Source of the DNA: Novosphingobium kaempferiae | Lineage (GTDB): Bacteria; Pseudomonadota; Alphaproteobacteria; Sphingomonadales; Sphingomonadaceae | DNA: 64,000 bases | Direction of reading: 5' to 3' | NCBI RefSeq assembly: GCF_021227995.1 | Contig: NZ_CP089301.1 | Span: 3,658,001-3,722,000, forward strand | Part shown: piece by piece, positions 1 to 64,000 of the stretch | Layout of the letters: every line of letters starts with the position of its first letter | Numbering within the stretch: position 1 is the stretch's first letter | Notes under the pieces: model-generated | The model's input: the letters and a program-made list of their open reading frames with translations, nothing else | Told to the model about the DNA's origin: nothing | The model's database searches: none | Position numbers and translations under genes: made by a program

Positions 1-317
1 CGCTCGACATCGCCAAGGGCCTGATCGACGAGGGCTTCCACCCGATGACGGTCTACTTCCCGCTCGTGGTGAAGGGCGCGATGCTGGTCGAGCCGACCGA
101 GACCGAGAGCAAGGCGGGCCTCGACCGCTTCATCGCCTCGCTGCGTTCGCTGGCCGAGCGTGCGAAGGCCGGTGACGAGAGCCTGCACTCCGCGCCGCAC
201 TTCGCGCCGCGCAGGCGCCTTGACGAAACCCTCGCCGCACGCAAGCCTGTGCTGGTGTGGCAGGGCGAACCGGGCGTTCCGGGCACGCCCTCGCTCAGCG
301 AGATCGGGGGAAGCTGA
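1..317 (+). CDS. gcvPB: Glycine dehydrogenase (decarboxylating) subunit 2, 3' part
   Basis: This is the C-terminal end of the P2 subunit of the two-subunit P-protein, the PLP-dependent decarboxylase of the glycine cleavage system. The reading frame enters the window at base 3 and gives about 104 residues. The stretch reading [11 protein letters not shown] followed by [11 protein letters not shown] is the characteristic conserved C-terminal region of the family, near the end of the second half of the P-protein. The PLP lysine and the N-terminal two thirds lie outside the window. The stop is 26 bases before the next start, so the two genes may be co-transcribed. Identification is firm for the family; the rest of the operon (gcvT, gcvH, gcvPA) would be expected just upstream but is not visible. 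Confidence 0.9.
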
Positions 318-343
318 TACAGATGGGGGAAGGTGGACGGTCC

Positions 344-844
344 ATGGCGACGTATCTGCCGCTGGCGATTTTCGTCGGCATCATGGCGCTGCGCATGATG
401 CGGATGAAGAAGGCCCGGCCGCTTCGCCTTCCCCTGTTGTGGATCATGCCGCTGTTCGTGACGGCGGCGGTCGCGCTGGCGTTCTACGGCATGCCCCCGA
501 GCGGCCTCGGTTGGCTCTGCGCGGCGGCGGGTGTCGTCGTCGGCGGGGCCATCGGCGCGCAGCGGGCGCGGCTGATGCACCTGCATATCGAGGGTGAGGG
601 CAGCAAGGCGCGCGTGATGATGCGCCAGTCGCCGCTGGCGATCCTGCTGATCGTCGCGGTCTTCATCGCCCGCCGCTTCGTCCTGCCGTCCGGCGGGATG
701 CAGGGCTCAGGTCATCCGGCGGGCAATGCGCTGCTGGTGATGGACGCCACGCTGGGCTTCGCGCTCGGCATGGTCGTGGCGCTGCGCCTTGTCCTTTGGC
801 TGCGCGCGCGGACCATGGTGGCCAATCACGTCTTCGACGCCTGA
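344..844 (+). CDS. CcdC-like / DUF1453-type membrane protein
   Basis: A 166-residue inner-membrane protein with about four hydrophobic segments (roughly residues 2-16, 29-44, 49-65 and 94-112, with a last one near 130-150), separated by short Arg/Lys-rich loops such as LRMMRMKKARPLR. The arrangement resembles the CcdC/DUF1453 family of small polytopic proteins, whose function is not established. I chose the ATG at 344 because a GGGGGAAGG stretch lies 10-18 bases upstream; an in-frame ATG at 323 is an alternative, and the longer open frame back to 257 overlaps gcvPB and is unlikely. It follows gcvPB on the same strand. I infer only a membrane location. Confidence 0.65.
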   Translation: MATYLPLAIFVGIMALRMMRMKKARPLRLPLLWIMPLFVTAAVALAFYGMPPSGLGWLCAAAGVVVGGAIGAQRARLMHLHIEGEGSKARVMMRQSPLAILLIVAVFIARRFVLPSGGMQGSGHPAGNALLVMDATLGFALGMVVALRLVLWLRARTMVANHVFDA

Positions 845-854
845 GGCGTCGCGA

Positions 855-986
855 TCAATTTATAGCGTTGGATCCCGCCTGGCCGACTGACTCGATGTCG
901 CGGCCGAGGCCCTTCACGGTGTTGCAGGCCGTGGCGGTGAAAAGCACGCCGCTCAGGATCATGGCGGCGAGAATCTTCCTGGTCAT
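855..986 (-). CDS. Entericidin A/B-family small lipoprotein (copy 2)
   Basis: A 43-residue peptide starting MTRKILAAMIL, with a hydrophobic signal segment ending in TATAC, then CNTVKGLGRDIESVGQAG. The Cys followed by NTV/NTT-K/R-G-x-G-x-D is the hallmark of entericidin-type lipoproteins, very short lipid-anchored envelope peptides. In Escherichia coli the pair ecnA/ecnB has been described as an antidote/toxin pair; whether that applies here is unknown. An AAGGACC sequence precedes the ATG. It lies downstream of a close paralogue on the same strand (1109-1240) with a hairpin between them. It is too short for usual ORF thresholds but the lipobox and family motif make it convincing. Confidence 0.82.
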   Translation of the reverse strand: MTRKILAAMILSGVLFTATACNTVKGLGRDIESVGQAGSNAIN

Positions 987-1051
987 CGAATGCTTGGTCC
1001 TTGGTTCGTCCTGTCGGACTAGCCCAAGTTTCGATGCCGGGAAAGATGGCA

Positions 1052-1084
1052 GGCAGGCCCCGGTCGGTGGCGTTGGGGCCTGCC
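1052..1084 (-). terminator. Hairpin between the two entericidin genes
   Basis: A perfect 10-bp inverted repeat, GGCAGGCCCC at 1052-1061 and GGGGCCTGCC at 1075-1084, with a 13-nt loop. It lies between the stop of the first small lipoprotein gene and the start of the second. The T-tract after it on the minus strand is weak (ATCTTTCCC), so it may attenuate rather than fully stop transcription, giving unequal expression of the two paralogues. That role is inference. Confidence 0.55.
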
Positions 1085-1108
1085 CGTCAATCCGTCAGTC
1101 GAACGCGA

Positions 1109-1240
1109 TCAGTTGATCGCATCCTGTCCGGCCTGGCCGACCGACTCGACGTCGCGACCCGCACCCTTGACGGTGTTGCAGGCTGCAGCGGAGAAAACGA
1201 TGCCGCCGGCGACCAGGGCGAGAACGAGTTTCTTGACCAT
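1109..1240 (-). CDS. Entericidin A/B-family small lipoprotein (copy 1)
   Basis: A 43-residue peptide starting MVKKLVLALVAGG, with a lipobox-like SAAAC and then CNTVKGAGRDVESVGQAGQDAIN. Length and sequence match the entericidin family closely. An AAAAGGAACACGAAG ribosome-binding region lies directly before the ATG. It has the same length as the copy at 855-986 and most residues from the lipid-anchored Cys to the end are the same, so the two are a tandem duplication. The mature peptides would be about 23 residues, anchored in the envelope by the N-terminal Cys. The precise function is unknown. Confidence 0.85.
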   Translation of the reverse strand: MVKKLVLALVAGGIVFSAAACNTVKGAGRDVESVGQAGQDAIN

Positions 1241-1312
1241 CTTCGTGTTCCTTTTTTCGGTGCGGCGGGGTGGTCCTCATGCCGCGCACGGGTCTGAACA
1301 CGCAAGGTCAGG

Positions 1313-2293
1313 TCAGGTTCCAGCCTCTTCCGTAGCGCCTTCGTCGATGGCCGAGGTCGGCGAGACGCGGCGGGCGAGGAAATGCTCGCGCGAGGTGATG
1401 ATGAGGCCCGCCGCAACGATGATCGGCGCGCCCAGCCACATCGCGGCGGAAGGAACGTGGCCCCAGATCGTCCAGCCGTAGAGCGTCGCCCAGATCAATG
1501 CGGTGTAGTCCATCACCACGACGGTTGCCACCTGCCCGAAGCGCAGGGCCGAGGTGATGAGGAACTGCGCTAGCGTTCCGGCGAGGCCGATGCCGAGAAG
1601 CAGGAGCCACTCGTATGTCCCGTGCGAGGTGGCGTAGAACGGCAGGACCACGGCGGTCATCAGTGCGCCGTAGAACGCAAACCAGAACACGCACGATATC
1701 GGCGCTTCGGTGCGGGAGAGGTCGCGGATCTGGAAGCTGACGATGGCGACGATCAGCCCCGCGCCGAGGCCCGCCGCGAGGCCGAGCGGCGGGACGGGGG
1801 CGCTGCCGGGTTGCGCGATGACCAGCACGCCGATGAAGCCCAGCACCACTGCGGTCAAGCGCCACGGCCCGACCTTCTCGCGCAGGACGAGCGCGGTGAT
1901 GAGCACGGCGAACAGCGGCGTCGTGAAGCCCAGCGTCGTGCCCACCGGCAGCGGCAGCAGGGTGGCCGCGCCGATGTTGCAGCACAGGCCGAGCGTCCCC
2001 GTCGTCGCACGCATTGCATGACTGCCCATGCGGCGGGTGCGCAGCAGGCCGAGGTTGCCGGTCGCCGCCAGCCAGCCGAGGATGATCGGCACCGCCATCG
2101 CCTGCCGCCAGAACACCAGTTCCGGCAGCGATACGCCCGCCTCTCCCGCGACCTTCACCAGCATGAACATCGTCGAGAGCATCACCATGGCCATGAGGCG
2201 AAGGGCGATGGCGAGCATCGGGCGGTCGGCGCGGGGAGGCTTTGCGGCAGCGTTCACGAGACGGCGCTTTAACTCCGCCTCGCCCGAGGGCAA
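1313..2293 (-). CDS. EamA-family (DMT superfamily) transporter
   Basis: A 326-residue protein with about ten hydrophobic segments arranged as two EamA repeats, the usual topology of the drug/metabolite transporter superfamily (for example RhtA/YdcZ-like exporters). The first repeat starts near residue 27 (LAIALRLMAMVML) and the second near residue 170 (LAAGLGAGLIVAIV). Arg/Lys-rich loops such as LLRTRRMG mark cytoplasmic connections. The substrate cannot be read from the sequence; family members export amino acids, purines or other metabolites. It is divergent from the small gene at 2302, with only 8 bases between the two starts, so the promoters must overlap the other coding region. Confidence 0.85.
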   Translation of the reverse strand: MPSGEAELKRRLVNAAAKPPRADRPMLAIALRLMAMVMLSTMFMLVKVAGEAGVSLPELVFWRQAMAVPIILGWLAATGNLGLLRTRRMGSHAMRATTGTLGLCCNIGAATLLPLPVGTTLGFTTPLFAVLITALVLREKVGPWRLTAVVLGFIGVLVIAQPGSAPVPPLGLAAGLGAGLIVAIVSFQIRDLSRTEAPISCVFWFAFYGALMTAVVLPFYATSHGTYEWLLLLGIGLAGTLAQFLITSALRFGQVATVVVMDYTALIWATLYGWTIWGHVPSAAMWLGAPIIVAAGLIITSREHFLARRVSPTSAIDEGATEEAGT

Positions 2294-2301
2294 GGCATGG
2301 C

Positions 2302-2508
2302 ATGGACGATTCTCTCCGACTGATGGTGATTTGCGGAAGTCTGGCCGCCGTACTGGCGCTGGTGGCGTGGGTGGGGGATCACCGCCGCCATCGCCGCAGG
2401 CACATCGACCGGGTCGGCTTCATGCCGTGGACGACGATCTTCTTCTTCGCGCTGATGGTGGCGGTGCTGCTGCTGGGATTGTCGGCGCGGGAGTGGCTGG
2501 CGGGGTAG
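2302..2508 (+). CDS. Small two-helix membrane protein, unknown
   Basis: A 68-residue protein starting MDDSLRLMVICGSLAAVLAL. It has two hydrophobic segments (about residues 6-24 and 44-62) separated by a very basic loop, DHRRHRRRHIDR, which suggests an N-out/C-out hairpin with a cytoplasmic loop. I chose the ATG at 2302 over an in-frame start at 2242, which would lie inside the divergent EamA gene. I do not recognise the family and assign no function. Confidence 0.6.
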   Translation: MDDSLRLMVICGSLAAVLALVAWVGDHRRHRRRHIDRVGFMPWTTIFFFALMVAVLLLGLSAREWLAG

Positions 2509-2540
2509 GGGCGCTCTCCGCCGTTTCAGCACCATAACTT

Positions 2541-2615
2541 CGTCATTGCGAGCGTAGCGAAGCAATCCAGCGGGAGGGTAGGCCGCTGGATTGCTTCGCT
2601 CCGCTCGCAATGACG
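2541..2615. repeat. 75-bp palindromic intergenic repeat, copy 1
   Basis: Two 31-nt arms, starting CGTCATTGCGAGCGTAGCGA and ending in its near-perfect reverse complement, flank a variable 13-nt centre. Transcribed on either strand it would form a very stable hairpin. The same 75-bp element with a different centre occurs at 20722-20796 and 59769-59843. It sits between the small membrane gene and the YceI gene. The family resembles REP/BIME-like or miniature inverted-repeat elements; no transposase is nearby. Confidence 0.9.
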
Positions 2616-2654
2616 AGAAGGGGGGCTACGGCCGGTAGCCAGCCTTTCGATAAA

Positions 2655-2687
2655 TTCGAACAAGCGCCGCGCGGCCCAATGTTCGAA
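2655..2687. promoter_or_regulatory. Inverted and direct repeats upstream of the YceI gene
   Basis: TTCGAAC at 2655-2661 is repeated in inverted orientation as GTTCGAA at 2681-2687. In addition CGAACAAG occurs directly at 2657-2664 and 2693-2700, 36 bp apart, close to an integral number of helical turns. The cluster lies 105-137 bp before the YceI start in an otherwise non-coding 176-bp gap. The spacing is compatible with an operator for a dimeric regulator; the regulator is not identifiable here. Confidence 0.35.
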
Positions 2688-2791
2688 AAACCCGAACAAG
2701 TGCATCGACATTATCCGAGTGGCCGATTTCCGCCACGAATGGAAACGGGAGGGCGAGTGAAATCCTCCTCGCAACCCATTCGGAGTCCTCG

Positions 2792-3406
2792 ATGAATCGC
2801 ATCCTCATGTCGGCCTTCGCTGCCGCTTCCGTCCTTGTCGCCGCGCCGATCGTCGCCCAGCAGGCGGACACCAATGCCGCTGCGGTCCAGGCCGGGAACT
2901 ACGCGCTCGACAGTTCGCACACGCTGGTGCGCTTCACCGTCGACCACTTCGGCATCAGCGAGTTCTTCGGCACGCTGCCGGGCGCCAAGGGCACGCTTTC
3001 GCTCGATCCGAAGAACCTCGGCGCGGCGAAGTTGGACGTCTCGGTGCCGGTGGCGAGCGTCTCGACGACGAACAAGGTGCTCGACGAGGAATTGGTCAGC
3101 GCCGAGTGGTTCGACGCGGCGCAGTATCCGGAAATGCGCTTCGTCTCGACCAAGGTGGTGAAGACCGGCGCGCGAACCGCCGACATTTCCGGCAACCTGA
3201 CGTTCCATGGTGTGACCAAGCCGGTGACGCTGAAGGCGACCTTCAAGGCTGCCAACGTCAACCCGATGAACAAGGCCTACACGCTGGGCTTCAACGCCGT
3301 TGGCACGATCAGGCGCACCGAGTTCGGCGTCAGCAAGTACGCGCCGCTGGTCAGCGACGAGACGCAGATCGCGATCACCGCCGCGTTCGAGAAGCAGGCG
3401 AACTGA
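2792..3406 (+). CDS. YceI-family periplasmic lipid-binding protein
   Basis: A 204-residue protein with an N-terminal signal peptide (MNRILMSAFAAASVLVAAP, cleavage probably near residue 22) followed by a single YceI domain. The family forms a lipocalin-like beta barrel that binds polyisoprenoids such as ubiquinone. Family landmarks are YALDSSHTLVRFTVDHFG near residue 37, NKVLDEELVSAEWFDAAQYPEM near the middle, and GNLTFHGVTKPVTL towards the C-terminus. It is monocistronic by appearance, with its own upstream region carrying repeats. Periplasmic isoprenoid binding is family knowledge; a stress or quinone-handling role is inference. Confidence 0.92.
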   Translation: MNRILMSAFAAASVLVAAPIVAQQADTNAAAVQAGNYALDSSHTLVRFTVDHFGISEFFGTLPGAKGTLSLDPKNLGAAKLDVSVPVASVSTTNKVLDEELVSAEWFDAAQYPEMRFVSTKVVKTGARTADISGNLTFHGVTKPVTLKATFKAANVNPMNKAYTLGFNAVGTIRRTEFGVSKYAPLVSDETQIAITAAFEKQAN

Positions 3407-3443
3407 TCCGGGTGCGGGACGGTGCCTCGCGTCGTCCTGCCCG

Positions 3444-3773
3444 TTAGTGGCCGGTGGTCTTCGAGAACAGGTTCATCACCAGAACCCCGGCCATGATGAG
3501 GCCGATGCCTGCCATCGCAGGGGCGTCGAGCCGCTGCCCCTGCACGATCCACGCGATCAGCGCGATGAGAACGATGCCGACGCCAGACCAGATCGCATAG
3601 GCAATGCCGGTCGGAATATCGCGCAGCGCAAGCGACAGGCAGTAGAAGGCCACGCCATATCCCGTCGCCATGACAAGGGTCGGTACCAGTCGCGTGAACC
3701 CGGCCGACTGGCGCAGGAACGAGGTCGCGATCACTTCGGCGACGATGGCGATGCCAAGGTAGAGATAGCTCAT
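3444..3773 (-). CDS. SMR-family small multidrug/guanidinium exporter
   Basis: A 109-residue four-helix protein of the small multidrug resistance family (EmrE, SugE/Gdx, QacE). The essential membrane glutamate is present at residue 13 in the first helix (GIAIVAEVIAT). Other family landmarks are the second-helix GYGVAFYCLS and the third-helix IPTGIAYAIWSGVG, followed by IALIAWIVQGQ. The start at 3773 gives the standard SMR length; the longer frame adds 13 atypical residues. SMR proteins work as antiparallel dimers that exchange protons for cationic substrates. I cannot tell an exporter of quaternary ammonium compounds from a guanidinium exporter by eye; with a single gene, a homodimer is expected. 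Confidence 0.9.
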   Translation of the reverse strand: MSYLYLGIAIVAEVIATSFLRQSAGFTRLVPTLVMATGYGVAFYCLSLALRDIPTGIAYAIWSGVGIVLIALIAWIVQGQRLDAPAMAGIGLIMAGVLVMNLFSKTTGH

Positions 3774-3866
3774 CGGTGCAGGGTTAGAGCGCGGCTGCCC
3801 GAGCGGCAACACGGCGCTGGCAAGGCATGCTTTCCTACAGGGCGGGATTCGCGTCTAACATCGCGG

Positions 3867-5156
3867 ATGCCAGCTCATCTGCCCCGCAACACCGGTCATG
3901 TCCGCGTGCCCGCTTTCACCCCGGTCCCGTTGCGGACGCGCAGCGACGGGTGGACGCCGGAACGGCAGGCGCGTTTTCTGGCCGGTCTGGCGCAGGGCAA
4001 CTCCGTGGAGCTTGCCGCGCGCATGGTCGGGCGCTCGCGGGAGACGGCCTATCGCCTGCGCCGTCGTCCCGGAGCGGGCGGTTTCGCGGCGGCGTGGGAC
4101 CGGTGCGTCGGCAGGAAAGCGAAGGTCCGGCGGAAGGTCACGCCCGAGGAGCGCGTGCAGCGTGTCCGCGTCGGGCTTCTCAAGCCGAGGATCTTCCGGC
4201 GGGAATACGTCGGTCTTGACGTAAACCTCGACAATCGCGCGCTTATTTCGCTGTGGGGCCAGTTCGCGCGGTCGCGGCGCAGGAAGCCCCGGCGCGATGC
4301 CGAGGGCCCTGCGGTTCGGTCGGCTGCTGCTTCAACTGAAAAGCGTGCTGCCCCCTCAGAGGCACGCTTCCAGATAGGCCTGATCGAAGCCGAACTGACG
4401 CGCCTTTTCCAGAGTATAGGGACGCAGGCCGGAGGGGCGGAACTCGCCGAGGATCTTGCCGTCGTCGGTCTCGTCGAGATACTCGAACTTGAACAGCTCC
4501 TGCGTGACGATGACGTCGCCTTCCATGCCGATCACTTCGGTGATGTTGGTTGTGCGGCGCGAACCGTCGCGCAGGCGCTTCACCTGCACGATGAGATCGA
4601 CCGACTCGGCGATCTGGCGGCTGATGGCTTCCTTGGGGATCTTGATGTCGCCCATCAGGATCATGTTCTCCATACGGCCGAGGCACTCGCGCGGGCTGTT
4701 GGCGTGGAGCGTACACATGGAGCCGTCGTGACCGGTGTTCATGGCGGCGAGCAGGTCGAAGCACTCGGCGCCACGGATTTCGCCCAGGATGATGCGGTCC
4801 GGGCGCATACGCAGGGCGTTTTTGACGAGGTCACCGATGGTGATCGCGCCCTGGCCTTCGAGGTTCGGTGGGCGGGTTTCGAGCGGCAGCCAGTGCGGCT
4901 GCTGGAGGCGGAGTTCGGCCGCGTCCTCGATGGTCAGCACGCGCTCGCCGGGGTCGATCATCTTCGACAGGGCGTTGAGCATGGTCGTCTTGCCCGAGCC
5001 GGTGCCGCCCGAGATGACGATGTTCATGCGGCAGGCACCGGCGATCTTGAGCGCGGTGGCCATCTTGTCGCTCATCGAACCGAAGTCCTTGAGCATGTCG
5101 ATGGTGATCGGCTTCTCGGAGAACTTACGGATCGAGATGGCGGTGCCGCGCAGTGA
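3867..5156 (+). CDS. Helix-turn-helix protein, C-terminal end not defined
   Basis: The first roughly 140 residues look like a genuine protein. After a basic N-terminus comes DGWTPERQARFLAGLAQGNSVELAARMVGRSRETAYRLRRRPGA, a helix-turn-helix of the transposase/phage-regulator type seen in many small sphingomonad proteins, followed by AAWDRCVGRKAKVRRKVTPEERV and a segment ending DNRALISLWGQFAR. Relatives normally stop soon after this motif. Here no in-frame stop occurs, and the frame runs on to 5156 as the antisense of cpaF, which cannot all be real coding. A +1 shift near 4285-4310 would end the protein at about 4377. Likely a degraded or frameshifted gene whose true 3' end is around 4300-4380. 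Start chosen at the ATG before PAHLPRNTGHVRVPAF. Confidence 0.4.
   Translation: MPAHLPRNTGHVRVPAFTPVPLRTRSDGWTPERQARFLAGLAQGNSVELAARMVGRSRETAYRLRRRPGAGGFAAAWDRCVGRKAKVRRKVTPEERVQRVRVGLLKPRIFRREYVGLDVNLDNRALISLWGQFARSRRRKPRRDAEGPAVRSAAASTEKRAAPSEARFQIGLIEAELTRLFQSIGTQAGGAELAEDLAVVGLVEILELEQLLRDDDVAFHADHFGDVGCAARTVAQALHLHDEIDRLGDLAADGFLGDLDVAHQDHVLHTAEALARAVGVERTHGAVVTGVHGGEQVEALGATDFAQDDAVRAHTQGVFDEVTDGDRALAFEVRWAGFERQPVRLLEAEFGRVLDGQHALAGVDHLRQGVEHGRLARAGAARDDDVHAAGTGDLERGGHLVAHRTEVLEHVDGDRLLGELTDRDGGAAQ
4341..4369 (-). terminator. Hairpin over the cpaF stop codon
   Basis: AAGCGTGC and GCACGCTT form an 8-bp perfect stem with a 13-nt loop, followed on the minus strand by TTTT continuing from the stem. 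The loop contains the cpaF TGA codon. It has the form of an intrinsic terminator directly at the end of cpaF. Confidence 0.55.
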
Positions 5157-5882
5157 CAGCGGGGGCACGATCACGTTGACGCGGCTGCCGTCCTTGAGGC
5201 GGGCGTCGGCCAGCGGCGTGGTCTGGTCGACGCGGCGGCCGACCTGGTTGACGATGCGCTGGGCGATCTGGAACAGGTGCTGCTCGTCGCGGAACTTGGT
5301 CGGCGCGAGTTGGAGGCGGCCCTTCTTTTCGATGTAGGTCTGGTTCGGGCCGTTGACCATGATGTCGGAGATGTCGGGGTCGTTCAGCAGCTCTTCGAGC
5401 GGACCGAAGCCGAGCAGTTCGTCGATCAGCACCTTCTCCAGCGCGAACTGCTCGCGGCGGTTGAAGGTGATCTTGAGCTCGGCGAGAACCTCCATGATGA
5501 TGGGGCGGAACTCTTCGGACAGCTCATCCTTGGTGAGCGTGGCGGCGGCCTCGGGATCGACGCGCTCCAGCAGGCGGGGGAGCACTTGTTCCTTGATCTT
5601 GTGGATCGAGGCTTCGAAGCCGTTCTGCTCGGACTCCGCGTGGACCGCGTTGGCGCGGTCGGCAAGGCGAGACATGGCATCGTCGCGCGAAGGGGCGAGG
5701 GACTCGCCGGGGATCGGCGGGAACTGGTCGCCGGGGACCGGCGCGCCGCCGGGAACCGGCGCGCCGCCGGGAACCGCGGGCGCCTTTTCCGCGCCGCCCT
5801 TGAGCGGCTTTGCCACGCCGAATGCCGGACGGGCGCCCTGGCCCATCCCACCAATACCGCTACGCCGACCGAATGCCGTCAT
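4356..5882 (-). CDS. cpaF: CpaF/TadA-type secretion ATPase
   Basis: A 508-residue hexameric ATPase of the type II/IV secretion superfamily that powers Flp/Tad pilus assembly. The first 65 residues are a low-complexity, proline-rich linker with a tandem PGGAPV repeat. An N-terminal helical domain spans about 85-165, and the ATPase domain follows with DPDISDIMVNGP near 170, Walker A GGTGSGKT at 292-299, the aspartate box VLTIEDAAEL near 315, Walker B-like RIILGEIRG near 360, and the His box GSMCTLHANS near 385. Normally cpaF lies with cpaABCE and tadBC. Here none of these is adjacent, so the gene is an orphan in this window. A hairpin sits over its stop codon. Confidence 0.95.
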   Translation of the reverse strand: MTAFGRRSGIGGMGQGARPAFGVAKPLKGGAEKAPAVPGGAPVPGGAPVPGDQFPPIPGESLAPSRDDAMSRLADRANAVHAESEQNGFEASIHKIKEQVLPRLLERVDPEAAATLTKDELSEEFRPIIMEVLAELKITFNRREQFALEKVLIDELLGFGPLEELLNDPDISDIMVNGPNQTYIEKKGRLQLAPTKFRDEQHLFQIAQRIVNQVGRRVDQTTPLADARLKDGSRVNVIVPPLSLRGTAISIRKFSEKPITIDMLKDFGSMSDKMATALKIAGACRMNIVISGGTGSGKTTMLNALSKMIDPGERVLTIEDAAELRLQQPHWLPLETRPPNLEGQGAITIGDLVKNALRMRPDRIILGEIRGAECFDLLAAMNTGHDGSMCTLHANSPRECLGRMENMILMGDIKIPKEAISRQIAESVDLIVQVKRLRDGSRRTTNITEVIGMEGDVIVTQELFKFEYLDETDDGKILGEFRPSGLRPYTLEKARQFGFDQAYLEACL

Positions 5883-5994
5883 GAAACCGTGAACCTCAAA
5901 CGCTGCCCGATCGGGCGCGATCAGTGCTGAATGAAGGCACTGTTAAGGTTGAAACTTTGATAACTTACTAATGCCCCGGATCGGGTGGAGGCGC

Positions 5995-6273
5995 ATGGAC
6001 GACGATACGAAGACCTGCTGGCTCTGCGCCCGGCCACTGGGAAGAAAGGTGGAATGGCATCATCCGGTGCCCAGGAGCCGGGGCGGGCGCGAGACCGTGC
6101 CGCTCCATCCGATCTGCCATCGCACGATCCATGCGACTCTCGGCAACGCACAGCTGGCGCGGATGAAGCCTGAGGCGGCGGTACTGCTGCAAGTGGAGGA
6201 GATCGGGCGGTTCGTGCGCTGGGTGGCTGGAAAGCCGCCGGACTTCCACGCACCGACCCGGCGGCGGAAATAG
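5995..6273 (+). CDS. Small HNH-nuclease-fold protein
   Basis: A 92-residue protein with a compact HNH/zinc-finger signature: CWLCARPLGRKVEWHHPVPRSRG, then PLHPICHRTIH. The paired Cys residues, the HH dyad and the later CH pair match an HNH endonuclease beta-beta-alpha-metal core. The ATG at 5995 has GGTGGAGG just upstream, whereas the in-frame ATG at 5971 has no visible ribosome-binding site. It is divergent from cpaF, with about 110 bp between them. The function is unknown; standalone small HNH proteins can be nucleases for DNA processing or remnants of mobile elements. No other mobile genes are near. Confidence 0.75.
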   Translation: MDDDTKTCWLCARPLGRKVEWHHPVPRSRGGRETVPLHPICHRTIHATLGNAQLARMKPEAAVLLQVEEIGRFVRWVAGKPPDFHAPTRRRK

Positions 6274-6288
6274 AGGCACGACGCAAAA

Positions 6289-6318
6289 CGGGCGGACGGT
6301 CTTTCGACCGCCCGCCCG
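6289..6318. terminator. Terminator between HNH gene and ilvC
   Basis: A 13-bp stem with one mismatch (CGGGCGGACGGTC at 6289-6301, GACCGCCCGCCCG at 6306-6318) and a TTTC loop. On the minus strand it is followed by a short T run (CGTTTTGC), so it fits a terminator for ilvC; it can also serve the convergent HNH gene. Confidence 0.8.
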
Positions 6319-6341
6319 CCGCAAGGATCTCGCTTAGAAGA

Positions 6342-7397
<1,056 letters not shown>

Positions 7398-7444
7398 TTA
7401 TCGATCCAAGCGCCGTCCCGGGCGGGGCGGCGCAAATTTGAAAC

Positions 7445-7963
7445 TCAGGCTTCCTCGGGCCCACGCGCCATCGCGACGATCCCGGTGCGTCCGACTTCCA
7501 CAAGGCCGAGGTCGCGCATCAGCGCCACGAAGCTGTCGATCTTGTCCGGCGCGCCGGTCATCTCGAAGATGAAGCTCTCGGTCGTGGTATCGACCGGGCG
7601 CGCACGGAAAACCTCGGCGATGCGCAGCGCCTCGACGCGCTTGTCGCCGACGCCCGCCACCTTCACGAGCGCGAGTTCGCGTGCGACGTGAGGGCCGACC
7701 TCGGTGAGGTCCACCACCTTGTGGACCGGCACCAGCCGTTCAAGCTGCGCGTGGATCTGGTCGATCTGGCTGCGCGGCCCGTGGGTGACGATCGTGATCC
7801 GGCTTACCGCGTGATTGTCGGTGATGTCGGCCACGGTGAGGCTGTCGATGTTGTAGCCGCGCGCGGTGAAAAGCCCGGCGATCTTGGCGAGGATGCCCGC
7901 CTCGTTGTCGACCGTGACGGTCAGGACGTGCCGTTCCTCGGCTTCATGCTGGATATGCATCAT
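7445..7963 (-). CDS. ilvN: Acetolactate synthase small (regulatory) subunit
   Basis: A 172-residue regulatory subunit of acetohydroxyacid synthase. An N-terminal ACT domain (HVLTVTVDNEAGILAKIAGLF, then GYNIDSLTV) binds valine for feedback inhibition. The second half (ARELALVKV..., then AEVFRARPVDTTTES and FEMTGAPDKIDSF) is the conserved activation domain. Length is typical for the IlvN/IlvH class. The gene starts 15 bases after the ilvB stop, so translation is probably coupled. Confidence 0.97.
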   Translation of the reverse strand: MMHIQHEAEERHVLTVTVDNEAGILAKIAGLFTARGYNIDSLTVADITDNHAVSRITIVTHGPRSQIDQIHAQLERLVPVHKVVDLTEVGPHVARELALVKVAGVGDKRVEALRIAEVFRARPVDTTTESFIFEMTGAPDKIDSFVALMRDLGLVEVGRTGIVAMARGPEEA

Positions 7964-7978
7964 TGTTCGTCTCGTTCC

Positions 7979-9721
7979 TCAGACCAGCGCCTTGGCTTCA
8001 TCATCCATCGTGCCGGCAACGGTATCGCCGTAGAGGATCATGTCGGTATGCGCCGCGCCCGAGGGGATCATCGGGAAGCAGTTGGTTTCCTTGTGGACCA
8101 GACAGTCGACAATCACCGGGCCGGGATAGTCGATCATCGCCTGGATGCCCACGTCGAGTTCGCTCTCGTTCTCGATGCGGATGCCCTTCCAGCCGTAGGC
8201 TTCGGCCAGCTTCACAAAGTCCGGCAGGCTGTCCGAGTACGAGTTGGAATAGCGGCTCTCGTAAGTGAGCTCCTGCCACTGGCGGACCATGCCCATCCAC
8301 TCGTTGTTGAGGATGAACACCTTGACCGGCAGGCGGTACTGCGTGGCGGTGCCCAGTTCCTGGATGTTCATCTGGATAGAGGCGTCGCCCGCGATGTCGA
8401 TGACCAGGCTGTCCGGGTTGCCGCACTGAGCGCCGATCGCGGCGGGCAGGCCGTAGCCCATGGTGCCGAGACCGCCCGAGGTCAGCCACTTGTTGGGTGA
8501 GAAGAACGGGAAGTACTGCGCCGCCCACATCTGGTGCTGGCCGACCTCCGTCGAGATCACCGGATCCTTGGCCTTGGTCAGCTCGTAAAGACGCTCGACT
8601 GCCAACTGCGGCATGATAGCCTGCGCGTTCGAAGGGTAGGCGAGGCTCTTGCGCTCACGCCAGCCATCGACGCGCGCCTTCCATGCGGTGAGATCCTGCG
8701 GCTTGCGGCTCCCCCACTCGGCCAGCATCTGATCGAGCACGGTCGCGCAGTCGCCGATAATCGGCAGATCGACCTGAACCGTCTTGTTGATCGATGCGCG
8801 GTCGATGTCGATGTGGATCTTTTCCGAGTTCGGCGCGAAGGCGTCGAGGCGGCCGGTTACACGGTCATCGAAGCGGGCGCCGACGCAGACGATCAGATCC
8901 GCCTGGTTCATCGCCATGTTGGCTTCGAAAGTACCGTGCATACCCAGCATGCCCAGCCAGTCAGCATGGTCGGCCGGGAAGGCGCCGAGACCCATCAGCG
9001 TCGAAGTGACGGGCGCGCCGGTCTTCGCCTGCAGCTCACGCAGAAGTGCCGTCGCACGCGGGCCGGAGTTGATGACGCCGCCGCCAGTGTAGAACACCGG
9101 AGCCTTGGCATTGGCCAGCATCTCGACCGCGCGCTTGATTTCCTCCGAGGTTCCCTCGGTGCGCGGGTTGTAGCGCTGATGGCGCTGGATCGGGCCGTCG
9201 CTCCATGTGGCCAGGGCGATCTGCACATCCTTGGGGATGTCGATCAGCACCGGGCCGGGGCGGCCGGTAGTGGCGATCTGGAACGCCTCGTCGACGATCG
9301 CGGCGAGGTCGGCTGGGTCTTTCACTAGGTAATTGTGCTTGGTGCAGTGGCGCGAGATGCCGACCGTGTCGGCTTCCTGGAATGCATCCGAGCCGATCAG
9401 CGCGGTCGGAACCTGTCCGGTGATGACAACGAGCGGAATCGAATCGAGGAAGGCATCGGCGATGCCGGTGATCGCATTTGTCGCGCCGGGGCCGGAGGTG
9501 ACGAGCACGACACCGGGCTTGCCGGTCGAACGTGCATACCCCTCGGCGGCATGAGCCGCACCGGCTTCGTGCCGGACGAGGATGTGGCGAAGTCGTTCGT
9601 CACCGAAGAGAGCGTCATAGATCGGAAGCACGGCGCCGCCGGGATAGCCGAATACGAATTCGACCCCCTGTCGGACCAGGCTTTCAACCAGGATGCTCGC
9701 GCCGCTGCGCTCTTCACTCAC
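7979..9721 (-). CDS. ilvB: Acetolactate synthase large (catalytic) subunit
   Basis: A TPP- and FAD-dependent enzyme of about 580 residues that condenses pyruvate with pyruvate or 2-oxobutyrate, the committed step of branched-chain amino-acid synthesis. The N-terminal GYPGGAVLPIYDAL precedes the catalytic glutamate of RHEAGAAHAAEGYAR at about residue 52. The C-terminal TPP/Mg motif is GDASIQMNIQELGT...NNEWMGM. I prefer the GTG at 9721 (reading SEERSGASILVESLV), because AAGGA lies 8 bases before it; a GTG five codons upstream at 9736 is the alternative and lacks a good ribosome-binding site. No leader peptide rich in Leu/Ile/Val codons is seen in the 170 bases upstream. Confidence 0.97.
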   Translation of the reverse strand: MSEERSGASILVESLVRQGVEFVFGYPGGAVLPIYDALFGDERLRHILVRHEAGAAHAAEGYARSTGKPGVVLVTSGPGATNAITGIADAFLDSIPLVVITGQVPTALIGSDAFQEADTVGISRHCTKHNYLVKDPADLAAIVDEAFQIATTGRPGPVLIDIPKDVQIALATWSDGPIQRHQRYNPRTEGTSEEIKRAVEMLANAKAPVFYTGGGVINSGPRATALLRELQAKTGAPVTSTLMGLGAFPADHADWLGMLGMHGTFEANMAMNQADLIVCVGARFDDRVTGRLDAFAPNSEKIHIDIDRASINKTVQVDLPIIGDCATVLDQMLAEWGSRKPQDLTAWKARVDGWRERKSLAYPSNAQAIMPQLAVERLYELTKAKDPVISTEVGQHQMWAAQYFPFFSPNKWLTSGGLGTMGYGLPAAIGAQCGNPDSLVIDIAGDASIQMNIQELGTATQYRLPVKVFILNNEWMGMVRQWQELTYESRYSNSYSDSLPDFVKLAEAYGWKGIRIENESELDVGIQAMIDYPGPVIVDCLVHKETNCFPMIPSGAAHTDMILYGDTVAGTMDDEAKALV

Positions 9722-9890
9722 AACACATTCCTTCACAAATCCGTCTGGACAGGAGCGCCGGCAGTTCCGGCTGGCCCCTAATGAATCCGACCCGGCACGT
9801 CGGTCTGGGCGTACCGGGTCGTCTCCTCTCCTTCCTGCATAACTTCCATCAGCAGGTAGGATGGGCCTCTAAGGATGCGGATATGTCAGG

Positions 9891-10871
9891 TCAACCCAGA
9901 AAACGCAATAAAATATCACTCAGTGTCGTTTCGTTGTAATTTTGAAATTTAACACGAGGCCATTGTTCCGGAGGCTGATGCCTTAGCCAAGTGAACTGGC
10001 GCTTGGCGTAGTTTCGCGTAGCCTGAGCACCTCGCGAGACCGCAGATTCCAGCGACCACTCTCCATGGATCGCGCCAGCCAGTTCGGGCACGCCGATGGC
10101 GCGCATTACGGCCAGCGTAGGGTCAAGGTTTCGTGCGAGGAGCATTTCGACTTCAGCGACGGCTCCGCGTTCGATCATGCGATCGAAGCGCAGATCGCAG
10201 CGCGCATAAAGCGTTTGCCGTTCAGGCAGCAGAACGACGGGATGGAGTCGCACCGTGTCGACGATCCCCCCGCTGGTCTGCGCCTGCCAGTGCGCAAGTC
10301 CATAACCGGTGGAGCGCACGACTTCGAGCGCACGCGCCACGCGGGTGGTATCGGCGGGAGCAAGGCGCGCGGCACGTTCGGGGTCTTCGATGCTCAACGC
10401 AGCATAGGCCTCGGCTACGGGTAAGGCGCGCACGGCCTCTCGTATCTGCGGATCAATTGATGGGATCGGCGCGATGCCATCGAGCAGAGTGCGGATGTAA
10501 AGACCGGTTCCGCCGACGAGGATCGGGACAGCGCCATCGGCATGCAGTTCGGTGATCGTCGCCGATGCGACGCGGGCCCAGTCCGCAGCGGAGCAGCTTT
10601 GCGCACCATCCCATGCGCCAAACAGGCGATGCTCGATGCCGCCCATTTCCTCACTGGTCGGGCGTGCGCTCAGGATGGTGAGATCGGCGTAGACCTGCGA
10701 ACTGTCGGCGTTCACGATGACCGCACGACGGCCCCGGCGTTCAAGTTCCTGCGCCAGCCTGACGGCACAATCGCTCTTGCCGCTGGCGGTCGGCCCTGCG
10801 ATGAGCGCCAGCGGCGGCCGATCTCCGGCTTCGATATCGTATGGCGCATCAAGGGAATTCGCAGTGCTCAT
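9891..10871 (-). CDS. miaA: tRNA dimethylallyltransferase
   Basis: A 326-residue enzyme that prenylates A37 of tRNAs reading codons that begin with U. The P-loop is AGPTASGKSD at residues 25-34, followed by NADSSQVYADLTILSARP, the substrate-binding stretch characteristic of MiaA. GGTGLYIRTLLDGI and the C-terminal TRNYAKRQFTWLR are further signatures. Its 5' end overlaps the GTG start of the divergent serB by 8 bases. It lies upstream of ilvB on the same strand, 169 bases away; a link between the tRNA modification and branched-chain biosynthesis is possible but not shown. Confidence 0.97.
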   Translation of the reverse strand: MSTANSLDAPYDIEAGDRPPLALIAGPTASGKSDCAVRLAQELERRGRRAVIVNADSSQVYADLTILSARPTSEEMGGIEHRLFGAWDGAQSCSAADWARVASATITELHADGAVPILVGGTGLYIRTLLDGIAPIPSIDPQIREAVRALPVAEAYAALSIEDPERAARLAPADTTRVARALEVVRSTGYGLAHWQAQTSGGIVDTVRLHPVVLLPERQTLYARCDLRFDRMIERGAVAEVEMLLARNLDPTLAVMRAIGVPELAGAIHGEWSLESAVSRGAQATRNYAKRQFTWLRHQPPEQWPRVKFQNYNETTLSDILLRFLG

Positions 10872-11745
10872 TGCCCGGCTGATAGCAGAACCGGATCATC
10901 TTTCGACCAGCCTTGAAGCGGCGAAAGCACAGATGGCCGAAGGCGGCGTGCGGATCGCGGATGCCGCGATGCTCGATTTCTGCGGGCAGACCATGCAGAT
11001 CGACTCGCCTGACGATGATGCGCAGGTGCTGCGTACCGCGCTGGATCTGCATTTCGGCAAGACCGATGGGCTTGTCACCGCCGACGAACCAGTGGTGCCC
11101 AAGGTGTTCATTTCCGACATGGACTCGACCATGATCGGGCAGGAATGCATCGATGAACTGGGCGACTTCGCGGGACTCAAGGAGCGCATCGCCGAGATCA
11201 CCGAACGCGCGATGCAGGGCGAACTCGATTTCGAGCAGGCCCTGCGCGAGCGGGTCGGCTTGCTTGCAGGCCTGTCGACGAGCGCTATCGACGAATGCCT
11301 CGCTACTCGCATCACACCGATGCCGGGTGCGAAGGTGTTGGTCGAGACGCTCAAGAAACTGGGGTGCCGCACGGTACTGGTGACCGGCGGTTTTCACCAT
11401 TTTGCCGATCCGGTGGCAGCGATGCTCGGGTTCGAGCATGTAGTAGGCAACCGCCTGGAAGTGGCGGATGCCAAGCTGACCGGAGGCCTCGTCGGCGGGA
11501 TCGTCGATTCGTCAGTAAAGAAGGCGACTTTGCTGGCCGAATTGGAAGCTGCGGGCGAGGGCGTCACCAGCTTGGCGACTGGTGATGGGGCCAACGACAT
11601 TCCGATGCTGGAGGCAGCTACTTACGGCATCGCTTATCACGCCAAGCCCAAGGCGCGTGCCTCCGCGAATGGCTGGATCGACCGGGGTGATTTGACCAGC
11701 GTGCTGCGCCTGTTGGGTATCCCTGAAAAGGACTGGGTGCGCTGA
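10864..11745 (+). CDS. serB: Phosphoserine phosphatase
   Basis: A 293-residue haloacid-dehalogenase-superfamily phosphatase for the last step of serine synthesis. The nucleophile motif DMDSTM lies at residues 85-90, motif II is VTGGFHHF and the metal-binding loop is TGDGANDIPML. An N-terminal domain of about 75 residues precedes the catalytic domain, as in longer SerB proteins, with an ACT-like region. The GTG at 10864 gives the expected start (VLIARLIAEPDHLS) and overlaps the divergent miaA start. The frame is open much further upstream but that part is antisense to miaA. Confidence 0.95.
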   Translation: MLIARLIAEPDHLSTSLEAAKAQMAEGGVRIADAAMLDFCGQTMQIDSPDDDAQVLRTALDLHFGKTDGLVTADEPVVPKVFISDMDSTMIGQECIDELGDFAGLKERIAEITERAMQGELDFEQALRERVGLLAGLSTSAIDECLATRITPMPGAKVLVETLKKLGCRTVLVTGGFHHFADPVAAMLGFEHVVGNRLEVADAKLTGGLVGGIVDSSVKKATLLAELEAAGEGVTSLATGDGANDIPMLEAATYGIAYHAKPKARASANGWIDRGDLTSVLRLLGIPEKDWVR

Positions 11746-11765
11746 AGCGCTTGCGGGTGGGCGCC

Positions 11766-12227
11766 TTATGCGGCGCCCACTTCCAGAACTTCGATTGCAT
11801 CTTCGCGACCGTTGAAATCGACGAAGTCACCCGCCTGCGCACCGAGCAGCGCGCGGGCGAGCGGGGAGATGAACGCCAGCCGGTCATGTGCCGGATCGGC
11901 CTCGTCATGGCCGACGATCACGATTTCTCGGGTCTTTCCTCCCAGTACGAAGCGTACCCGATTGCCGAACCGGATAGTGTCGCCCACCGGCTCTGGCTGG
12001 ACCTGCGCCGTATCGAGGCGTGACCGCCAGTAGCGCAAGTCGCGATTGGCAGACGCGAGAGCGGTTTCCTCGACCAGTGCCCCAACGCGCACTTCCAGTT
12101 CCGCGATCCGCTCGACGATCAATTCGCGACCTCGAGTGGTGACGAGGTTAGGGCCGGGTGGAATCGGCACCTCGAACTTGGGCTCCAAATGCTCCTCGTC
12201 TCCGTCGCGCCGAAAGGCGACGCTCAC
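11766..12227 (-). CDS. GreA/GreB-family transcription factor
   Basis: A 153-residue protein with an N-terminal helical segment (about residues 30-70, RGRELIVERIAELEVRVGALVEETALASANRDLRYW) and a C-terminal FKBP-like Gre domain (GDTIRFGNRVRFVLGGKTREIVIVGHDEADPAHDRLAFISPLARALLGAQAGD). The C-terminal half matches Gre factors well; the coiled-coil tip is short and its acidic residues do not clearly match those needed for transcript cleavage. It may be a Gre-like regulator of RNA polymerase rather than a true GreA. Start overlaps the stop of the upstream ABC-F gene by 4 bases. Confidence 0.82.
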   Translation of the reverse strand: MSVAFRRDGDEEHLEPKFEVPIPPGPNLVTTRGRELIVERIAELEVRVGALVEETALASANRDLRYWRSRLDTAQVQPEPVGDTIRFGNRVRFVLGGKTREIVIVGHDEADPAHDRLAFISPLARALLGAQAGDFVDFNGREDAIEVLEVGAA

Positions 12228-14104
12228 TTGCCTCGTCCCATCAGGGTTTCGAGTTCCTCATGAACTTCAAGCCATTCGGTTTCAGCCACTTCGAGCGCCT
12301 CTGCCGCCGTACCATGGCGCTTGCCCAGTGCGCCGATCGCCAGCCCCTTGAGATCTCCTTTGGCCGACGCCGGATCGGCAAGGGCGTCAAGCAGCGCGTC
12401 CACCTCCGCTTGCGCTCGCTTCATGCGCGTCTCGGCGGCGGTGACCTTCTTGCGCAGGGCCTTCAACTCCTCGCGCGCGATGGCCCCCGACTTTTTCGCC
12501 GGAGCCTCGCCGACCTTGGCGGCTGCTTCCGGCTTCGGCTGGTTCCGGCCAAGCACGAAGTCGATGTAGTCCTCCATCGATCCGTCGTAGTTCGCCGCCG
12601 TGCCGTTATCGACGAGCACCAGCCGGTCCGCCGCGAGTTCGACCATATGACGATCGTGGCTGACGAGGATGACCGCGCCTGCAAAGTCGTTGAGTGCCTG
12701 CACCAGCGCTTCGCGTGCATCGACATCGAGGTGGTTCGTGGGCTCGTCGAGGATGAGCATGTGCGGTGCGTCGCGTGTCACCAGCGCGAGAGCGAGGCGG
12801 GCGCGTTCACCGCCCGACAGGGTGCGGATGCCGGCCGTGGCGCGGTCGCCCGAGAAACCGAACCGGCCCAACTGGCCGCGAACCGCCACCGGCGGCTTAC
12901 CGTCCATGGCGCGCGTCATCAGTTCGAGCGGCGTGGCATCGGACGGCAGTTCCTCGACCTGATACTGCGTGAAGTAGCCGATGCGAATCTTGGGCGAGAA
13001 GTTGATCTCACCCTCCATCGGATCGAGCTGCCGTGCGAGCAGTCGGGCCAGCGTGGTCTTGCCGTTGCCGTTGCGCCCGAGCAGCGCAATGCGGTCCTCG
13101 GGATCGATGCGCAGGTTGAGACGACGCAGGATCGGCTTCTCCGCCTCGTAGCCCACCGCAGCAAGGTCGAGCGTGATCAGCGGCGGGCGCAGTTCGTCGG
13201 GGCTCGGGAAGTTGAAGCTGAGCGAGCTGTCCTCGGCCATCGCCGCGATGGGCTGCATCTTCGCCAGCATCTTGGCGCGCGACTGCGCCTGCTTGGCGGT
13301 CGAGGCGCGCGCCGAGTTGCGGGCCACGTAGTCGGCCAGCTTCTTCTTCTGCGCCTCCTGGTTCGCACGCGCGGCCGCAGCTTGCGCGGCGCGCTCGGCG
13401 CGGATGCGCTCGAAGCTGTCGTAGTTGCCCGGGTACAGCGTCAGGCGGCCTGCCTGCAGGTGCAGGATATGATCCACGACGGTGTTGAGCAGGTCACGCT
13501 CGTGGCTGATGACCAGCAGCGTCTTGGGATAGCTCTTGAGGAAATTCTCCAGCCACAGAGTCGCTTCGAGATCAAGGTGGTTCGACGGTTCGTCGAGCAG
13601 CATAACGTCGGGCTCGGAGAACAGCAGCGCCGCCAGCGCCACGCGCATCTTCCATCCGCCGGAGTAGCTGTCTAGCGGGCGACCCTGCATCTCCTCATCG
13701 AATCCGAGACCAACGAGGATGCGCGCGGCGCGGGCAGGGGCGGTATAGGCGTCGATGGCGATCAGCCGCTCGTGAACGTCGCCGAGGCGGTTCGGGTCGG
13801 TGCAGGTTTCCGCTTCCGCCAGCAGCGCCGTGCGCTCAGTATCCGCCTCCACCACCGCTTCGAACGGCGTGCGCGTACCGCTCGGCGCTTCCTGGGCGAT
13901 GTAGCCGAGGCGCGCACGCCGCGGCATGTCGACCGAGCCGCCGTCCGGCTCCAGCTGGCCGATGATGGTCTTGACCAGCGTCGACTTGCCGGCACCGTTG
14001 CGGCCGATCAGGCCGATCTTGCCGTTCTGGGGCAAAGTCGCCGAGGCGCTGTCGATGATGGTGCGGCCGCCGAGGCGCACGGTGATGTCACGAATGCTCA
14101 ACAT
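12224..14104 (-). CDS. ABC-F family ATPase
   Basis: A 626-residue soluble protein with two ABC nucleotide-binding domains and no membrane segments, the hallmark of ABC-F ribosome-associated factors (Uup/YheS group). The first Walker A is GRNGAGKST at 34-42, with signature DSYSGGWKMRVALA; the second domain has GRNGNGKTT and LSGGERARLALAL. Between the domains a charged linker (AAAARANQEAQKKKLADYVARNSARASTAKQAQ in part) corresponds to the P-site tRNA-interaction motif. A basic C-terminal coiled coil spans about 540-620. Family knowledge suggests help with ribosome stalling; antibiotic resistance is not implied. Co-transcribed with the Gre-like gene. Confidence 0.92.
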   Translation of the reverse strand: MLSIRDITVRLGGRTIIDSASATLPQNGKIGLIGRNGAGKSTLVKTIIGQLEPDGGSVDMPRRARLGYIAQEAPSGTRTPFEAVVEADTERTALLAEAETCTDPNRLGDVHERLIAIDAYTAPARAARILVGLGFDEEMQGRPLDSYSGGWKMRVALAALLFSEPDVMLLDEPSNHLDLEATLWLENFLKSYPKTLLVISHERDLLNTVVDHILHLQAGRLTLYPGNYDSFERIRAERAAQAAAARANQEAQKKKLADYVARNSARASTAKQAQSRAKMLAKMQPIAAMAEDSSLSFNFPSPDELRPPLITLDLAAVGYEAEKPILRRLNLRIDPEDRIALLGRNGNGKTTLARLLARQLDPMEGEINFSPKIRIGYFTQYQVEELPSDATPLELMTRAMDGKPPVAVRGQLGRFGFSGDRATAGIRTLSGGERARLALALVTRDAPHMLILDEPTNHLDVDAREALVQALNDFAGAVILVSHDRHMVELAADRLVLVDNGTAANYDGSMEDYIDFVLGRNQPKPEAAAKVGEAPAKKSGAIAREELKALRKKVTAAETRMKRAQAEVDALLDALADPASAKGDLKGLAIGALGKRHGTAAEALEVAETEWLEVHEELETLMGRGK

Positions 14105-14259
14105 GGCGGCGCGCCTAGCAGGAAGGGCGGCAAAGCGGAACCGCGATACGCACTCGGGGAATGTTCACTGGGTAACACTTGACGAGAATGAAAACTTATC
14201 AACACGAAATCCTTCAGCGGAGTTCGAAGCAAATTGCTTCCACCTGTCGCAAACCGCAG

Positions 14260-14304
14260 GAATCCTTTAGGTTTAGGCTTGCAACCCCGAATCACATGTG
14301 ATTC
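14260..14304 (+). promoter_or_regulatory. Three GANTC (CcrM) sites upstream of ftsB
   Basis: GAATC at 14260-14264, GAATC at 14289-14293 and GATTC at 14300-14304. The last two are the arms of a perfect 16-bp palindrome, GAATCACATGTGATTC, ending 9 bases before the ftsB start. GANTC is the target of the alphaproteobacterial cell-cycle methyltransferase CcrM, and GcrA uses methylated sites in promoters of division genes in Caulobacter. The position so close to the ATG means the palindrome lies in the leader or core promoter. Confidence 0.5.
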
Positions 14305-14313
14305 AAGCGACTG

Positions 14314-14625
14314 ATGCGGACCGTGCGACAGGACACCAACATAGCCAGAGAGCGTCTCGTGCAGGGCCTTGCCTTGGCGGTGCTTTTGCTCATGGGGCTC
14401 TGGTGCGTCGCCGGACCGAGCGGGTTGCTCGCCTGGGGTGAAAACCAGCGCCTGCTTGAGCAGCGCCAGCAGCAGCTTGCTGACCTTAAGGTCGATCGCG
14501 ATCATCTGAAGAACCGTGTCGGGCTTCTCGATCCCAAGAAGATGGATCCGGATCTTGCTGGTGAGCTGGTGCGCAGCAACCTCAATGTGGCGCGCCCCGA
14601 CGAAATGGTGATGCAACTCCCCTGA
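14314..14625 (+). CDS. ftsB: FtsB/DivIC-family cell-division protein
   Basis: A 103-residue bitopic protein: short cytoplasmic N-terminus, one membrane helix (about residues 16-34, LVQGLALAVLLLMGLWCVAG), then a periplasmic coiled coil (ENQRLLEQRQQQLADLKVDRDHLKNRVGLLD) and a conserved DPDLAGELVRSNLNVARPDEMV tail. This is the FtsB/DivIC architecture; the protein links FtsL and FtsQ and activates septal peptidoglycan synthesis. Its promoter region holds three GANTC sites. It is followed by three hairpins before pdhA. Confidence 0.9.
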   Translation: MRTVRQDTNIARERLVQGLALAVLLLMGLWCVAGPSGLLAWGENQRLLEQRQQQLADLKVDRDHLKNRVGLLDPKKMDPDLAGELVRSNLNVARPDEMVMQLP

Positions 14626-14694
14626 GGAGTTGCGCGTTCTCTCCCGACGGAGAGGTAGCGCGATGCAGTTTTTTGCAAACCTCGTTGCAAAAAA
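14613..14694 (+). promoter_or_regulatory. Three consecutive hairpins between ftsB and pdhA
   Basis: Hairpin 1: GCAACTCC (14613-14620) with GGAGTTGC (14626-14633), an 8-bp stem enclosing the ftsB stop. Hairpin 2: CTCTCC (14639-14644) with GGAGAG (14649-14654), CGAC loop. Hairpin 3: TTTTTTGCAA (14669-14678) with TTGCAAAAAA (14685-14694), a perfect 10-bp stem with a 6-nt loop. All stems are perfect. They could terminate ftsB transcription and shape the pdhA leader. The third is AT-rich and could also be an operator. Confidence 0.5.
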
Positions 14695-14799
14695 GTCCAC
14701 GTTCGAAGGCCGATTTCGAGCCTCGACGCTTTCGCTTTGCGAGCGTCCTTCCTATACCGCCCGAACTGAAACGATCGCACCAACGATGGGGAGCACCCG

Positions 14800-15867
14800 T
14801 TGCCCAAAGCAAAGACATCGGTAGCCGAAACGGCTGCCACTGAAGAGGATTTCGCGCTTCACAGTCTCCAGGAAGCCCTGGATGCCGACAAGCGCTTCAA
14901 GCCGTCCAAGGAAGAGCTGCTCCATCTCTATGAGCAGATGCTGCTCATCCGCCGTTTCGAGGAAAAGGCAGGCCAGCTTTACGGCCTCGGTCTGATCGGC
15001 GGCTTCTGCCACCTCTACATCGGCCAGGAAGCTGTTGCCGTCGGCCTGCAGTCCGCCCTCGACGGGAACAAGGACTCGGTCATCACCGGCTACCGCGATC
15101 ACGGCCATATGCTCGCCTACGGCATCGACCCCAAGGTCATCATGGCCGAGCTGACCGGTCGCGAAGCCGGCATCTCGAAGGGCAAGGGCGGTTCGATGCA
15201 CATGTTCTCCGTGGAGCATCGCTTCTACGGTGGCCACGGCATCGTCGGCGCGCAGGTCTCGCTCGGCGCTGGTCTGGCGTTCGCGCACAAGTACCGTGAG
15301 GACGGTGGCGTCGCGATGGCCTACTTCGGCGACGGTGCGGCCAACCAGGGCCAGGTCTACGAGAGCTTCAACATGGCTGCTCTCTGGAAGCTGCCGATCA
15401 TCTTCGTGATCGAGAACAACGGCTACGCCATGGGCACCGCCGTGAAGCGTGGCTCGGCCGAGACCCATTTCCACCGCCGCGGCACCGCGTTCCGCATCCC
15501 CGGCATGTCGGTGGACGGCATGGACGTTCTCGAAGTTCGCAAGTCGGCAGAGATCGCCCTTGAGTATGTGCGCGCCGGTAACGGCCCGGTCCTCATGGAA
15601 CTGAACACGTACCGCTATCGTGGCCACTCGATGTCCGACCCTGCGAAGTACCGCAGCCGCGAGGAAGTCCAGGGCGTGCGCGAAAAGCGCGACCCGATCG
15701 ACCACGCCAAGACCGAGCTGATGGGCATGGGCGTGACGGAAGAGGCGCTCAAGGAAATCGACAAGCGCGTCCGTGCGCAGGTCGCCGAATCCGCTGACTT
15801 CGCCGAGAACTCGCCGGAGCCCAACGCACCCGAACTTTATACCGACGTCCTGGTGGAGAGCTACTGA
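14800..15867 (+). CDS. pdhA: Pyruvate dehydrogenase E1 component, alpha subunit
   Basis: A 355-residue TPP-dependent E1-alpha subunit. The TPP/Mg motif [20 protein letters not shown]...ENN is intact. The stretch [19 protein letters not shown] is the phosphorylation-loop region typical of E1-alpha from alphaproteobacteria and mitochondria. With PdhB it decarboxylates pyruvate and acetylates the lipoyl groups of E2. The start is TTG (reading [12 protein letters not shown]) with GGGGAG about 8 bases upstream; no better ATG is in frame. pdhB begins 1 base after its stop, so the two subunits are translationally coupled. Confidence 0.97.
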
Positions 15868-15868
15868 G

Positions 15869-17245
15869 ATGGCGATCGAACTGAAGATGCCCGCTCTCTC
15901 GCCGACCATGGAAGAGGGCAAGCTGGCCAAGTGGCTGGTGAAGGAAGGCGACGAGGTTTCCTCGGGCACTATCCTTGCTGAAATCGAGACCGACAAGGCG
16001 ACGATGGAATTCGAATCCATCGACGAAGGCACCGTCGGCAAGATCCTCGTGGCCGAAGGCACCGAGGGCGTGAAGGTCGGCACCGTGATCGCGATGCTGG
16101 CGGGCGACGGCGAGGACGTCTCGGCTGTCGAGGCTCCGAAGGCCGAAGCCAAGGCCGACGAAGCGCCGAAGTCGGAAGAGAAGACGCCGGCCCCCAGCGG
16201 CACGGCCAATCTCGCGAGCGACCTCAAGACCGCGCGCGATCCCGAACTGCCGCATGGTACCAACATGAAGACCTCGACCGTTCGCGAAGCCCTGCGCGAC
16301 GCAATGGCCGAGGAAATGCGCCGCGACAGCCGCGTCTTCGTGATGGGCGAGGAAGTCGCCGAATACCAGGGCGCCTACAAGGTGACCCAGGGGCTGCTCG
16401 AAGAGTTCGGCCCGACCCGGGTCATCGACACGCCGATCACCGAGTACGGCTTCGCCGGTATCGGCACCGGCGCGGCTATGGGCGGTCTGCGCCCGGTCAT
16501 CGAGTTCATGACGTTCAACTTCGCCATGCAGGCGATCGACCACATCATCAACTCGGCCGCCAAGACCAACTACATGTCCGGCGGCCAGATGCGTTGCCCG
16601 ATCGTGTTCCGTGGTCCGAACGGTGCGGCTTCGCGCGTGGGCGCGCAGCACTCGCAGAACTACGGTCCATGGTACGCCAACGTCCCCGGCCTCGTGGTCA
16701 TCGCGCCTTACGACGCTTCGGATGCCAAGGGCCTGCTCAAGGCGGCGATCCGCTCGGAAGACCCGGTCGTGTTCCTCGAGAACGAACTGGTCTACGGTCG
16801 TTCGTTCGAGCTGCCCGAGCTTGACGACCACGTCCTGCCGATCGGCAAGGCCCGAGTCATGCGCGAAGGCAAGGACGTGACGATCGTGTCCTACTCGATC
16901 GGCGTCGGTCTCGCTCTCGAAGCGGCCGAGCGTCTGGCCGAGGACGGCATCGACGCCGAAGTCATCGACCTTCGCACCCTGCGTCCGCTCGACAAGGAAA
17001 CGGTGCTGGCAAGCCTCGCCAAGACCAACCGCATGGTCGTGGCGGAAGAGGGCTTCCCGGTCTGCTCGATCGCGTCGGAAATCATCGCGATCTGCATGGA
17101 AGAAGGCTTCGACAACCTCGACGCGCCGGTCGTGCGCGTGTGCAACGAGGACGTGCCGCTGCCTTACGCCGCGAACCTCGAGAAGCTGGCGATCATCGAC
17201 GCCGACCGCATCGTCGCGGCGGTGAAGAAGGTCACCTATCGTTGA
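15869..17245 (+). CDS. pdhB: Pyruvate dehydrogenase E1 beta subunit with N-terminal lipoyl domain
   Basis: A 458-residue protein. Residues 1-80 form a biotinyl-lipoyl domain with the modified lysine in ETDKATME. An Ala/Glu/Lys-rich linker spans about 85-125. The E1-beta transketolase-type domain follows ([40 protein letters not shown]) and the C-terminal domain ends with [24 protein letters not shown]. Lipoylated E1-beta subunits occur in several alphaproteobacteria. The lipoyl domain is very similar to that of the E2 gene at 55332-56642. A strong hairpin follows the gene. Confidence 0.97.
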
Positions 17246-17253
17246 TGTGACGC

Positions 17254-17283
17254 GCGGGCGGCGGTTTCTAAACCGCCGCCCGC
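17254..17283 (+). terminator. Terminator after pdhB
   Basis: A perfect 13-bp GC-rich stem (17254-17266 with 17271-17283, arms GCGGGCGGCGGTT and AACCGCCGCCCGC) with a 4-nt loop, 9 bases after the pdhB stop. The T-tract is poor (CTTCGC), so efficiency may depend on the very stable stem. Confidence 0.75.
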
Positions 17284-17345
17284 CTTCGCACCGGCCACTT
17301 TGCCCACGGGCTTGCATGGTGGCGGTGCTGCTTTAGGGAGGCCGC

Positions 17346-18035
17346 GTGACCGACTCCCGATCCCCCGAAATTACCGTTTCGAACGAGGACATCCTCGTCC
17401 AGTCGCTGCCCACGGTTTCGCGACTGGCGCTGGCCTATGCGCCGAAAGCGGCGCGCGAGCCGACGCTGGCGCTCCTGGCGCTCGACGCGCGTCTTGCCCA
17501 CCTTCTGCGCCATTCGCGCGAGCCGATGATGGCGCAACTGCGCCTTGCATGGTGGCGCGAGTCGCTGGGGCAGCCCGCGGAGCAATGGCCGGAGGGCGAG
17601 CCTTTGCTGGCGCTGCTTCGGAGTTGGAACGGCCGACACGGCGCCCTGTCGGCGCTTGTCGATGGCTGGGAAACGATGACCGGTGCCGCGCCTCTGCCCG
17701 CGAATGCGCTGGAGGCGATGGCGAATGGCAGGGCCGAAGCTTTCGTTGCGCTGGCCGAAGTCCTGGGACGAGGCAATGAGCGCGAGGCGGTGCTGAGCCT
17801 CGGCCGGGCGTGGGCACTCAATGATCTCGCGATGCGCCTCGGTCATCCGCAGGAGCGCGAAGTGGTGCATGAACTGGCGCGTTCTGCTCAGAAAGCGCGC
17901 GTGTCGCGTCCGCTGCGTCCGCTGATGGTGCTCCACGGCCTCGCCGAGCGGCGGCTTGCCAAGGGGGACGAAGCTGGCGCGACTTCGCCCGCTGCCTTGC
18001 TCAAGGCCATGCGGCTCGGGCTGCTCGGCTTCTGA
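17346..18035 (+). CDS. Squalene/phytoene-synthase-like protein
   Basis: A 229-residue protein with a GTG start. It resembles the squalene/phytoene synthase superfamily: LALLALDARLAHLLRHSREPMMAQLRLAWWRESL corresponds to the first helices, and WALNDLAMRLGH near residue 160 takes the place of the second Asp-rich helix. The canonical DxxxD pairs needed for prenyl-diphosphate condensation are not clearly present, and the protein is shorter than true synthases (about 290 residues). It may belong to the non-catalytic branch related to the complex I assembly factor NDUFAF6. No carotenoid genes are nearby. The function is unproven. Confidence 0.6.
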   Translation: MTDSRSPEITVSNEDILVQSLPTVSRLALAYAPKAAREPTLALLALDARLAHLLRHSREPMMAQLRLAWWRESLGQPAEQWPEGEPLLALLRSWNGRHGALSALVDGWETMTGAAPLPANALEAMANGRAEAFVALAEVLGRGNEREAVLSLGRAWALNDLAMRLGHPQEREVVHELARSAQKARVSRPLRPLMVLHGLAERRLAKGDEAGATSPAALLKAMRLGLLGF

Positions 18036-18101
18036 TTGCAGCCTTGTAATTTCCCTCAGGCACTGCGGCGCGCCTAGTCTTGCGGGTATGGATGGCTCGC
18101 A

Positions 18102-18551
18102 ATGAATCGCTTTCTGCTAGGTGGCCTCGTGCTGGTGGCCTTGGGGATCGGCCTGTTCTGGTGGCAGGGGCATGCGGAGGTGGAAGCCGCGGCGCCGCCT
18201 CCCGAACCCATGGCTACCGAGCCCGCACCTCTGCCGAGCGCCGATGCCGGCGACATGGTCGGGCCCGAACTTCCCGAGGCGACCGATCTCAGCCGTGAGC
18301 AGCGGCGCTTCGGCCGTTTCGATCGGGATCGCGACCGCCGGATTTCCCGCAACGAGATGCTGTCGACGCGTTCCGACGGCTTCCGCAAGCTCGACAAGGA
18401 CGGCAACAACCTGCTGACCTTCGAGGAATGGGCCGTCGCCACCGTCGACAAGTTCGACGGCGCGGACGGCGATCGCGACGGCTATCTCACGCCCGTCGAG
18501 TTCCGCAAGACCGCGCCGCCGCCCAAACAAAAGGCCAGATGCAGTTGCTGA
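18102..18551 (+). CDS. Membrane-anchored EF-hand protein
   Basis: A 149-residue protein with an N-terminal membrane or signal helix (MNRFLLGGLVLVALGIGLFWW) and a Pro/Glu-rich spacer to about residue 60. Three EF-hand loops follow: DRDRDRRISRNE, DKDGNNLLTFEE and DGDRDGYLTPVE, each with Asp at positions 1, 3 and 5 or close variants and Glu at position 12. The C-terminus is CSC, which may form a disulfide or anchor. It most likely binds calcium in the periplasm. It is convergent with trmFO, with 9 bases between stops. Its biological role is unknown. Confidence 0.75.
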   Translation: MNRFLLGGLVLVALGIGLFWWQGHAEVEAAAPPPEPMATEPAPLPSADAGDMVGPELPEATDLSREQRRFGRFDRDRDRRISRNEMLSTRSDGFRKLDKDGNNLLTFEEWAVATVDKFDGADGDRDGYLTPVEFRKTAPPPKQKARCSC

Positions 18552-18560
18552 CGGTCCGGA

Positions 18561-19904
18561 TCAGCCTGCCAGCGTCGCCAGCCAGGGTGTGATCTCTTCC
18601 TTGGCACGTTCGGTGTAGGCTTCCTTGCGCTGCTTCTTCTTCACGTCGTGCAGGGGCGGGAAGAGGCCGAAGTTCACGTTCATCGGCTGATAGGTCTCCG
18701 CCTCGGCATCGCCGGTGATGTGCGAGAGCAGGGCGCCCAGCGCGGTCGTGCGCGGCGGGGCCTGCCATTCTCGACCGGCGAGATCGGCGGCCGCCATCAG
18801 GCCTGCCATCAGGCCGACTGCCGCGCTTTCCACGTAGCCCTCGCAGCCCGTGATCTGGCCTGCAAAGCGCACATTCGGTGCGGTCTTGAGGCGCAGGGTG
18901 CGGTCGAGCAGTATCGGCGAATTGAGGAAGGTGTTGCGGTGCAGACCGCCAAGGCGCGCGAATTCGGCGTTTTCAAGGCCGGGGATCGTGCGGAACAGGC
19001 GGACCTGCTCGGCGTGCTTGAGCTTGGTCTGGAAGCCGACCATGTTCCAGATCGTGCCGAGGTTGTTGTCCTGCCGCAGCTGCACGACGGCATAAGCCCA
19101 GCGGCCGTTCGGATGCTCGGGCGTCGCCCAGTGCGGATTGTCGAGGCCGACCGGCTTCATCGGGCCGAAGCGCAGGGTGTCGACGCCACGCTCGGCCATG
19201 ACTTCGATGGGCATGCAGCCGTCGAAGTAGGGGGTGTTCTCTTCCCACTCCTTGAACGCGGTCTTCTCGCCAGCCAACAGCGCGGCGTGGAAGGTCAGGT
19301 ACTGCTCCTTGGTCATCGGGCAGTTGATGTAGTCCTTGGTCTCGCCCTTATCCCAGCGAGACGCCATCCAGCACACGTCCATGTCGATGGTGTCGCGGTA
19401 GACGATGGGCGCGATGGCATCGAAGAAGGCGAGGCTGTCCGCGCCAGTCGCCGCGCCGATCGAGCCCGCCAGCGCCTCGGCGGTGAGCGGGCCGGTGGCG
19501 ACGATGACCGGGCCGTCGGAGGGCAGGGCGTCGATGCGCTCGCGGACGATCTCGACATTGGGGAGGGCGGACAGGCGCGCCTCGACTTCGGCGGAGAAGA
19601 TCTCGCGATCCACCGCCAGCGCCGAGCCGGCGGGCACCTGCGCCATGGCGGCGGCGCCCATGATGAGCGAGTCGCACTGGCGCATTTCGTGGTGGAGCAG
19701 GCCGACGGCGTTCTTCTCGCTGTCGTCGGAGCGGAACGAGTTCGAGCAGACGAGCTCGGCGAGCCCGTCGCCCTGGTGGGCGGGGCTGCGCTCTCCGGTG
19801 CCGCGCATTTCGGAAAGGCGCACGTTGAAACCGCGGCGGCCGAGCTGCCATGCGGCTTCGCTTCCGGCGAGGCCACCGCCGATGATGTGGATCTGGTGGG
19901 TCAT
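18561..19904 (-). CDS. trmFO: Folate- and FAD-dependent tRNA (uracil-54) methyltransferase
   Basis: A 447-residue flavoprotein that makes ribothymidine at tRNA position 54 with methylenetetrahydrofolate as carbon donor. The FAD-binding motif [15 protein letters not shown] is at the N-terminus (start at 19904). Signatures include [23 protein letters not shown], the cysteine-containing [20 protein letters not shown], and [20 protein letters not shown] longer in-frame extension to 20039 overlaps the divergent gene and is not likely. TrmFO replaces the SAM-dependent TrmA in many bacteria, including most alphaproteobacteria. Confidence 0.96.
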
Positions 19905-20005
19905 GGCGCATGCGCCTAGACCTTCTCGCCGCCATGGAAAAGGGGCGGAGCATCTGCCATGGCCGTTCGCGCAAGTTTCCGCCCGGCCAATCGCAAGGAG
20001 TATGA

Positions 20006-20656
20006 ATGTCCCGACGTGCGCTGATCGAACGCCGCCCATGGTTGCTGGCGAGCATGATCCTCGCCGTGATGTGGGTATGGCTGCAGGACAGCCGCCTTCC
20101 GGGCCTCTACCTGCTGATGCTCAAGGGAGCGCCGCTGGCCTTGCTCGCGGTCTATGCGGTGTTGCGCCATCGCGGTAACGACACCCGCTCACTGGCGGGA
20201 ATGCTGGGGCTGGAGGCTGTCGGATCGGCGCTGTGGTACGAGGTGCCGGTGATCGGGCTCAACGCGATGCTGGTTGCGTTCCTGATCGGGCTCACGCTGT
20301 TCCTCGTCCATCGCACGCCGGTCATGGACAGCGGGCGGCGCGCTTCGGCGCTGGCGCTGACGGTGGGGACGCCGCTGCTCTGCTTCTTCGCGGCCGACCG
20401 CGCGGGTGTCGGAGTGCCGCTGTTTCTCGGACTGGCGCTGGGCGGCATGGCTGCGGCAGCGTGGATCAGCACATTTCCGCGATCGCGCGTGGGAGCAGGG
20501 GCAGCGCTGATCGTCGCAGGCGTGGTGCTGGAGATCGCGGCGTCGAGCGGCAGTGCGGTACTGGCGCTGGCGGCATGGCCGCTGTTCTATCTGGGCAATC
20601 TGGTGCTGGCCACGGGCGTGACCGGCGAATTGCGGATGCGCGAGGAGTTGCGGTGA
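20006..20656 (+). CDS. YhhN-like multi-pass membrane protein
   Basis: A 216-residue protein with about eight hydrophobic segments and few charged residues. Size, topology and pieces such as [14 protein letters not shown] and [11 protein letters not shown] fit the YhhN family, whose animal members (TMEM86) hydrolyse lysoplasmalogen. The bacterial substrate is uncertain and the match is by general pattern only. A 14-bp terminator hairpin follows directly. Confidence 0.6.
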
Positions 20657-20666
20657 TCGTTGTGTA

Positions 20667-20699
20667 AATCCCTCCCCGAGACAAGCTCGGGGAGGGATT
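20667..20699 (+). terminator. Terminator after the YhhN-like gene
   Basis: A perfect 14-bp stem (AATCCCTCCCCGAG at 20667-20680 with CTCGGGGAGGGATT at 20686-20699) and 5-nt loop, 11 bases after the stop. A short TT follows the stem. It could act in both directions. Confidence 0.75.
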
Positions 20700-20721
20700 G
20701 GCGTTATCCGCACCCACACTT

Positions 20722-20796
20722 CGTCATTGCGAGCGCAGCGAAGCAATCCAGCGGCATAGAACTGCGCTGGATTGCTTCGCTACGCTCGCAATGACG
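20722..20796. repeat. 75-bp palindromic intergenic repeat, copy 2
   Basis: Same 31-13-31 structure as the copy at 2541-2615: left arm starts CGTCATTGCGAGCGCAGCGA, right arm is its reverse complement with one mismatch, and the 13-nt centre differs. It lies between the YhhN-like gene and the 3' end of the putative structured RNA. Confidence 0.9.
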
Positions 20797-20815
20797 AACG
20801 TCTGGAATGGACACA

Positions 20816-21229
20816 CGAAAACGCCCGCTGGCGAGTGCGGGCCTAACGCCGGGGAAGGAAACGCGAGGATCCGAGAGTGAACATCGGGTCGGCGTCGTGA
20901 GCGTCCGGACGGGACGCGGGGGTCTGGTTTCCACAGCGCGTTGCGAGTGGCCGGGTAGGTGCAGTCAGCCCGGCTCGACCTGTATTCCATCGGACCTGTC
21001 CGGTATGGCCGACGTTGGGGCTCGCGTCGGTATCGGTCATGGGACTTCCGGGAGAGCCGCTCCCAGGCCGATATACTCGGTTGGGGGAACGGCCGGGCCA
21101 GAGCCTAGAGGACGGTCCGGGTCTTCGATGGACACCGTGGTGCGTAGCTACGGCTTGATACCGCATCCCGGCCCACGACGCCGACCCGATACACCGTCGA
21201 ACCCTTGTACGTCAGGTCCGGCGGATGCT
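20816..21229 (-). ncRNA. Putative free-standing structured RNA, about 410 nt
   Basis: This 490-bp interval has no convincing protein. It has a near-consensus promoter on the minus strand at 21235-21262 and an intrinsic terminator at 20817-20842. Between them is a 17-nt perfect inverted repeat (20883-20899 with 21174-21190), extendable by three pairs including a G-U that only the minus transcript can form. Inside it lie perfect hairpins at 20901-20917, 20950-20974, 21009-21030, 21050-21064 and 21068-21080. At the 5' end ACCTGA and TCGGGT can pair in a competing stem, so two conformations are possible. I compared it with tmRNA, RNase P, 6S and SRP RNAs and found no match. The ends are estimated from promoter and terminator. 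Confidence 0.5.
20817..20842 (-). terminator. Terminator of the putative structured RNA
   Basis: On the minus strand GCCCGC (20842-20837) pairs with GCGGGC (20828-20823) across an 8-nt loop and is followed by GTTTTC. This is a typical intrinsic terminator with no gene ending just before it, which is why I assign it to the putative ncRNA. Confidence 0.65.
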
Positions 21230-21234
21230 GGGCC

Positions 21235-21262
21235 ATATAACCTATTTGGCGATATTTGTCAA
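21235..21262 (-). promoter_or_regulatory. Strong sigma-70-type promoter reading into the gap
   Basis: On the minus strand TTGACA (21262-21257) is separated by 16 bp from TTATAT (21240-21235). Both hexamers are close to consensus, unusual in this GC-rich sequence. The promoter starts 26 bases after the DUF952 stop and faces the non-coding interval, with an expected start near 21228. Confidence 0.65.
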
Positions 21263-21288
21263 GATCGCGAGGATATCCGCGGACGCTC

Positions 21289-21635
21289 TCAAGGAAGAAC
21301 GAGCACCCCATCGCTGTTTCGCTCGACCTGCGCATGAGCGATCACCGCCGAAAGCGGCAGATCGGCGTAGATGTGCGGGAACAGCGCGCCGCCGCGTGAG
21401 ACTTCCCACTTCACGGTGCTCCCCAAGGCCGCAAGATCGACGGCGGCGACGTGAAGGTCGTCCTGTCCGGCGAAATGCTTGTCCAGCGTGCCCTGCGCCT
21501 GCTCGGCGGTGGACATGTGGATGTAGCCGTCGGCCAGATCGACCGGGGCCCCTGCGAAAGTCCCGTCGGCGAGCAACCGCGAAAGCTGCTCGCCGGTCAA
21601 GATCTTATAAGCGACCGCAGGCGCGGCAGCGTCGG

Positions 21636-21639
<4 letters not shown>
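21289..21639 (-). CDS. DUF952 family protein
   Basis: A 116-residue protein matching the DUF952 pattern: YKILTGEQLSRLLADGTFAGAPVDLADGYIHMSTAEQAQGTL, then HVAAVDLAAL and WEVSRGGALFPHIYADLPLSAV. DUF952 proteins are small, cytoplasmic and of unknown function; the conserved DGYIHxS and GxxFPHxY motifs suggest a binding or catalytic site, with a fold reported to resemble ADP-ribose-handling domains in some members (not certain). Its start overlaps the gyrA stop by 4 bases, so it is translationally coupled to gyrA. Confidence 0.85.
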
Positions 21640-24398
<2,759 letters not shown>

Positions 24399-24719
24399 GC
24401 GCTTTGTTTCGCCGTTGTTGCGGGAAGGGGTTGATGAATCGCACTAGGACATGCGCTCAGGGAAAGCCACCGGAACCGGGGGTGGGGCGGGGCAGGGAGC
24501 CTCGTTTTCCACATATATGGACGCCACTTCGGACGGGAACCTGAACGGCTGCGACGAATTGCATTCAATGCGCGTTCAGTGGCGCGATCCTATTTGCGGC
24601 GAGAGGTTGCCAAGGGTCTTTTTCCCCGCCAAACCCTCCCGGCCCATTTTCGATCCTGTCGGGCAGGATTTCGCATGTCCCGCAGGATGTTGGTTTTGTC
24701 CTTGAGAGGAGTAGCCTTG
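24399..24719. other. 321-bp intergenic region between gyrA and the solenoid gene
   Basis: No coding region is supported here. It must hold the divergent promoters of gyrA and of the gene at 24720. Near the downstream gene ATCCTG (24653-24658) and CAGGAT (24683-24688), together with inner CGGG and CCCG, can form a hairpin followed by GTTGGTTTTGTCC, which has the look of an attenuator or leader structure. A short AT-rich stretch (CCACATATATGGAC, about 24508-24521) could be part of the gyrA promoter. Confidence 0.4.
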
Positions 24720-26069
24720 ATGGCTCGCAAGTTCCTTGTTTCCCGTGTCGCCCTTGCAGTCGCGCTGTCGAGCGGACTGGCGATGACGGTTGCCACCCCC
24801 GCGATGGCCGCGAAGAAGGATAAGGAGAAGGAAGCCGCCGGCAAGTTCTCCCCCGAGTTCGTGAAGGTCGCGCAGCCGCTGCAAAAGGCTATGAACGACG
24901 CGATCGCAAAGATCCCCGGTGGCAAGCCTACCCCGGAAACGACCGCCGCTGCCAAGCAGGCGTTCGAGGCAGGCGTCGGCAGTGACGGCAAGGCTGCGTT
25001 CCAGTCGGCATCGGCAGCCGCCACCACGCCAGACGACAAGAATGCGCTCGGTTCGATGATGCGCAACTACGGCATCATCTCGCAGGATCTCGCTCTGAAG
25101 TTTCAGGGCAGCCTCATGCTGCTGGAAAGCGGCAAGCTCGACGCTGCGAATGTCGGGATGACCAACTACGATGCCGGCGTCACGGCATATCAGCTCAAGG
25201 ACTATGCCAACTCGGCAAAGTACCTCAAGGCTGCCAAGGATGCAGGCTTTGTGGATTCGTCAGGCCAGCTCGACCTGGTGCTTGCCGATGCGTACAAGCG
25301 CAACAACAACCCCGAAGCCGCACTGCAGATGGCCAAGGACGATGTTGCCGCCGCGCAGGCCAAGGGTGTCGCGCCTTCGGAAACCGCGCTGCGCAGCGTC
25401 TTGCAGCAGACTTACACCGCCAAGCAGCTCGCGCCTTCGACCGAGTATGCGGCGCTGCTGGCGCAATACTATCCCGGCACCTGGAACACGGCGGTCTCGG
25501 TCGTCCGCCAGCTTGCTTCGCTGCCGCGGGACCAGAACCTCGATCTCATGCGCCTGATGTTCCTCACGGGTTCGATGAACGACAAGCGCGACTACTACGA
25601 GTACCTCGAGAACGTCGATCCGCGCGCCTTCCCGGGCGAGGCGAGCAAGGTGATGAACGACGGTATCTCGAAGGGCAAGCTGACCTCGGCCGACGTGCCG
25701 GACAAGGCGAACACCGAAGGCCGCGTTGCCGCCGACAAGGCCTCGCTGCCCGCCACTGAACGCGATGCCAACAAGCCGGGCGCTACCGGCGCGACCGTGG
25801 TTGCCGCAGGTGACGTGTTCCTGAGCTACGACCAGCCCGCCAAGGCCGAAACCTTCTACGCGAAGGCGGCTTCCATGCCTGGCGTCGACGCCAGCAAGGT
25901 CGCGCTGCGCCTCGGCATGACGCAGGCTCTGCAGGGCAAGTACGCCGATGCGGAAGCCAACTTCGCCAAGGTCACCGGCACCCGGCAGCCGGTCGCCAAG
26001 CTGTGGTCGGCCTATGCCAAGGGCAAGGCCGCTCCGGCGACGGCTGCTGCGGCTCCCGCTGCGAACTGA
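24720..26069 (+). CDS. Secreted TPR-like helical repeat protein, unknown
   Basis: A 449-residue protein with a clear signal peptide (KFLVSRVALAVALSSGLAM, cleavage near ATPAMA-A, about residue 31). The mature part is Ala/Lys-rich and helical with TPR-like units, for example YQLKDYANSAKYLKAAKDAGF, LADAYKRNNNPEAALQMAKDD and LGMTQALQGKYADAEANFAKV near the C-terminus. GAGAGGAG precedes the ATG and a strong terminator follows, so it is a single-gene unit. I do not recognise a named family. It probably resides in the periplasm as a scaffold. Strong ribosome-binding site and terminator suggest good expression. Confidence 0.8.
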   Translation: MARKFLVSRVALAVALSSGLAMTVATPAMAAKKDKEKEAAGKFSPEFVKVAQPLQKAMNDAIAKIPGGKPTPETTAAAKQAFEAGVGSDGKAAFQSASAAATTPDDKNALGSMMRNYGIISQDLALKFQGSLMLLESGKLDAANVGMTNYDAGVTAYQLKDYANSAKYLKAAKDAGFVDSSGQLDLVLADAYKRNNNPEAALQMAKDDVAAAQAKGVAPSETALRSVLQQTYTAKQLAPSTEYAALLAQYYPGTWNTAVSVVRQLASLPRDQNLDLMRLMFLTGSMNDKRDYYEYLENVDPRAFPGEASKVMNDGISKGKLTSADVPDKANTEGRVAADKASLPATERDANKPGATGATVVAAGDVFLSYDQPAKAETFYAKAASMPGVDASKVALRLGMTQALQGKYADAEANFAKVTGTRQPVAKLWSAYAKGKAAPATAAAAPAAN

Positions 26070-26094
26070 TCTTCGCAAGCATTGCCGAAACGAG

Positions 26095-26123
26095 AAGGGC
26101 GCCGGTTTCCCGGCGCCCTTTTT
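26095..26123 (+). terminator. Terminator after the solenoid gene
   Basis: An 11-bp perfect stem (AAGGGCGCCGG at 26095-26105 with CCGGCGCCCTT at 26110-26120), TTTC loop and a run of five T from 26119. A classic intrinsic terminator. Confidence 0.92.
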
Positions 26124-26150
26124 CGTGTTCGATGTCGGATCAAGGCCGCA

Positions 26151-26792
26151 TTATGATACCGGCGAGAATTCACCGCTCTGCTCGTCCAGCAGGTGCAGGA
26201 CGCCATCCGAGATCGCGAAGAACGCGCCGCGCAGCGTGAGTTCGCCCTTGCCGACCTTGCTCTTCACGCAGGGGAAGGTCATCAGGTTGTCGAGGCTGAC
26301 CTTGACCGCCGCCTGCTCCATGGCGCGTTCGGCATCGCGGCCAGTGGTGCCGTGGGTATGGGCGACAGGTTCACGCGCCTCGTCGAGCATCGAGATCCAG
26401 TCGGCGACGAAGCCGCCCTGACCGAGTTCTGCATCCTTCAAATCCTGCGTCAGCGCCGCCTTGCAGCCGCCGCACAGGCCATGGCCCATGACCACGACTT
26501 CCTTCACCTTGAGCACCTGCACCGCGAATTCCAGCGCAGCCGAGACGCCGTGATGGCCGGGCGTCGTCTCGAACGGCGGCACCAGGGCGGCGACGTTGCG
26601 CACGACGAAGATCGTGCCGGGATCGACGTCGAAGATCTGGCTGGGATCGACTCGGCTGTCCGAGCAGGCGATCACCATGACCTGCGGCGACTGCCCCTGG
26701 CCGAGCTGGTCCCAGCGTTCGCGGTTGTGCGACCAGCCGGTGTCGCGGAAGCGGCGGTAGCCGTCGAGGAGGGTGTTCAGCACTTCGGTCAT
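26151..26792 (-). CDS. Beta-class carbonic anhydrase
   Basis: A 213-residue zinc enzyme that interconverts carbon dioxide and bicarbonate. The zinc ligands and catalytic dyad are visible in [15 protein letters not shown] (Cys, Asp-Arg) and [13 protein letters not shown] (His, Cys). [11 protein letters not shown] and [12 protein letters not shown] are family signatures. The start at 26792 ([15 protein letters not shown]) gives the common N-terminus; a start nine codons upstream is less likely. It is divergent from lipA with 94 bases between starts. It supplies bicarbonate for carboxylases in the cytoplasm. Confidence 0.95.
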
Positions 26793-26886
26793 GCGGGGGC
26801 TCCGTTGCTCTTTTATCAAGCTGCGCTTTTCCTTACGCCGGATATTCGGGCTGGCAAGGTTGCGTCCATATGACTATCTGAACGGC

Positions 26887-27840
26887 ATGAACGATCTCTC
26901 TTCCGTCCCCGCACCCGAGGGCGCGCCGCAGCGCCAGCGCAAGCCCGACTGGATCCGCGTCAAGGCGCCGACCAGCAAGGGCTACGGCGAGACTCGCCAG
27001 CTCATGCGCGACCTCAAGCTCAATACGGTGTGCGAGGAAGCGGCCTGCCCGAACATCGGCGAGTGCTGGACGAAGAAGCACGCCACGGTGATGATCCTTG
27101 GCGACACCTGCACCCGCGCCTGCGCGTTCTGTAACGTCAAGACCGGCATGCCCGGTCGCGTCGATGCGGCGGAGCCTGACAACGTGGCGGAAATGGTCCT
27201 CAAGACCGGGCTGGAGCACATCGTCGTGACTTCGGTCGACCGCGACGACCTGCCGGACGGCGGCGCGAGCCAGTTCGTCAAGGTGATCCGGGCGGTGCGC
27301 GCGGCTTCGCCCGCCACCACCATCGAGATTCTGACCCCGGACTTCCGCAACAAGATGCAGCGCGCCGTCGAGGCGATCGTCGAAGCGCGTCCGGACGTCT
27401 ACAACCACAACCTCGAGACGGTGCCCCGCCTCTATCCGACCATCCGCCCCGGCGCGCGCTACTACGCCTCGCTGCGGCTGCTGGAGGAAGTTAAGCGGCA
27501 CGACCCGTCGATCTTCACCAAGTCGGGTATCATGCTCGGCCTCGGTGAGGAACGCCTCGAAGTCCATCAGGTGATGGATGATATGCGCTGCGCCGACATC
27601 GATTTCCTGACCATGGGCCAGTACCTGCGCCCGACGCCCAAGCATGCCGAGGTGAAGGAATTCGTCACCCCGCAGGCTTTCAAGGCTTACGGTGCCATCG
27701 CCCGTGCCAAGGGCTTTCTGCAGGTGGCGTCCTCGCCGCTGACGCGCTCCAGCTACCACGCGGGCGACGACTTCGCCCAGATGCGCGCGGCGCGAGAGGC
27801 GAAGCTGGCGAAGCAGGCACCGGCAACCGCGAAGGCCTGA
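26887..27840 (+). CDS. lipA: Lipoyl synthase
   Basis: A 317-residue radical-SAM enzyme that inserts two sulfur atoms into octanoyl groups on lipoyl domains. The auxiliary cluster cysteines are C49, C54 and C60 ([12 protein letters not shown]), the radical-SAM cysteines are C75, C79 and C82 (CTRACAFC), and the C-terminal serine ligand is in [12 protein letters not shown]. The start at 26887 is the first sensible ATG. It serves the lipoyl domains of PdhB and PdhC encoded in this window. The next gene starts 1 base after its stop. Confidence 0.98.
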
Positions 27841-27841
27841 C

Positions 27842-28288
27842 GTGCCCGGAATTCACGAAACCCGGCGCCTTCCCTACAGCGCCGAGCAGATGTTCGATCT
27901 TGTCGCCGACGTCGGCCGCTATCAGGAGTTCCTCCCCTGGGTCGTCGCGACCCGGGTGAAGTCCGATGACGGCAGCGAGATGATCGCGGACATGCTCGTC
28001 GGCTTCAAGGCCCTGCGCGAGAAATTCACTTCGCGAGTCGAGAAGGAGCGCCCTCACGAGATCCGCGTACACTACGTCGACGGTCCCATGCGTGACCTGC
28101 ACAACGTCTGGACATTCCGTGCGGTCGACGAGAGTTCGTGCGACATCGAGTTCGACGTAAAGTTCACCTTCCGCAACCCGCTGTTCGAGAAGCTGGCCGG
28201 CCAGTACTTCGACAAGGCGTTCCGCAAGATGGTCGCGGCGTTCGAGGTGCGCGCTTCCGAGCTTTACGGCGCGACGCAGGCGGGATGA
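27842..28288 (+). CDS. COQ10/RatA-type START-domain protein
   Basis: A 148-residue single START/polyketide-cyclase-like domain with the family's opening (HETRRLPYSAEQMFDLVADVGRYQEFLPWVVATRV) and C-terminal helix (NPLFEKLAGQYFDKAFRKMVAAFEVRASEL). The family includes mitochondrial COQ10, which binds ubiquinone, and bacterial RatA. In an alphaproteobacterium the COQ10-like quinone-binding role is the more likely. GTG start immediately after lipA, so the two are co-translated. The link between lipoate and quinone function here is inference. Confidence 0.88.
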   Translation: MPGIHETRRLPYSAEQMFDLVADVGRYQEFLPWVVATRVKSDDGSEMIADMLVGFKALREKFTSRVEKERPHEIRVHYVDGPMRDLHNVWTFRAVDESSCDIEFDVKFTFRNPLFEKLAGQYFDKAFRKMVAAFEVRASELYGATQAG

Positions 28289-28295
28289 GCGCGTC

Positions 28296-28356
28296 GTCCC
28301 GGACTTGATCCGGGACCGGTGGCTGTCTTTAGGCGCGGGCTGTCTTAGAGACAGCC
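28296..28356. terminator. Two hairpins between convergent genes
   Basis: GTCCCGGA (28296-28303) pairs with TCCGGGAC (28309-28316), and GGCTGTCT (28338-28345) pairs with AGACAGCC (28349-28356). Both stems are perfect 8-mers. They lie between the stops of the COQ10-like gene and the CinA gene and can end both transcripts. The first belongs to a repeat family also seen at 57327-57355 (shared left arm CGTCGTCCCGGA). Confidence 0.6.
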
Positions 28357-28357
28357 G

Positions 28358-28864
28358 TCACGGCAACAGAAGCTCCAGCGCGATGATCGCGGCCTGATGC
28401 CGGATTTCCGCGCGGCTCTTGCCGTCGAGCAGTTTCTGCTCCGCGTTGATCTCTTCCTCGCCCCGCCGCGCACACGCGAACACGACCGTGCCGACCGGCT
28501 TCATCTCGCTGCCGCCGTCAGGCCCGGCGATGCCGCTGATCGCCACGGAGACATCCGCGCGGCTCTTGGCGATGGCGCCCTGCGCCATCGCCCACGCCGT
28601 CGCCGGGGACACCGCGCCGAACGAATCGATGATGTCGGAGTGGACGCCCAGCATCTCCATCTTGGCTTCGTTGGAGTAGGTCACGAACCCGCGATCCAGC
28701 ACCGCCGATGAGCCGGGGATCTCCGTCAGCGCCGCGCAGACGAGACCGCCCGTGCAACTCTCCGCCACCGAAACCATGCGGCCGACCGCCTTGTTCTCCT
28801 CGATCACGCGGCGGGCGAGTTCATAGAGGTCTTCGGGAAAGAACGGGTTCGCGGCCATCATCAA
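28358..28864 (-). CDS. CinA C-terminal-domain protein (nicotinamide-nucleotide amidase type)
   Basis: A 168-residue stand-alone CinA C-terminal domain. Landmarks are VSVAESCTGGLVCAALTEIPGSSAVLDRGFVTYSNEAKMEMLGV and SVAISGIAGPDGGSEMKPVGTVVFA. This domain (PncC) deamidates NMN to nicotinate mononucleotide in pyridine-nucleotide recycling. The N-terminal MoaB-like domain of full-length CinA is absent, as is common in proteobacteria. The start is one of three consecutive ATG codons that overlap the stop of the upstream gene; AAGGA lies before the first. Confidence 0.92.
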   Translation of the reverse strand: MMMAANPFFPEDLYELARRVIEENKAVGRMVSVAESCTGGLVCAALTEIPGSSAVLDRGFVTYSNEAKMEMLGVHSDIIDSFGAVSPATAWAMAQGAIAKSRADVSVAISGIAGPDGGSEMKPVGTVVFACARRGEEEINAEQKLLDGKSRAEIRHQAAIIALELLLP

Positions 28865-29388
28865 TCCTTGCAGAGCGAAATCTTGCCGAGCTTCGGGTCG
28901 GCGCTGCCCGCTGCGTCGAGCGTCAGCGCGATCAGCCCGGCGGTGTTCTCGGGGGGAAGGGGCGAAAGCAGGTCGATCGCAAGGTCCAACTGCTTGCAGG
29001 ACTTCGTGGCGATCCGCTGCGACACGAAGCCCTCGACGAAGACGTCGGCAAGCTGTCGCAGTGTCTCGTCCGGAAGCCCGGCCATCATGTTCGACGAGCC
29101 GTCGTTCTGGGCGCTCATCGCCTTCATGAATGCGGGCTTCGCCTTGACCCAGTACTGGCCCTTCTGGGCCGCGTACCGGTTCGCCAGCGCCGTGCCCTGC
29201 GTGCGCAGGAAGGAATTGGCGGGCAGAGAGGGCGCGCAGCGCTTGGCGGTGCCGTTGATGGCCTGCGGCAGGGCATAGGAGATGAGCGAGGTCGCCTCCG
29301 CCTTGGTGATGCAGACGGGCTGTGCGGCCATCGCCGCGCAGGGCGTCATGGCGATAGCGAAGGCGACGGATCGAAGCATTGCGCGCAT
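28861..29388 (-). CDS. Secreted protein of unknown function
   Basis: A 175-residue protein with a signal peptide (MLRSVAFAIAMTPCAAMA, cleavage near residue 22). The mature part has four Cys residues that could form disulfides (VCITKAE, KRCAPSL, KSCKQLD, SLCKD), consistent with a periplasmic location. I recognise no domain. It lies between ispDF and the CinA-domain gene on the same strand, overlapping the latter by 4 bases, so it is probably in that operon. Confidence 0.75.
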   Translation of the reverse strand: MRAMLRSVAFAIAMTPCAAMAAQPVCITKAEATSLISYALPQAINGTAKRCAPSLPANSFLRTQGTALANRYAAQKGQYWVKAKPAFMKAMSAQNDGSSNMMAGLPDETLRQLADVFVEGFVSQRIATKSCKQLDLAIDLLSPLPPENTAGLIALTLDAAGSADPKLGKISLCKD

Positions 29389-29413
29389 TGGTATTCCTTG
29401 CGGCCCCCGCAGG

Positions 29414-30604
29414 TTACATCAGGCTCAGGCTGACCACCGCCTGCGCCGCGATCCCCTCGCGCCGCCCGGTGAAGCCCAGCTTCTCGGTGGTCGTTGCCTT
29501 CACGCTGATCGCCGCGATGTCAACGCTGAGGATGTCGGCAAGCCGCGCGCGCATGGCTTCGCGATGGGGCCCGATCTTCGGCGCCTCGCAGATGATGGTG
29601 AGGTCGGCGTTGGACAGCGCATAGCCCGCCTCCGTCACCAGCTTGCCCGCGTGAGCGAGGAAGCGGTCGGACGCGGCGCCCTTCCACTGCGGATCGCTGG
29701 GCGGGAAGTGTTGGCCGATATCCCCCGCGCCGATCGCGCCAAGCAGGGCATCGACAAGCGCATGGATTGCGACGTCGGCATCGCTGTGGCCGGAAAGGCC
29801 GTGGGTATGCTCAATGCGCACGCCGCACAGCCACAGTTCCTCGCCTTCCTCAAGCTGATGCACATCGTAGCCCGAGCCGACGCGGACCAGCGGACGGGTC
29901 GTTCCAAAATCGGAGGCGTAAGTCAGCTTGTGCAAGATTTCGTCCCCTTCGACGAGCGCCACGTCCATGCCCCATGCCTGCGCCACCTGAGCGTCGTCTC
30001 CGGCGCTGGTCGGGCCGTCCCACTCGCGGTGCGCGGCGAGAATCTCGGCGAAGCGGAAGGCCTGCGGGGTCTGCACGCGGCGCAAGTCCTCACGGCGGGC
30101 GGGGGCACCCATCATCGCGCCTTCGGCATGGGTGAGGCTGTCCACCACCGGCAGCACCGGGATCGCGCCCTTGTGCTCGTCGAGCGCGGCGTGCAGCCGC
30201 TCGATCACCGCGCCGGGCAGCAGAGGGCGGGCGGCGTCATGAACCAGCACGCGGTCCGGGCTGCTCGCAGCCAGCACTTCGAGGCCGAGGCGCACCGATT
30301 CCTGCCGTGTCGCGCCGCCATGAGCGAACTGCACGCCCGCGATCCCCGCCAGCGCCTCGGCGGCCACGGCGTCCGCGCCTTCGGGGATCATCACCAGCAC
30401 CGGCTCGCATCCAGCGCCGACTAACGCTTCCACGGAGTGCCGGACGACCGGCTTGCCGCGCCAGCGTGCGAACTGCTTGGGCACCGGCTGACCGGCACGC
30501 AGGCCCTGTCCGGCTGCCACGACGAGCGCGGCAGTTCGTACTTTCGGGCCATCACCAGAGCGATGCACGGCACAATTCCGGGGGTCTGAGACGATTTGCG
30601 ACAT
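29414..30604 (-). CDS. ispDF: Bifunctional IspD-IspF, MEP pathway
   Basis: A 396-residue fusion of two non-isoprenoid-pathway enzymes. The IspD part (about residues 22-235; [46 protein letters not shown]) is a cytidylyltransferase for 2-C-methylerythritol 4-phosphate. The IspF part (about 238-396; [47 protein letters not shown]) is the zinc-dependent cyclodiphosphate synthase. Such fusions are known in alpha- and epsilonproteobacteria. The start at 30604 is the last sensible ATG; an internal GTG before [10 protein letters not shown] is also possible. It is divergent from dusB. Confidence 0.95.
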
Positions 30605-30649
30605 TGTCGACGCCGGTAATAGCTTGCCGTGCCAAGGGCAATCCACTAT

Positions 30650-30674
30650 GCGCTGCCTGTTTTTTAGGCAGCGC
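30650..30674 (+). promoter_or_regulatory. Hairpin in the dusB leader
   Basis: A perfect 9-bp inverted repeat, GCGCTGCCT (30650-30658) and AGGCAGCGC (30666-30674), with a GTTTTTT loop, ends 10 bases before the dusB ATG. In the transcript it would sit next to the ribosome-binding region, and as DNA it could be an operator. No other function can be read. Confidence 0.4.
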
Positions 30675-30684
30675 TGCACGTATC

Positions 30685-31716
30685 ATGACCTCATTGCCCC
30701 TTCCGCCGGCTCTGAAGCCGATCCATGTCGGTCCCGTGACGATCGACTGTCCGGTCGTGCTCGCCCCGATGACGGGCGTGTCCGACCTGCCGTTCCGAAA
30801 GATGGTCCGCGCGTTCGGCTCGGGCCTTAACGTCACCGAGATGATCGCGAGCCCCGCCGCCATCCGCGAGACGCGCGTGTCGCTGCAGAAGGCGATGTGG
30901 GATGTGATCGAGGATCCCGTCTCCATGCAGCTCGTCGGCTGCGAGCCGGACCAGATGGCCGAGGCGGCGAAGCTGGTGGAAGATCGCGGCGCCGCGATCA
31001 TCGACATCAACATGGGCTGCCCGGTCCGCAAGGTCGTCAACGGTGACGCAGGCTCGGCGCTCATGCGACAGGTTCCGCTGGCGACGAAGCTGATCGAGGC
31101 GACCGTCAAGGCGGTCAAGGTGCCGGTCACGGTCAAGATGCGCATGGGCTGGTGCCATGACAGCCTCAACGCCCCCGAACTCGCGCGTATCGCCGAGGAT
31201 CTTGGCGCGAAGATGATCACCGTCCACGGCCGCACCCGCAACCAGATGTACAAGGGCGAGGCGGACTGGGCCTTCGTGCGCAAGGTCAAGGATGCGGTCT
31301 CCATCCCGGTCATCGTCAACGGCGACATCTGCACCGTGAACGACGCCGCGCAGGCACTGGAGCAGTCCGGCGCGGACGGCCTGATGATCGGGCGTGGCGC
31401 CTACGGTCGTCCGTGGTTCCTCGCGCAGGTCATGCAGTGGTGGCGCGGCCAGCCGGTCGCCGCAGACCCGACCGTCGCCGAGCAGTACGAGATCATCCGT
31501 CGCCACTACGAGGACATGCTCGACCATTATGGCGCCGACACCGGCGTCAAGATGGCCCGCAAGCATCTGGGCTGGTACATCAAGGGTGTGCGCGGGTCGG
31601 CCGAGTTCAGGAACAAGTTGAACTTCATCGCCGATCCCGCTGAAGTTCTTCGTGAACTGGCCGAATTCTACGCGCCCTACCGCGACAGCGACGACGGCCA
31701 GCGCCAGGCCGCATGA
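30685..31716 (+). CDS. dusB: tRNA-dihydrouridine synthase
   Basis: A 343-residue FMN enzyme of the NifR3/DusB family that reduces uridines in the tRNA D-loop. The FMN-barrel start is [20 protein letters not shown], the catalytic cysteine is C112 in [11 protein letters not shown], and [16 protein letters not shown] and [11 protein letters not shown] are phosphate- and base-binding stretches. It overlaps ntrB by 4 bases. The nifR3-ntrB-ntrC order is the classic alphaproteobacterial nitrogen-regulation operon. Confidence 0.97.
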
Positions 31717-32831
31717 CCCCGGAGACGGCGACCGCACTTCCTGACGCCCATCGGCTGCTCTCCAGCCTGCCACATGCCGTGGTGCTGCTGGAGAACGGGC
31801 TGACGATCACCTCGCTGAATCCTGCCGCCGAGCAGTTCTTCGGACAGTCGGCGCGGCGCCTTGTCGGTACGCGGCTGCGGGACATCCTGTCGATTTCCGA
31901 CCGGCGCCTGCTCGACCGGCTTTCCGATTCCGAAGCGCCGGTCTCTGCGCGCGAAGTGGTGGTCCAGCTCAAGGGGAAGGGCGCGCGGCGCGTCGACATC
32001 AACGTCGCACCGGTGGCCGACAGCCCGGGCTGGCAGGTTGTGACGCTGCAGGACAACAGCGCCGCCGAAGCGCTTGGTGACGATTCGGGAGGTCCGGACA
32101 ACGCCGTCCTGCGCGGGCCCGAGATCATGGCCCATGAGATCAAGAACCCGCTCGCAGGAATACGCGGCGCGGCGCAGCTTCTCGCGCGCAAGATCGAGGA
32201 CAGGGACAAGGCCCTCACCGACCTCATCACCGGCGAGGTCGATCGCATCGCCGGTCTGATCGAGCGGATGCAGAAGCTGAGCGGGCGCACCACTCCGCCG
32301 GTCGAACCCTGCAATCTCCATGAGGCCGCCCGCCGTGCCATCGACGTGCTGAATGCCGCGAAGGGCGACAAGCCCTCGTTCCGGCTCGTCGAGGAGTTCG
32401 ACCCGTCCCTTCCGCCAGTCTTGGGCAGCCCCGACGGGCTGGTGCAGGTGCTCATCAACCTGCTGTCCAATGCCGTCGATGCCTGCAAGACGGCGCGCGA
32501 GCCGCGTGTCACCATCCGCACGCGTTTCGCCAGCGGGCTCCAGCTTCACACCGGAGACGACGGCGCGCCGCTGCGCCTGCCGATCGAGGTGCGCGTCAGC
32601 GACAACGGCCCCGGCATCGACGCGGTCATGCGCGACCATATCTTCGAGCCTTTCGTCACCACCAAAAAGTCGGGGCAAGGCCTCGGCCTGCCGCTGGTTC
32701 GCAAGCTGGTGCGCGACATGAACGGGCGCATCACGCATGACCGCGACGACGAGAACGGCATGACGCACTTCCGCATCCACCTGCCGCTCGCCCGCGAGAC
32801 GCGCAACCGTCCCCGGAGAAAAGCGGAATGA
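31713..32831 (+). CDS. ntrB: Nitrogen-regulation sensor kinase NtrB
   Basis: A 372-residue soluble histidine kinase. The N-terminal PAS domain spans about residues 12-115, the phospho-accepting histidine is H141 in [17 protein letters not shown], and the ATPase domain has the N box [11 protein letters not shown], the G1 box VSDNGPGID and the G2 box [11 protein letters not shown]. NtrB responds to PII protein and phosphorylates or dephosphorylates NtrC. It overlaps dusB and ntrC by 4 bases on each side. Confidence 0.96.
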
Positions 32832-34255
32832 CGATGAACGTGCTCCTGGTCGAGGACGACATGTCCATCGCCATCGTCATCACCGCCGCGCTGGAGGCCG
32901 AGGGGTTCGCCGTCGCTCATTGCGAGACGCTGGCCGAGCGCGACCGGATGCTGGCGGAGCGCAGCTTTGCGGCGCTTGTCACCGACGTCATGCTCCCCGA
33001 CGGCGACGGTATCGAGACCATTGAGCGCGTCCGCGCGCTTCATCCGCAGATGCCGATCGTCATCCTCTCGGCGCAGAACACTCTCGACACCGCCGTGCGC
33101 GCGACGGATACCGGGGCCTTCGAATACTTCCCCAAGCCATTCGACATCGACGAACTGGCCCGGACCGTGCGGCAAGCTGCCGGGGCGGCGCAGGGTCAGG
33201 CGTCGGACGACGAACCGGTGGCCGACGGGCTTCCCCTCGTCGGGCGCAGCGCCGCGATGCAGTCGGTATTCCGCATGATTACGCGCGTGCTGCGCAATGA
33301 TCTGACGGTGCTGATCCTCGGCGAGTCGGGCACCGGCAAGGAACTGGTGGCCGAGGCGATCCACCAGCTTGGCAACCGCCGGGAAGGGCCGTTCATCGCG
33401 GTCAACACGGCCGCAATCCCCGCCGAACTGATCGAAAGTGAACTGTTCGGGCACGAGAAGGGCGCCTTCACCGGCGCCGTCGCGCGTCATGTCGGTAAGT
33501 TCGAGCAGGCGGCGGGCGGCACGCTGTTCCTCGACGAAATCGGCGACATGCCGATGCAGGCGCAGACCCGCCTGCTGCGCGCCCTGCAGTCCGGCACCGT
33601 GCGCCGCGTCGGCGGGCGCGAGGAAATCCGCCTCGATACCCGCATCGTTGCCGCCACCAACAAGGATCTGGAACCGGAGATTGCCGCCGGGCGGTTCCGC
33701 GAGGACTTGTACTATCGCCTCAACGTGGTGCCGATCCACATGCCGCCGCTGCGCGACCGTCGCGACGACATCGACGTGCTGGCACGTCATTTCCTCCAGC
33801 ACGCCGCCAACGAGGGGCTGCCGCGCCGCCAGCTTACGCGGGAGGCCGCAGAACTGCTCAGTCGCCAGCCATGGCGCGGCAACGTGCGTGAGCTCAAGAA
33901 CTTCATCTATCGCCTCGCCCTGCTGGCGCGCGAGGATGTGATCGACATCGACTCGATCGCGCCGCTGCTGACGCCCGAACCGGCGGCGCCTGCCGCCGAC
34001 GGGGACGGGGCGATCACCGTCTTCGATATCGCCAGCGCCGTCGCTCAGTGGCTCTCGAGCACGCGGCCCGCCAGCGGCACGATCTACGACAGTGCGATGG
34101 CCGCATTCGAGCGCCCGCTGTTCGCCGAAGTGCTCCGCGAAACCGCCGGTAACCAGTTGCGCGCAGCGCAGGCGCTGGGGATTAATCGCAACACTTTGCG
34201 CAAGCGGCTCGGCGAGCTGATGCTCGACCCTGAGGAATTCGCTCGTCGATCGTAG
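32828..34255 (+). CDS. ntrC: Nitrogen-regulation response regulator NtrC
   Basis: A 475-residue sigma-54 activator: receiver domain (phospho-acceptor D53 in LVTDVMLPDGDG), AAA+ domain with Walker A GESGTGKE at 165-172 and an intact GAFTGA loop at 212-217, and a C-terminal Fis-type DNA-binding helix-turn-helix (QLRAAQALGINRNTLRKRLGEL). The intact loop means it should contact sigma-54 and open promoters for nitrogen-scavenging genes. It is followed by 60 bases and then ntrY. Confidence 0.97.
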   Translation: MTMNVLLVEDDMSIAIVITAALEAEGFAVAHCETLAERDRMLAERSFAALVTDVMLPDGDGIETIERVRALHPQMPIVILSAQNTLDTAVRATDTGAFEYFPKPFDIDELARTVRQAAGAAQGQASDDEPVADGLPLVGRSAAMQSVFRMITRVLRNDLTVLILGESGTGKELVAEAIHQLGNRREGPFIAVNTAAIPAELIESELFGHEKGAFTGAVARHVGKFEQAAGGTLFLDEIGDMPMQAQTRLLRALQSGTVRRVGGREEIRLDTRIVAATNKDLEPEIAAGRFREDLYYRLNVVPIHMPPLRDRRDDIDVLARHFLQHAANEGLPRRQLTREAAELLSRQPWRGNVRELKNFIYRLALLAREDVIDIDSIAPLLTPEPAAPAADGDGAITVFDIASAVAQWLSSTRPASGTIYDSAMAAFERPLFAEVLRETAGNQLRAAQALGINRNTLRKRLGELMLDPEEFARRS

Positions 34256-34315
34256 AGGCGCCTTCGTGGATTTGCTCTTGCAGCAAGGCCACAGTCCTGT
34301 TGTAACGGCGCAACG

Positions 34316-36577
34316 ATGAGCGAAGGAGCAGTCCAGAAACGGGCCTGGCCGCGATGGTGGCGACGGATGCAGGTGGCTGCACGCCGCGCGAACTTTTTCG
34401 CCATCATGGAGGTGCTCTCGCTGGTCGCCTTCCTGACGATGACGGCGATCACCTGGTTTGCGCTCAACAGCGGCGGTGATCGGCGCGACCTGCTGCCTTC
34501 GAACCTCACTGCGAGCCTGCTCGTCGGCACTCTGGTTCCGGCCATGGCGATCCTCGTCCTGCTGGGCCGACGCATGGCGCTGCGCCGCGCAGCCGAGCAT
34601 GCGACGGGCGGGACGGGCCAGATGCACGTCCGCCTGGTGTTCATCTTCTCGCTGATCGCTGCGATCCCGACGCTGCTGGTGGTGGTCTTCGCTTCGTGGC
34701 TGTTCCAGTCCGGCGTCGAATTCTGGTTCTCCGACAGTTCGCGCGGGTTGCTGGAGAACGCCAACAAGCTGGCGCGCGGCTACTACGAACAGACTCTGCG
34801 CGACGTCGGCTACGAGTCGGTGGCGATGGCTACCGACTCCCGCGACGAACTGAGCCGGGTGCCGGTCGCCAGTCGCGAATTCCAGACGTTCCTCTCCTAT
34901 CAGGTCGTGCGCCGGAACCTCAGCGGCGCCGCGATCGTGCAAATCGATGCGAACGGCGAGCAGCGCACGCCGATTATCGTCGATCCCGAAGGCGTCGCAG
35001 AGAACAATCGCCTGAGCACGGATGGCCTCGAACGGCTCGACAAGGGTGAGCCTTATGTCGTCAGCGCGAAGGACAACCGCATTGTCGCTGCCGCGCCGAT
35101 CGAGCGTTCCTCCGGCGTCTACCTGCTGGTGGTCCGCAGTTCCGACCTGTTGTCGTTGAGCCAGGGAGAGCGGGCCGAGAACATCGTGCAGGCTTACGAG
35201 GTGCTGACGAGCCGTGCGCGCGTGCTGCAGTTGCGCTTCAACGTGGCGCTGTTCGTGGCTTCGCTTGCGCTTGTCGGCCTGTCGGTGTGGTTTGCCCTAC
35301 GGTTTGCAGACCGACAGGTCGAGCCGCTCTACGAATTGGTCGATGCGGCGCGAAGGGTCGGCGCGGGCAACTATGCGCTGCGGATCGAGCGGCGTACCGG
35401 CGCCGACGAGATCGGACTGCTCAACCGCGCCTTCAACCGCATGACCGCGCAGATCGACAAGCAGACGCAGGCACTGCTCGGCGCGAACCGGCAGGTTCAT
35501 GAGCGCAGCGTCTTCATTGAGGCGGTGCTGGAATCCGTCACCTCGGGCATCATCTCGCTCGACGAGCAGGGGCGGATCCTGCTGATGAACTCGACCGCGC
35601 AGAAGTTGCTGACCGACCGGGCAGGTGAAGTGCCGGAAGGAATGGCTATCGCCGATCTCGCGCCCGCCATCGCTGCGTTGGTGGAGCAGGGCACGCCCGG
35701 CGGGATCGTCCAGTACAACCGTGGCGGTGATCTGCTCACGCTCGCGGTCAAGACGAGCCGCGACGTCACGGGGCATGTCATCACCTTCGAGGACATCACC
35801 CGCCAATTGCTCGACCAGCGCACCGCCGCATGGTCCGACGTGGCGCGGCGCATCGCGCACGAGATCAAGAACCCGCTGACCCCGATCCAGCTCGCGACTG
35901 AGCGCCTCAGCCGCCGCTACCGCAAGCAGATCACCGACAATCCCGAACTGTTCGAGGATCTTACGCGCACGATCATCCGGCAAGTGGGTGACCTGCGCAA
36001 GATGGTGGACGAGTTCTCTTCCTTTGCGCGCCTGCCCAAGCCGGTGTTCCGCGCCGAGGATCCCGTCGCGCTGACCCGACAGGCGCTGTTCCTGCAGGAA
36101 GTCGCGCGCCCCGACATCGACTTCAGCTTTGCTGCCGATCGCGGCATTGGCCTCATCGATTGCGATCGTCACCAGTTCGGCCAGGCGATGACCAATGTCC
36201 TCAAGAACGCCGTCGAGGCGACCGAGGCGAAAGCCAAGGACATGGAGGCGAGGGATACGGGCGAGCCATATCGCGGTGCGATCTTCGTCGAAGTCACCCA
36301 TCAGGACGAATCGATCCTCGTTCGCGTCACCGACAACGGCATCGGCTTGTCGCAGGACAAGGAACGCCTGATCGAGCCTTACGTGACCACGCGCGAGAAG
36401 GGCACCGGGCTCGGCCTCGCGATCGTCAACAAGATCATCGAGGAACACGGCGGCGAGATGACGTTCACCGCCGCGCAAGGTGGCGGCACCACAGTGACGA
36501 TGCGCTTCGCGCACGACCCGCTCGCCCAGGAATCCGCCGGCGCGCTGCCCTCCCGCAAGCCGGAGGCAGCGCAATGA
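34316..36577 (+). CDS. ntrY: Membrane sensor kinase NtrY
   Basis: A 753-residue histidine kinase. Membrane helices lie near residues 24-46, 59-82 and 98-120, a periplasmic or extracytoplasmic region follows to about 300, and a further helix near 305-325 leads to a HAMP domain (ADRQVEPLYELVDAARRVGAGNY). A PAS domain covers about 395-500, and the phosphorylation site is in [21 protein letters not shown]. The ATPase domain carries NVLKNAVEATEA, VTDNGIGLSQ and KGTGLGLAIV. NtrY pairs with NtrX; in other alphaproteobacteria the pair affects nitrogen use, redox sensing and the cell envelope. Confidence 0.96.
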   Translation: MSEGAVQKRAWPRWWRRMQVAARRANFFAIMEVLSLVAFLTMTAITWFALNSGGDRRDLLPSNLTASLLVGTLVPAMAILVLLGRRMALRRAAEHATGGTGQMHVRLVFIFSLIAAIPTLLVVVFASWLFQSGVEFWFSDSSRGLLENANKLARGYYEQTLRDVGYESVAMATDSRDELSRVPVASREFQTFLSYQVVRRNLSGAAIVQIDANGEQRTPIIVDPEGVAENNRLSTDGLERLDKGEPYVVSAKDNRIVAAAPIERSSGVYLLVVRSSDLLSLSQGERAENIVQAYEVLTSRARVLQLRFNVALFVASLALVGLSVWFALRFADRQVEPLYELVDAARRVGAGNYALRIERRTGADEIGLLNRAFNRMTAQIDKQTQALLGANRQVHERSVFIEAVLESVTSGIISLDEQGRILLMNSTAQKLLTDRAGEVPEGMAIADLAPAIAALVEQGTPGGIVQYNRGGDLLTLAVKTSRDVTGHVITFEDITRQLLDQRTAAWSDVARRIAHEIKNPLTPIQLATERLSRRYRKQITDNPELFEDLTRTIIRQVGDLRKMVDEFSSFARLPKPVFRAEDPVALTRQALFLQEVARPDIDFSFAADRGIGLIDCDRHQFGQAMTNVLKNAVEATEAKAKDMEARDTGEPYRGAIFVEVTHQDESILVRVTDNGIGLSQDKERLIEPYVTTREKGTGLGLAIVNKIIEEHGGEMTFTAAQGGGTTVTMRFAHDPLAQESAGALPSRKPEAAQ

Positions 36578-36608
36578 CCCGTTTTACCAGCACGAAGAAG
36601 ATTGGCGC

Positions 36609-38006
36609 ATGGCACTTGATATCCTGATCGTCGACGACGAACGCGACATCCGCGAACTGGTCGCTGGGGTGCTGAGCGACGAAGGCTACGATTGCCGAAC
36701 GGCGGGCGATAGCGAGGCCGCGCTCGCCGCCGTCGATGCCCGTCGCCCGTCGCTGGTTCTGCTCGACGTATGGCTCCATGGCAGTCCGATGGACGGGCTC
36801 GAAGTGCTTGATGCGATCAAGGCGCGTGAGCCAGAACTGCCGGTCATCATCTTCTCCGGCCATGGCAACATCGACACGGCGGTGGCCGCGATCAGCCGCG
36901 GGGCGGTCGACTTCATCGAGAAGCCGTTCGAGGCCGAGAAACTCCTCCATCTCGTCGGCCGGGCGACCGAGACCGAGCGCCTGCGCCGCGAGAATGCGCA
37001 GCTTCGTCAAGGCGTCTCGACCAATGAGGAGTTCACGGGTTCCAGCGGCGCGATCAACCAGGTCCGTGCCACGCTCAAGCGCGTCGCCAATACCGGCAGC
37101 CGCCTGCTGATCACCGGACCGGCGGGATCGGGCAAGGAGGTCGCCGCACGCCTGCTCCATTCGTGGAGCCCGCGTGCGGGCAACGCCTTCGTCAGCGTCA
37201 ACTCCGCGCGCATCACGCCCGAACGCTTCGAGCAGGAACTGTTCGGCGAGGAAGCGGACGGCACGCTGATCCGCTCCGGCCTGCTCGAAAGCGCGGACGG
37301 CGGCACGCTCTACTTCGACGAAGTGGCTGATATGCCGCTTTCGACGCAGGCGCGCATCCTGCGCGTGCTGACTGACCAGGCCTTCGTGCGTGTCGGCGGC
37401 ACACGCCAGATTCGCGTGGATGTGCGGGTTGTCTCCTCGACCTCGCGCGATCTCGAAAAGGAAATCGCCGAGCGCCGCTTCCGCGAGGACTTGTTCTACC
37501 GCCTCAACGTCGTCCCGATCGTGATTCCGGCACTGCGCGAGCGGCGCGACGATATTCCGGCGCTGATCGACCACTTCTTCGCGCGCTATGCCAATGAACA
37601 GGGCGTTTCGCCACCACATGTCAGCGGCGAGGCCATGACCGCACTCCAGGCCTATGAGTGGCCGGGCAACGTGCGACAGTTGCGTAACGTTGTCGAGCGC
37701 ACCGTCATCATGGCCCCGCGCGAGAAGTTGTCGAAGATCGAGGCGGATATGCTCCCGCCCGAAATCTTCAACAGCCGGGGAGGGGCGGACGCAGGCGTCA
37801 CCGTGATGATGAGCGCGCCCTTGCGCGAGGCGCGCGAAACCTTCGAGCGTGAGTACCTGCGCGTCCAGATTCGGCGGTTTTCCGGCAATATCTCGAAGAC
37901 GGCGGCGTTCATCGGGATGGAGCGCTCGGCCCTGCATCGCAAGCTGAAGCTGCTCGGAATGTCGGAGCGGCGCGAGGACGAACCGGACCTCGACGAACCG
38001 ATCTGA
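36609..38006 (+). CDS. ntrX: Response regulator NtrX
   Basis: A 465-residue regulator: receiver domain with D53 (LVLLDVWLHGSPMDG), AAA+ domain with Walker A TGPAGSGKE near residue 170 and Walker B GGTLYFDEVAD, and a C-terminal Fis-type helix-turn-helix (GNISKTAAFIGMERSALHRKLKLLGM). The loop where NtrC has GAFTGA reads EEADGTLIRSG, so contact with sigma-54 is not expected. This loss is usual for alphaproteobacterial NtrX, which can act with sigma-70. The gene follows ntrY by 31 bases. Confidence 0.96.
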   Translation: MALDILIVDDERDIRELVAGVLSDEGYDCRTAGDSEAALAAVDARRPSLVLLDVWLHGSPMDGLEVLDAIKAREPELPVIIFSGHGNIDTAVAAISRGAVDFIEKPFEAEKLLHLVGRATETERLRRENAQLRQGVSTNEEFTGSSGAINQVRATLKRVANTGSRLLITGPAGSGKEVAARLLHSWSPRAGNAFVSVNSARITPERFEQELFGEEADGTLIRSGLLESADGGTLYFDEVADMPLSTQARILRVLTDQAFVRVGGTRQIRVDVRVVSSTSRDLEKEIAERRFREDLFYRLNVVPIVIPALRERRDDIPALIDHFFARYANEQGVSPPHVSGEAMTALQAYEWPGNVRQLRNVVERTVIMAPREKLSKIEADMLPPEIFNSRGGADAGVTVMMSAPLREARETFEREYLRVQIRRFSGNISKTAAFIGMERSALHRKLKLLGMSERREDEPDLDEPI

Positions 38007-38084
38007 GTTTCGGTGTAACATTTCTGCTACAAAAACCCCGTTTACTGCATTGCAGCAAATGGGTAGTTTCTGATTCGAGAACGG

Positions 38085-38101
38085 CCCGCGCAATTCGCGG
38101 G
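38085..38101 (+). promoter_or_regulatory. Hairpin in the hfq leader
   Basis: CCCGCG (38085-38090) and CGCGGG (38096-38101) form a perfect 6-bp stem with a CAATT loop, in the 145-bp gap between ntrX and hfq. It may end the ntr transcript or structure the hfq leader; there is no T-tract. A GAAGGAG ribosome-binding site lies farther downstream before the hfq ATG. Confidence 0.35.
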
Positions 38102-38151
38102 ACCAGATCGCGGACCGCATGGGCGGCCGCCAAAAAGAAGGAGCATACACA

Positions 38152-38754
38152 ATGGCTGGTCGTACCCTTTCCGCGCGACCCAAACCGGCACCTGAGACCC
38201 CTGAGGTCGAAGAAGCCGCCGAGTCAGTAGCCGCTGCGCCCGTGAGCGCCGGTACTTCGGCTCCGGCTCCGTCCGGCAAGGGCGGCCAGAACCTTCAGGA
38301 CCAGTTCCTGAATCTGCTGCGCAAGAACAAGACCCCGGTCACCATGTTCCTCGTCAAGGGCGTGAAGCTGCAGGGAATCGTTACCTGGTTCGACAACTTC
38401 TCGATCCTGCTGCGCCGTGATGGCCAGTCGCAGCTCGTCTACAAGCACGCGATCTCGACGATCATGCCTTCGACCCCGGTCGATGCGCGCCAGTTCGGCA
38501 GCGGACCGGAGAACGCCAAGAAGCAGCGCGTGCTGCAGGATGTCTTCCTCTCCAGCATCCGCAATGCCGGCGTGCAAGTGACGATGTTCCTCATCAACGG
38601 CGTGATGCTCCAGGGCCGCGTCGCCGCTTACGACCTCTTCTGCATGCTGCTTGAGCGCGAAGGCTACGTGCAGTTGGCCTACAAGCATGCCGTCTCGACG
38701 ATTCAGCCCGTGACTCCGGTCGACCTTCAGGCGCATGAAGAAGCCGACGACTGA
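38152..38754 (+). CDS. hfq: Hfq with two tandem Sm-like domains
   Basis: A 200-residue RNA chaperone, more than twice the usual 80-100 residues. After a disordered Ala/Pro/Glu-rich N-terminus of about 45 residues come two complete Hfq domains at about 47-111 and 127-191, offset by exactly 80 residues without gaps. By my count 37 of 64 aligned positions are identical. Both keep LQDxFL (48-53 and 128-133), the FDxF/YDxF strand, and the Sm2 motif YKHAxST (97-103 and 177-183). Domain 2 has Tyr in place of the first Phe and lacks the basic rim residue pattern RKNK of domain 1. GAAGGAG lies before the ATG at 38152. A ring of three such chains would mimic the normal hexamer. Confidence 0.97.
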
Positions 38755-38770
38755 GAAAAGCTGAACCGAA

Positions 38771-40117
38771 TTGAACGACGAATTGAAGGGCGAGGTCACG
38801 CGCGGCGCGCGGGCCCTCGTCGCCTATCCGCAAATGAGGGGCAGGGGCGACCTTGATCCCGAAGCGCGCCTTGAAGAAGCCAGGGGGCTGGCGCTCGCCA
38901 TCGGCCTTGAAGTGGTCGAGGCGATGGCGATTGTCATCCGCGATCCGCGTCCGGGCACTCTGTTTGGCGAAGGCCAGATCCAGAACATCGGCGTCGCCTG
39001 CGAGCTTAACGAGGCTGAACTCGTCATCGTCGATGGTTCGCTGACGGCGATCCAGCAACGCAACCTCGAAGAAAAGCTCAAGCGCAAGGTCATCGACCGC
39101 ACCGGCCTGATCCTTGAAATCTTCGGTGAGCGTGCAGCGACGGCGGAAGGCCGACTGCAGGTGGAACTCGCCCACCTCGACTATCAGGCCGGACGTCTCG
39201 TGCGCAGCTGGACTCACCTCGAGCGTCAGCGCGGCGGCTTTGGCTTCCTCGGTGGTCCCGGTGAGACGCAGATCGAGGCGGACCGCCGCATGATCCGCGA
39301 TCGCATGGCCAAGATCCGTCGCGAACTGGAGCAGGTGCGCCGCACGCGCGGTCTTCACCGCGACCGGCGTGAAAAAGCGCCATGGCCGGTGATTGCGCTT
39401 GTCGGGTACACCAACGCGGGCAAATCGACACTGTTCAACCGCCTGACCGGTGCGGATGTCATGGCTGAGAACCTGCTGTTCGCGACACTCGATCCGACGA
39501 TGCGGGCGATCCGCCTGCCGGGGCTCGAAAAGGCGATCCTGTCGGACACGGTAGGGTTCATCTCGGACCTCCCGACCCAGCTTGTCGCGGCCTTCCGCGC
39601 GACTCTGGAGGAAGTGACTGCCGCCGACGTCATCGTCCATGTGCGCGATATCGCCAATCCCGATACCGAAGCGCAGAAGCGACAGGTCCTCGAAGTTCTG
39701 GCCGATCTCGGCGTCTTCGCCGAACAGGATAATCGGGAAGGGGAGGCCTCTGATGAAGCCGTGCCCGCAATTCCGATCATCGAGGTCTGGAACAAGTGGG
39801 ATCTGCTCGGCCCCGATCAGGCCGCAGGATTGCGCGAGGCGATGGACCATCGCGACGGTGAAACCATCGTGCCGTTGTCTGCGCTGACTGGCGAAGGCTG
39901 TGACGAGTTGCTCGAAACAGCCGGCCGCAAACTGACGCTGGACGCGAAGACTTACACTTTCGTCATTCCTGCGGCAGATGGCCAACGACTGGCGTTCCTG
40001 CACGCGAGAGGCGAGGTCGTGTCGGAACAGGATTCCGGCGAGGGAGAGCAGGGCCCGCAACTGCGGTTGCAGGTCCGTCTTTCCGAACGTGAATTCGGGC
40101 GCTTCATGGCTCTGTGA
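38771..40117 (+). CDS. hflX: Ribosome-associated GTPase HflX
   Basis: A 448-residue GTPase with the N-terminal HflX domain (GTLFGEGQIQNIG, then VIDRTGLILEIFGERAATAEGRLQVELA), the linker helix QRGGFGFLGGPGETQIEADRR, the P-loop GYTNAGKST, and the switch motif DTVGFISDLP. HflX splits or rescues stalled 70S ribosomes under stress. The start is TTG at 38771 (reading NDELKGEVTRG), 16 bases after the hfq stop; the hfq-hflX pair is conserved across proteobacteria. Confidence 0.96.
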   Translation: MNDELKGEVTRGARALVAYPQMRGRGDLDPEARLEEARGLALAIGLEVVEAMAIVIRDPRPGTLFGEGQIQNIGVACELNEAELVIVDGSLTAIQQRNLEEKLKRKVIDRTGLILEIFGERAATAEGRLQVELAHLDYQAGRLVRSWTHLERQRGGFGFLGGPGETQIEADRRMIRDRMAKIRRELEQVRRTRGLHRDRREKAPWPVIALVGYTNAGKSTLFNRLTGADVMAENLLFATLDPTMRAIRLPGLEKAILSDTVGFISDLPTQLVAAFRATLEEVTAADVIVHVRDIANPDTEAQKRQVLEVLADLGVFAEQDNREGEASDEAVPAIPIIEVWNKWDLLGPDQAAGLREAMDHRDGETIVPLSALTGEGCDELLETAGRKLTLDAKTYTFVIPAADGQRLAFLHARGEVVSEQDSGEGEQGPQLRLQVRLSEREFGRFMAL

Positions 40118-40147
40118 AACAAACTCGCACCGGGGCGAATATCCGGC

Positions 40148-40924
40148 TCAGCGTTCGGAGCGCTTGACCACCTGCCAATAGGCTTCCTGCTCATCGAGCG
40201 AGAGCGCCGCGAAGTCCTCGCCTTCGGATTTGGCGAAGCTTTCCATCGCCTTGAATCGACGCTCGAACTTGGCATTGGCGGCGCGCAGCGCGTCTTCGGG
40301 CGCGATGCCGTTCAATCGCACGAGATTGACCGCGGCGAATAGCAGGTCGCCTGCTTCCTCCAGCTTTTCGGCGGAAGAAGCTTCGGCGAGCTCGTCCATT
40401 TCCTCGAGAACCTTATCCGCCGCGCTGCTCGGGTCCGGCCAGTCGAATCCGACACGCGCCGCTCGCTTCTGCAACTTTTCGGCGCGCATGAGTGCGGGCA
40501 GCGAAAGCGCGACGCCATCGATGGCGCTGGTGGCACCCTTGGCGGCGCGTTCCTTGGCCTTAAGGCTTTCCCAACGTTCGGTCTGTGCATCGCCTGATGC
40601 ATCGTCGCCGAAGATATGTGGGTGGCGAGCCTCCAGCTTGTCTGAAATCGCAGCGGCGACATCGGGGAACGCGAAGTGTCCGGCTTCCTCGGCCATGCGG
40701 GCATGGAACACGACTTGAAGCAGCAGGTCGCCGAGTTCCTCACGCAGCGCGCCGAGATCGTCGTGCGCAATGGCTTCGGCAACCTCGTAGGCTTCCTCGA
40801 TCGTGTAGGGAGCGATGGTCGCGAAGGTCTGATCCTTGTCCCATTCGCAGCCGTCCTGCGGATCGCGCAGGCGGGCCATGATGGAAAGGAGGCGGTCTAT
40901 CTGCTGGTGTCGGGTCATAGCCAT
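40148..40924 (-). CDS. mazG: Nucleoside triphosphate pyrophosphohydrolase MazG
   Basis: A 258-residue protein with two MazG domains, as in E. coli. The N-terminal domain has LRDPQDGCEWDKDQTFATIAPYTIEEAYEVAEAI followed by ELGDLLLQVVFHARMAEE; the second has VLEEMDELAEASSAEKLEEAGDLLFAAVNLVR. The paired E-x-x-E and E-x-x-D motifs bind Mg. The enzyme hydrolyses canonical and damaged nucleoside triphosphates. It is convergent with hflX. An AT-rich stretch at 40925-40955 upstream is probably its promoter. Confidence 0.95.
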   Translation of the reverse strand: MAMTRHQQIDRLLSIMARLRDPQDGCEWDKDQTFATIAPYTIEEAYEVAEAIAHDDLGALREELGDLLLQVVFHARMAEEAGHFAFPDVAAAISDKLEARHPHIFGDDASGDAQTERWESLKAKERAAKGATSAIDGVALSLPALMRAEKLQKRAARVGFDWPDPSSAADKVLEEMDELAEASSAEKLEEAGDLLFAAVNLVRLNGIAPEDALRAANAKFERRFKAMESFAKSEGEDFAALSLDEQEAYWQVVKRSER

Positions 40925-40978
40925 ATGAAGATGATAATTATGATTATGTAAAATATGAAGTGGTGAGAGCGTGCATTC

Positions 40979-41164
40979 TCATGGCTGGATACGGAAGCCG
41001 GACCATTGGATGACCAGCACCAGACCGATGATGATCGCAGCCCATATCGATGCCAGCCGTAAAGCTTTGCTTCCCCCGAGCCCACGTATTTCCGGATTGC
41101 GCACCGCCAGGATCAGGCAGCCGATGATGGAGATCATCGATACGATCATGGCGGTCGAGTTCAC
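40979..41164 (-). CDS. Small two-helix membrane protein
   Basis: A 61-residue protein with a GTG start that overlaps the stop of the metallo-hydrolase gene by 4 bases. Two hydrophobic segments (about residues 5-20, MIVSMISIIGCLILAV, and 36-53, LASIWAAIIIGLVLVI) are joined by a basic loop. I recognise no family. Its coupling to the upstream genes suggests it is translated as the last member of that operon. Confidence 0.65.
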   Translation of the reverse strand: MNSTAMIVSMISIIGCLILAVRNPEIRGLGGSKALRLASIWAAIIIGLVLVIQWSGFRIQP

Positions 41165-41943
41165 GGCGCAATCACCAGTCCATCATAAGCGACCTGCACG
41201 TTGGCAGGCACGGATGCACTCAGTGTGGCATAGTCCATGCTCTTGTCGAGATGCGTCAGCACCGTCGTGCCGGCGCGACAGACCTCCGCCAGCTCAAGCG
41301 ACATCGCAAGATGCGCATGGGTCGGATGTGGTTCGCGACGCAGACAGTCGACCACCAGCACGTCGCAACCGTAGAACAAGTCGATCATTCCGCGCGTAAT
41401 CTGGTTGAAGTCTGTCGCGTAACCGACTGATTTTCCGTCCGCATCGAACAGGAAACCAGTCGAGTCCATTCCACCATGCGGCATCTGCGTGTGGCCAACG
41501 CGGAATCCTTCGCACAGGCGTACAGTGTCGAGATTCTCCAGCGATATCAGCGTCGGATAGCCATGTTGCCCGGCAAAGACGTAGCCGAAGCGCTGGCGCA
41601 ACCGGCGCACGGTCTCTGCATCCGCGTAACCCGGGATCGGCCCGGCGCGGCCATAACGCAGCGGACGCAGATCATCGATGCCGTGGCAGTGATCGGCATG
41701 GTCGTGCGTCCAGAACACCGCGTCGATGCGATGGACGTCGTTGGCCAGCAACTGCGCACGCAAATCCGTCGGCGTATCGACGAGGATACGAGAACCGGCA
41801 TCGCTCTCCAGCAGGATGGCGACGCGGGTTCGGCGGTTTTTCGGTTCGGCCGGGTCGCACGAGCCCCAGTCCGGGCCGCCATTCTCGCCGCCAAGGCGCG
41901 GCACGCCGGTCGAGGTGCCGCTGCCGAGGATCGTCACTTTCAC
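41161..41943 (-). CDS. Metallo-beta-lactamase-fold hydrolase (PhnP-like)
   Basis: A 260-residue MBL-fold protein. The zinc-binding motif is WTHDHADHCHG, preceded by VKVTILGSGTSTGVPRLGG, which is typical of PhnP-like and tRNase-Z-related cyclic phosphodiesterases. Further ligands are in YATDFN and the C-terminal VLTHLD. The GTG at 41943 overlaps the tatD stop by 4 bases. PhnP-like enzymes hydrolyse cyclic phosphates; no phosphonate genes are present, so a broader phosphodiesterase role is more likely. Confidence 0.85.
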   Translation of the reverse strand: MKVTILGSGTSTGVPRLGGENGGPDWGSCDPAEPKNRRTRVAILLESDAGSRILVDTPTDLRAQLLANDVHRIDAVFWTHDHADHCHGIDDLRPLRYGRAGPIPGYADAETVRRLRQRFGYVFAGQHGYPTLISLENLDTVRLCEGFRVGHTQMPHGGMDSTGFLFDADGKSVGYATDFNQITRGMIDLFYGCDVLVVDCLRREPHPTHAHLAMSLELAEVCRAGTTVLTHLDKSMDYATLSASVPANVQVAYDGLVIAP

Positions 41944-42719
41944 GCGTAGGCGGCCTTGGTAAACAGCGCGAAGAAATTGCGCGTCGTCGCCTGGCCAAGT
42001 TGCTCGACGCTGGTCCCGCGCAGATCGGCGACGAAGCGCGCAGTATCTGCCGTAAACGCTGGCTCGCACTTGCGGCCGCGATGCGGCACGGGCGCGAGGA
42101 ACGGTGAGTCCGTCTCCACGAGCAACCGGTCCTCGGGAATTGTCTTCACGACCTCCTGCAAATCCTTCGCGTTCTTGAAAGTCACGATGCCGGAAATGCT
42201 GATAGAGAGGCCGAGATCCAACACCTTATGGCCGAAATCGGCGCTTGCGGTGAAGCAGTGGATGAGCGCCGGGAAGGCGCCCTTCCCCATTTCTTCCTCA
42301 AGGATGCGCGCGGTATCGTCCTCGGCATCGCGGGTATGGATGATTATCGGCAGGCCGGTTTCGCGTGCGACAGTGATGTGTGTGCGAAAAAGCGCCTGCT
42401 GCACGTCGCGATCGGACTTGTCGTAATAATAGTCGAGGCCGGTCTCGCCGATGCCGATGACGCGCGGATGGGCTGCCGCTTCGAGCAGCGCCCCCTCGCC
42501 CAGATCGGCATGCTGGTCCGCTTCGTGCGGATGGATGCCTATGGAAGCCCAGACATCGGGTTCGCGCGCCGCAGTCGCAACGACGCGATCCCATTCCCGC
42601 TGCCGCGTCGAGATATTGAGGAAGCCCTTGATCCCGGCTTCACGCGCGCGAGAAAGCACGCCCGACTGGTCCTCGACGAGCCCTTCGTATTCGAGGTGGC
42701 AGTGGGAATCGATCAGCAT
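41940..42719 (-). CDS. tatD: TatD-family metal-dependent DNase
   Basis: A 259-residue TIM-barrel hydrolase. The metal-binding opening is MLIDSHCHLEYEGL, with GIGETGLDYYY, PIIIHTRDAEDD, ALIHCF and VETDSPFLAPVPHRG as further active-site stretches. TatD proteins are 3'-5' exonucleases or deoxyribonucleases involved in DNA repair; the metG-tatD-MBL order is widespread. The ATG overlaps the metG stop by 1 base. Confidence 0.95.
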   Translation of the reverse strand: MLIDSHCHLEYEGLVEDQSGVLSRAREAGIKGFLNISTRQREWDRVVATAAREPDVWASIGIHPHEADQHADLGEGALLEAAAHPRVIGIGETGLDYYYDKSDRDVQQALFRTHITVARETGLPIIIHTRDAEDDTARILEEEMGKGAFPALIHCFTASADFGHKVLDLGLSISISGIVTFKNAKDLQEVVKTIPEDRLLVETDSPFLAPVPHRGRKCEPAFTADTARFVADLRGTSVEQLGQATTRNFFALFTKAAYA

Positions 42720-44278
42720 CAGGCGGCAGCTTCCTCAGGCAGTTCGAGGCGCGGGAACACGCCCTGCGGCTTGTCCACCTTGTAGCCGGAGGCGGCGAGC
42801 GCTGCTAACCATTCGGCGTCGGCCAATGCGGCGTAGTGACGCGCATCGGCAGCCTGCCCCATCTGATCGAGCAGGGTATCGATCGCGGTCGGTACGACGG
42901 GCCTGACCGCGATGGCGAGATCCCGCACGACGCGGAACAGCGTCATCAGCACGGCTTCCATGCGGGCGGGGTCACTCTTGCGAAGCGCCCACGGGGCCTG
43001 CTCGTCGACATACTGGTTGCAAGCGAATACCGCGCGCATCCAGCTTTCCAGGCCGGTGCTGAAATCAAGATCATCGAAGGCGCTGCGAAGCCCGGCGATG
43101 CCCTCGGCGACGGCAGCGAACAGGGCGGCGTCTGCCTCTGTTTCTTCAAGCCCGGCCTTCACTTCGCCATCCATGTTCTTGAAGATCATGGACAAGCTGC
43201 GCTGCGCAAGGTTGCCGAAGCTGTTCGCCAGTTCGGCGTTGGCACGGGTGACGATCGCTTCGGCAGACCACGAACCGTCCTGCCCGAACGCCACTTCGCG
43301 CAGGAAGAAATAGCGCAGGGTATCGACGCCGAACGTCTCCGCCAGCCCGATCGGGTCGGTGACGTTGCCAAGCGACTTCGATTCCTTCTGGCCGCGGTTG
43401 AGCAGGAAGCCGTGTCCGAAGACCTGCTTCGGCACGGCGAGGCCCGCGCTCATTAGGAAGGCGGGCCAATAGACAGTGTGGAAGCGGACGATGTCCTTTC
43501 CGATAAGGTGGACGTCTGCAGGCCAGAACCTGCCAAAATCGCCGTCCGCCTCAGGAAATCCAAGGCCGGTGATGTAGTTGGTCAGCGCATCGACCCAGAC
43601 GTACATGACGTGGTTGTCGCTGCCGGGCACCTTGATGCCCCAGTCGAAACTGGTGCGTGAAACCGACAGATCGCGCAGGCCGCCTTCGACGAAGCGCTGT
43701 GTCTCGTTGCGGCGGCTTTCCGGGCGGACGAAGTCACCGGTGGCGTACAGTTCGAGAAGCTTGTCCTGGTACTTCGACAGACGGAAGAACCATGATTCCT
43801 CGACCGTCCACTCGACCGGCGTACCCTGGGGCGACAGCTTGCCGCCGTCCTCGCCCGCTACGAGTTCGCTCTCGTCATAATAGGCCTCGTCGCGGACCGA
43901 GTACCATCCCTCGTAGCGGTCGAGATACAGGTCGCCATTGGCTTCCATGCGGCGCCACAGTTCCTGTGTCGCGGCATGGTGACGCGGTTCGGTGGTGCGG
44001 ATGAAGACATCGTAGCCGATGTTCAGAGCGTCGCACATTTCCTTGAAATATGACGACATTTCATCAGCCAGAGCGGCAGGTGTAATGCCAAGGTCGCGCG
44101 CCTTCTGCGCCATCTTGAGGCCATGCTCGTCGGTGCCGGTCTGGAACCGGACGTTGAAGCCCTCCGCTTTCTTGAAGCGGGCAATGACGTCGGCCGCAAT
44201 CGCCTCGTAGGCGTGGCCGATGTGCGGGCGCCCGTTGGGGTAGCTGATAGCGGTCGTAATGTAATAGGGCTCGCCCAT
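42719..44278 (-). CDS. metG: Methionyl-tRNA synthetase
   Basis: A 519-residue class I synthetase. The HIGH motif is PHIGH at residues 18-22. The second signature reads RGQKESKSLGN near residue 300, so KMSKS is replaced by KESKS. WVDALTNYITGLGFPE and HLIGKDIVRFHTVYWPAFLM are family signatures. There is no C-terminal tRNA-binding (Arc1p-like) extension, as in other short MetRS. It lies between holB and tatD with 83 bases to holB. Confidence 0.96.
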   Translation of the reverse strand: MGEPYYITTAISYPNGRPHIGHAYEAIAADVIARFKKAEGFNVRFQTGTDEHGLKMAQKARDLGITPAALADEMSSYFKEMCDALNIGYDVFIRTTEPRHHAATQELWRRMEANGDLYLDRYEGWYSVRDEAYYDESELVAGEDGGKLSPQGTPVEWTVEESWFFRLSKYQDKLLELYATGDFVRPESRRNETQRFVEGGLRDLSVSRTSFDWGIKVPGSDNHVMYVWVDALTNYITGLGFPEADGDFGRFWPADVHLIGKDIVRFHTVYWPAFLMSAGLAVPKQVFGHGFLLNRGQKESKSLGNVTDPIGLAETFGVDTLRYFFLREVAFGQDGSWSAEAIVTRANAELANSFGNLAQRSLSMIFKNMDGEVKAGLEETEADAALFAAVAEGIAGLRSAFDDLDFSTGLESWMRAVFACNQYVDEQAPWALRKSDPARMEAVLMTLFRVVRDLAIAVRPVVPTAIDTLLDQMGQAADARHYAALADAEWLAALAASGYKVDKPQGVFPRLELPEEAAA

Positions 44279-44361
44279 GTGGCGTCGCGCTTCCCTGGCT
44301 GGTGTTTACAGGTCGTTCTTCAAGTGCGTTCTGAACTCAGGCCACGGCCCAGTAAAACGCG

Positions 44362-45336
44362 CTAGCGTGCCGCTTCTCTAGGCATCGCAGCCGAGGCCAG
44401 CAACCCGCCAATTTCCATTATGAGCAGCCCGGCGTCGAAATTGTAGGTCGGAGCCTGAGTCGCGAGTTTGGTCAACGCCCCGTATGCCTCGATGATACCA
44501 AGCTGGCGGCGTCGCGGCGCGTCGCGCAGTTCATGTACCAGCACGGCGCGCGCGAGTTCCAGCGTGGCGATCTGCCGGTCGCGTGCGGGGCGCCCGCCCA
44601 TCTCGTCTGCCAGTGCGCCGCGTAGCGAGAAATCGGCGTCGCCGCGCTGGAGGATGCGCATCATCAGGGCGTGGATGATGCCGAGGTCATGCTCGACAAT
44701 ATCGAGTGCGATACCGGGCGAGCCTTGAGCGGCAGCGATGGCGGAGGCGCGCGCTGCAGCATCGGCCTGTGGCGCATCGCGCCGGATTACCGCGTCGAGT
44801 TCGTCGGTTCCCAATGCCGCGAAGCGCAGGACGCGACAACGCGAACGGATCGTCGGCAGCAGGCGTCCGGGTTGGTGGGCGACGAGCAGGAAATACGTGC
44901 CCACAGGCGGCTCTTCCAATGCCTTGAGAAGCGCATTGACGGCGCCCTTCTCCATGTCGTCGGCAGGGTCGATGACGATGGCGCGGCGGTCGCCGAAGGT
45001 GGGTTTGGTGGCCAGGCGGCGAATCATCGCGCGGATCTGGTCCACGGTGATGTTCCGCTTGGTCTGGTAGGGCTTGCCCTCGGCCTTCTTCTTCGCTTCG
45101 TCGTCGTTGGCGGGGAGATGGTCGAGGATATGGATGTCGGGATGCGCGTCGATGTCCGGCACCGGCGCCCCGGGCACGCGGACCAGTTCGGCTGCTGCTG
45201 CCCGGGCGAAGGCGCGCTTACCGAGGCCCTTGGCGCCACTCAGCAGCCACGCGTGATGCATGCGCTCGGAGGCCAGAGCGGCGAGCCATTCCTGCCATGC
45301 AGCGTCCTGACCGACTACGGGCGTTGGCACGCTCAT
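44362..45336 (-). CDS. holB: DNA polymerase III subunit delta prime
   Basis: A 324-residue clamp-loader subunit. It starts with a short basic region and HHAWLLSGAKGLGKRAFARAAA, an imperfect P-loop as expected for the non-ATPase delta prime. QIRAMIRRLATKPTFGDRRAIVIDPADDMEKGAVNALLKALEEPPVGTYF is the Walker-B-like and SRC-motif region; TIRSRCRVLRF contains the SRC motif. Overlaps tmk by 4 bases; the tmk-holB pair is widespread. Confidence 0.94.
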   Translation of the reverse strand: MSVPTPVVGQDAAWQEWLAALASERMHHAWLLSGAKGLGKRAFARAAAAELVRVPGAPVPDIDAHPDIHILDHLPANDDEAKKKAEGKPYQTKRNITVDQIRAMIRRLATKPTFGDRRAIVIDPADDMEKGAVNALLKALEEPPVGTYFLLVAHQPGRLLPTIRSRCRVLRFAALGTDELDAVIRRDAPQADAAARASAIAAAQGSPGIALDIVEHDLGIIHALMMRILQRGDADFSLRGALADEMGGRPARDRQIATLELARAVLVHELRDAPRRRQLGIIEAYGALTKLATQAPTYNFDAGLLIMEIGGLLASAAMPREAAR

Positions 45337-45974
45337 GGCAGGAACCGGGCCAGTGCGGCGACGACCAGCGCATGCGTCGCTTGCGGATCGCCGTCACCGT
45401 CGATGCGTGCGAAGCGGGCCGGTTCTTCGTCGGCAAAGGCCGAGAAGGCGCTGGCGACGCGGGCGTGATATCCGGCATCGCGACCACCGATGCGATCGCT
45501 GCCTTCGGTGTCCCGCAACGCCAGTCGCTGTACCGCGATCGCCGGACTGACCTCGACCAGCAGTGTCAGGTCGGGCAGGAGCCCATCGCTGCCGATGTCG
45601 TGGAGCGTAGCGATATCCGCGTCAGACAGCCCGCCACCGCCACCCTGATAGGCCCTGCTCGAATCGAGGTAACGGTCGCAGATCACCCAGGCGCCGCGCG
45701 CCAGTGCCGGGCGGATGAGGCGGTGTACATGATCAGAGCGTGCCGCAGCGAACAGTAACGCCTCGGCGCGCGGGTTCCAACTTTCGCCGCCGTCCCCCTC
45801 CACGCCGTTCAAAAGAAGCGCGCGGATCGCCTCCGCTCCCGGAGTGCCGCCCGGCTCGCGCGTAGTCACGACGTCGAACCCGCGGATACGCAGGGCATCT
45901 GCGAGCAGGCGGGCCTGCGTGGACTTGCCCGCCCCCTCCCCGCCCTCAAGCGCGATGAATCGACCCTGCGTCAT
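45333..45974 (-). CDS. tmk: Thymidylate kinase
   Basis: A 213-residue kinase that makes dTDP. P-loop EGGEGAGKSTQ is at residues 8-18, the DR(Y/F) motif is CDRYLDSSRAYQG, and TREPGGTPGAEAIR is the substrate-binding stretch. The start at 45974 (MTQGRFIALEG) overlaps the dacC-like stop by 4 bases; an upstream in-frame ATG would extend into that gene. Confidence 0.97.
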   Translation of the reverse strand: MTQGRFIALEGGEGAGKSTQARLLADALRIRGFDVVTTREPGGTPGAEAIRALLLNGVEGDGGESWNPRAEALLFAAARSDHVHRLIRPALARGAWVICDRYLDSSRAYQGGGGGLSDADIATLHDIGSDGLLPDLTLLVEVSPAIAVQRLALRDTEGSDRIGGRDAGYHARVASAFSAFADEEPARFARIDGDGDPQATHALVVAALARFLP

Positions 45975-47128
45975 GAGAACAGGTTGATAAGCCCGTTCAG
46001 CAGCCTGTCCAGCCAACCCGCCGTGCCGACGTCACGCCCGGCGTAGAGCGGCACGCGGCCCGGAGCGAGGCCGGCGACACGGATTTCCAGTTCACCCACC
46101 TGCTCGCCCTTGCGGACGGGTGCGACGATCGGACCGTTATAATGGACGGCGAGGGTAATGCCGGGCTGCGTCCCGCGCGGGATGGTCGCGTGGACTTCTC
46201 GATTGGCGACAAGCGGCAAAGAGCGGGCATCGCCGCCCTGCACTTTCGCCTGTGCCACGGTCTGCCCCTGATCGAACAGATGGCGCGTGTCCCAGGCGGC
46301 GAATCCCCATTCGAGCAGTGCCTTGGCGGCATCGTCGCGCACCTTGGGCAACGGCGAGCCGGCCAGCACCATCACCAGACGGCGCCCGCCGCGCTCGGCC
46401 GTGCCGAGGAAGTTGTAGCCTGCCTCGCGCGTGTAGCCGGTCTTGATGCCGTCCGCGCCGGGCACGACGCCGACCGTCGGGTCATGGCTGCGCATGTTCA
46501 CGTCGCGCCAGACCCAGCGCTTGTGGCCGGAGAATTCCCGGTACAGGTCCGGGTAGCGGGTAATCATCGCATCGGCGAGGCGCACGAGGTCGCTGGCGGT
46601 GACGTAAGTGTTGCCCTCATCCATCCAGCCATTGGGCGTGTTGTAGTGACTGCGCGTCATGCCGAGGCGCCGTGCCGCGTCGTTCATCTTCGCAGCCCAG
46701 CCCGCAACGCTGCCCGCATAGCCTTCGCCCAGCACGACGGCGGCATCGTTGGCCGAGGCCGTCATGATACCGTGGAGCAGATCGCGCGTGGTCGGCCTGT
46801 CCTTGGTCGTGATGTACATGTTGGTGCCCTTGGCGAACCATTCCTTCTCGGTCTCGGGCCGCTCCTGGAACTGCCGGTCGAGGCTGAGGCGGCCCGCGCC
46901 GATCTCTTCGAACGCCACGAACGCGGTCATGACCTTGGTGACGGAGGCGGGCAGGAAGGGCGTGTCGGGGTGCTTCTGCTCGAGCACCTGGCCGGAACCG
47001 AGATCTACCAGCAGGCTGACCGGGATCGGCGCGACTTGCGGGGGCGGCGTCGGGATGGTGGCGGCCGACGCGCTCACAGGAATCGTCACTGCGAGGGCCA
47101 GCTTCAGAACTTTGGAAAACGACTTCAA
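45971..47128 (-). CDS. D-alanyl-D-alanine carboxypeptidase (DacC/DacA family)
   Basis: A 385-residue penicillin-binding protein. A signal peptide covers about residues 1-23. The SxxK motif is PASVTKVMTAF, SxN is TASANDAA and KTG is GIKTGYTREAGYN. A C-terminal beta domain and a terminal amphipathic helix (GTAGWLDRLLNGLINLFS) that anchors to the membrane complete the class C low-mass PBP pattern. It trims pentapeptides in peptidoglycan. Upstream neighbours (rlpA-like, mltB) are also wall enzymes. Confidence 0.94.
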   Translation of the reverse strand: MKSFSKVLKLALAVTIPVSASAATIPTPPPQVAPIPVSLLVDLGSGQVLEQKHPDTPFLPASVTKVMTAFVAFEEIGAGRLSLDRQFQERPETEKEWFAKGTNMYITTKDRPTTRDLLHGIMTASANDAAVVLGEGYAGSVAGWAAKMNDAARRLGMTRSHYNTPNGWMDEGNTYVTASDLVRLADAMITRYPDLYREFSGHKRWVWRDVNMRSHDPTVGVVPGADGIKTGYTREAGYNFLGTAERGGRRLVMVLAGSPLPKVRDDAAKALLEWGFAAWDTRHLFDQGQTVAQAKVQGGDARSLPLVANREVHATIPRGTQPGITLAVHYNGPIVAPVRKGEQVGELEIRVAGLAPGRVPLYAGRDVGTAGWLDRLLNGLINLFS

Positions 47129-47188
47129 GACCCGACTTCTCCCGCGCGCCCTGCGGCGTCTGGTTTGCGCGCGGGAGACGTTTCAGTT

Positions 47189-48205
47189 TCAGTCCGCGCC
47201 GAGGATTCGGGCATCCCTATAGCCCGCCGCCTTGGCCTTCTCCAGCGCCGGAGCAGCTTTTGCACGGTTGGCGTAGGGTCCGAGCCGCACGCGCCAGAAC
47301 TTGCCCGCAGGCGAAACGCTGCCGCCGAGCTGTGCCGCGACCTTGCGGGCCGAAGCTTCGGACGAGAACGCGGCGACCTGCACGACGAATGCGCCCTTTT
47401 CGGCGACATCCGGCTTTGGCTTGACCACTTCGACTGAAGGCTTGGCGGACGGTTTCGGCGTCGCGGCGACCGGCGGCTTCGCTGGCTGCGCGATTGCAGG
47501 AGCAGCGACTGCAGGTTTGGAAGGCTTCGGAGCCGGAGCTGTCTTGGCCGACGGAACGGGCTTCATGGTGATTGCAGAAGGCGCCGCGACCTTTGAAGAT
47601 ACTACAGGCGGCTCGCCCTTGGGCATGGTGGGTGGCGTGGAGGGAGGCGGCAGCAGCGGTGACTGGTCCGCCAGCTTTCGGCGCAGAACCTTGAGCAGCC
47701 CGTCCGGCGTCGCCATTCGCTCCGGTGCTCGGCCACCCGTGCGCAGCATAGCGCGCTCCTGTTCGGGCGGGTTGACCCGGCGCACCCGCACGGGGCTCTT
47801 CGATCCCGGTGCCATGCCAAGCTGCGCCGAGGCGTCTGGGGAAAGTTCGATCAGCGCATCGTTGACCATCGGCCCGCGCCGCTCGATGCGCACGAGAATG
47901 GTCCGTCCGGTCTCAAGCGAGGTCACTTCGACATAGCATGGCAGCGGCAGCGTCTTGTGCGCGGCGGTGACGCCGACGCCTTCGCCAACGATTGCATTGC
48001 CTACCGCGTCGTAGTTGAGCTGGTCGCTGGGCGTCCAGACGGTGCTGCCGATGGTGAACGGCTCGCCCACGACAACCGGGTAGTCGGCAGCCGGCCCTGT
48101 TGCCGGAGAGGCGGGCTGCGGGCTGCGGGTCGCGGCGAAAGCGCCGCCCGAGCCGAGCAGGACCAGCGCCGCAAGCGGCAGGGCGTGGTTAACGGGAAAT
48201 CTCAT
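47189..48205 (-). CDS. RlpA-like double-psi barrel protein with SPOR domain
   Basis: A 338-residue envelope protein. A signal peptide (NHALPLAALVLLGSGGAFA) is followed by a DPBB domain (AVGNAIVGEGVGVTAAHKTLPLPCYVEVTSLETGRTILVRIERRGPM in part, with LSPDASAQLGM), a long Pro/Ala/Lys linker (about 175-260) and a C-terminal SPOR domain (FVVQVAAFSSEASARKVAAQLGG...FWRVRLGPY). RlpA proteins bind or cleave denuded glycans at the septum. The start at 48205 is the ATG; two codons upstream are TTG and CTG. The 5' end overlaps the mltB 3' end by 17 bases. Confidence 0.88.
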   Translation of the reverse strand: MRFPVNHALPLAALVLLGSGGAFAATRSPQPASPATGPAADYPVVVGEPFTIGSTVWTPSDQLNYDAVGNAIVGEGVGVTAAHKTLPLPCYVEVTSLETGRTILVRIERRGPMVNDALIELSPDASAQLGMAPGSKSPVRVRRVNPPEQERAMLRTGGRAPERMATPDGLLKVLRRKLADQSPLLPPPSTPPTMPKGEPPVVSSKVAAPSAITMKPVPSAKTAPAPKPSKPAVAAPAIAQPAKPPVAATPKPSAKPSVEVVKPKPDVAEKGAFVVQVAAFSSEASARKVAAQLGGSVSPAGKFWRVRLGPYANRAKAAPALEKAKAAGYRDARILGAD

Positions 48206-49214
48206 CAGCAAGCAGCCCCACGGACATCGCGTAGTAGTTGGAGCAGTTGTACTGGAGGATGACCCGATAATTACCGGTTAACAGATAAGCCGGGGTGCCT
48301 GGTCCGTCGGGCTGGAACAGCGAGGCGAGCACGTCGCTGCCGATGGCCGTCTGCGGTGTCACGCCAAGCGCGCGCCATTGCGATACGGTCTTCCATTGCG
48401 AATGGCGCGCATGAACGGCCGCGCAGGCTGGCGACGACAGCTTCGTGGCATAGCTGTTGACGTTGAACCCCGCAGGCAGACTGGCCCGGACGCCCCACGG
48501 CTGGCCCGGTCGCCATCCGGCATCGCGGAAGTAGTTGGCGATCGACGCCAGCGTGTCTGCGGAACTGTTGAAGATGTCGGCGCGTCCGTCGCCATCGCCA
48601 TCGACTGCAAGGCGCAAATAGACGCTCGGCAGGAACTGCGGATAGCCGAAGGCCCCGGCCCAACTGCCCTTGAGCTGCGAGCGGGGCACGCCGCGATCGA
48701 CCATCTTCATGAGCGCGATCAACTCGCTCTCGAACAGTTCGCGGCGACGGCCTTCCCAGGCGAGTGTCGCCAGCGAGCGGGCGAGATCGAAATCGCCGGT
48801 GTAGCTGCCGTAGTTGGTTTCATGGCCCCAGATCGCGAAGAGAATCGGTGCGGGCACGCCATAGCGCCGCTCTATCTGCGGCAGGATCGAGCCAAGCGAA
48901 GCATAGCGCGCCTTGCCTCGCGCAACGATGGACGCGCCGACGTGCTGCGCGATGTAAGGCGCGAGCGGTGGCGGTGCGCCCCGGCTTCCTGGCTGCGATG
49001 TGTCCAGTGCGATCACACGGTCGTTCGGGGTGAGCCCGGTCAGCACGCTGGTGATCGCGCTGTCGCTGACCCCCTGCTTACGGGCATGGGAGGCGACGGT
49101 CTGCAGGTAGTCCGGGAAACTCTCCGGCTGCGCGCAAGCCTGCGCCGCGGGGAGCGCAAGGGTGATGGCAAAGACGGGAAGGCGTAGCGATCGGATGAAG
49201 GAGGCAAAGGTCAT
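48189..49214 (-). CDS. mltB: Lytic murein transglycosylase (MltB type)
   Basis: A 341-residue enzyme with a signal peptide (SLRLPVFAITLALPAAQACA). The catalytic glutamate is in AIWGHETNYGSYTG. Other family landmarks are SWAGAFGYPQFLPSVYLRLAVDGDGDGRADIFNSS in part and SIANYFRDAGWRPG. It cleaves glycan strands with anhydromuramyl ends. There is no C-terminal peptidoglycan-binding domain and no lipobox, so it is probably soluble in the periplasm. Start at 49214; the longer frame is unlikely. Confidence 0.92.
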   Translation of the reverse strand: MTFASFIRSLRLPVFAITLALPAAQACAQPESFPDYLQTVASHARKQGVSDSAITSVLTGLTPNDRVIALDTSQPGSRGAPPPLAPYIAQHVGASIVARGKARYASLGSILPQIERRYGVPAPILFAIWGHETNYGSYTGDFDLARSLATLAWEGRRRELFESELIALMKMVDRGVPRSQLKGSWAGAFGYPQFLPSVYLRLAVDGDGDGRADIFNSSADTLASIANYFRDAGWRPGQPWGVRASLPAGFNVNSYATKLSSPACAAVHARHSQWKTVSQWRALGVTPQTAIGSDVLASLFQPDGPGTPAYLLTGNYRVILQYNCSNYYAMSVGLLADEISR

Positions 49215-49318
49215 CACGACGAAACTTCGCACAAAGCGCTGCGGTTGCAAATGGCTGTGCGCCTGCTGTCGTGGACAGTCGCCGCAAGCCCGATGCCCCT
49301 CACCGCCCATGATCGCTC

Positions 49319-49346
49319 TTGCGCTGCCGCAACTTTGAGCTATGCG
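49319..49346 (+). promoter_or_regulatory. Candidate promoter of tRNA-Ser
   Basis: TTGCGC (49319-49324) and TATGCG (49341-49346) with a 16-bp spacer lie just upstream of the tRNA. The hexamers are partial matches; position fits a start near 49353, a few bases before the mature 5' end. Confidence 0.35.
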
Positions 49347-49358
49347 CAGGGACGCAGC

Positions 49359-49448
49359 GGACAGGTGGCCGAGTGGTTTAAGGCAGCGGTCTTGAAAACC
49401 GCCGTGGGCGCAAGCTCACCGTGGGTTCGAATCCCACCCTGTCCGCCA
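49359..49448 (+). tRNA. tRNA-Ser (anticodon UGA)
   Basis: A 90-nt tRNA with a full cloverleaf: acceptor GGACAGG paired with CCTGTCC, D-arm GGCCGAGTGGTTTAAGGC, anticodon loop CTTGAAA (anticodon TGA), a long variable arm as expected for serine, T-arm GTGGGTTCGAATCCCAC and encoded GCCA. It reads UCA and, with wobble modification, other UCN codons. It is a class II tRNA and a likely substrate for the MiaA enzyme encoded in this window, since its codons begin with U. Confidence 0.97.
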
Positions 49449-49524
49449 CACCCCTCACATAGCCCCGATCACTGGGACAAATCGTCCGATGGGAAGTCCC
49501 GGGCGGCGGGACTAGAGCTCGGTA

Positions 49525-49971
49525 ATGACCAGAGCCGGATTTCTAATCCTCGTCACTGTTGCCGCGCTTCTTTCGGGATGCGCGGACGACAGGCATGAGG
49601 AGCGCATGCGCGCTGCAGGACCAAACCCGACACTCGATGCGCTGTTGAAGGTGGCGGAGGTCGATGCCGGGGCCCGCAAGTTCAGACAATGCGCAGCCTG
49701 CCACCGGATTACGGAAGGGGCGCCGGATATGGGAGGCCCCAATCTGCACGGCGTCTACGGGCAGTCCATGGGACGGACGAGCGGGCGCTTTGGCTATACC
49801 GCTGCACTGCGTAATGCAGGTGGTCGTTGGGATGCGAGCACGCTGGATAAATGGCTGGCGAACCCGGCCAAGCTCGTGCCAGGCACAACCATGCAGTTTG
49901 CTGGCGTTCCGGACCCGCTCGATCGCGCCGATATCATCGTCTATCTGCGCAGCCAGTCCGGGGCACCGTAA
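49525..49971 (+). CDS. Lipoprotein cytochrome c, class I
   Basis: A 148-residue protein with an N-terminal lipobox LLSGC (Cys19) and a haem-binding CAACH at 56-60. The distal ligand is probably Met123 in PGTTMQFAGV. The middle GGPNLHGVYGQSMGRTSGRFGYTAAL and WDASTLDKWLANP are typical of mitochondrial-type cytochrome c and c-550-like proteins. It would be anchored in the membrane and carry electrons between the bc1 complex and oxidases in the periplasm. It stands between a tRNA gene and acs. Confidence 0.92.
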   Translation: MTRAGFLILVTVAALLSGCADDRHEERMRAAGPNPTLDALLKVAEVDAGARKFRQCAACHRITEGAPDMGGPNLHGVYGQSMGRTSGRFGYTAALRNAGGRWDASTLDKWLANPAKLVPGTTMQFAGVPDPLDRADIIVYLRSQSGAP

Positions 49972-50007
49972 ACGGCGTCGCGGCACTACGCCGCGACGCC
50001 GAAGATA

Positions 50008-51957
50008 TCACGCGGTTGCGGGTTGCGGTCGGTTGGCGAGCAGATTGTCCACTACCGAAGGATCGGCCAGCGTCGACGTGTCGCCGAGGTTCGAGACGTC
50101 GTTCTCGCCGATCTTGCGCAGGATGCGGCGCATGATCTTGCCCGAACGGGTCTTGGGCAGGCCCGGGGCGAACTGGATTACGTCGGGCGTGGCGATCGGG
50201 CCGATCTCGTGGCGGACCCAGGCGACCAATTCCTTGCGCAGCGCCTCGTCGGGCTGGACCTCGGCATTGCAGGTGACGAAGGCGTAGATGCCCTGCCCCT
50301 TGATCTCGTGCGGCATGCCGACGACCGCCGCTTCGGCGACCTTGGGATGGGCGACGAGTGCACTTTCGATCTCCGCCGTACCCATGCGGTGGCCCGATAC
50401 GTTGATCACGTCGTCGATGCGACCGGTGATCCAGTAGTAGCCGTCCTCGTCGCGGCGGCACCCGTCGCCGGTGAAGTAGCTGCCCTTGAAGGTGGTGAAA
50501 TAGGTCTGGAAGAAGCGCTCGTGATCGCCCCAGACGGTGCGCATCTGGCCGGGCCAGCTGTCGGTGATGACGAGGCAGCCGTCGCCCGAGCCTTCGATCT
50601 GCGCTCCGTCGTTGTCGAGCAGTCTGGGCTGCACGCCGAACATCGGGCGCGTGGCGGAGCCGGGCTTGAGCGCGGTGGCGCCGGGCAGCGGCGATATCAT
50701 GACGCCGCCCGTCTCGGTCTGCCACCAGGTATCGACGATGGGACAACGCCCCTCGCCCACGACTTCGTGATACCAGGCCCATGCCTCTGGATTGATGGGT
50801 TCGCCGACCGAACCGAGCAGCCGCAGCGACGTGCGGCTGGTCTTCTTCACCCAGTCGTCCCCCTCGCGCATCAGCGCGCGCAGGGCCGTGGGGGCGCCGT
50901 AGAAGATCTCGACGCTGTATTTGTCGACGACCTGCCAGAAGCGGCTGGGATCGGGATAGTTCGGCACACCTTCGAACATCACGGTGGTGCCGCCGTTCAT
51001 CAGCGGGCCGTAGACGACGTAGGAGTGGCCCGTGACCCAGCCGATATCGGCGGCGCACCAGTAGATCTGGCCCGGGCGGTAATCGAAGACGTATTCGTGC
51101 GTCATCGAGGCCCAGACGGAATAGCCGCCGGTAGTGTGCAGCACGCCCTTGGGCTTGCCGGTGGAACCGGAGGTGTAGAGGATGAACAGCGGATCCTCGG
51201 CGTTCATCTCTTCGGGCGCGCATTCGGCAGGCTGTTCGGCGACGGCGGCGGCCCAGGCGATATCGCGGCCTTCGACCATCGGCACATCCGCGCCGGTGCG
51301 GGCAAGCACGATCACGCTGTCGACACCCGGGCAGATCTTCAGCGCCTCGTCGACATTGGCCTTGAGCGGCACCTTCTTGCCGCCGCGCAGGCCCTCGTCG
51401 GATGTCAGGACGATGCGGCTGTCGCAGTCCTGGATGCGGTTCGCCAGTGCATCGGGAGAGAAACCGGCGAAGACGATGGAATGGATCGCCCCGATGCGCG
51501 CGCAGGCCAGCATCGCCACGGCAGCCTCGGGCACCATCGGCAGATAGATGGTGACGCGCTCTCCCTTCTTCACGCCGCGCGCTTTCAGCAGGTTGGCGAA
51601 GCGGGAGACCTGTTCGTGCAGTTCGCGATAAGTGATGCGGCGATCCGGGGTATCGGGGCTGTCCGGCTCCCAGAAGATCGCGATGTCATCGCCGCGCGTG
51701 GCTAGATGACGGTCGAGGCAGTTGGCGGAAAGGTTGAGCGTTCCGTCGGTGAACCACGAAATGCCGAAGTCCTCCTCATGGAAACTCGTCTGCTTGACCA
51801 CGCTGAACGGCTTGATCCAGTCGATCCGCTTCGCTTCTTCCGCCCAGAATGCCTCGGGATCGGCGACCGACTTTGCGTACATCTCCTGATAGCGGGCGTC
51901 GTCGATCAGGGCATCCCGGCTCCACGCGGCGGGAACGGGATAGACGGCCTCGGCCAT
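50008..51957 (-). CDS. acs: Acetyl-CoA synthetase
   Basis: A 649-residue AMP-forming acyl-CoA synthetase. Core motifs are [19 protein letters not shown] and [22 protein letters not shown]. The lysine whose acetylation blocks the enzyme in other bacteria lies in [12 protein letters not shown] near the C-terminus. Length and start ([12 protein letters not shown]) match typical Acs. It is divergent from a GNAT acetyltransferase with a CRP/FNR-type palindrome in the gap. The 209-bp gap between the starts must hold both promoters. Confidence 0.98.
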
Positions 51958-52090
51958 TTCGGTTTCTCCTCTCAGGTCTCTCTCGCCGGGGCGCCCGGCC
52001 TTGATGCTGCAATAGCACACTGGACGGGTGCCGATCACATTGGACAATGGTCGAACGGCCCCGCCGGTTTCGTGCAGGATGGCGGGCTAT

Positions 52091-52104
52091 GTGATCTCGA
52101 TCAA
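52091..52104. promoter_or_regulatory. CRP/FNR-type palindrome between acs and the acetyltransferase gene
   Basis: GTGATCTCGATCAA matches the FNR/FixK consensus TTGATN4ATCAA at nine of ten positions. With the preceding T it also matches the first half (TGTGA) of a CRP site. It lies 134 bp from the acs start and 63 bp before the acetyltransferase start, positions suitable for activation or repression of either gene. Confidence 0.5.
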
Positions 52105-52166
52105 GGTACTGCGACGCGCTTCGGCGTAGCCATGTCGCATCGTTCCTTGATGAAAGACAGCATCCC

Positions 52167-52679
52167 ATGCCGTTCTGGACAGTCACCCTCCCCACACGTT
52201 CGGGCATCGACCTCGACGTGCGTCCCGCAACCGAGGCGGACGGACCGGCGCTCGTCGATTTCTTCGAGCGCGTGACTGACGAGGACCGCCGTTTCCGCTT
52301 TCTCGCCGCCGCCGATCACGTCTGTGCGGAACAGCTTGAGCCGCTCGTCCATGCCGATCACTTCCGCACCGAATCGTGGCTCGGCTTCAACCGCGCGAGC
52401 GGACAGGTCGTCGCCTCGGGCGTGCTGGCTTGCGATGGGCCGCTCGATACGGCCGAGATCGCGATATCGGTCTGCGCGAGCCATCGCGGCAAGGGAATCG
52501 GCTGGGCAATGCTCGACTACATCGCCGATCAGGCTGCCGCGCGGGGCTGTCGCCGAGCCATCGCAATCGAGAGCCGCGACAACCATGCGGCCATTGAACT
52601 GGAGCGTGAAAAGGGCTTCCGGCCCGAACCGCTGGAAGGCGATCCGACGCTGGTGGTGCTCGCAAAATCGTTCCGCTGA
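52167..52679 (+). CDS. GNAT acetyltransferase, Pat-like, divergent from acs
   Basis: A 170-residue GNAT protein. The N-terminal part (DLDVRPATEADGPALVDFFERVTDEDRRFRFLAAADHV) resembles the start of the GNAT domain of the protein acetyltransferase Pat/PatZ. The acetyl-CoA-binding motif is SHRGKGIGWAML and the C-terminal part is RGCRRAIAIESRDNHAAIELEREKGF. The large NDP-forming acyl-CoA-synthetase-like domain of PatZ is absent. Being next to acs it is a candidate for the enzyme that acetylates and inactivates Acs, as AcuA does in Bacillus. The GNAT family is certain; the substrate is inference. Confidence 0.85.
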   Translation: MPFWTVTLPTRSGIDLDVRPATEADGPALVDFFERVTDEDRRFRFLAAADHVCAEQLEPLVHADHFRTESWLGFNRASGQVVASGVLACDGPLDTAEIAISVCASHRGKGIGWAMLDYIADQAAARGCRRAIAIESRDNHAAIELEREKGFRPEPLEGDPTLVVLAKSFR

Positions 52680-52762
52680 GGGACAGCGGGAAAGCGCTCG
52701 CAAATCGCTAACGCACTGGTAACCTTTTGCGTCGCATGGGGTGGTCCCCCCAAGGAGACCCC

Positions 52763-53080
52763 ATGCGCGATTCCCCCATCACCGGCTTCAGCGGCGACCG
52801 TATGCCGCGCTCCGCACGAGTCGGTGTCTCGATCCTGTGCGAAGTGCGGCAAGGCACCCGTCCGTGGCAGCAGGCCCGGCTCGAAGACCTGTCACCCGGC
52901 GGCTTTCGCATCGCGCGCCTGCCCGATGCGCGCATGGAAGTGCCGCTGCGCATCCGCATTCCCGGCCTGCAACTGCTGAGCGCCCGTATCTGCTGGATCC
53001 GCGACGGCGCGGTCGGCTGCGAGTTCACCGACAGCCTCCACGTCGCCGTGTTCGAACACATCGTCCGCGCCGCCAGTTGA
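52763..53080 (+). CDS. PilZ-domain protein
   Basis: A 105-residue single PilZ domain. RSARVGVSILCEVRQGTRPWQQARLEDLSPGGFRIARLPDARMEVPLRIRIPGL in part shows the pattern R-x3-R ... D-x-S-x-x-G (here LEDLSPGGF), the c-di-GMP-binding motif, although the R-x3-R part is degenerate (R28 and R31 region). CCAAGGAG precedes the ATG at 52763. It could sense c-di-GMP. No partner gene is adjacent. Confidence 0.75.
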   Translation: MRDSPITGFSGDRMPRSARVGVSILCEVRQGTRPWQQARLEDLSPGGFRIARLPDARMEVPLRIRIPGLQLLSARICWIRDGAVGCEFTDSLHVAVFEHIVRAAS

Positions 53081-53138
53081 TACGAAAAAGGGCGGACCTT
53101 GCGGCCCGCCCTCTTCTTTTTCAGCTCTGAACCAGACG

Positions 53139-54554
53139 TCAGATGTGGATCGCACGACCATAGGCGGCCAGCGTCGCCTCATGCATCGTCTCCGAAATCG
53201 TCGGGTGCGGGAACACGGTGTTCATGAGTTCCTGCTCGGTGGTTTCCAGCGTCTTGCCGACCACGTAGCCCTGGATCATCTCGGTCACTTCCGCGCCGAT
53301 CATGTGCGCGCCGAGCAGTTCGCCGGTCTTGGCATCGAACACGGTCTTCACGAAGCCCTCCGGCTCGCCCAGCGCGATAGCCTTGCCGTTGCCGATGAAC
53401 GGGAAGGTGCCGGCCTTGACCTCGTAGCCCTCTTCCTTGGCCTTGGCTTCGGTGAGGCCGACCGAAGCGATCTGCGGGTGGCAGTAAGTGCAGCCCGGGA
53501 TATTGCGACGGTCGAGCGGGTGCGGGTGCACCTCCTTGTTGCCGAGTTCCTTGGCGATCGATTCGGCGGTGGTGACACCTTCATGGCTGGCCTTATGGGC
53601 AAGCCACGGGCCCTTCACGCAGTCGCCGATGGCCCAGACGCCTGGCACGTTGGTGCGGCCATAGTCGTCCACCTTGACGAAGAACTTCTCGTCCGGCTCG
53701 ATCTTGAGTTCTTCCAGGCCGATGTTCTCGACGTTCGGCACGATGCCGATGGCGACGATGACGTGGCTGAATTCCTGCGTCTCTTCCTTGCCGCCCTTGG
53801 GCGTGATCTTGACTGAGACGCCCTTGTCCGAAGCCTTGACGTCGCTCGCCTTGGCGCCGGTGAGGATCTTCATCCCCTGCTTGGTCAGCGCCTTTTCGAG
53901 GAACGTGGAGACGTCCTTGTCCTCGACCGGAACGATGCGGTCCATCATCTCCACGACCGTCACGTCGACGCCAAGGTCGTTGTAGAAGCTCGCGAATTCG
54001 ATGCCGATGGCGCCCGAACCGAGGACCAGCAGCTTGGTCGGGGTTTCCTTCGGAGTCATCGCATGGCGATAGGTCCAGATGCGGTTACCGTCCGACTTGG
54101 CGCCGGGCAGTTCGCGCGCACGGGCGCCGGTGGCGATGATGATGTGCTTGGCCGAAAGGGTCTCGGTGCCCTTGTCGCCGGTCACTTCCAGCTTGCCCGG
54201 CGCGACGAGCTTGCCGGTGCCCATGTGGACGGTGATCTTGTTCTTCTTCATCAGGTGCGTGACGCCCTGATTGAGTTGCTTGGCCACGCCGCGCGAACGC
54301 TTGACGATGGCGTCGAGGTCGGCGGTGATGTTCTCTGCGGCCAGGCCGTAGTCCTTGGCGTGCTTCATGTGGTGCAGCACCTCGGCCGAGCGCAGCAGCG
54401 CCTTGGTCGGGATGCAGCCCCAGTTGAGGCAGATGCCGCCGAGCAGTTCGCGCTCGACGATGGCGGTCTTGAGGCCCAGCTGTGCGCTGCGGATCGCCGC
54501 GACATAGCCGCCGGGGCCGGAACCGAGAACGATGACGTCGTAAGTATCAGCCAC
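53139..54554 (-). CDS. lpdA: Dihydrolipoyl dehydrogenase (E3)
   Basis: A 471-residue FAD disulfide oxidoreductase. FAD motif VIVLGSGPGGYVAA at residues 8-21, redox-active pair C42 and C47 in GGICLNWGCIPTKALL, NAD motif VLGSGAIGIEFASF and C-terminal catalytic HPTISETMHE. It reoxidises dihydrolipoamide of pyruvate dehydrogenase and other 2-oxoacid dehydrogenases. It is the last of a pdhC-thioesterase-thioesterase-lpdA run. Confidence 0.97.
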   Translation of the reverse strand: MADTYDVIVLGSGPGGYVAAIRSAQLGLKTAIVERELLGGICLNWGCIPTKALLRSAEVLHHMKHAKDYGLAAENITADLDAIVKRSRGVAKQLNQGVTHLMKKNKITVHMGTGKLVAPGKLEVTGDKGTETLSAKHIIIATGARARELPGAKSDGNRIWTYRHAMTPKETPTKLLVLGSGAIGIEFASFYNDLGVDVTVVEMMDRIVPVEDKDVSTFLEKALTKQGMKILTGAKASDVKASDKGVSVKITPKGGKEETQEFSHVIVAIGIVPNVENIGLEELKIEPDEKFFVKVDDYGRTNVPGVWAIGDCVKGPWLAHKASHEGVTTAESIAKELGNKEVHPHPLDRRNIPGCTYCHPQIASVGLTEAKAKEEGYEVKAGTFPFIGNGKAIALGEPEGFVKTVFDAKTGELLGAHMIGAEVTEMIQGYVVGKTLETTEQELMNTVFPHPTISETMHEATLAAYGRAIHI

Positions 54555-54558
54555 TGAA

Positions 54559-54939
54559 TTAGCTCTCCTGCTCGATTGCGCGGGGCCTGCCCGCGTCGTC
54601 TATCGCAACGAAGGTGAAGACCGCCTCGGTCACTTTCACCTGTTCTTCTTCATGCCGGTGACGCCGCCATGCCTCGACCGCGATGGTCATCGAGGAACGG
54701 CCCACCTTGCGCAGTTCACCGTAGACGCTGACCTCGTCGCCGATCTTCACCGGCTTGTGGAACTGCATCCCGTCCATGGCGATGGTCACGGCACGGCCAT
54801 GCGAGTGGCGCGCAGCGATCAGCCCCGCCCCCATGTCCATCAGGCTCATCAGCCAGCCCCCGAAGATGTCGCCATAGGCGTTGGCATCGGCGGGCATGGC
54901 AGTGATGCGGATGACGGGTTCGCGGTAGTCTTCCGCCAT
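54559..54939 (-). CDS. Acyl-CoA thioesterase, hotdog fold (YciA-like), active form
   Basis: A 126-residue hotdog protein. ITAMPADANAYGDIFGGWLMSLMDMGAGLIAARH matches the YciA family, with Asp24 and the catalytic Asp35 present. VTIAMDGMQFHKPVKIGDEV and a VEAWRRHRHEEEQVKVTEAVFTFVAID strand complete the fold. It hydrolyses acyl-CoA in the cytoplasm. The ATG at 54939 is preferred; a GTG at 54948 overlaps the upstream stop. It is directly downstream of a paralogue. Confidence 0.9.
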   Translation of the reverse strand: MAEDYREPVIRITAMPADANAYGDIFGGWLMSLMDMGAGLIAARHSHGRAVTIAMDGMQFHKPVKIGDEVSVYGELRKVGRSSMTIAVEAWRRHRHEEEQVKVTEAVFTFVAIDDAGRPRAIEQES

Positions 54940-54940
54940 G

Positions 54941-55330
54941 TCACACAATCTCCGAGGCCGGGGTTACGGCCCGCGGCCTGTCGTTCTCGTCCAGCGTCAC
55001 GAAAGTGAACAGGCCGGTCGCAACCTCCACCTCCTGCTCGCTCGCCCGCGCCCGGCCGAAGCCGCGCGTGGCGATCGTCATCGAGGTGCGGCCGGTGCGC
55101 TGCACTTTCGCATAGACGTTTAGCTCGTCGCCCACGACCATGACGCCGGGAAAGGTGAAGTCGGTCGCCCCCACCACCACGGCCTTGTGGCCGGTGCGGC
55201 GAGTGACCAGCGAGGCGGCGCCAAGGGCAAGCTGGCTCATCAGCCAGCCCCCGAAGACGCCGCCATAGGGGTTGAGGTCGGTGGGCATCGCGGTAACGCG
55301 AATGACCAGATCTCCGGCCTCAGCGTCCAT
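54941..55330 (-). CDS. Hotdog thioesterase-like paralogue without the catalytic Asp
   Basis: A 129-residue hotdog protein. VIRVTAMPTDLNPYGGVFGGWLMSQLALGAASLV aligns with the neighbour without gaps, but Asp24 is Gly and the catalytic Asp35 is Ala. The rest of the fold (VVVGATDFTFPGVMVVGDELNVYAKVQRTGRTSMTIATRGFGRA) is kept. It is therefore probably inactive as a thioesterase on its own, and may pair with the neighbouring gene product. It is located between pdhC (1 base) and the active paralogue (1 base). Confidence 0.85.
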   Translation of the reverse strand: MDAEAGDLVIRVTAMPTDLNPYGGVFGGWLMSQLALGAASLVTRRTGHKAVVVGATDFTFPGVMVVGDELNVYAKVQRTGRTSMTIATRGFGRARASEQEVEVATGLFTFVTLDENDRPRAVTPASEIV

Positions 55331-55331
55331 C

Positions 55332-56642
55332 TCAGGCGATCATCGCAAGCGGGTTCTCGACGAACTCGCGGAACGCGGCCATCAGGCGTGCGCCATCGGC
55401 GCCGTCCACGGCACGATGATCGAAGCTGCCCGTTGCCGTCATGATCGTCGCCACTCCCAGCGACCCGTCTGGCATGACCCAGGGACGCTTGTCGCCTGCA
55501 CCAATGGCGAGGATGGTCGACTGCGGCGGGTTGATGACGGCCGTGAACTGCTTGATGCCCATCATGCCCATGTTGGAGATGGAGGCGGTGCCGCCCTGGT
55601 ACTCCTCGGGCTTGAGCTTGCCTTCCTTGGCGCGCGTGCCGAGATCCTTGGTCGCCTTGGCGATGGCCGAGAACGACTTCTCGTTCGCGCCGGTGACGAT
55701 CGGGGTGATGAGGCCGTTCGGGATCGACACGGCGACCGAAACGTCGGCGCGCTCGTACTTGATGATCTCGTTACCGGCGAAGGTCACGTTGCATTCCGGC
55801 ACCGCGATCAGCGCCATGCCGAGGGCCTTGACCAGCATGTCGTTGACCGAAACCTTGACGCCCTGCTTCTCCAGCGTGGCGTTGATCTGCGAGCGCAGCG
55901 CCATCAGCTTGTCGAGCTGCACGTCTACGGTGAGGTAGATGTGCGGTGCTTCCTGCATCGACTGGGTAAGGCGCCGCGCGATGGTCTTGCGCATCCCGGA
56001 AAGCTTCTCGACCGTGTGCGGCACGCGGGCGTCGAGCAGGGCGCGGGTCTCGTCGGCCATCTCGACCGAGGAAGTCGCGGCAGCGGGCGCTGCGACCGGA
56101 GCAGAAGCTGCGGGAGCCGGAGCGGCCTTCTTTGCGGCGCCACCCTGCGCGGCCTCGACGTCGGCCTTGACGATACGGCCGTTCGGACCCGAGCCGGTCA
56201 CGCCCGACAGGTCGACGCCCTTGGCATCGGCGATGCGCTTGGCGAGCGGCGATGCGACGACGCGATCACCCGAAGCCGCGGCCTTCGGAGCCGCTGCGGG
56301 AGTGGGCGTCGGAGCAGCCTCTGCCTTCGGAGCTTCTTCCTTGGGCGCGGCAGCCTTCGGCGCATCGGCCTTGGGAGCCTCGACCGAGGACGCATCTTCG
56401 CCTTCACCGGCGAGGATGGCGATCACGGTGCCGACCTTGACGCCTTCGGTGCCTTCGGCGACGGTGATCTTGCCGATCACGCCTTCGTCGACGGCTTCGA
56501 ATTCCATGGTCGCCTTGTCAGTCTCGATCTCGGCCATGATGTCGCCGGAGGAAACGGTGTCGCCTTCCTTCACCAGCCATTTGGCCAGCTTGCCCTCTTC
56601 CATCGTGGGGGAAAGGGCGGGCATCTTGATCTCGATGGGCAT
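55332..56642 (-). CDS. pdhC: Pyruvate dehydrogenase E2, dihydrolipoyl acetyltransferase
   Basis: A 436-residue E2 subunit. One lipoyl domain (1-80, lysine in ETDKATME), an Ala/Pro/Lys linker, a subunit-binding domain (about 130-170, [35 protein letters not shown]), a second linker and the catalytic domain (about 205-436) with the acetyltransferase motif [11 protein letters not shown]. One lipoyl domain is typical of alphaproteobacterial and mitochondrial E2. The lipoyl domain is very similar to that of PdhB. It is followed by the thioesterase genes and lpdA. Confidence 0.97.
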
Positions 56643-56813
56643 GGAAACTTCGCGTTCCTTATTGTCCGGGGGAGGCCATTAATCGGAGTTGGCCCCCTCC
56701 TTGGACGGCTTGAGCGTTGCGTTCAAGCGCCTTACAGTTTCTTTTTTCGCAACAGTGGTGGCTTGTGTTGCAGCCTTCACGTATCGATAAGCCCGATGGA
56801 GAGGGTACAGCCA

Positions 56814-57269
56814 ATGCGCATCTATCTGGTGATCGTCGACGAGAGCGAGGAAGCGCTCGTCGCCCTGCAGTTCGCGGCCCGCCGCGCGGCCAAGACCGAC
56901 GGTGCGCTGCACCTTCTGGCGCTGGTCCCGCCGCAGCCCTTCAACGCCTTCGCCGGGGTTCAGGCAACCATCGAGGAAGAGGCGCGCGCGCGGGCGGAAA
57001 CGCTGGTTACAGCGGCTGCCGGCAACCTTTTGTCGCAAGGCGCCAAGATGCCGGTCATCTCGGTGCGGATGGGCGAGGACATCAAGGTCGTGCGCAAATA
57101 CCTTGAGGAACACCCCGAGGTTTCCGCGCTCGTCCTCGGCGCGGCGAAGGAAGGCGGGCCCGGCGCGCTGGTTTCGCACTTCACCGGGGTCGGCATGGCG
57201 CACATGACCTGCCCGGTGTTCGTGGTGCCCGGCGGGCTCGATGCGGAGGCCATCGAACGGCTCAGCTAG
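56814..57269 (+). CDS. Universal stress protein (UspA family)
   Basis: A 151-residue protein with the UspA fold: YLVIVDESEEALVALQFAARRAAKTDGALHLLALV at the N-terminus, VVRKYLEEHPEVSALVLGAA, and the C-terminal ATP-loop region HFTGVGMAHMTCPVFVVPGG, where the usual G-x2-G-x9-G-S is degenerate. It may or may not bind ATP. It is divergent from pdhC, and GAGAGG lies upstream of the ATG. Confidence 0.85.
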   Translation: MRIYLVIVDESEEALVALQFAARRAAKTDGALHLLALVPPQPFNAFAGVQATIEEEARARAETLVTAAAGNLLSQGAKMPVISVRMGEDIKVVRKYLEEHPEVSALVLGAAKEGGPGALVSHFTGVGMAHMTCPVFVVPGGLDAEAIERLS

Positions 57270-57326
57270 CGTGTACTGAACGGCACCTAGCGGCACCACA
57301 GCGCCATCAAGGGGGTACAGACACGT

Positions 57327-57355
57327 CGTCGTCCCGGAGCAAATCCGGGGCGACG
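57327..57355. repeat. Palindromic repeat of the CGTCGTCCCGGA family, copy 2
   Basis: CGTCGTCCCGGA (57327-57338) pairs with TCCGGGGCGACG (57344-57355) with a GCAAA loop and one wobble pair. The same left arm is found at 28292-28303. Here it separates the convergent universal stress gene and rnr and may also act as their terminator. Confidence 0.6.
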
Positions 57356-57360
57356 AACTC

Positions 57361-59676
57361 CTACCGCTTGCCGCGCCCCTGATGCCGGATGTTCTTCGGT
57401 CGACCGCGCTGGCCGACGAAGTGCTTGCCCTTGTGCTTGAGCGCCGGAGCGTTCCCACGCGGTTCGATCCGGCCGCCGCCGTCGGGCAGTTCGTACTTGA
57501 GCGCACCCGTCAGCGGGTTCGCCTCTGCCAGTCGCAGCTTGAGGATCTGGCCGATGGAGAAGGTCGTTCCCGTCTCGTCGCCGACCAGCACCTGCGCCTT
57601 ATCGTCATAGGTGAAACGCTCGTCGCCCAGCGTCGAGACCGGGACCAGACCGTCGCCGCCGAGGCCGACGATAGTGGCGAAGAAGCCGAACTTCTGGACG
57701 CCGGTGATGCGCGTGTCGAACACCTCGCCCACGCGGCTCGCCAGCCATGCGGCGACGTAGCGGTCGATCGTCTCGCGCTCGGCCTCCATGGCGCGGCGTT
57801 CGGCCTGACTGATGGCGTCGCTGACGCGGCCTAGGTCTTCGCGATCACGCTCGGACAGGCCCGACAGCGCCGGGATGTCCGCCTTGGGCTTCGGCTGCTC
57901 CAGTCCATAGGCATCGACCAGCGCGCGGTGGACCAGAAGGTCGGCGTAGCGGCGGATCGGCGAAGTGAAGTGCGCATAGGACGCCAGCGCCAGGCCGAAG
58001 TGCCCGGCATTGGCAGGGCCGTAGTACGCCTGCGTCTGGCTGCGCAGGACCGCTTCCATGATGAGCGCCTTCTCGGTCTCGTCAGTCACGTCCTTGAGCA
58101 TGCGGTTGAACAGGCTCGGCGTGATGACCTGCCCCATCGCCAGCTTCTTGCCGAACGTGGCGAGGTAGTCCTTGAGCGCCATCAGCTTCTCGCGGCTCGG
58201 CGTCTCGTGGATGCGGTAGACGACGGGCGCGACCTTGGCCTCCAGCGCCTTCGCCGCGGCGACGTTGGCGGCGATCATGAAGTCCTCGACCACGCGGTGC
58301 GCATCGAGCCGCTCGCGAATGGCGATCTCGGTGATGCGGCCCTTCTCGTCCAGCTTTACCCGGCGTTCGGGCAGTTCCAGTTCCAGCGGATCGCGGTTCG
58401 CGCGCGCCGTCGCCAGCGCCTTCCAAGCTGCCCAGAGGTTCGTCAGGTGCTCCTGAGCCCGGCCCTCGTCGATGCGCGCCTGCGCCTCCTCGTAGGCGAT
58501 CACTTCGTCGATGCGCACGATGGCGCGGGTGAAGCGCCAGTCGACGACCTTGCCCTCGGCATCGATCTTGAGATGGCAGGCCATTGCCGCGCGGTCCTCG
58601 CCCGAGCGCAGCGAGCAGACGTCGGCGCTCAGCACTTCGGGCAGCATCGGCACGACGCGGTCGGGGAAGTAGACCGAATTGCCGCGCCGCCGCGCCTCGC
58701 GGTCGATCTGGCCGCCAGGGCGCACGTAGAAGGACACGTCGGCGATGGCCACGAGCGCGTCGAAACCGCCCTGGCCGTCCGGCTGGGCCCAGATCGCGTC
58801 GTCGTGGTCGCGCGCGTCGGACGGATCGATGGCGACGATCGGCAGGTGGCGCAGATCTTCGCGATGGTCGGGGCTGAGCGGCAGCTTGGCCGAAACCTGC
58901 GCCTCTTCCAGCACTTCCTCGATGAAGTGGTTGGGAATGCCGTGCTTGTGGATGGCGATCAGGCTGAACGACTTGGGCGCCAGCGGCTCCCCCAGCACTT
59001 CCGTGATCTTCACCGAAGGCCGCGCCGAACGGCCGATGGGCACGCCCAGCACCAGTTCGCCCGCCTTGGCTTCGCCGAGGTCCGAGATCGGCGAGGAATT
59101 GCGGATGCGCTTGTCCACGGGCGCGAGCCAGGGCTTGCCGCCGCCGTCGATCTCAACGACCCCGAGAATCTGCTCGGAGCGCAGTTCCAGCTTCTTCATC
59201 GGGAAGGCGCGCCAGCCGGTGCCGGTCTCCTCGGTGCGCGACAGCACGCGGTCGCCCTTCTTGAGCGCGGACCCGCGGCCCTTCTCGACCAGGCGGATGC
59301 GCGGCGGCGGCGTGGCGTCCTCGGGCTGCCAGGTATCGGGAACGGCGATCGCCTCGCCCTCGTCGATGTCGATCACGCGCAGGACGGTGACCTTGGGCAG
59401 GCCGCCCATCTTGTGGAAGGCGGTGCGCTTGCCGTCGATCAGGCCCTCTTCGGCCATGTCCTTGAGCAGCGCCTTGAGCTGGATCTTCTCATTGCCCTTG
59501 AGCCCGAAGTGGCGCGAAATCTCACGCTTGCCCGCCGGTTCGGTCGAGTTCTGGATGAAGTCGAGAATCTGCTTGCGAGTAGGCAGGCCGGGAGCGGGAC
59601 GATCCTTTACCGAACGATCTTTTATCGGGCGGTTGCCGGTGGGCCGATTGCTTGCGGGACGGTTCTTAAAGGGCAT
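57361..59676 (-). CDS. rnr: Ribonuclease R
   Basis: A 771-residue 3'-5' exoribonuclease. An unusual N-terminus of about 30 residues has repeated NRP and KDR units. The winged-helix RNA-binding domain (QILDFIQNSTEPAGKREISRHF) and two cold-shock domains precede the RNB domain (active-site stretch DPSDARDHDDAIWA near residue 280). A C-terminal S1 domain (VGEVFDTRITGVQKFGFFATI) ends in a short basic tail rich in Lys/Arg/Gly. RNase R degrades structured RNA. Start at 59676; the longer frame enters the repeat at 59769. Confidence 0.96.
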   Translation of the reverse strand: MPFKNRPASNRPTGNRPIKDRSVKDRPAPGLPTRKQILDFIQNSTEPAGKREISRHFGLKGNEKIQLKALLKDMAEEGLIDGKRTAFHKMGGLPKVTVLRVIDIDEGEAIAVPDTWQPEDATPPPRIRLVEKGRGSALKKGDRVLSRTEETGTGWRAFPMKKLELRSEQILGVVEIDGGGKPWLAPVDKRIRNSSPISDLGEAKAGELVLGVPIGRSARPSVKITEVLGEPLAPKSFSLIAIHKHGIPNHFIEEVLEEAQVSAKLPLSPDHREDLRHLPIVAIDPSDARDHDDAIWAQPDGQGGFDALVAIADVSFYVRPGGQIDREARRRGNSVYFPDRVVPMLPEVLSADVCSLRSGEDRAAMACHLKIDAEGKVVDWRFTRAIVRIDEVIAYEEAQARIDEGRAQEHLTNLWAAWKALATARANRDPLELELPERRVKLDEKGRITEIAIRERLDAHRVVEDFMIAANVAAAKALEAKVAPVVYRIHETPSREKLMALKDYLATFGKKLAMGQVITPSLFNRMLKDVTDETEKALIMEAVLRSQTQAYYGPANAGHFGLALASYAHFTSPIRRYADLLVHRALVDAYGLEQPKPKADIPALSGLSERDREDLGRVSDAISQAERRAMEAERETIDRYVAAWLASRVGEVFDTRITGVQKFGFFATIVGLGGDGLVPVSTLGDERFTYDDKAQVLVGDETGTTFSIGQILKLRLAEANPLTGALKYELPDGGGRIEPRGNAPALKHKGKHFVGQRGRPKNIRHQGRGKR

Positions 59677-59768
59677 CCCTCGCAAATGCCCCCTGCCGCC
59701 GCGCAATGCAATCGCGCAAGGGACGGCTGCACACTGAAAGGTAGTTCCCGCGCGTCGGCCCCATCTTT

Positions 59769-59843
59769 CGTCATTGCGAGCATAGCGAAGCAATCCAGCG
59801 CGGTTCAGTGACGCCGGATTGCTTCGCTACGCTCGCAATGACG
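59769..59843. repeat. 75-bp palindromic intergenic repeat, copy 3
   Basis: Same 31-13-31 arrangement as copies 1 and 2; left arm starts CGTCATTGCGAGCATAGCGA, with single mismatches between arms and a different 13-nt centre. It lies between the DUF805 gene and the rnr start. Confidence 0.9.
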
Positions 59844-59871
59844 AAAAGAGGTAAACGGGGCCGAACCCCAC

Positions 59872-60456
59872 TCAGAAGTGATCGGGCTCCGGCCCATAAC
59901 GGTTGACGCCGTCGCTCGACGGCCAGACGCCGAAGATGACCACGATCACCAGCGGCACCCATGCCAGCAGGCCGTTGAGCATCAGTTGCCCCTGCGCCGC
60001 CTGCAGCTTCGCCATGTCGCCGCTCTGGGCAATGACCATGACCTGTGCCACCGCGTCGATCGACGCGACCTGAATGCCAAGCGCCGCAAGCTGGATCACC
60101 ACGGTCAGCGCCGCCACCCAGCCCGGCTTGTCCGAATCGTGCAGGCGCCGGGTGAACGAGGCGACCAGCAGGCCCATCATCACCAGCGTCACGGCCACGG
60201 ACACCCACACCGAAGTGCGCATCATGCCGGTGAGACGCTCGAACATGCGCTTCTGGATCTCGATCTCGCTGAGGCCCTGCTGCGCGGACGTGAACACTTC
60301 CGCCATCATCGGCCCGGTCAGCGCGATCGAGATCAGGAACGAGATCGCGATCTGGATGATCGCGAGGAACAGCACGTAGAACCAGAATGCCGAACGTCCC
60401 TCACGCCCCTTGAAATTGGTCAGGTTGGCGAGGTTGTACTTGATCGCTTCGAGCAT
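59872..60456 (-). CDS. DUF805 family membrane protein
   Basis: A 194-residue protein with the DUF805 opening (NLTNFKGREGRSAFWFYVLFLAII) and RRLHDSDKPGW, the family's R-R-L-H-D-x-x-x-x-G-W motif, between two membrane helices. There is an insertion of about 40 residues after the first helix and a C-terminal helix plus tail. Function of the family is unknown; it is an integral membrane protein. It is downstream of proS by 18 bases. Confidence 0.88.
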   Translation of the reverse strand: MLEAIKYNLANLTNFKGREGRSAFWFYVLFLAIIQIAISFLISIALTGPMMAEVFTSAQQGLSEIEIQKRMFERLTGMMRTSVWVSVAVTLVMMGLLVASFTRRLHDSDKPGWVAALTVVIQLAALGIQVASIDAVAQVMVIAQSGDMAKLQAAQGQLMLNGLLAWVPLVIVVIFGVWPSSDGVNRYGPEPDHF

Positions 60457-60474
60457 CCGGTTCCCCCTTTTGGA

Positions 60475-62022
60475 TCAATAGGATCGCGCCACGTATATCC
60501 GCTCGACCGCCGGGCGTCCCGTGAAAATGCATTCACCCGTCACCGGCTCGCTTTCGAGCGGCGTGTTGCGCATCGTCAGCTTGAGGCCCTTGAGCTTCTG
60601 CACCACGGCTTCCAGTTCATCGCCGGTCGGGCGCGCCCATTCGACTTCGACCCAGCCCGGATAGCGCTTGTCGTCCGAAAAGAACGCCGCGAGTTCGTCG
60701 AAGGTCGACGCCTTCGAGATGTTCGCGTCGCGCTTCGCCTTGGCTTCGGCGTGCAGCGAGGACTGGATATCCTCGATTTCCGCCACGGCGCGGGCGACGA
60801 AATCGTCCTTGGCCATGCCGACGAAGTTGGCCTTGCCCGCCTCGGTCCAGAGGCGGTCGCGGCGCAGCATCGAGACCTGTCCGCCCGCAGCATCGCGGCC
60901 ACCGATCTCGAGGATCAGCGGCACGCCCTTCTTGACCCAGGCCCAGCGCTTTTGCGTGGCCTTGCCCGGGCGCTTGTCGAGCAGCACGCGCACCGGCTCA
61001 CGCAGCGCCGACTGGCTGGCGAGCGCCTTGCGCAGTTCCTCGCAGTAGGCGAGCAGCGCGTCGTCCTCGGGCGCGTCGCGCAGCATCGGCAGGATGACGA
61101 TCTGGTGCGGCGCCACGGCGGGCGGCACGCGCAGGCCGTCGTCGTCGCCGTGCGTCATGATGAGGCCGCCGATCATGCGGGTCGAAGTGCCCCAGCTCGT
61201 CGTGTGGGCATACTGCTGCGTGCCCTCGCGGTCCTGGAAGGTGATGCCCGCGGCATGGGCGAAGCCGGTGCCGAGGTAGTGCGAGGTGCCCGCCTGGAGC
61301 GCCTTGCCGTCCTGCATCATCGCCTCGATCGAATACGTCGCGACGGCGCCCGGGAAGCGCTCGTTCTCGGGCTTCTCACCGGCGATAACGGGCATGGCCA
61401 GCTCGGTTTCCACGAAGTCGCGGTACATTTCGAGCGCGCGCAGGGTCTCGGCCATGGCGTCGTCGCGGTCGGCGTGGGCGGTGTGCCCCTCCTGCCAGAG
61501 GAACTCGCTGGTGCGCAGGAACATGCGCGTGCGCATTTCCCAACGCACCACGTTGGCCCACTGGTTGACCATCAACGGCAGATCGCGCCACGACTGCACC
61601 CAGCGCGCCATGGCTTGGCCGATCACCGTCTCCGACGTCGGGCGGACGATCAGCGGCTCTTCCAGCTTCGCTTCGGGATCCGGCACGAGGCCGCCCTTGC
61701 CGTCACCGACGAGGCGGTGATGGGTGACGACCGCCATTTCCTTGGCGAAACCCTCGACGTGCTCGGCTTCCTTGGCGAAGTACGACAGCGGGATGAACAG
61801 CGGGAAGTAGCAGTTCTGCACCCCCGCCGCCTTGATGCGGTCGTCCATCAGGCGCTGAATGCGCTCCCACACGCCGTAGCCCCACGGCTTGATGACCATG
61901 CAGCCGCGCACGCCCGATTCCTCGGCCATTTCGGCTTCGGAGATGACTTCCTGATACCACTGGGCGAAATCGTCTTCGCGCTTGGTGGAGAGGGCGTGGC
62001 GGATCGCTGTCTTCTGATTCAT
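60475..62022 (-). CDS. proS: Prolyl-tRNA synthetase, archaeal/eukaryotic type
   Basis: A 515-residue class II synthetase. DDFAQWYQEVISEAEMAEESGVRGCMVIKPWGYGVWERIQ, EHVEGFAKEMAVVTH, RPTSETVIGQAMARWVQSWRDLPLMVNQWANVVRWEMRTRMFLRTSEFLWQEGHTAHA (in separate blocks) and the ending ERIYVARSY with a C-terminal Tyr are the pattern of the archaeal/eukaryotic-type ProRS. The editing (INS) domain of the bacterial type, expected between motifs 2 and 3, is missing. Start at 62022; an ATG at 62058 is 12 codons upstream. Confidence 0.95.
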   Translation of the reverse strand: MNQKTAIRHALSTKREDDFAQWYQEVISEAEMAEESGVRGCMVIKPWGYGVWERIQRLMDDRIKAAGVQNCYFPLFIPLSYFAKEAEHVEGFAKEMAVVTHHRLVGDGKGGLVPDPEAKLEEPLIVRPTSETVIGQAMARWVQSWRDLPLMVNQWANVVRWEMRTRMFLRTSEFLWQEGHTAHADRDDAMAETLRALEMYRDFVETELAMPVIAGEKPENERFPGAVATYSIEAMMQDGKALQAGTSHYLGTGFAHAAGITFQDREGTQQYAHTTSWGTSTRMIGGLIMTHGDDDGLRVPPAVAPHQIVILPMLRDAPEDDALLAYCEELRKALASQSALREPVRVLLDKRPGKATQKRWAWVKKGVPLILEIGGRDAAGGQVSMLRRDRLWTEAGKANFVGMAKDDFVARAVAEIEDIQSSLHAEAKAKRDANISKASTFDELAAFFSDDKRYPGWVEVEWARPTGDELEAVVQKLKGLKLTMRNTPLESEPVTGECIFTGRPAVERIYVARSY

Positions 62023-62054
62023 GCCGCGCCTGTTAGCGGGACTCGCCGGAAGGT

Positions 62055-62504
62055 TCAAACCTCTGGATCGAGCAGATCGACGAGATCCTCGGGAAAATAG
62101 GGCTCCGCCAGTTCGGCGAGCCCGGCGCGGTCGAACCAGCGCCAGCTGCGCATGACCGAGCGTTCAAGTTCGGTGTGGCCGCCCGTGTCAATCGCCTCGG
62201 GATCGGCCCCGGCGGGCGTGCGGACGCGGAAGTAGCGCTCGTCCGCCGTAACCGGCACGCCTTCGATGGTGATGAAGTCGGCAATCTTGCGAGCGACCTG
62301 CGGCCCGGGCTCGGCGACGAAGCCGGTCTCCTCCAGCAGTTCGCGCCTTGCGGCGTCCTCGTAGCTTTCGCCGGGATCGACCGCCCCGCCGGGCGTACAC
62401 CAGAACGGCTCGCGGTCGGGCGGGTCGAAGCGGAACAGCAGCACGCGGTCCGCCGGATCGAGCAGGATGATGCGCGCGGCAGGGCGGGCGACGCGGGAGG
62501 TCAT
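62055..62504 (-). CDS. Nudix hydrolase
   Basis: A 149-residue Nudix protein with the box GGAVDPGESYEDAARRELLEETGF (G-x5-E-x7-R-E-U-x-E-E-x-G-U), preceded by ARIILLDPADRVLLFRF. The C-terminal RSWRWFDRAGLAEL supports a small substrate pocket. It hydrolyses nucleoside-diphosphate-linked substrates; the specific one is not evident. Start at 62504; the longer frame overlaps phaR. Confidence 0.9.
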   Translation of the reverse strand: MTSRVARPAARIILLDPADRVLLFRFDPPDREPFWCTPGGAVDPGESYEDAARRELLEETGFVAEPGPQVARKIADFITIEGVPVTADERYFRVRTPAGADPEAIDTGGHTELERSVMRSWRWFDRAGLAELAEPYFPEDLVDLLDPEV

Positions 62505-62526
62505 CGCTCTCGCCCCTTGCGCGGTC

Positions 62527-63090
62527 TTACTTGCCCAGCGCGTCGAGACGCTTCTGGATTTCGGCCATCTGGTCGCGCAGGGCGGACAGGTCGCCGGGGT
62601 TCTCGGCAGCGGGCGGCGCCTTGGTTTCCGGCTGCTTTTCCGCACCCGGCATGAAGGCGGAGGAAGCGGCGCGGAACATCGCCATGTTCTGCTCGGCCAG
62701 CTTCGCCAGCGGGTTGTTGCCGAGGCTGTCCTCGAACGCCTTGGCGAGCTTCGCCTGGTTGGCGCGGAAGTTCTCCATCGAGGCTTCGAGGTAATGCGGG
62801 ATCAGCGACTGCATCTGGTTGCCGTACATGCTGATCAGTTCGCGCAGGAAGTTGACCGGAAGCATCTGCTCCCCGTTCGATTCCTCTTCCATGATGATCT
62901 GCGTCAGGATCGTGTGCGTGATGTCGGAGCCGGTCTTGGCGTCCAGCACCTTGTAGTCCACGCCTTCGCGGGTCATCTTCGCGAGGTGGTCAAGCGTGAT
63001 GTAGCTCGACGAACGGGTGTTGTAGAGTCGCCGGTTCGCGTACTTCTTGATGATTACGGTGTTGTCGTCGCCAGACGCCGTTTCAGCCAT
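62527..63090 (-). CDS. phaR: Polyhydroxyalkanoate synthesis repressor PhaR
   Basis: A 187-residue regulator. The N-terminal DNA/PHB-binding domain (IIKKYANRRLYNTRSSSYITLDHLAKMTREG) is highly conserved in the family, followed by DITHTILTQIIMEEES and a helical region to a Pro/Ala-rich linker and a C-terminal coiled coil (LSALRDQMAEIQKRLDAL). It controls phasin and storage-granule genes. No phaC or phaP gene is seen in the window. Confidence 0.94.
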   Translation of the reverse strand: MAETASGDDNTVIIKKYANRRLYNTRSSSYITLDHLAKMTREGVDYKVLDAKTGSDITHTILTQIIMEEESNGEQMLPVNFLRELISMYGNQMQSLIPHYLEASMENFRANQAKLAKAFEDSLGNNPLAKLAEQNMAMFRAASSAFMPGAEKQPETKAPPAAENPGDLSALRDQMAEIQKRLDALGK

Positions 63091-63196
63091 TTCCAGTCCC
63101 CATTTGCCGGATAGCTAAGTTACCATTCCGGGATATCGCATTGCAACACAAATTGCTGCGCAGCAAAAGAGGGATTCGCTCGAAATTCCGCGAATT

Positions 63197-64000
63197 TCAG
63201 CGTCCAAAACGGTGTCCAAGCAAGGTTAACAGCTCGTATTGGGACAGGCCGGAGGCGGCGGAAGCTTCAGGCAGCGCGTATTGCGCGGTGATCCAGTCGC
63301 CCTCGCCGATTTCCGGCGCGTGGCTGAGGTCGACGACGGTCAGGTCCATGCTCACACGGCCAAGGACGGGCAGCGTATGTCCGCCTGCCGTGAACTCGCC
63401 CTGGTCCGACCAGCAGCGCAGGTAGCCGTCGGCGTAGCCCAGCGCGATCGTGCCGACGCGCATCGCGGTGGTGGCGGTGTAAGTCGCGTTGTAGCCGATC
63501 GTCTCGCCCGCCGCGACCTCGCGCACCTGCAATATCGCCGCCTGCGGTTGCACGACCTGTCGCAGCGATGCCGCCATTTCCGGGCGTGGCACGCCACCGT
63601 AGAGCGCGATGCCGGGGCGGGTCAGGTCACCGTGATAGGCCGTGCCGAGCGCGATGCCGCCGCTGTTGGCAAGGCTTGCCCGCCGGTGGGGCAGCGCGGT
63701 GCGGGCGTGCTCCCACCGCTGGCGCTGCAGTTCGTTGAGCGGCGTATCCTCCTCCGAGGAGACGAGGTGCGAGAGCAGCACGTCGATATCGAGAGCCGCC
63801 AGCACCGGCTCGCCAAGCTGGTCGAGCGTCACGCCGAGACGGTTCATCCCGGTATCGACCATCAGATCGCAACGCCCGCCTCCGGCGTCGAGCCAGCGCC
63901 GGGCCTGTTCGAGCGAGTTGATGACGGGCTTCACTCCCGTCTCCCGCGCAAAGGCCGCGTCGGCATCGCTCAGCGGGCCATGGAGCACCGCGAGCATCTG
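63197..64000 (-). CDS. alr: Alanine racemase, 3' part
   Basis: About 267 residues of the C-terminal two thirds of alanine racemase; the 5' end lies beyond the window and with it the PLP lysine. DLMVDTGMNRLGVTLDQL and LANSGGIALGTAYHGDLTRPGIALYGGVP belong to the barrel domain, and ETIGYNATYTATTAMRVGTIALGYADG contains the second catalytic tyrosine (in GYNATY). VLGRVSMDLTVVDL is the C-terminal domain. It supplies D-alanine for peptidoglycan. Confidence 0.95.
   Translation of the reverse strand, partial: QMLAVLHGPLSDADAAFARETGVKPVINSLEQARRWLDAGGGRCDLMVDTGMNRLGVTLDQLGEPVLAALDIDVLLSHLVSSEEDTPLNELQRQRWEHARTALPHRRASLANSGGIALGTAYHGDLTRPGIALYGGVPRPEMAASLRQVVQPQAAILQVREVAAGETIGYNATYTATTAMRVGTIALGYADGYLRCWSDQGEFTAGGHTLPVLGRVSMDLTVVDLSHAPEIGEGDWITAQYALPEASAASGLSQYELLTLLGHRFGR

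Follow-up and report, generated by a model that had tools for sequence, protein, structure and literature searches.

A structured element near gyrA

The window, i.e. the whole 64,000 nucleotide stretch of Novosphingobium kaempferiae DNA that was analyzed, displays an element at positions 20809–21262 of the minus strand, which is one of ten copies in this genome of a gene of about 440 bp. Upstream on the strand of the element are a DUF952 gene and gyrA (Pfam search), and the neighbour gene downstream lies on the opposite strand. A Pfam search of the neighbouring gene that the first-pass annotation called YhhN matched no family and gave no confirmation of that name.

The near-consensus minus strand promoter proposed earlier, TTGACA and TTATAT with a 16-nt spacer (positions 21235–21262), can be read directly and is kept in homologues. 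A scan for consensus promoters does not list it, because its −10 element has T, not A, at position 2. The promoter and the predicted transcript are laid out as follows.

21257–21262, minus strand: −35 element TTGACA, where homology of the ten copies starts
21239–21251, minus strand: palindromic operator CGCC-AAATA-GGTT, one half degenerate, between −35 and −10
21235–21240, minus strand: −10 element TTATAT, 16-nt spacer, by direct reading and conservation in homologues
20809–21228, minus strand: predicted transcript of ~420 nt, with a putative start ~7 nt past the −10 element and an end at the conserved 3′ tail

The gap had been described as having no credible protein and no riboswitch for a downstream gene, and both statements hold. 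Alignment shows that 1- and 2-nt indels separate the window copy from other copies in the genome, which argues against a conserved reading frame, and a 107 aa open reading frame has no match in a Pfam search; a protein-coding gene was dropped as a candidate on these grounds. A cis-acting riboswitch or leader was rejected because the neighbours vary between copies and the next downstream gene in the window is on the opposite strand.

Beyond the 3′ end of the element, positions 20720–20798 of the window display a 34-nt inverted repeat (97% complementary, 11-nt loop) that is MITE/REP-like. A palindromic repeat, CCTCCCCGAGCTTGTCTCGGGGAGGG, is found at approximately 20672–20698 and likewise trails many copies of the element.

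Copies in the genome

A nucleotide search of the single-contig, 5.70 Mb genome (G000; genomes are denoted here by G numbers and loci by L numbers) gave 59 matches, 10 long and 49 short. The long matches have 91–100% identity; seven cover the full query and three are without its first 20–67 nt. The short matches are ~40 nt or less, and many represent the opposite arm of the long helix described below. All ten aligned copies have in common the promoter, the body, a 3′ hairpin and ~13 nt past the hairpin, and no common sequence is seen upstream of the promoter in this alignment. Most of the ten are then followed by two other repeats, the 34-nt inverted repeat and a CCTCCCCGAG palindrome. The nine further copies, the palindromic operator and the wide distribution described below go beyond the first-pass annotation.

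Predicted secondary structure

The minus strand of the element has a minimum free energy of −201.3 and a z-score of −4.47, and 0 of 100 shuffled sequences fold as low. The plus strand values are −214.4 and −2.34, with 1 of 100 shuffled sequences as low. Among eight relatives the fold z-scores are −1.4 to −3.7, and three of them have the better score on the antisense strand, thus fold energy alone cannot fix the strand.

The 17-bp long-range inverted repeat noted previously (20883–20899 with 21174–21190) is real; a repeat-finding program lengthens it to 20 nt at 95%. The extension has one plus-strand A-C, which becomes G-U in the minus strand RNA, in agreement with the earlier reading that this pair can form only in the minus transcript. 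The helices and conserved segments of the model, from the 5′ end of the RNA, are given below.

21194–21224, minus strand: P1, 5′ hairpin CCGCCG...CGACGG, double changes in 4 of 6 pairs, one C-A mismatch in this copy
21174–21190, minus strand: P2, 5′ arm of the long closing helix, from inverted-repeat finding and pair counting
21143–21152, minus strand: self-complementary 10-mer CGUAGCUACG, palindrome preserved via double changes
21110–21119, minus strand: P6, 5′ arm CGGACCGUCC, double changes in 4 of 10 pairs
21021–21025, minus strand: P3, 5′ arm GCGAG, with which the broadly conserved motif GCGAGCC begins; crosses P6
20991–21001, minus strand: P6, 3′ arm GGACAGGUCCG, from pair counting
20969–20974, minus strand: P4, 5′ arm GCCGGG, from pair counting
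20950–20955, minus strand: P4, 3′ arm CCCGGC, from pair counting
20943–20947, minus strand: P3, 3′ arm CUCGC, putative, 0 pairs with double change
20912–20917, minus strand: P5, 5′ arm GCGUCC, from pair counting
20901–20906, minus strand: P5, 3′ arm GGACGC, from pair counting
20883–20899, minus strand: P2, 3′ arm of the long closing helix, from inverted-repeat finding and pair counting
20824–20841, minus strand: P9, 3′ hairpin CCCGC-ACUCGCCA-GCGGG, with YUCGCC as a loop core that hardly varies across the family
20809–20823, minus strand: conserved tail past the 3′ hairpin, approximately CGWTNNSGYGTGYCC, from alignment of element ends

The P1 stem is variable and its loop is of the GUACA/GAUCA type. 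In the model P3 and P6 would constitute a pseudoknot if both form. Another pseudoknot candidate, GGCG/CGCC at the 3′ end, was set aside; both of its strands are nearly invariant and covariation is uninformative. A two-state switch had been suggested, with the 5′ hairpin and the long helix competing for one strand, but in the counted model the conserved P1 shares no strand with the long helix, and the switch gains no support from this model.

The intrinsic terminator proposed for this locus stands in part. A terminator-like hairpin is present at 20823–20842, where 0.3 would be expected, and in the window the 3′ hairpin is followed by GTTTTC. The T-run is absent in many relatives, however, thus the conserved feature is the hairpin and not a U-tract terminator.

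Covariation and conserved motifs

Alignment A3 comprises 36 copies from nine Novosphingobium genomes, with helices written from the window sequence. The counted model has 58 pairs in nine helices (as counted by the tool) and 2069 cells. Pairing is found in 91.5% of the 2069 cells, compared with 87.4% in shuffled alignments and 33–42% in slid versions of the structure, over which the real version is favoured by having come from one of the sequences. Double changes are present in 104 cells (9–37 slid, 46.6 shuffled) and in 20 of the 58 pairs, and the covariation score is 0.170 as against 0.110 shuffled; relatedness of the copies inflates these counts. The pairing, double-change cells and score are each as high in 0 of 500 shuffles, and the number of pairs with a double change in 1 of 500. 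Further pair types are not above shuffles in A3 (143 of 500). Compensatory changes occur in eight of the nine counted helices, P3 being the exception, and the real pairing is far above the slid versions.

Thirty sequences have a particular 10-nt segment, and in 29 of them it is self-complementary. The alleles are CGUAGCUACG (11), CGCGAUCGCG (7), CGUGGACCACG (5) and others; 99.3% of its cells pair and 32 show a double change, with further pair types not above shuffles. The inner pairs are too close together for a hairpin loop, thus the simplest reading of the sequences is that the segment may pair between two RNA molecules, with counts that may rest on few independent changes.

The family 3′ hairpin is found at 124 of 171 distinct operator sites by a search that required at least four of five pairs and the loop YUCGCC. 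Among these 124 hairpins the stems are CCCGC/GCGGG in 80, UCCGG/CCGGA in 20 and UCCGC/GCGGA in 10. Cut contigs, other bodies, coding genes and departing loops are among the 47 sites without the family hairpin. Loops depart in elements such as L021, L022 and L122, thus YUCGCC is nearly, not strictly, invariant. Among 118 elements that carry a family stem, 95 have the motif GCGA[GA][CT]CC, as against 6 of the 118 when each is mononucleotide-shuffled once. The order GCGA..CC and then, some way further along, GGC..UCGC is seen in 46 of these elements and in 0 of the shuffled ones. An integron attC reading of the motif GTTAGGC was rejected, since relatives have GTTACCC, GTTATCC or GTAACGG there.

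Distribution in Novosphingobium and beyond

Searches used two models: R1 was built from 24 sequences of the 3′ end, and R2 from 27 sequences of the promoter region. In 99 genomes of the genus, that of the window included, matches at E ≤ 1e-4 are found with R1 in 24, with R2 in 41 and with both in 22, where several genomes had supplied sequences to the models and thus match by construction. At E ≤ 0.1 the numbers are 59 and 73 of 99 genomes for R1 and R2, respectively, chance matches included. R1 matches at E ≤ 0.1 number 25 in G025, 17 in G093, 15 in G037, 11 in G029 and 10 in the genome of the window. The R1/R2 search found nothing in many congeners, and the distribution across the 99 genomes is patchy, thus the element RNA is not a housekeeping RNA of Novosphingobium. 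Copies that were read have sizes of about 290–570 nt.

When the 3′ motif was scanned as an exact pattern, which misses divergent ends, over a collection of 84,980 species genomes, 48 stretches were obtained. They are named Novosphingobium, Sphingomonadaceae MAG, or MAGs assigned to no more than Proteobacteria or Pseudomonadota. Outside the family, coverage of the class comes from this motif scan. The exact 3′ motif has no match in viral contigs, and blastn with the window element has no match in phages. A search of plasmids with the window element gave one match, N. resinovorum pSA1, at two places; this plasmid (strain SA1) has a full-length copy with 74% identity.

The promoter-operator and other RNA bodies

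The operator consensus, AACC-N5-GGTT between −35 and −10, is derived from 27 promoters. The pattern TTGACA-N5-AACC-N5-GGTTA with at most one mismatch is found in 44 of 199 family genomes (that of the window and two congeners included) and in 29 of 96 genera; 15 of the 199 genomes have four or more sites, up to 23. A reversed control pattern is found in 11 of the 199 and never at more than two sites per genome. The exact palindrome TAACC-N5-GGTTA occurs at 40 sites in a set of eight genomes: 34 at elements, five elsewhere and one at a contig end. The reversed control gives 12 sites in the same genomes, thus stray operator sites are at chance level. In the genome of the window no element has the exact TAACC-N5-GGTTA, one half being degenerate, and the sole exact site is elsewhere; the case for the operator is based on the 27-promoter consensus and the family-wide pattern.

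No regulator was found via operators outside elements, and operator sites outside elements in G000 and G070 show nothing consistent. In G057 and G094, operator palindromes away from RNA elements (L206, L209) are located upstream of genes that by eye resemble homologous membrane-protein genes.

Loci with the promoter-operator do not all carry the same RNA body. When one locus from each of 20 genomes was read, six displayed the family 3′ hairpin (G230, G171, G112, G130, G167, G245), two were cut by contig ends, two were variants with another 3′ end (G255, G099), one had a G170-type body and nine were coding or unrelated by eye. Among 20 further stretches the family hairpin is present in two (G196, G258). 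Eight of the nine stretches from G101 share one different body and the remaining one is unlike the rest. Other bodies occur in G170 (three stretches), G238 (two) and G105 (one, where a single site out of eight was read), and bodies recur in G170 and G238. These other candidate RNA bodies are at L296–L302 and L304 (G101), L294 and L307 (G170), L310 and L312 (G238) and L314 (G105). In the remaining three of these 20 stretches the gene that follows is ilvC (two) or class II DAHP synthase (one).

The promoter-operator is thus more widely spread than any one RNA body, and as read from sequence it appears also to serve some biosynthetic genes. The latter cases, the targets that could be recognised, are from one related genus, with ilvC in two genomes (G170, G238) and class II DAHP synthase in one. 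They are the loci L306, L311 and L308; the leaders of L306 and L308 share AAATTCGCTTACTTGTTCAT.

Chromosomal slots and likeness of copies

As judged by the flanking genes of 76 elements, five of them with downstream flanks displaced by about 100 nt, the gyrA-DUF952 slot is occupied in G000, G029, G070 and G025, and a second slot in G000, G029, G070, G032 and G057. The gyrA slot is filled at four of 30 loci read (30 of 84 genomes with a DUF952 match). By eye, the gyrA slot of G032 (L178) probably holds the decayed remains of a 3′ end whose hairpin is interrupted by a 21-nt insertion. One chromosomal slot carries different bodies in different species: at L040/L139/L018 a type of 413–445 nt is present in G000, G029 and G057, and a subtype of 362–363 nt in G070 and G032. 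In another slot the element is inverted in G029 (L047) relative to G025 (L122) and G032 (L149).

Copies are mostly more alike within a genome than between genomes. Mean identity is 0.92 within G000 (10 copies), 0.82 within G029 (11), 0.80 within G025 (six) and 0.74 within G070 (four), versus 0.52 between genomes and 0.68 for the G000–G029 pair in the gyrA slot. In a tree of the 36 sequences the copies of G000, G029 and G025 each group, with supports of 0.990, 0.955 and 1.000; the first of these splits the ten G000 copies from the other 26 sequences. The G070 copy L145 groups with G035. Between close relatives, the slot-mates G070 L055 and G032 L057 are 0.938 alike, which is as alike as paralogues.

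No clear target-site duplications are seen. Flank words of at least 6 nt are shared in 11 of 77 elements compared with 13.2 expected. Words at the 5′ edge of these 77 elements are slightly above control (4 nt, 25 versus 19.5; 5 nt, 10 versus 6.4; 6 nt, 3 versus 2.0). Recent transposition was rejected on account of the lack of clear target-site duplications and the probable decayed 3′ end in the G032 gyrA slot. The favoured reading of the likeness within genomes is gene conversion, which would be accompanied by birth and decay of copies. If borne out, the replacement of entire RNA bodies within fixed slots would represent an uncommon mode of evolution for an RNA gene family.

Proposed function and alternatives

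The element is almost certainly a member of a multi-copy family of structured RNA genes. The explanation that accounts best for the data as a whole is a dispersed family of this kind with a regulated scaffold or RNP function, and this is considered probable. Each gene has its own sigma-70-like promoter with a palindromic operator of consensus AACC-N5-GGTT, through which a single DNA-binding protein could turn the whole set on or off jointly. The transcript (~400 nt) is predicted to fold into a compact domain closed by the 17–20 bp helix and to end in the hairpin with the YUCGCC loop. The RNA may be abundant, with a dose that follows copy number in the manner of rRNA genes. It could act as a free-standing scaffold or RNP, with a protein or RNA partner holding the 3′ hairpin and the GCGAGCC/UUCGC core, and possibly as a homodimer by way of the self-complementary segment. 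The scaffold mechanism is drawn by analogy and is offered tentatively, at somewhat less than even likelihood. Because the same promoter-operator precedes ilvC and class II DAHP synthase in a related genus, the RNA may be made according to growth or nutrient state, and the regulator perhaps also governs amino-acid biosynthesis in some genera. Copies within a genome would be kept alike, most simply by gene conversion.

The main rival to the scaffold reading is an RNA that titrates a protein, in which co-induced copies would sequester an RNA-binding protein through the 3′ loop and core in the manner of CsrB or 6S RNA. The shared operator would here give one switch for all copies, the nearly invariant loop on compensating stems has the look of a protein-binding site, and the promoter-operator before ilvC and the DAHP synthase gene in one genus fits as well. 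This reading is nonetheless judged unlikely. Positions 20700–21400 have no direct repeats of at least 12 nt (CsrB-type motifs are shorter than this), and there is no Rfam match to 6S or other families. Somewhat less likely again is a selfish repeat of the MITE or SINE sort, non-autonomous, with an RNA structure and a promoter that would help it to spread. The dispersed, multi-copy and patchy occurrence would follow from it, as would the slot with the inverted element (G029_L047 versus G025_L122 and G032_L149), the other repeats that trail most copies in the window's genome, and bodies that differ between genera. What lowers its probability is that slots are common to several species, that the structure is compensatory and that clear target-site duplications are lacking. 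Words shared by the two flanks show no excess in the 77 elements, those at the 5′ edge being slightly above control. In addition the window copy has no terminal inverted repeat of at least 12 nt, the G032 site is a probable decayed remnant and not a clean empty site, and the 3′ motif is unmatched in viral contigs and the window element in phages.

Two other readings are considerably less probable than these. A family of base-pairing sRNAs, in which the variable 5′ hairpin selects target mRNAs, would agree with the high variability of P1 in A3 and with some P1 types being common to different species, but the variable segment is largely a compensated stem (double changes in four of six pairs) and not a free guide. 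This reading is very improbable, and a guide-RNA reading of the same segment was dropped because it is largely stem maintained by compensation. Least probable of all, to the point of being nearly discounted, is a DNA element such as a nucleoid or replication site with palindromes that act as DNA. Conserved palindromic operators and hairpins in dispersed copies are what it would predict; the long-range P2 and P6 pairs with their compensatory changes and G-U tolerance, the better fold z-score of the minus strand in the window and the conserved −35/−10 arrangement are not. A bolder form of the scaffold reading takes the family as a new kind of RNA system, with up to about 25 chromosomal promoter-RNA cassettes per genome under one operator, in which constant ends would enclose exchangeable bodies and the products would pair with themselves into dimers or larger assemblies serving as nutrient-controlled scaffolds; this is regarded as speculative and unlikely.

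If transcribed, the element RNA may be one of the more plentiful RNAs in this group of bacteria, which is of environmental importance. The operator and the conserved 3′ loop offer direct routes to the regulator and the partner.

Comparison with known RNA families and elements

Searches against Rfam 15 (4227 families) were assessed by the gathering score, with the match inside the element. The whole window gives only a tRNA, far from the element. In the element region, taken to E 5, there are five sub-threshold matches, four of them on the neighbouring inverted repeat, and the sole one inside the window element is mir-1949 at E 0.75. Eighteen loci give two sub-threshold matches, both in L009 and outside the element, and in 13 loci two tRNAs and a suhB, each located outside the elements, reach threshold, together with ten sub-threshold matches. 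Thus no Rfam family is found at threshold within any element searched, and the first-pass remark that tmRNA, RNase P, 6S and SRP RNA gave no match agrees with this. No description of the element was found in the open-access literature, a coverage that excludes most subscription papers and bioRxiv. The suggestion of a new free-standing sphingomonad RNA family gains from the absence of an Rfam match, the compensatory changes, the kept promoter and 3′ hairpin and the absence of a kept frame. Rfam 15 thus has no match to this structured RNA, which is ~400 nt long and reaches 25 copies in a genome under a common promoter-operator.

CsrB/CsrC and 6S RNA are free-standing regulatory RNAs that act on protein, and suhB/mmgR and ar14 are free-standing alphaproteobacterial sRNA families. 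Unlike CsrB/CsrC and 6S, the element has no Rfam match and no direct repeats of at least 12 nt, and is present in far more copies. SuhB of Sphingopyxis granuli is a studied sphingomonad sRNA of 61 nt (PMC6563040). A suhB/mmgR sRNA gene, above the Rfam threshold, is present beside an element in G068 (L220, positions 2426–2503). The element differs from suhB and ar14 in that this suhB match and a weak ar14 match in L009 are both outside the elements.

MITE and REP-type repeats are dispersed, multi-copy and intergenic and have palindromic parts. The element is similar in all four properties. Unlike these repeats, it has no clear target-site duplications and displays a conserved promoter and compensatory long-range helices. 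As with rRNA operons, the copies are dispersed and alike within a genome and some slots persist across species; unlike rRNA operons, the copy number ranges from none found to 25 and is patchy.

OLE, ROOL and GOLLD are large ornate RNAs that form homo-oligomers with kissing loops; their families are included in Rfam, and ROOL and GOLLD are encoded in phages and prophages, as given in PMC12286853. The element has no Rfam match at threshold and is thus no member of these families by the Rfam test. In contrast to the three, it is chromosomal, with up to 25 copies per genome and a common promoter-operator, and in contrast to the phage-encoded ROOL and GOLLD it has no match in phage and viral collections at the sensitivity used. 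Here again there are likenesses. With 58 pairs in nine helices and a conserved promoter from which it would be transcribed, the element is a large multi-helix RNA gene; it resembles OLE, ROOL and GOLLD in a length of several hundred nt and an elaborate secondary structure, and the function of those RNAs is described as poorly known (PMC12286853). The homo-oligomers of these RNAs may have a counterpart in the self-complementary 10-mer of the element, which is kept by double changes and, as a hint from sequence alone, suggests self-pairing.
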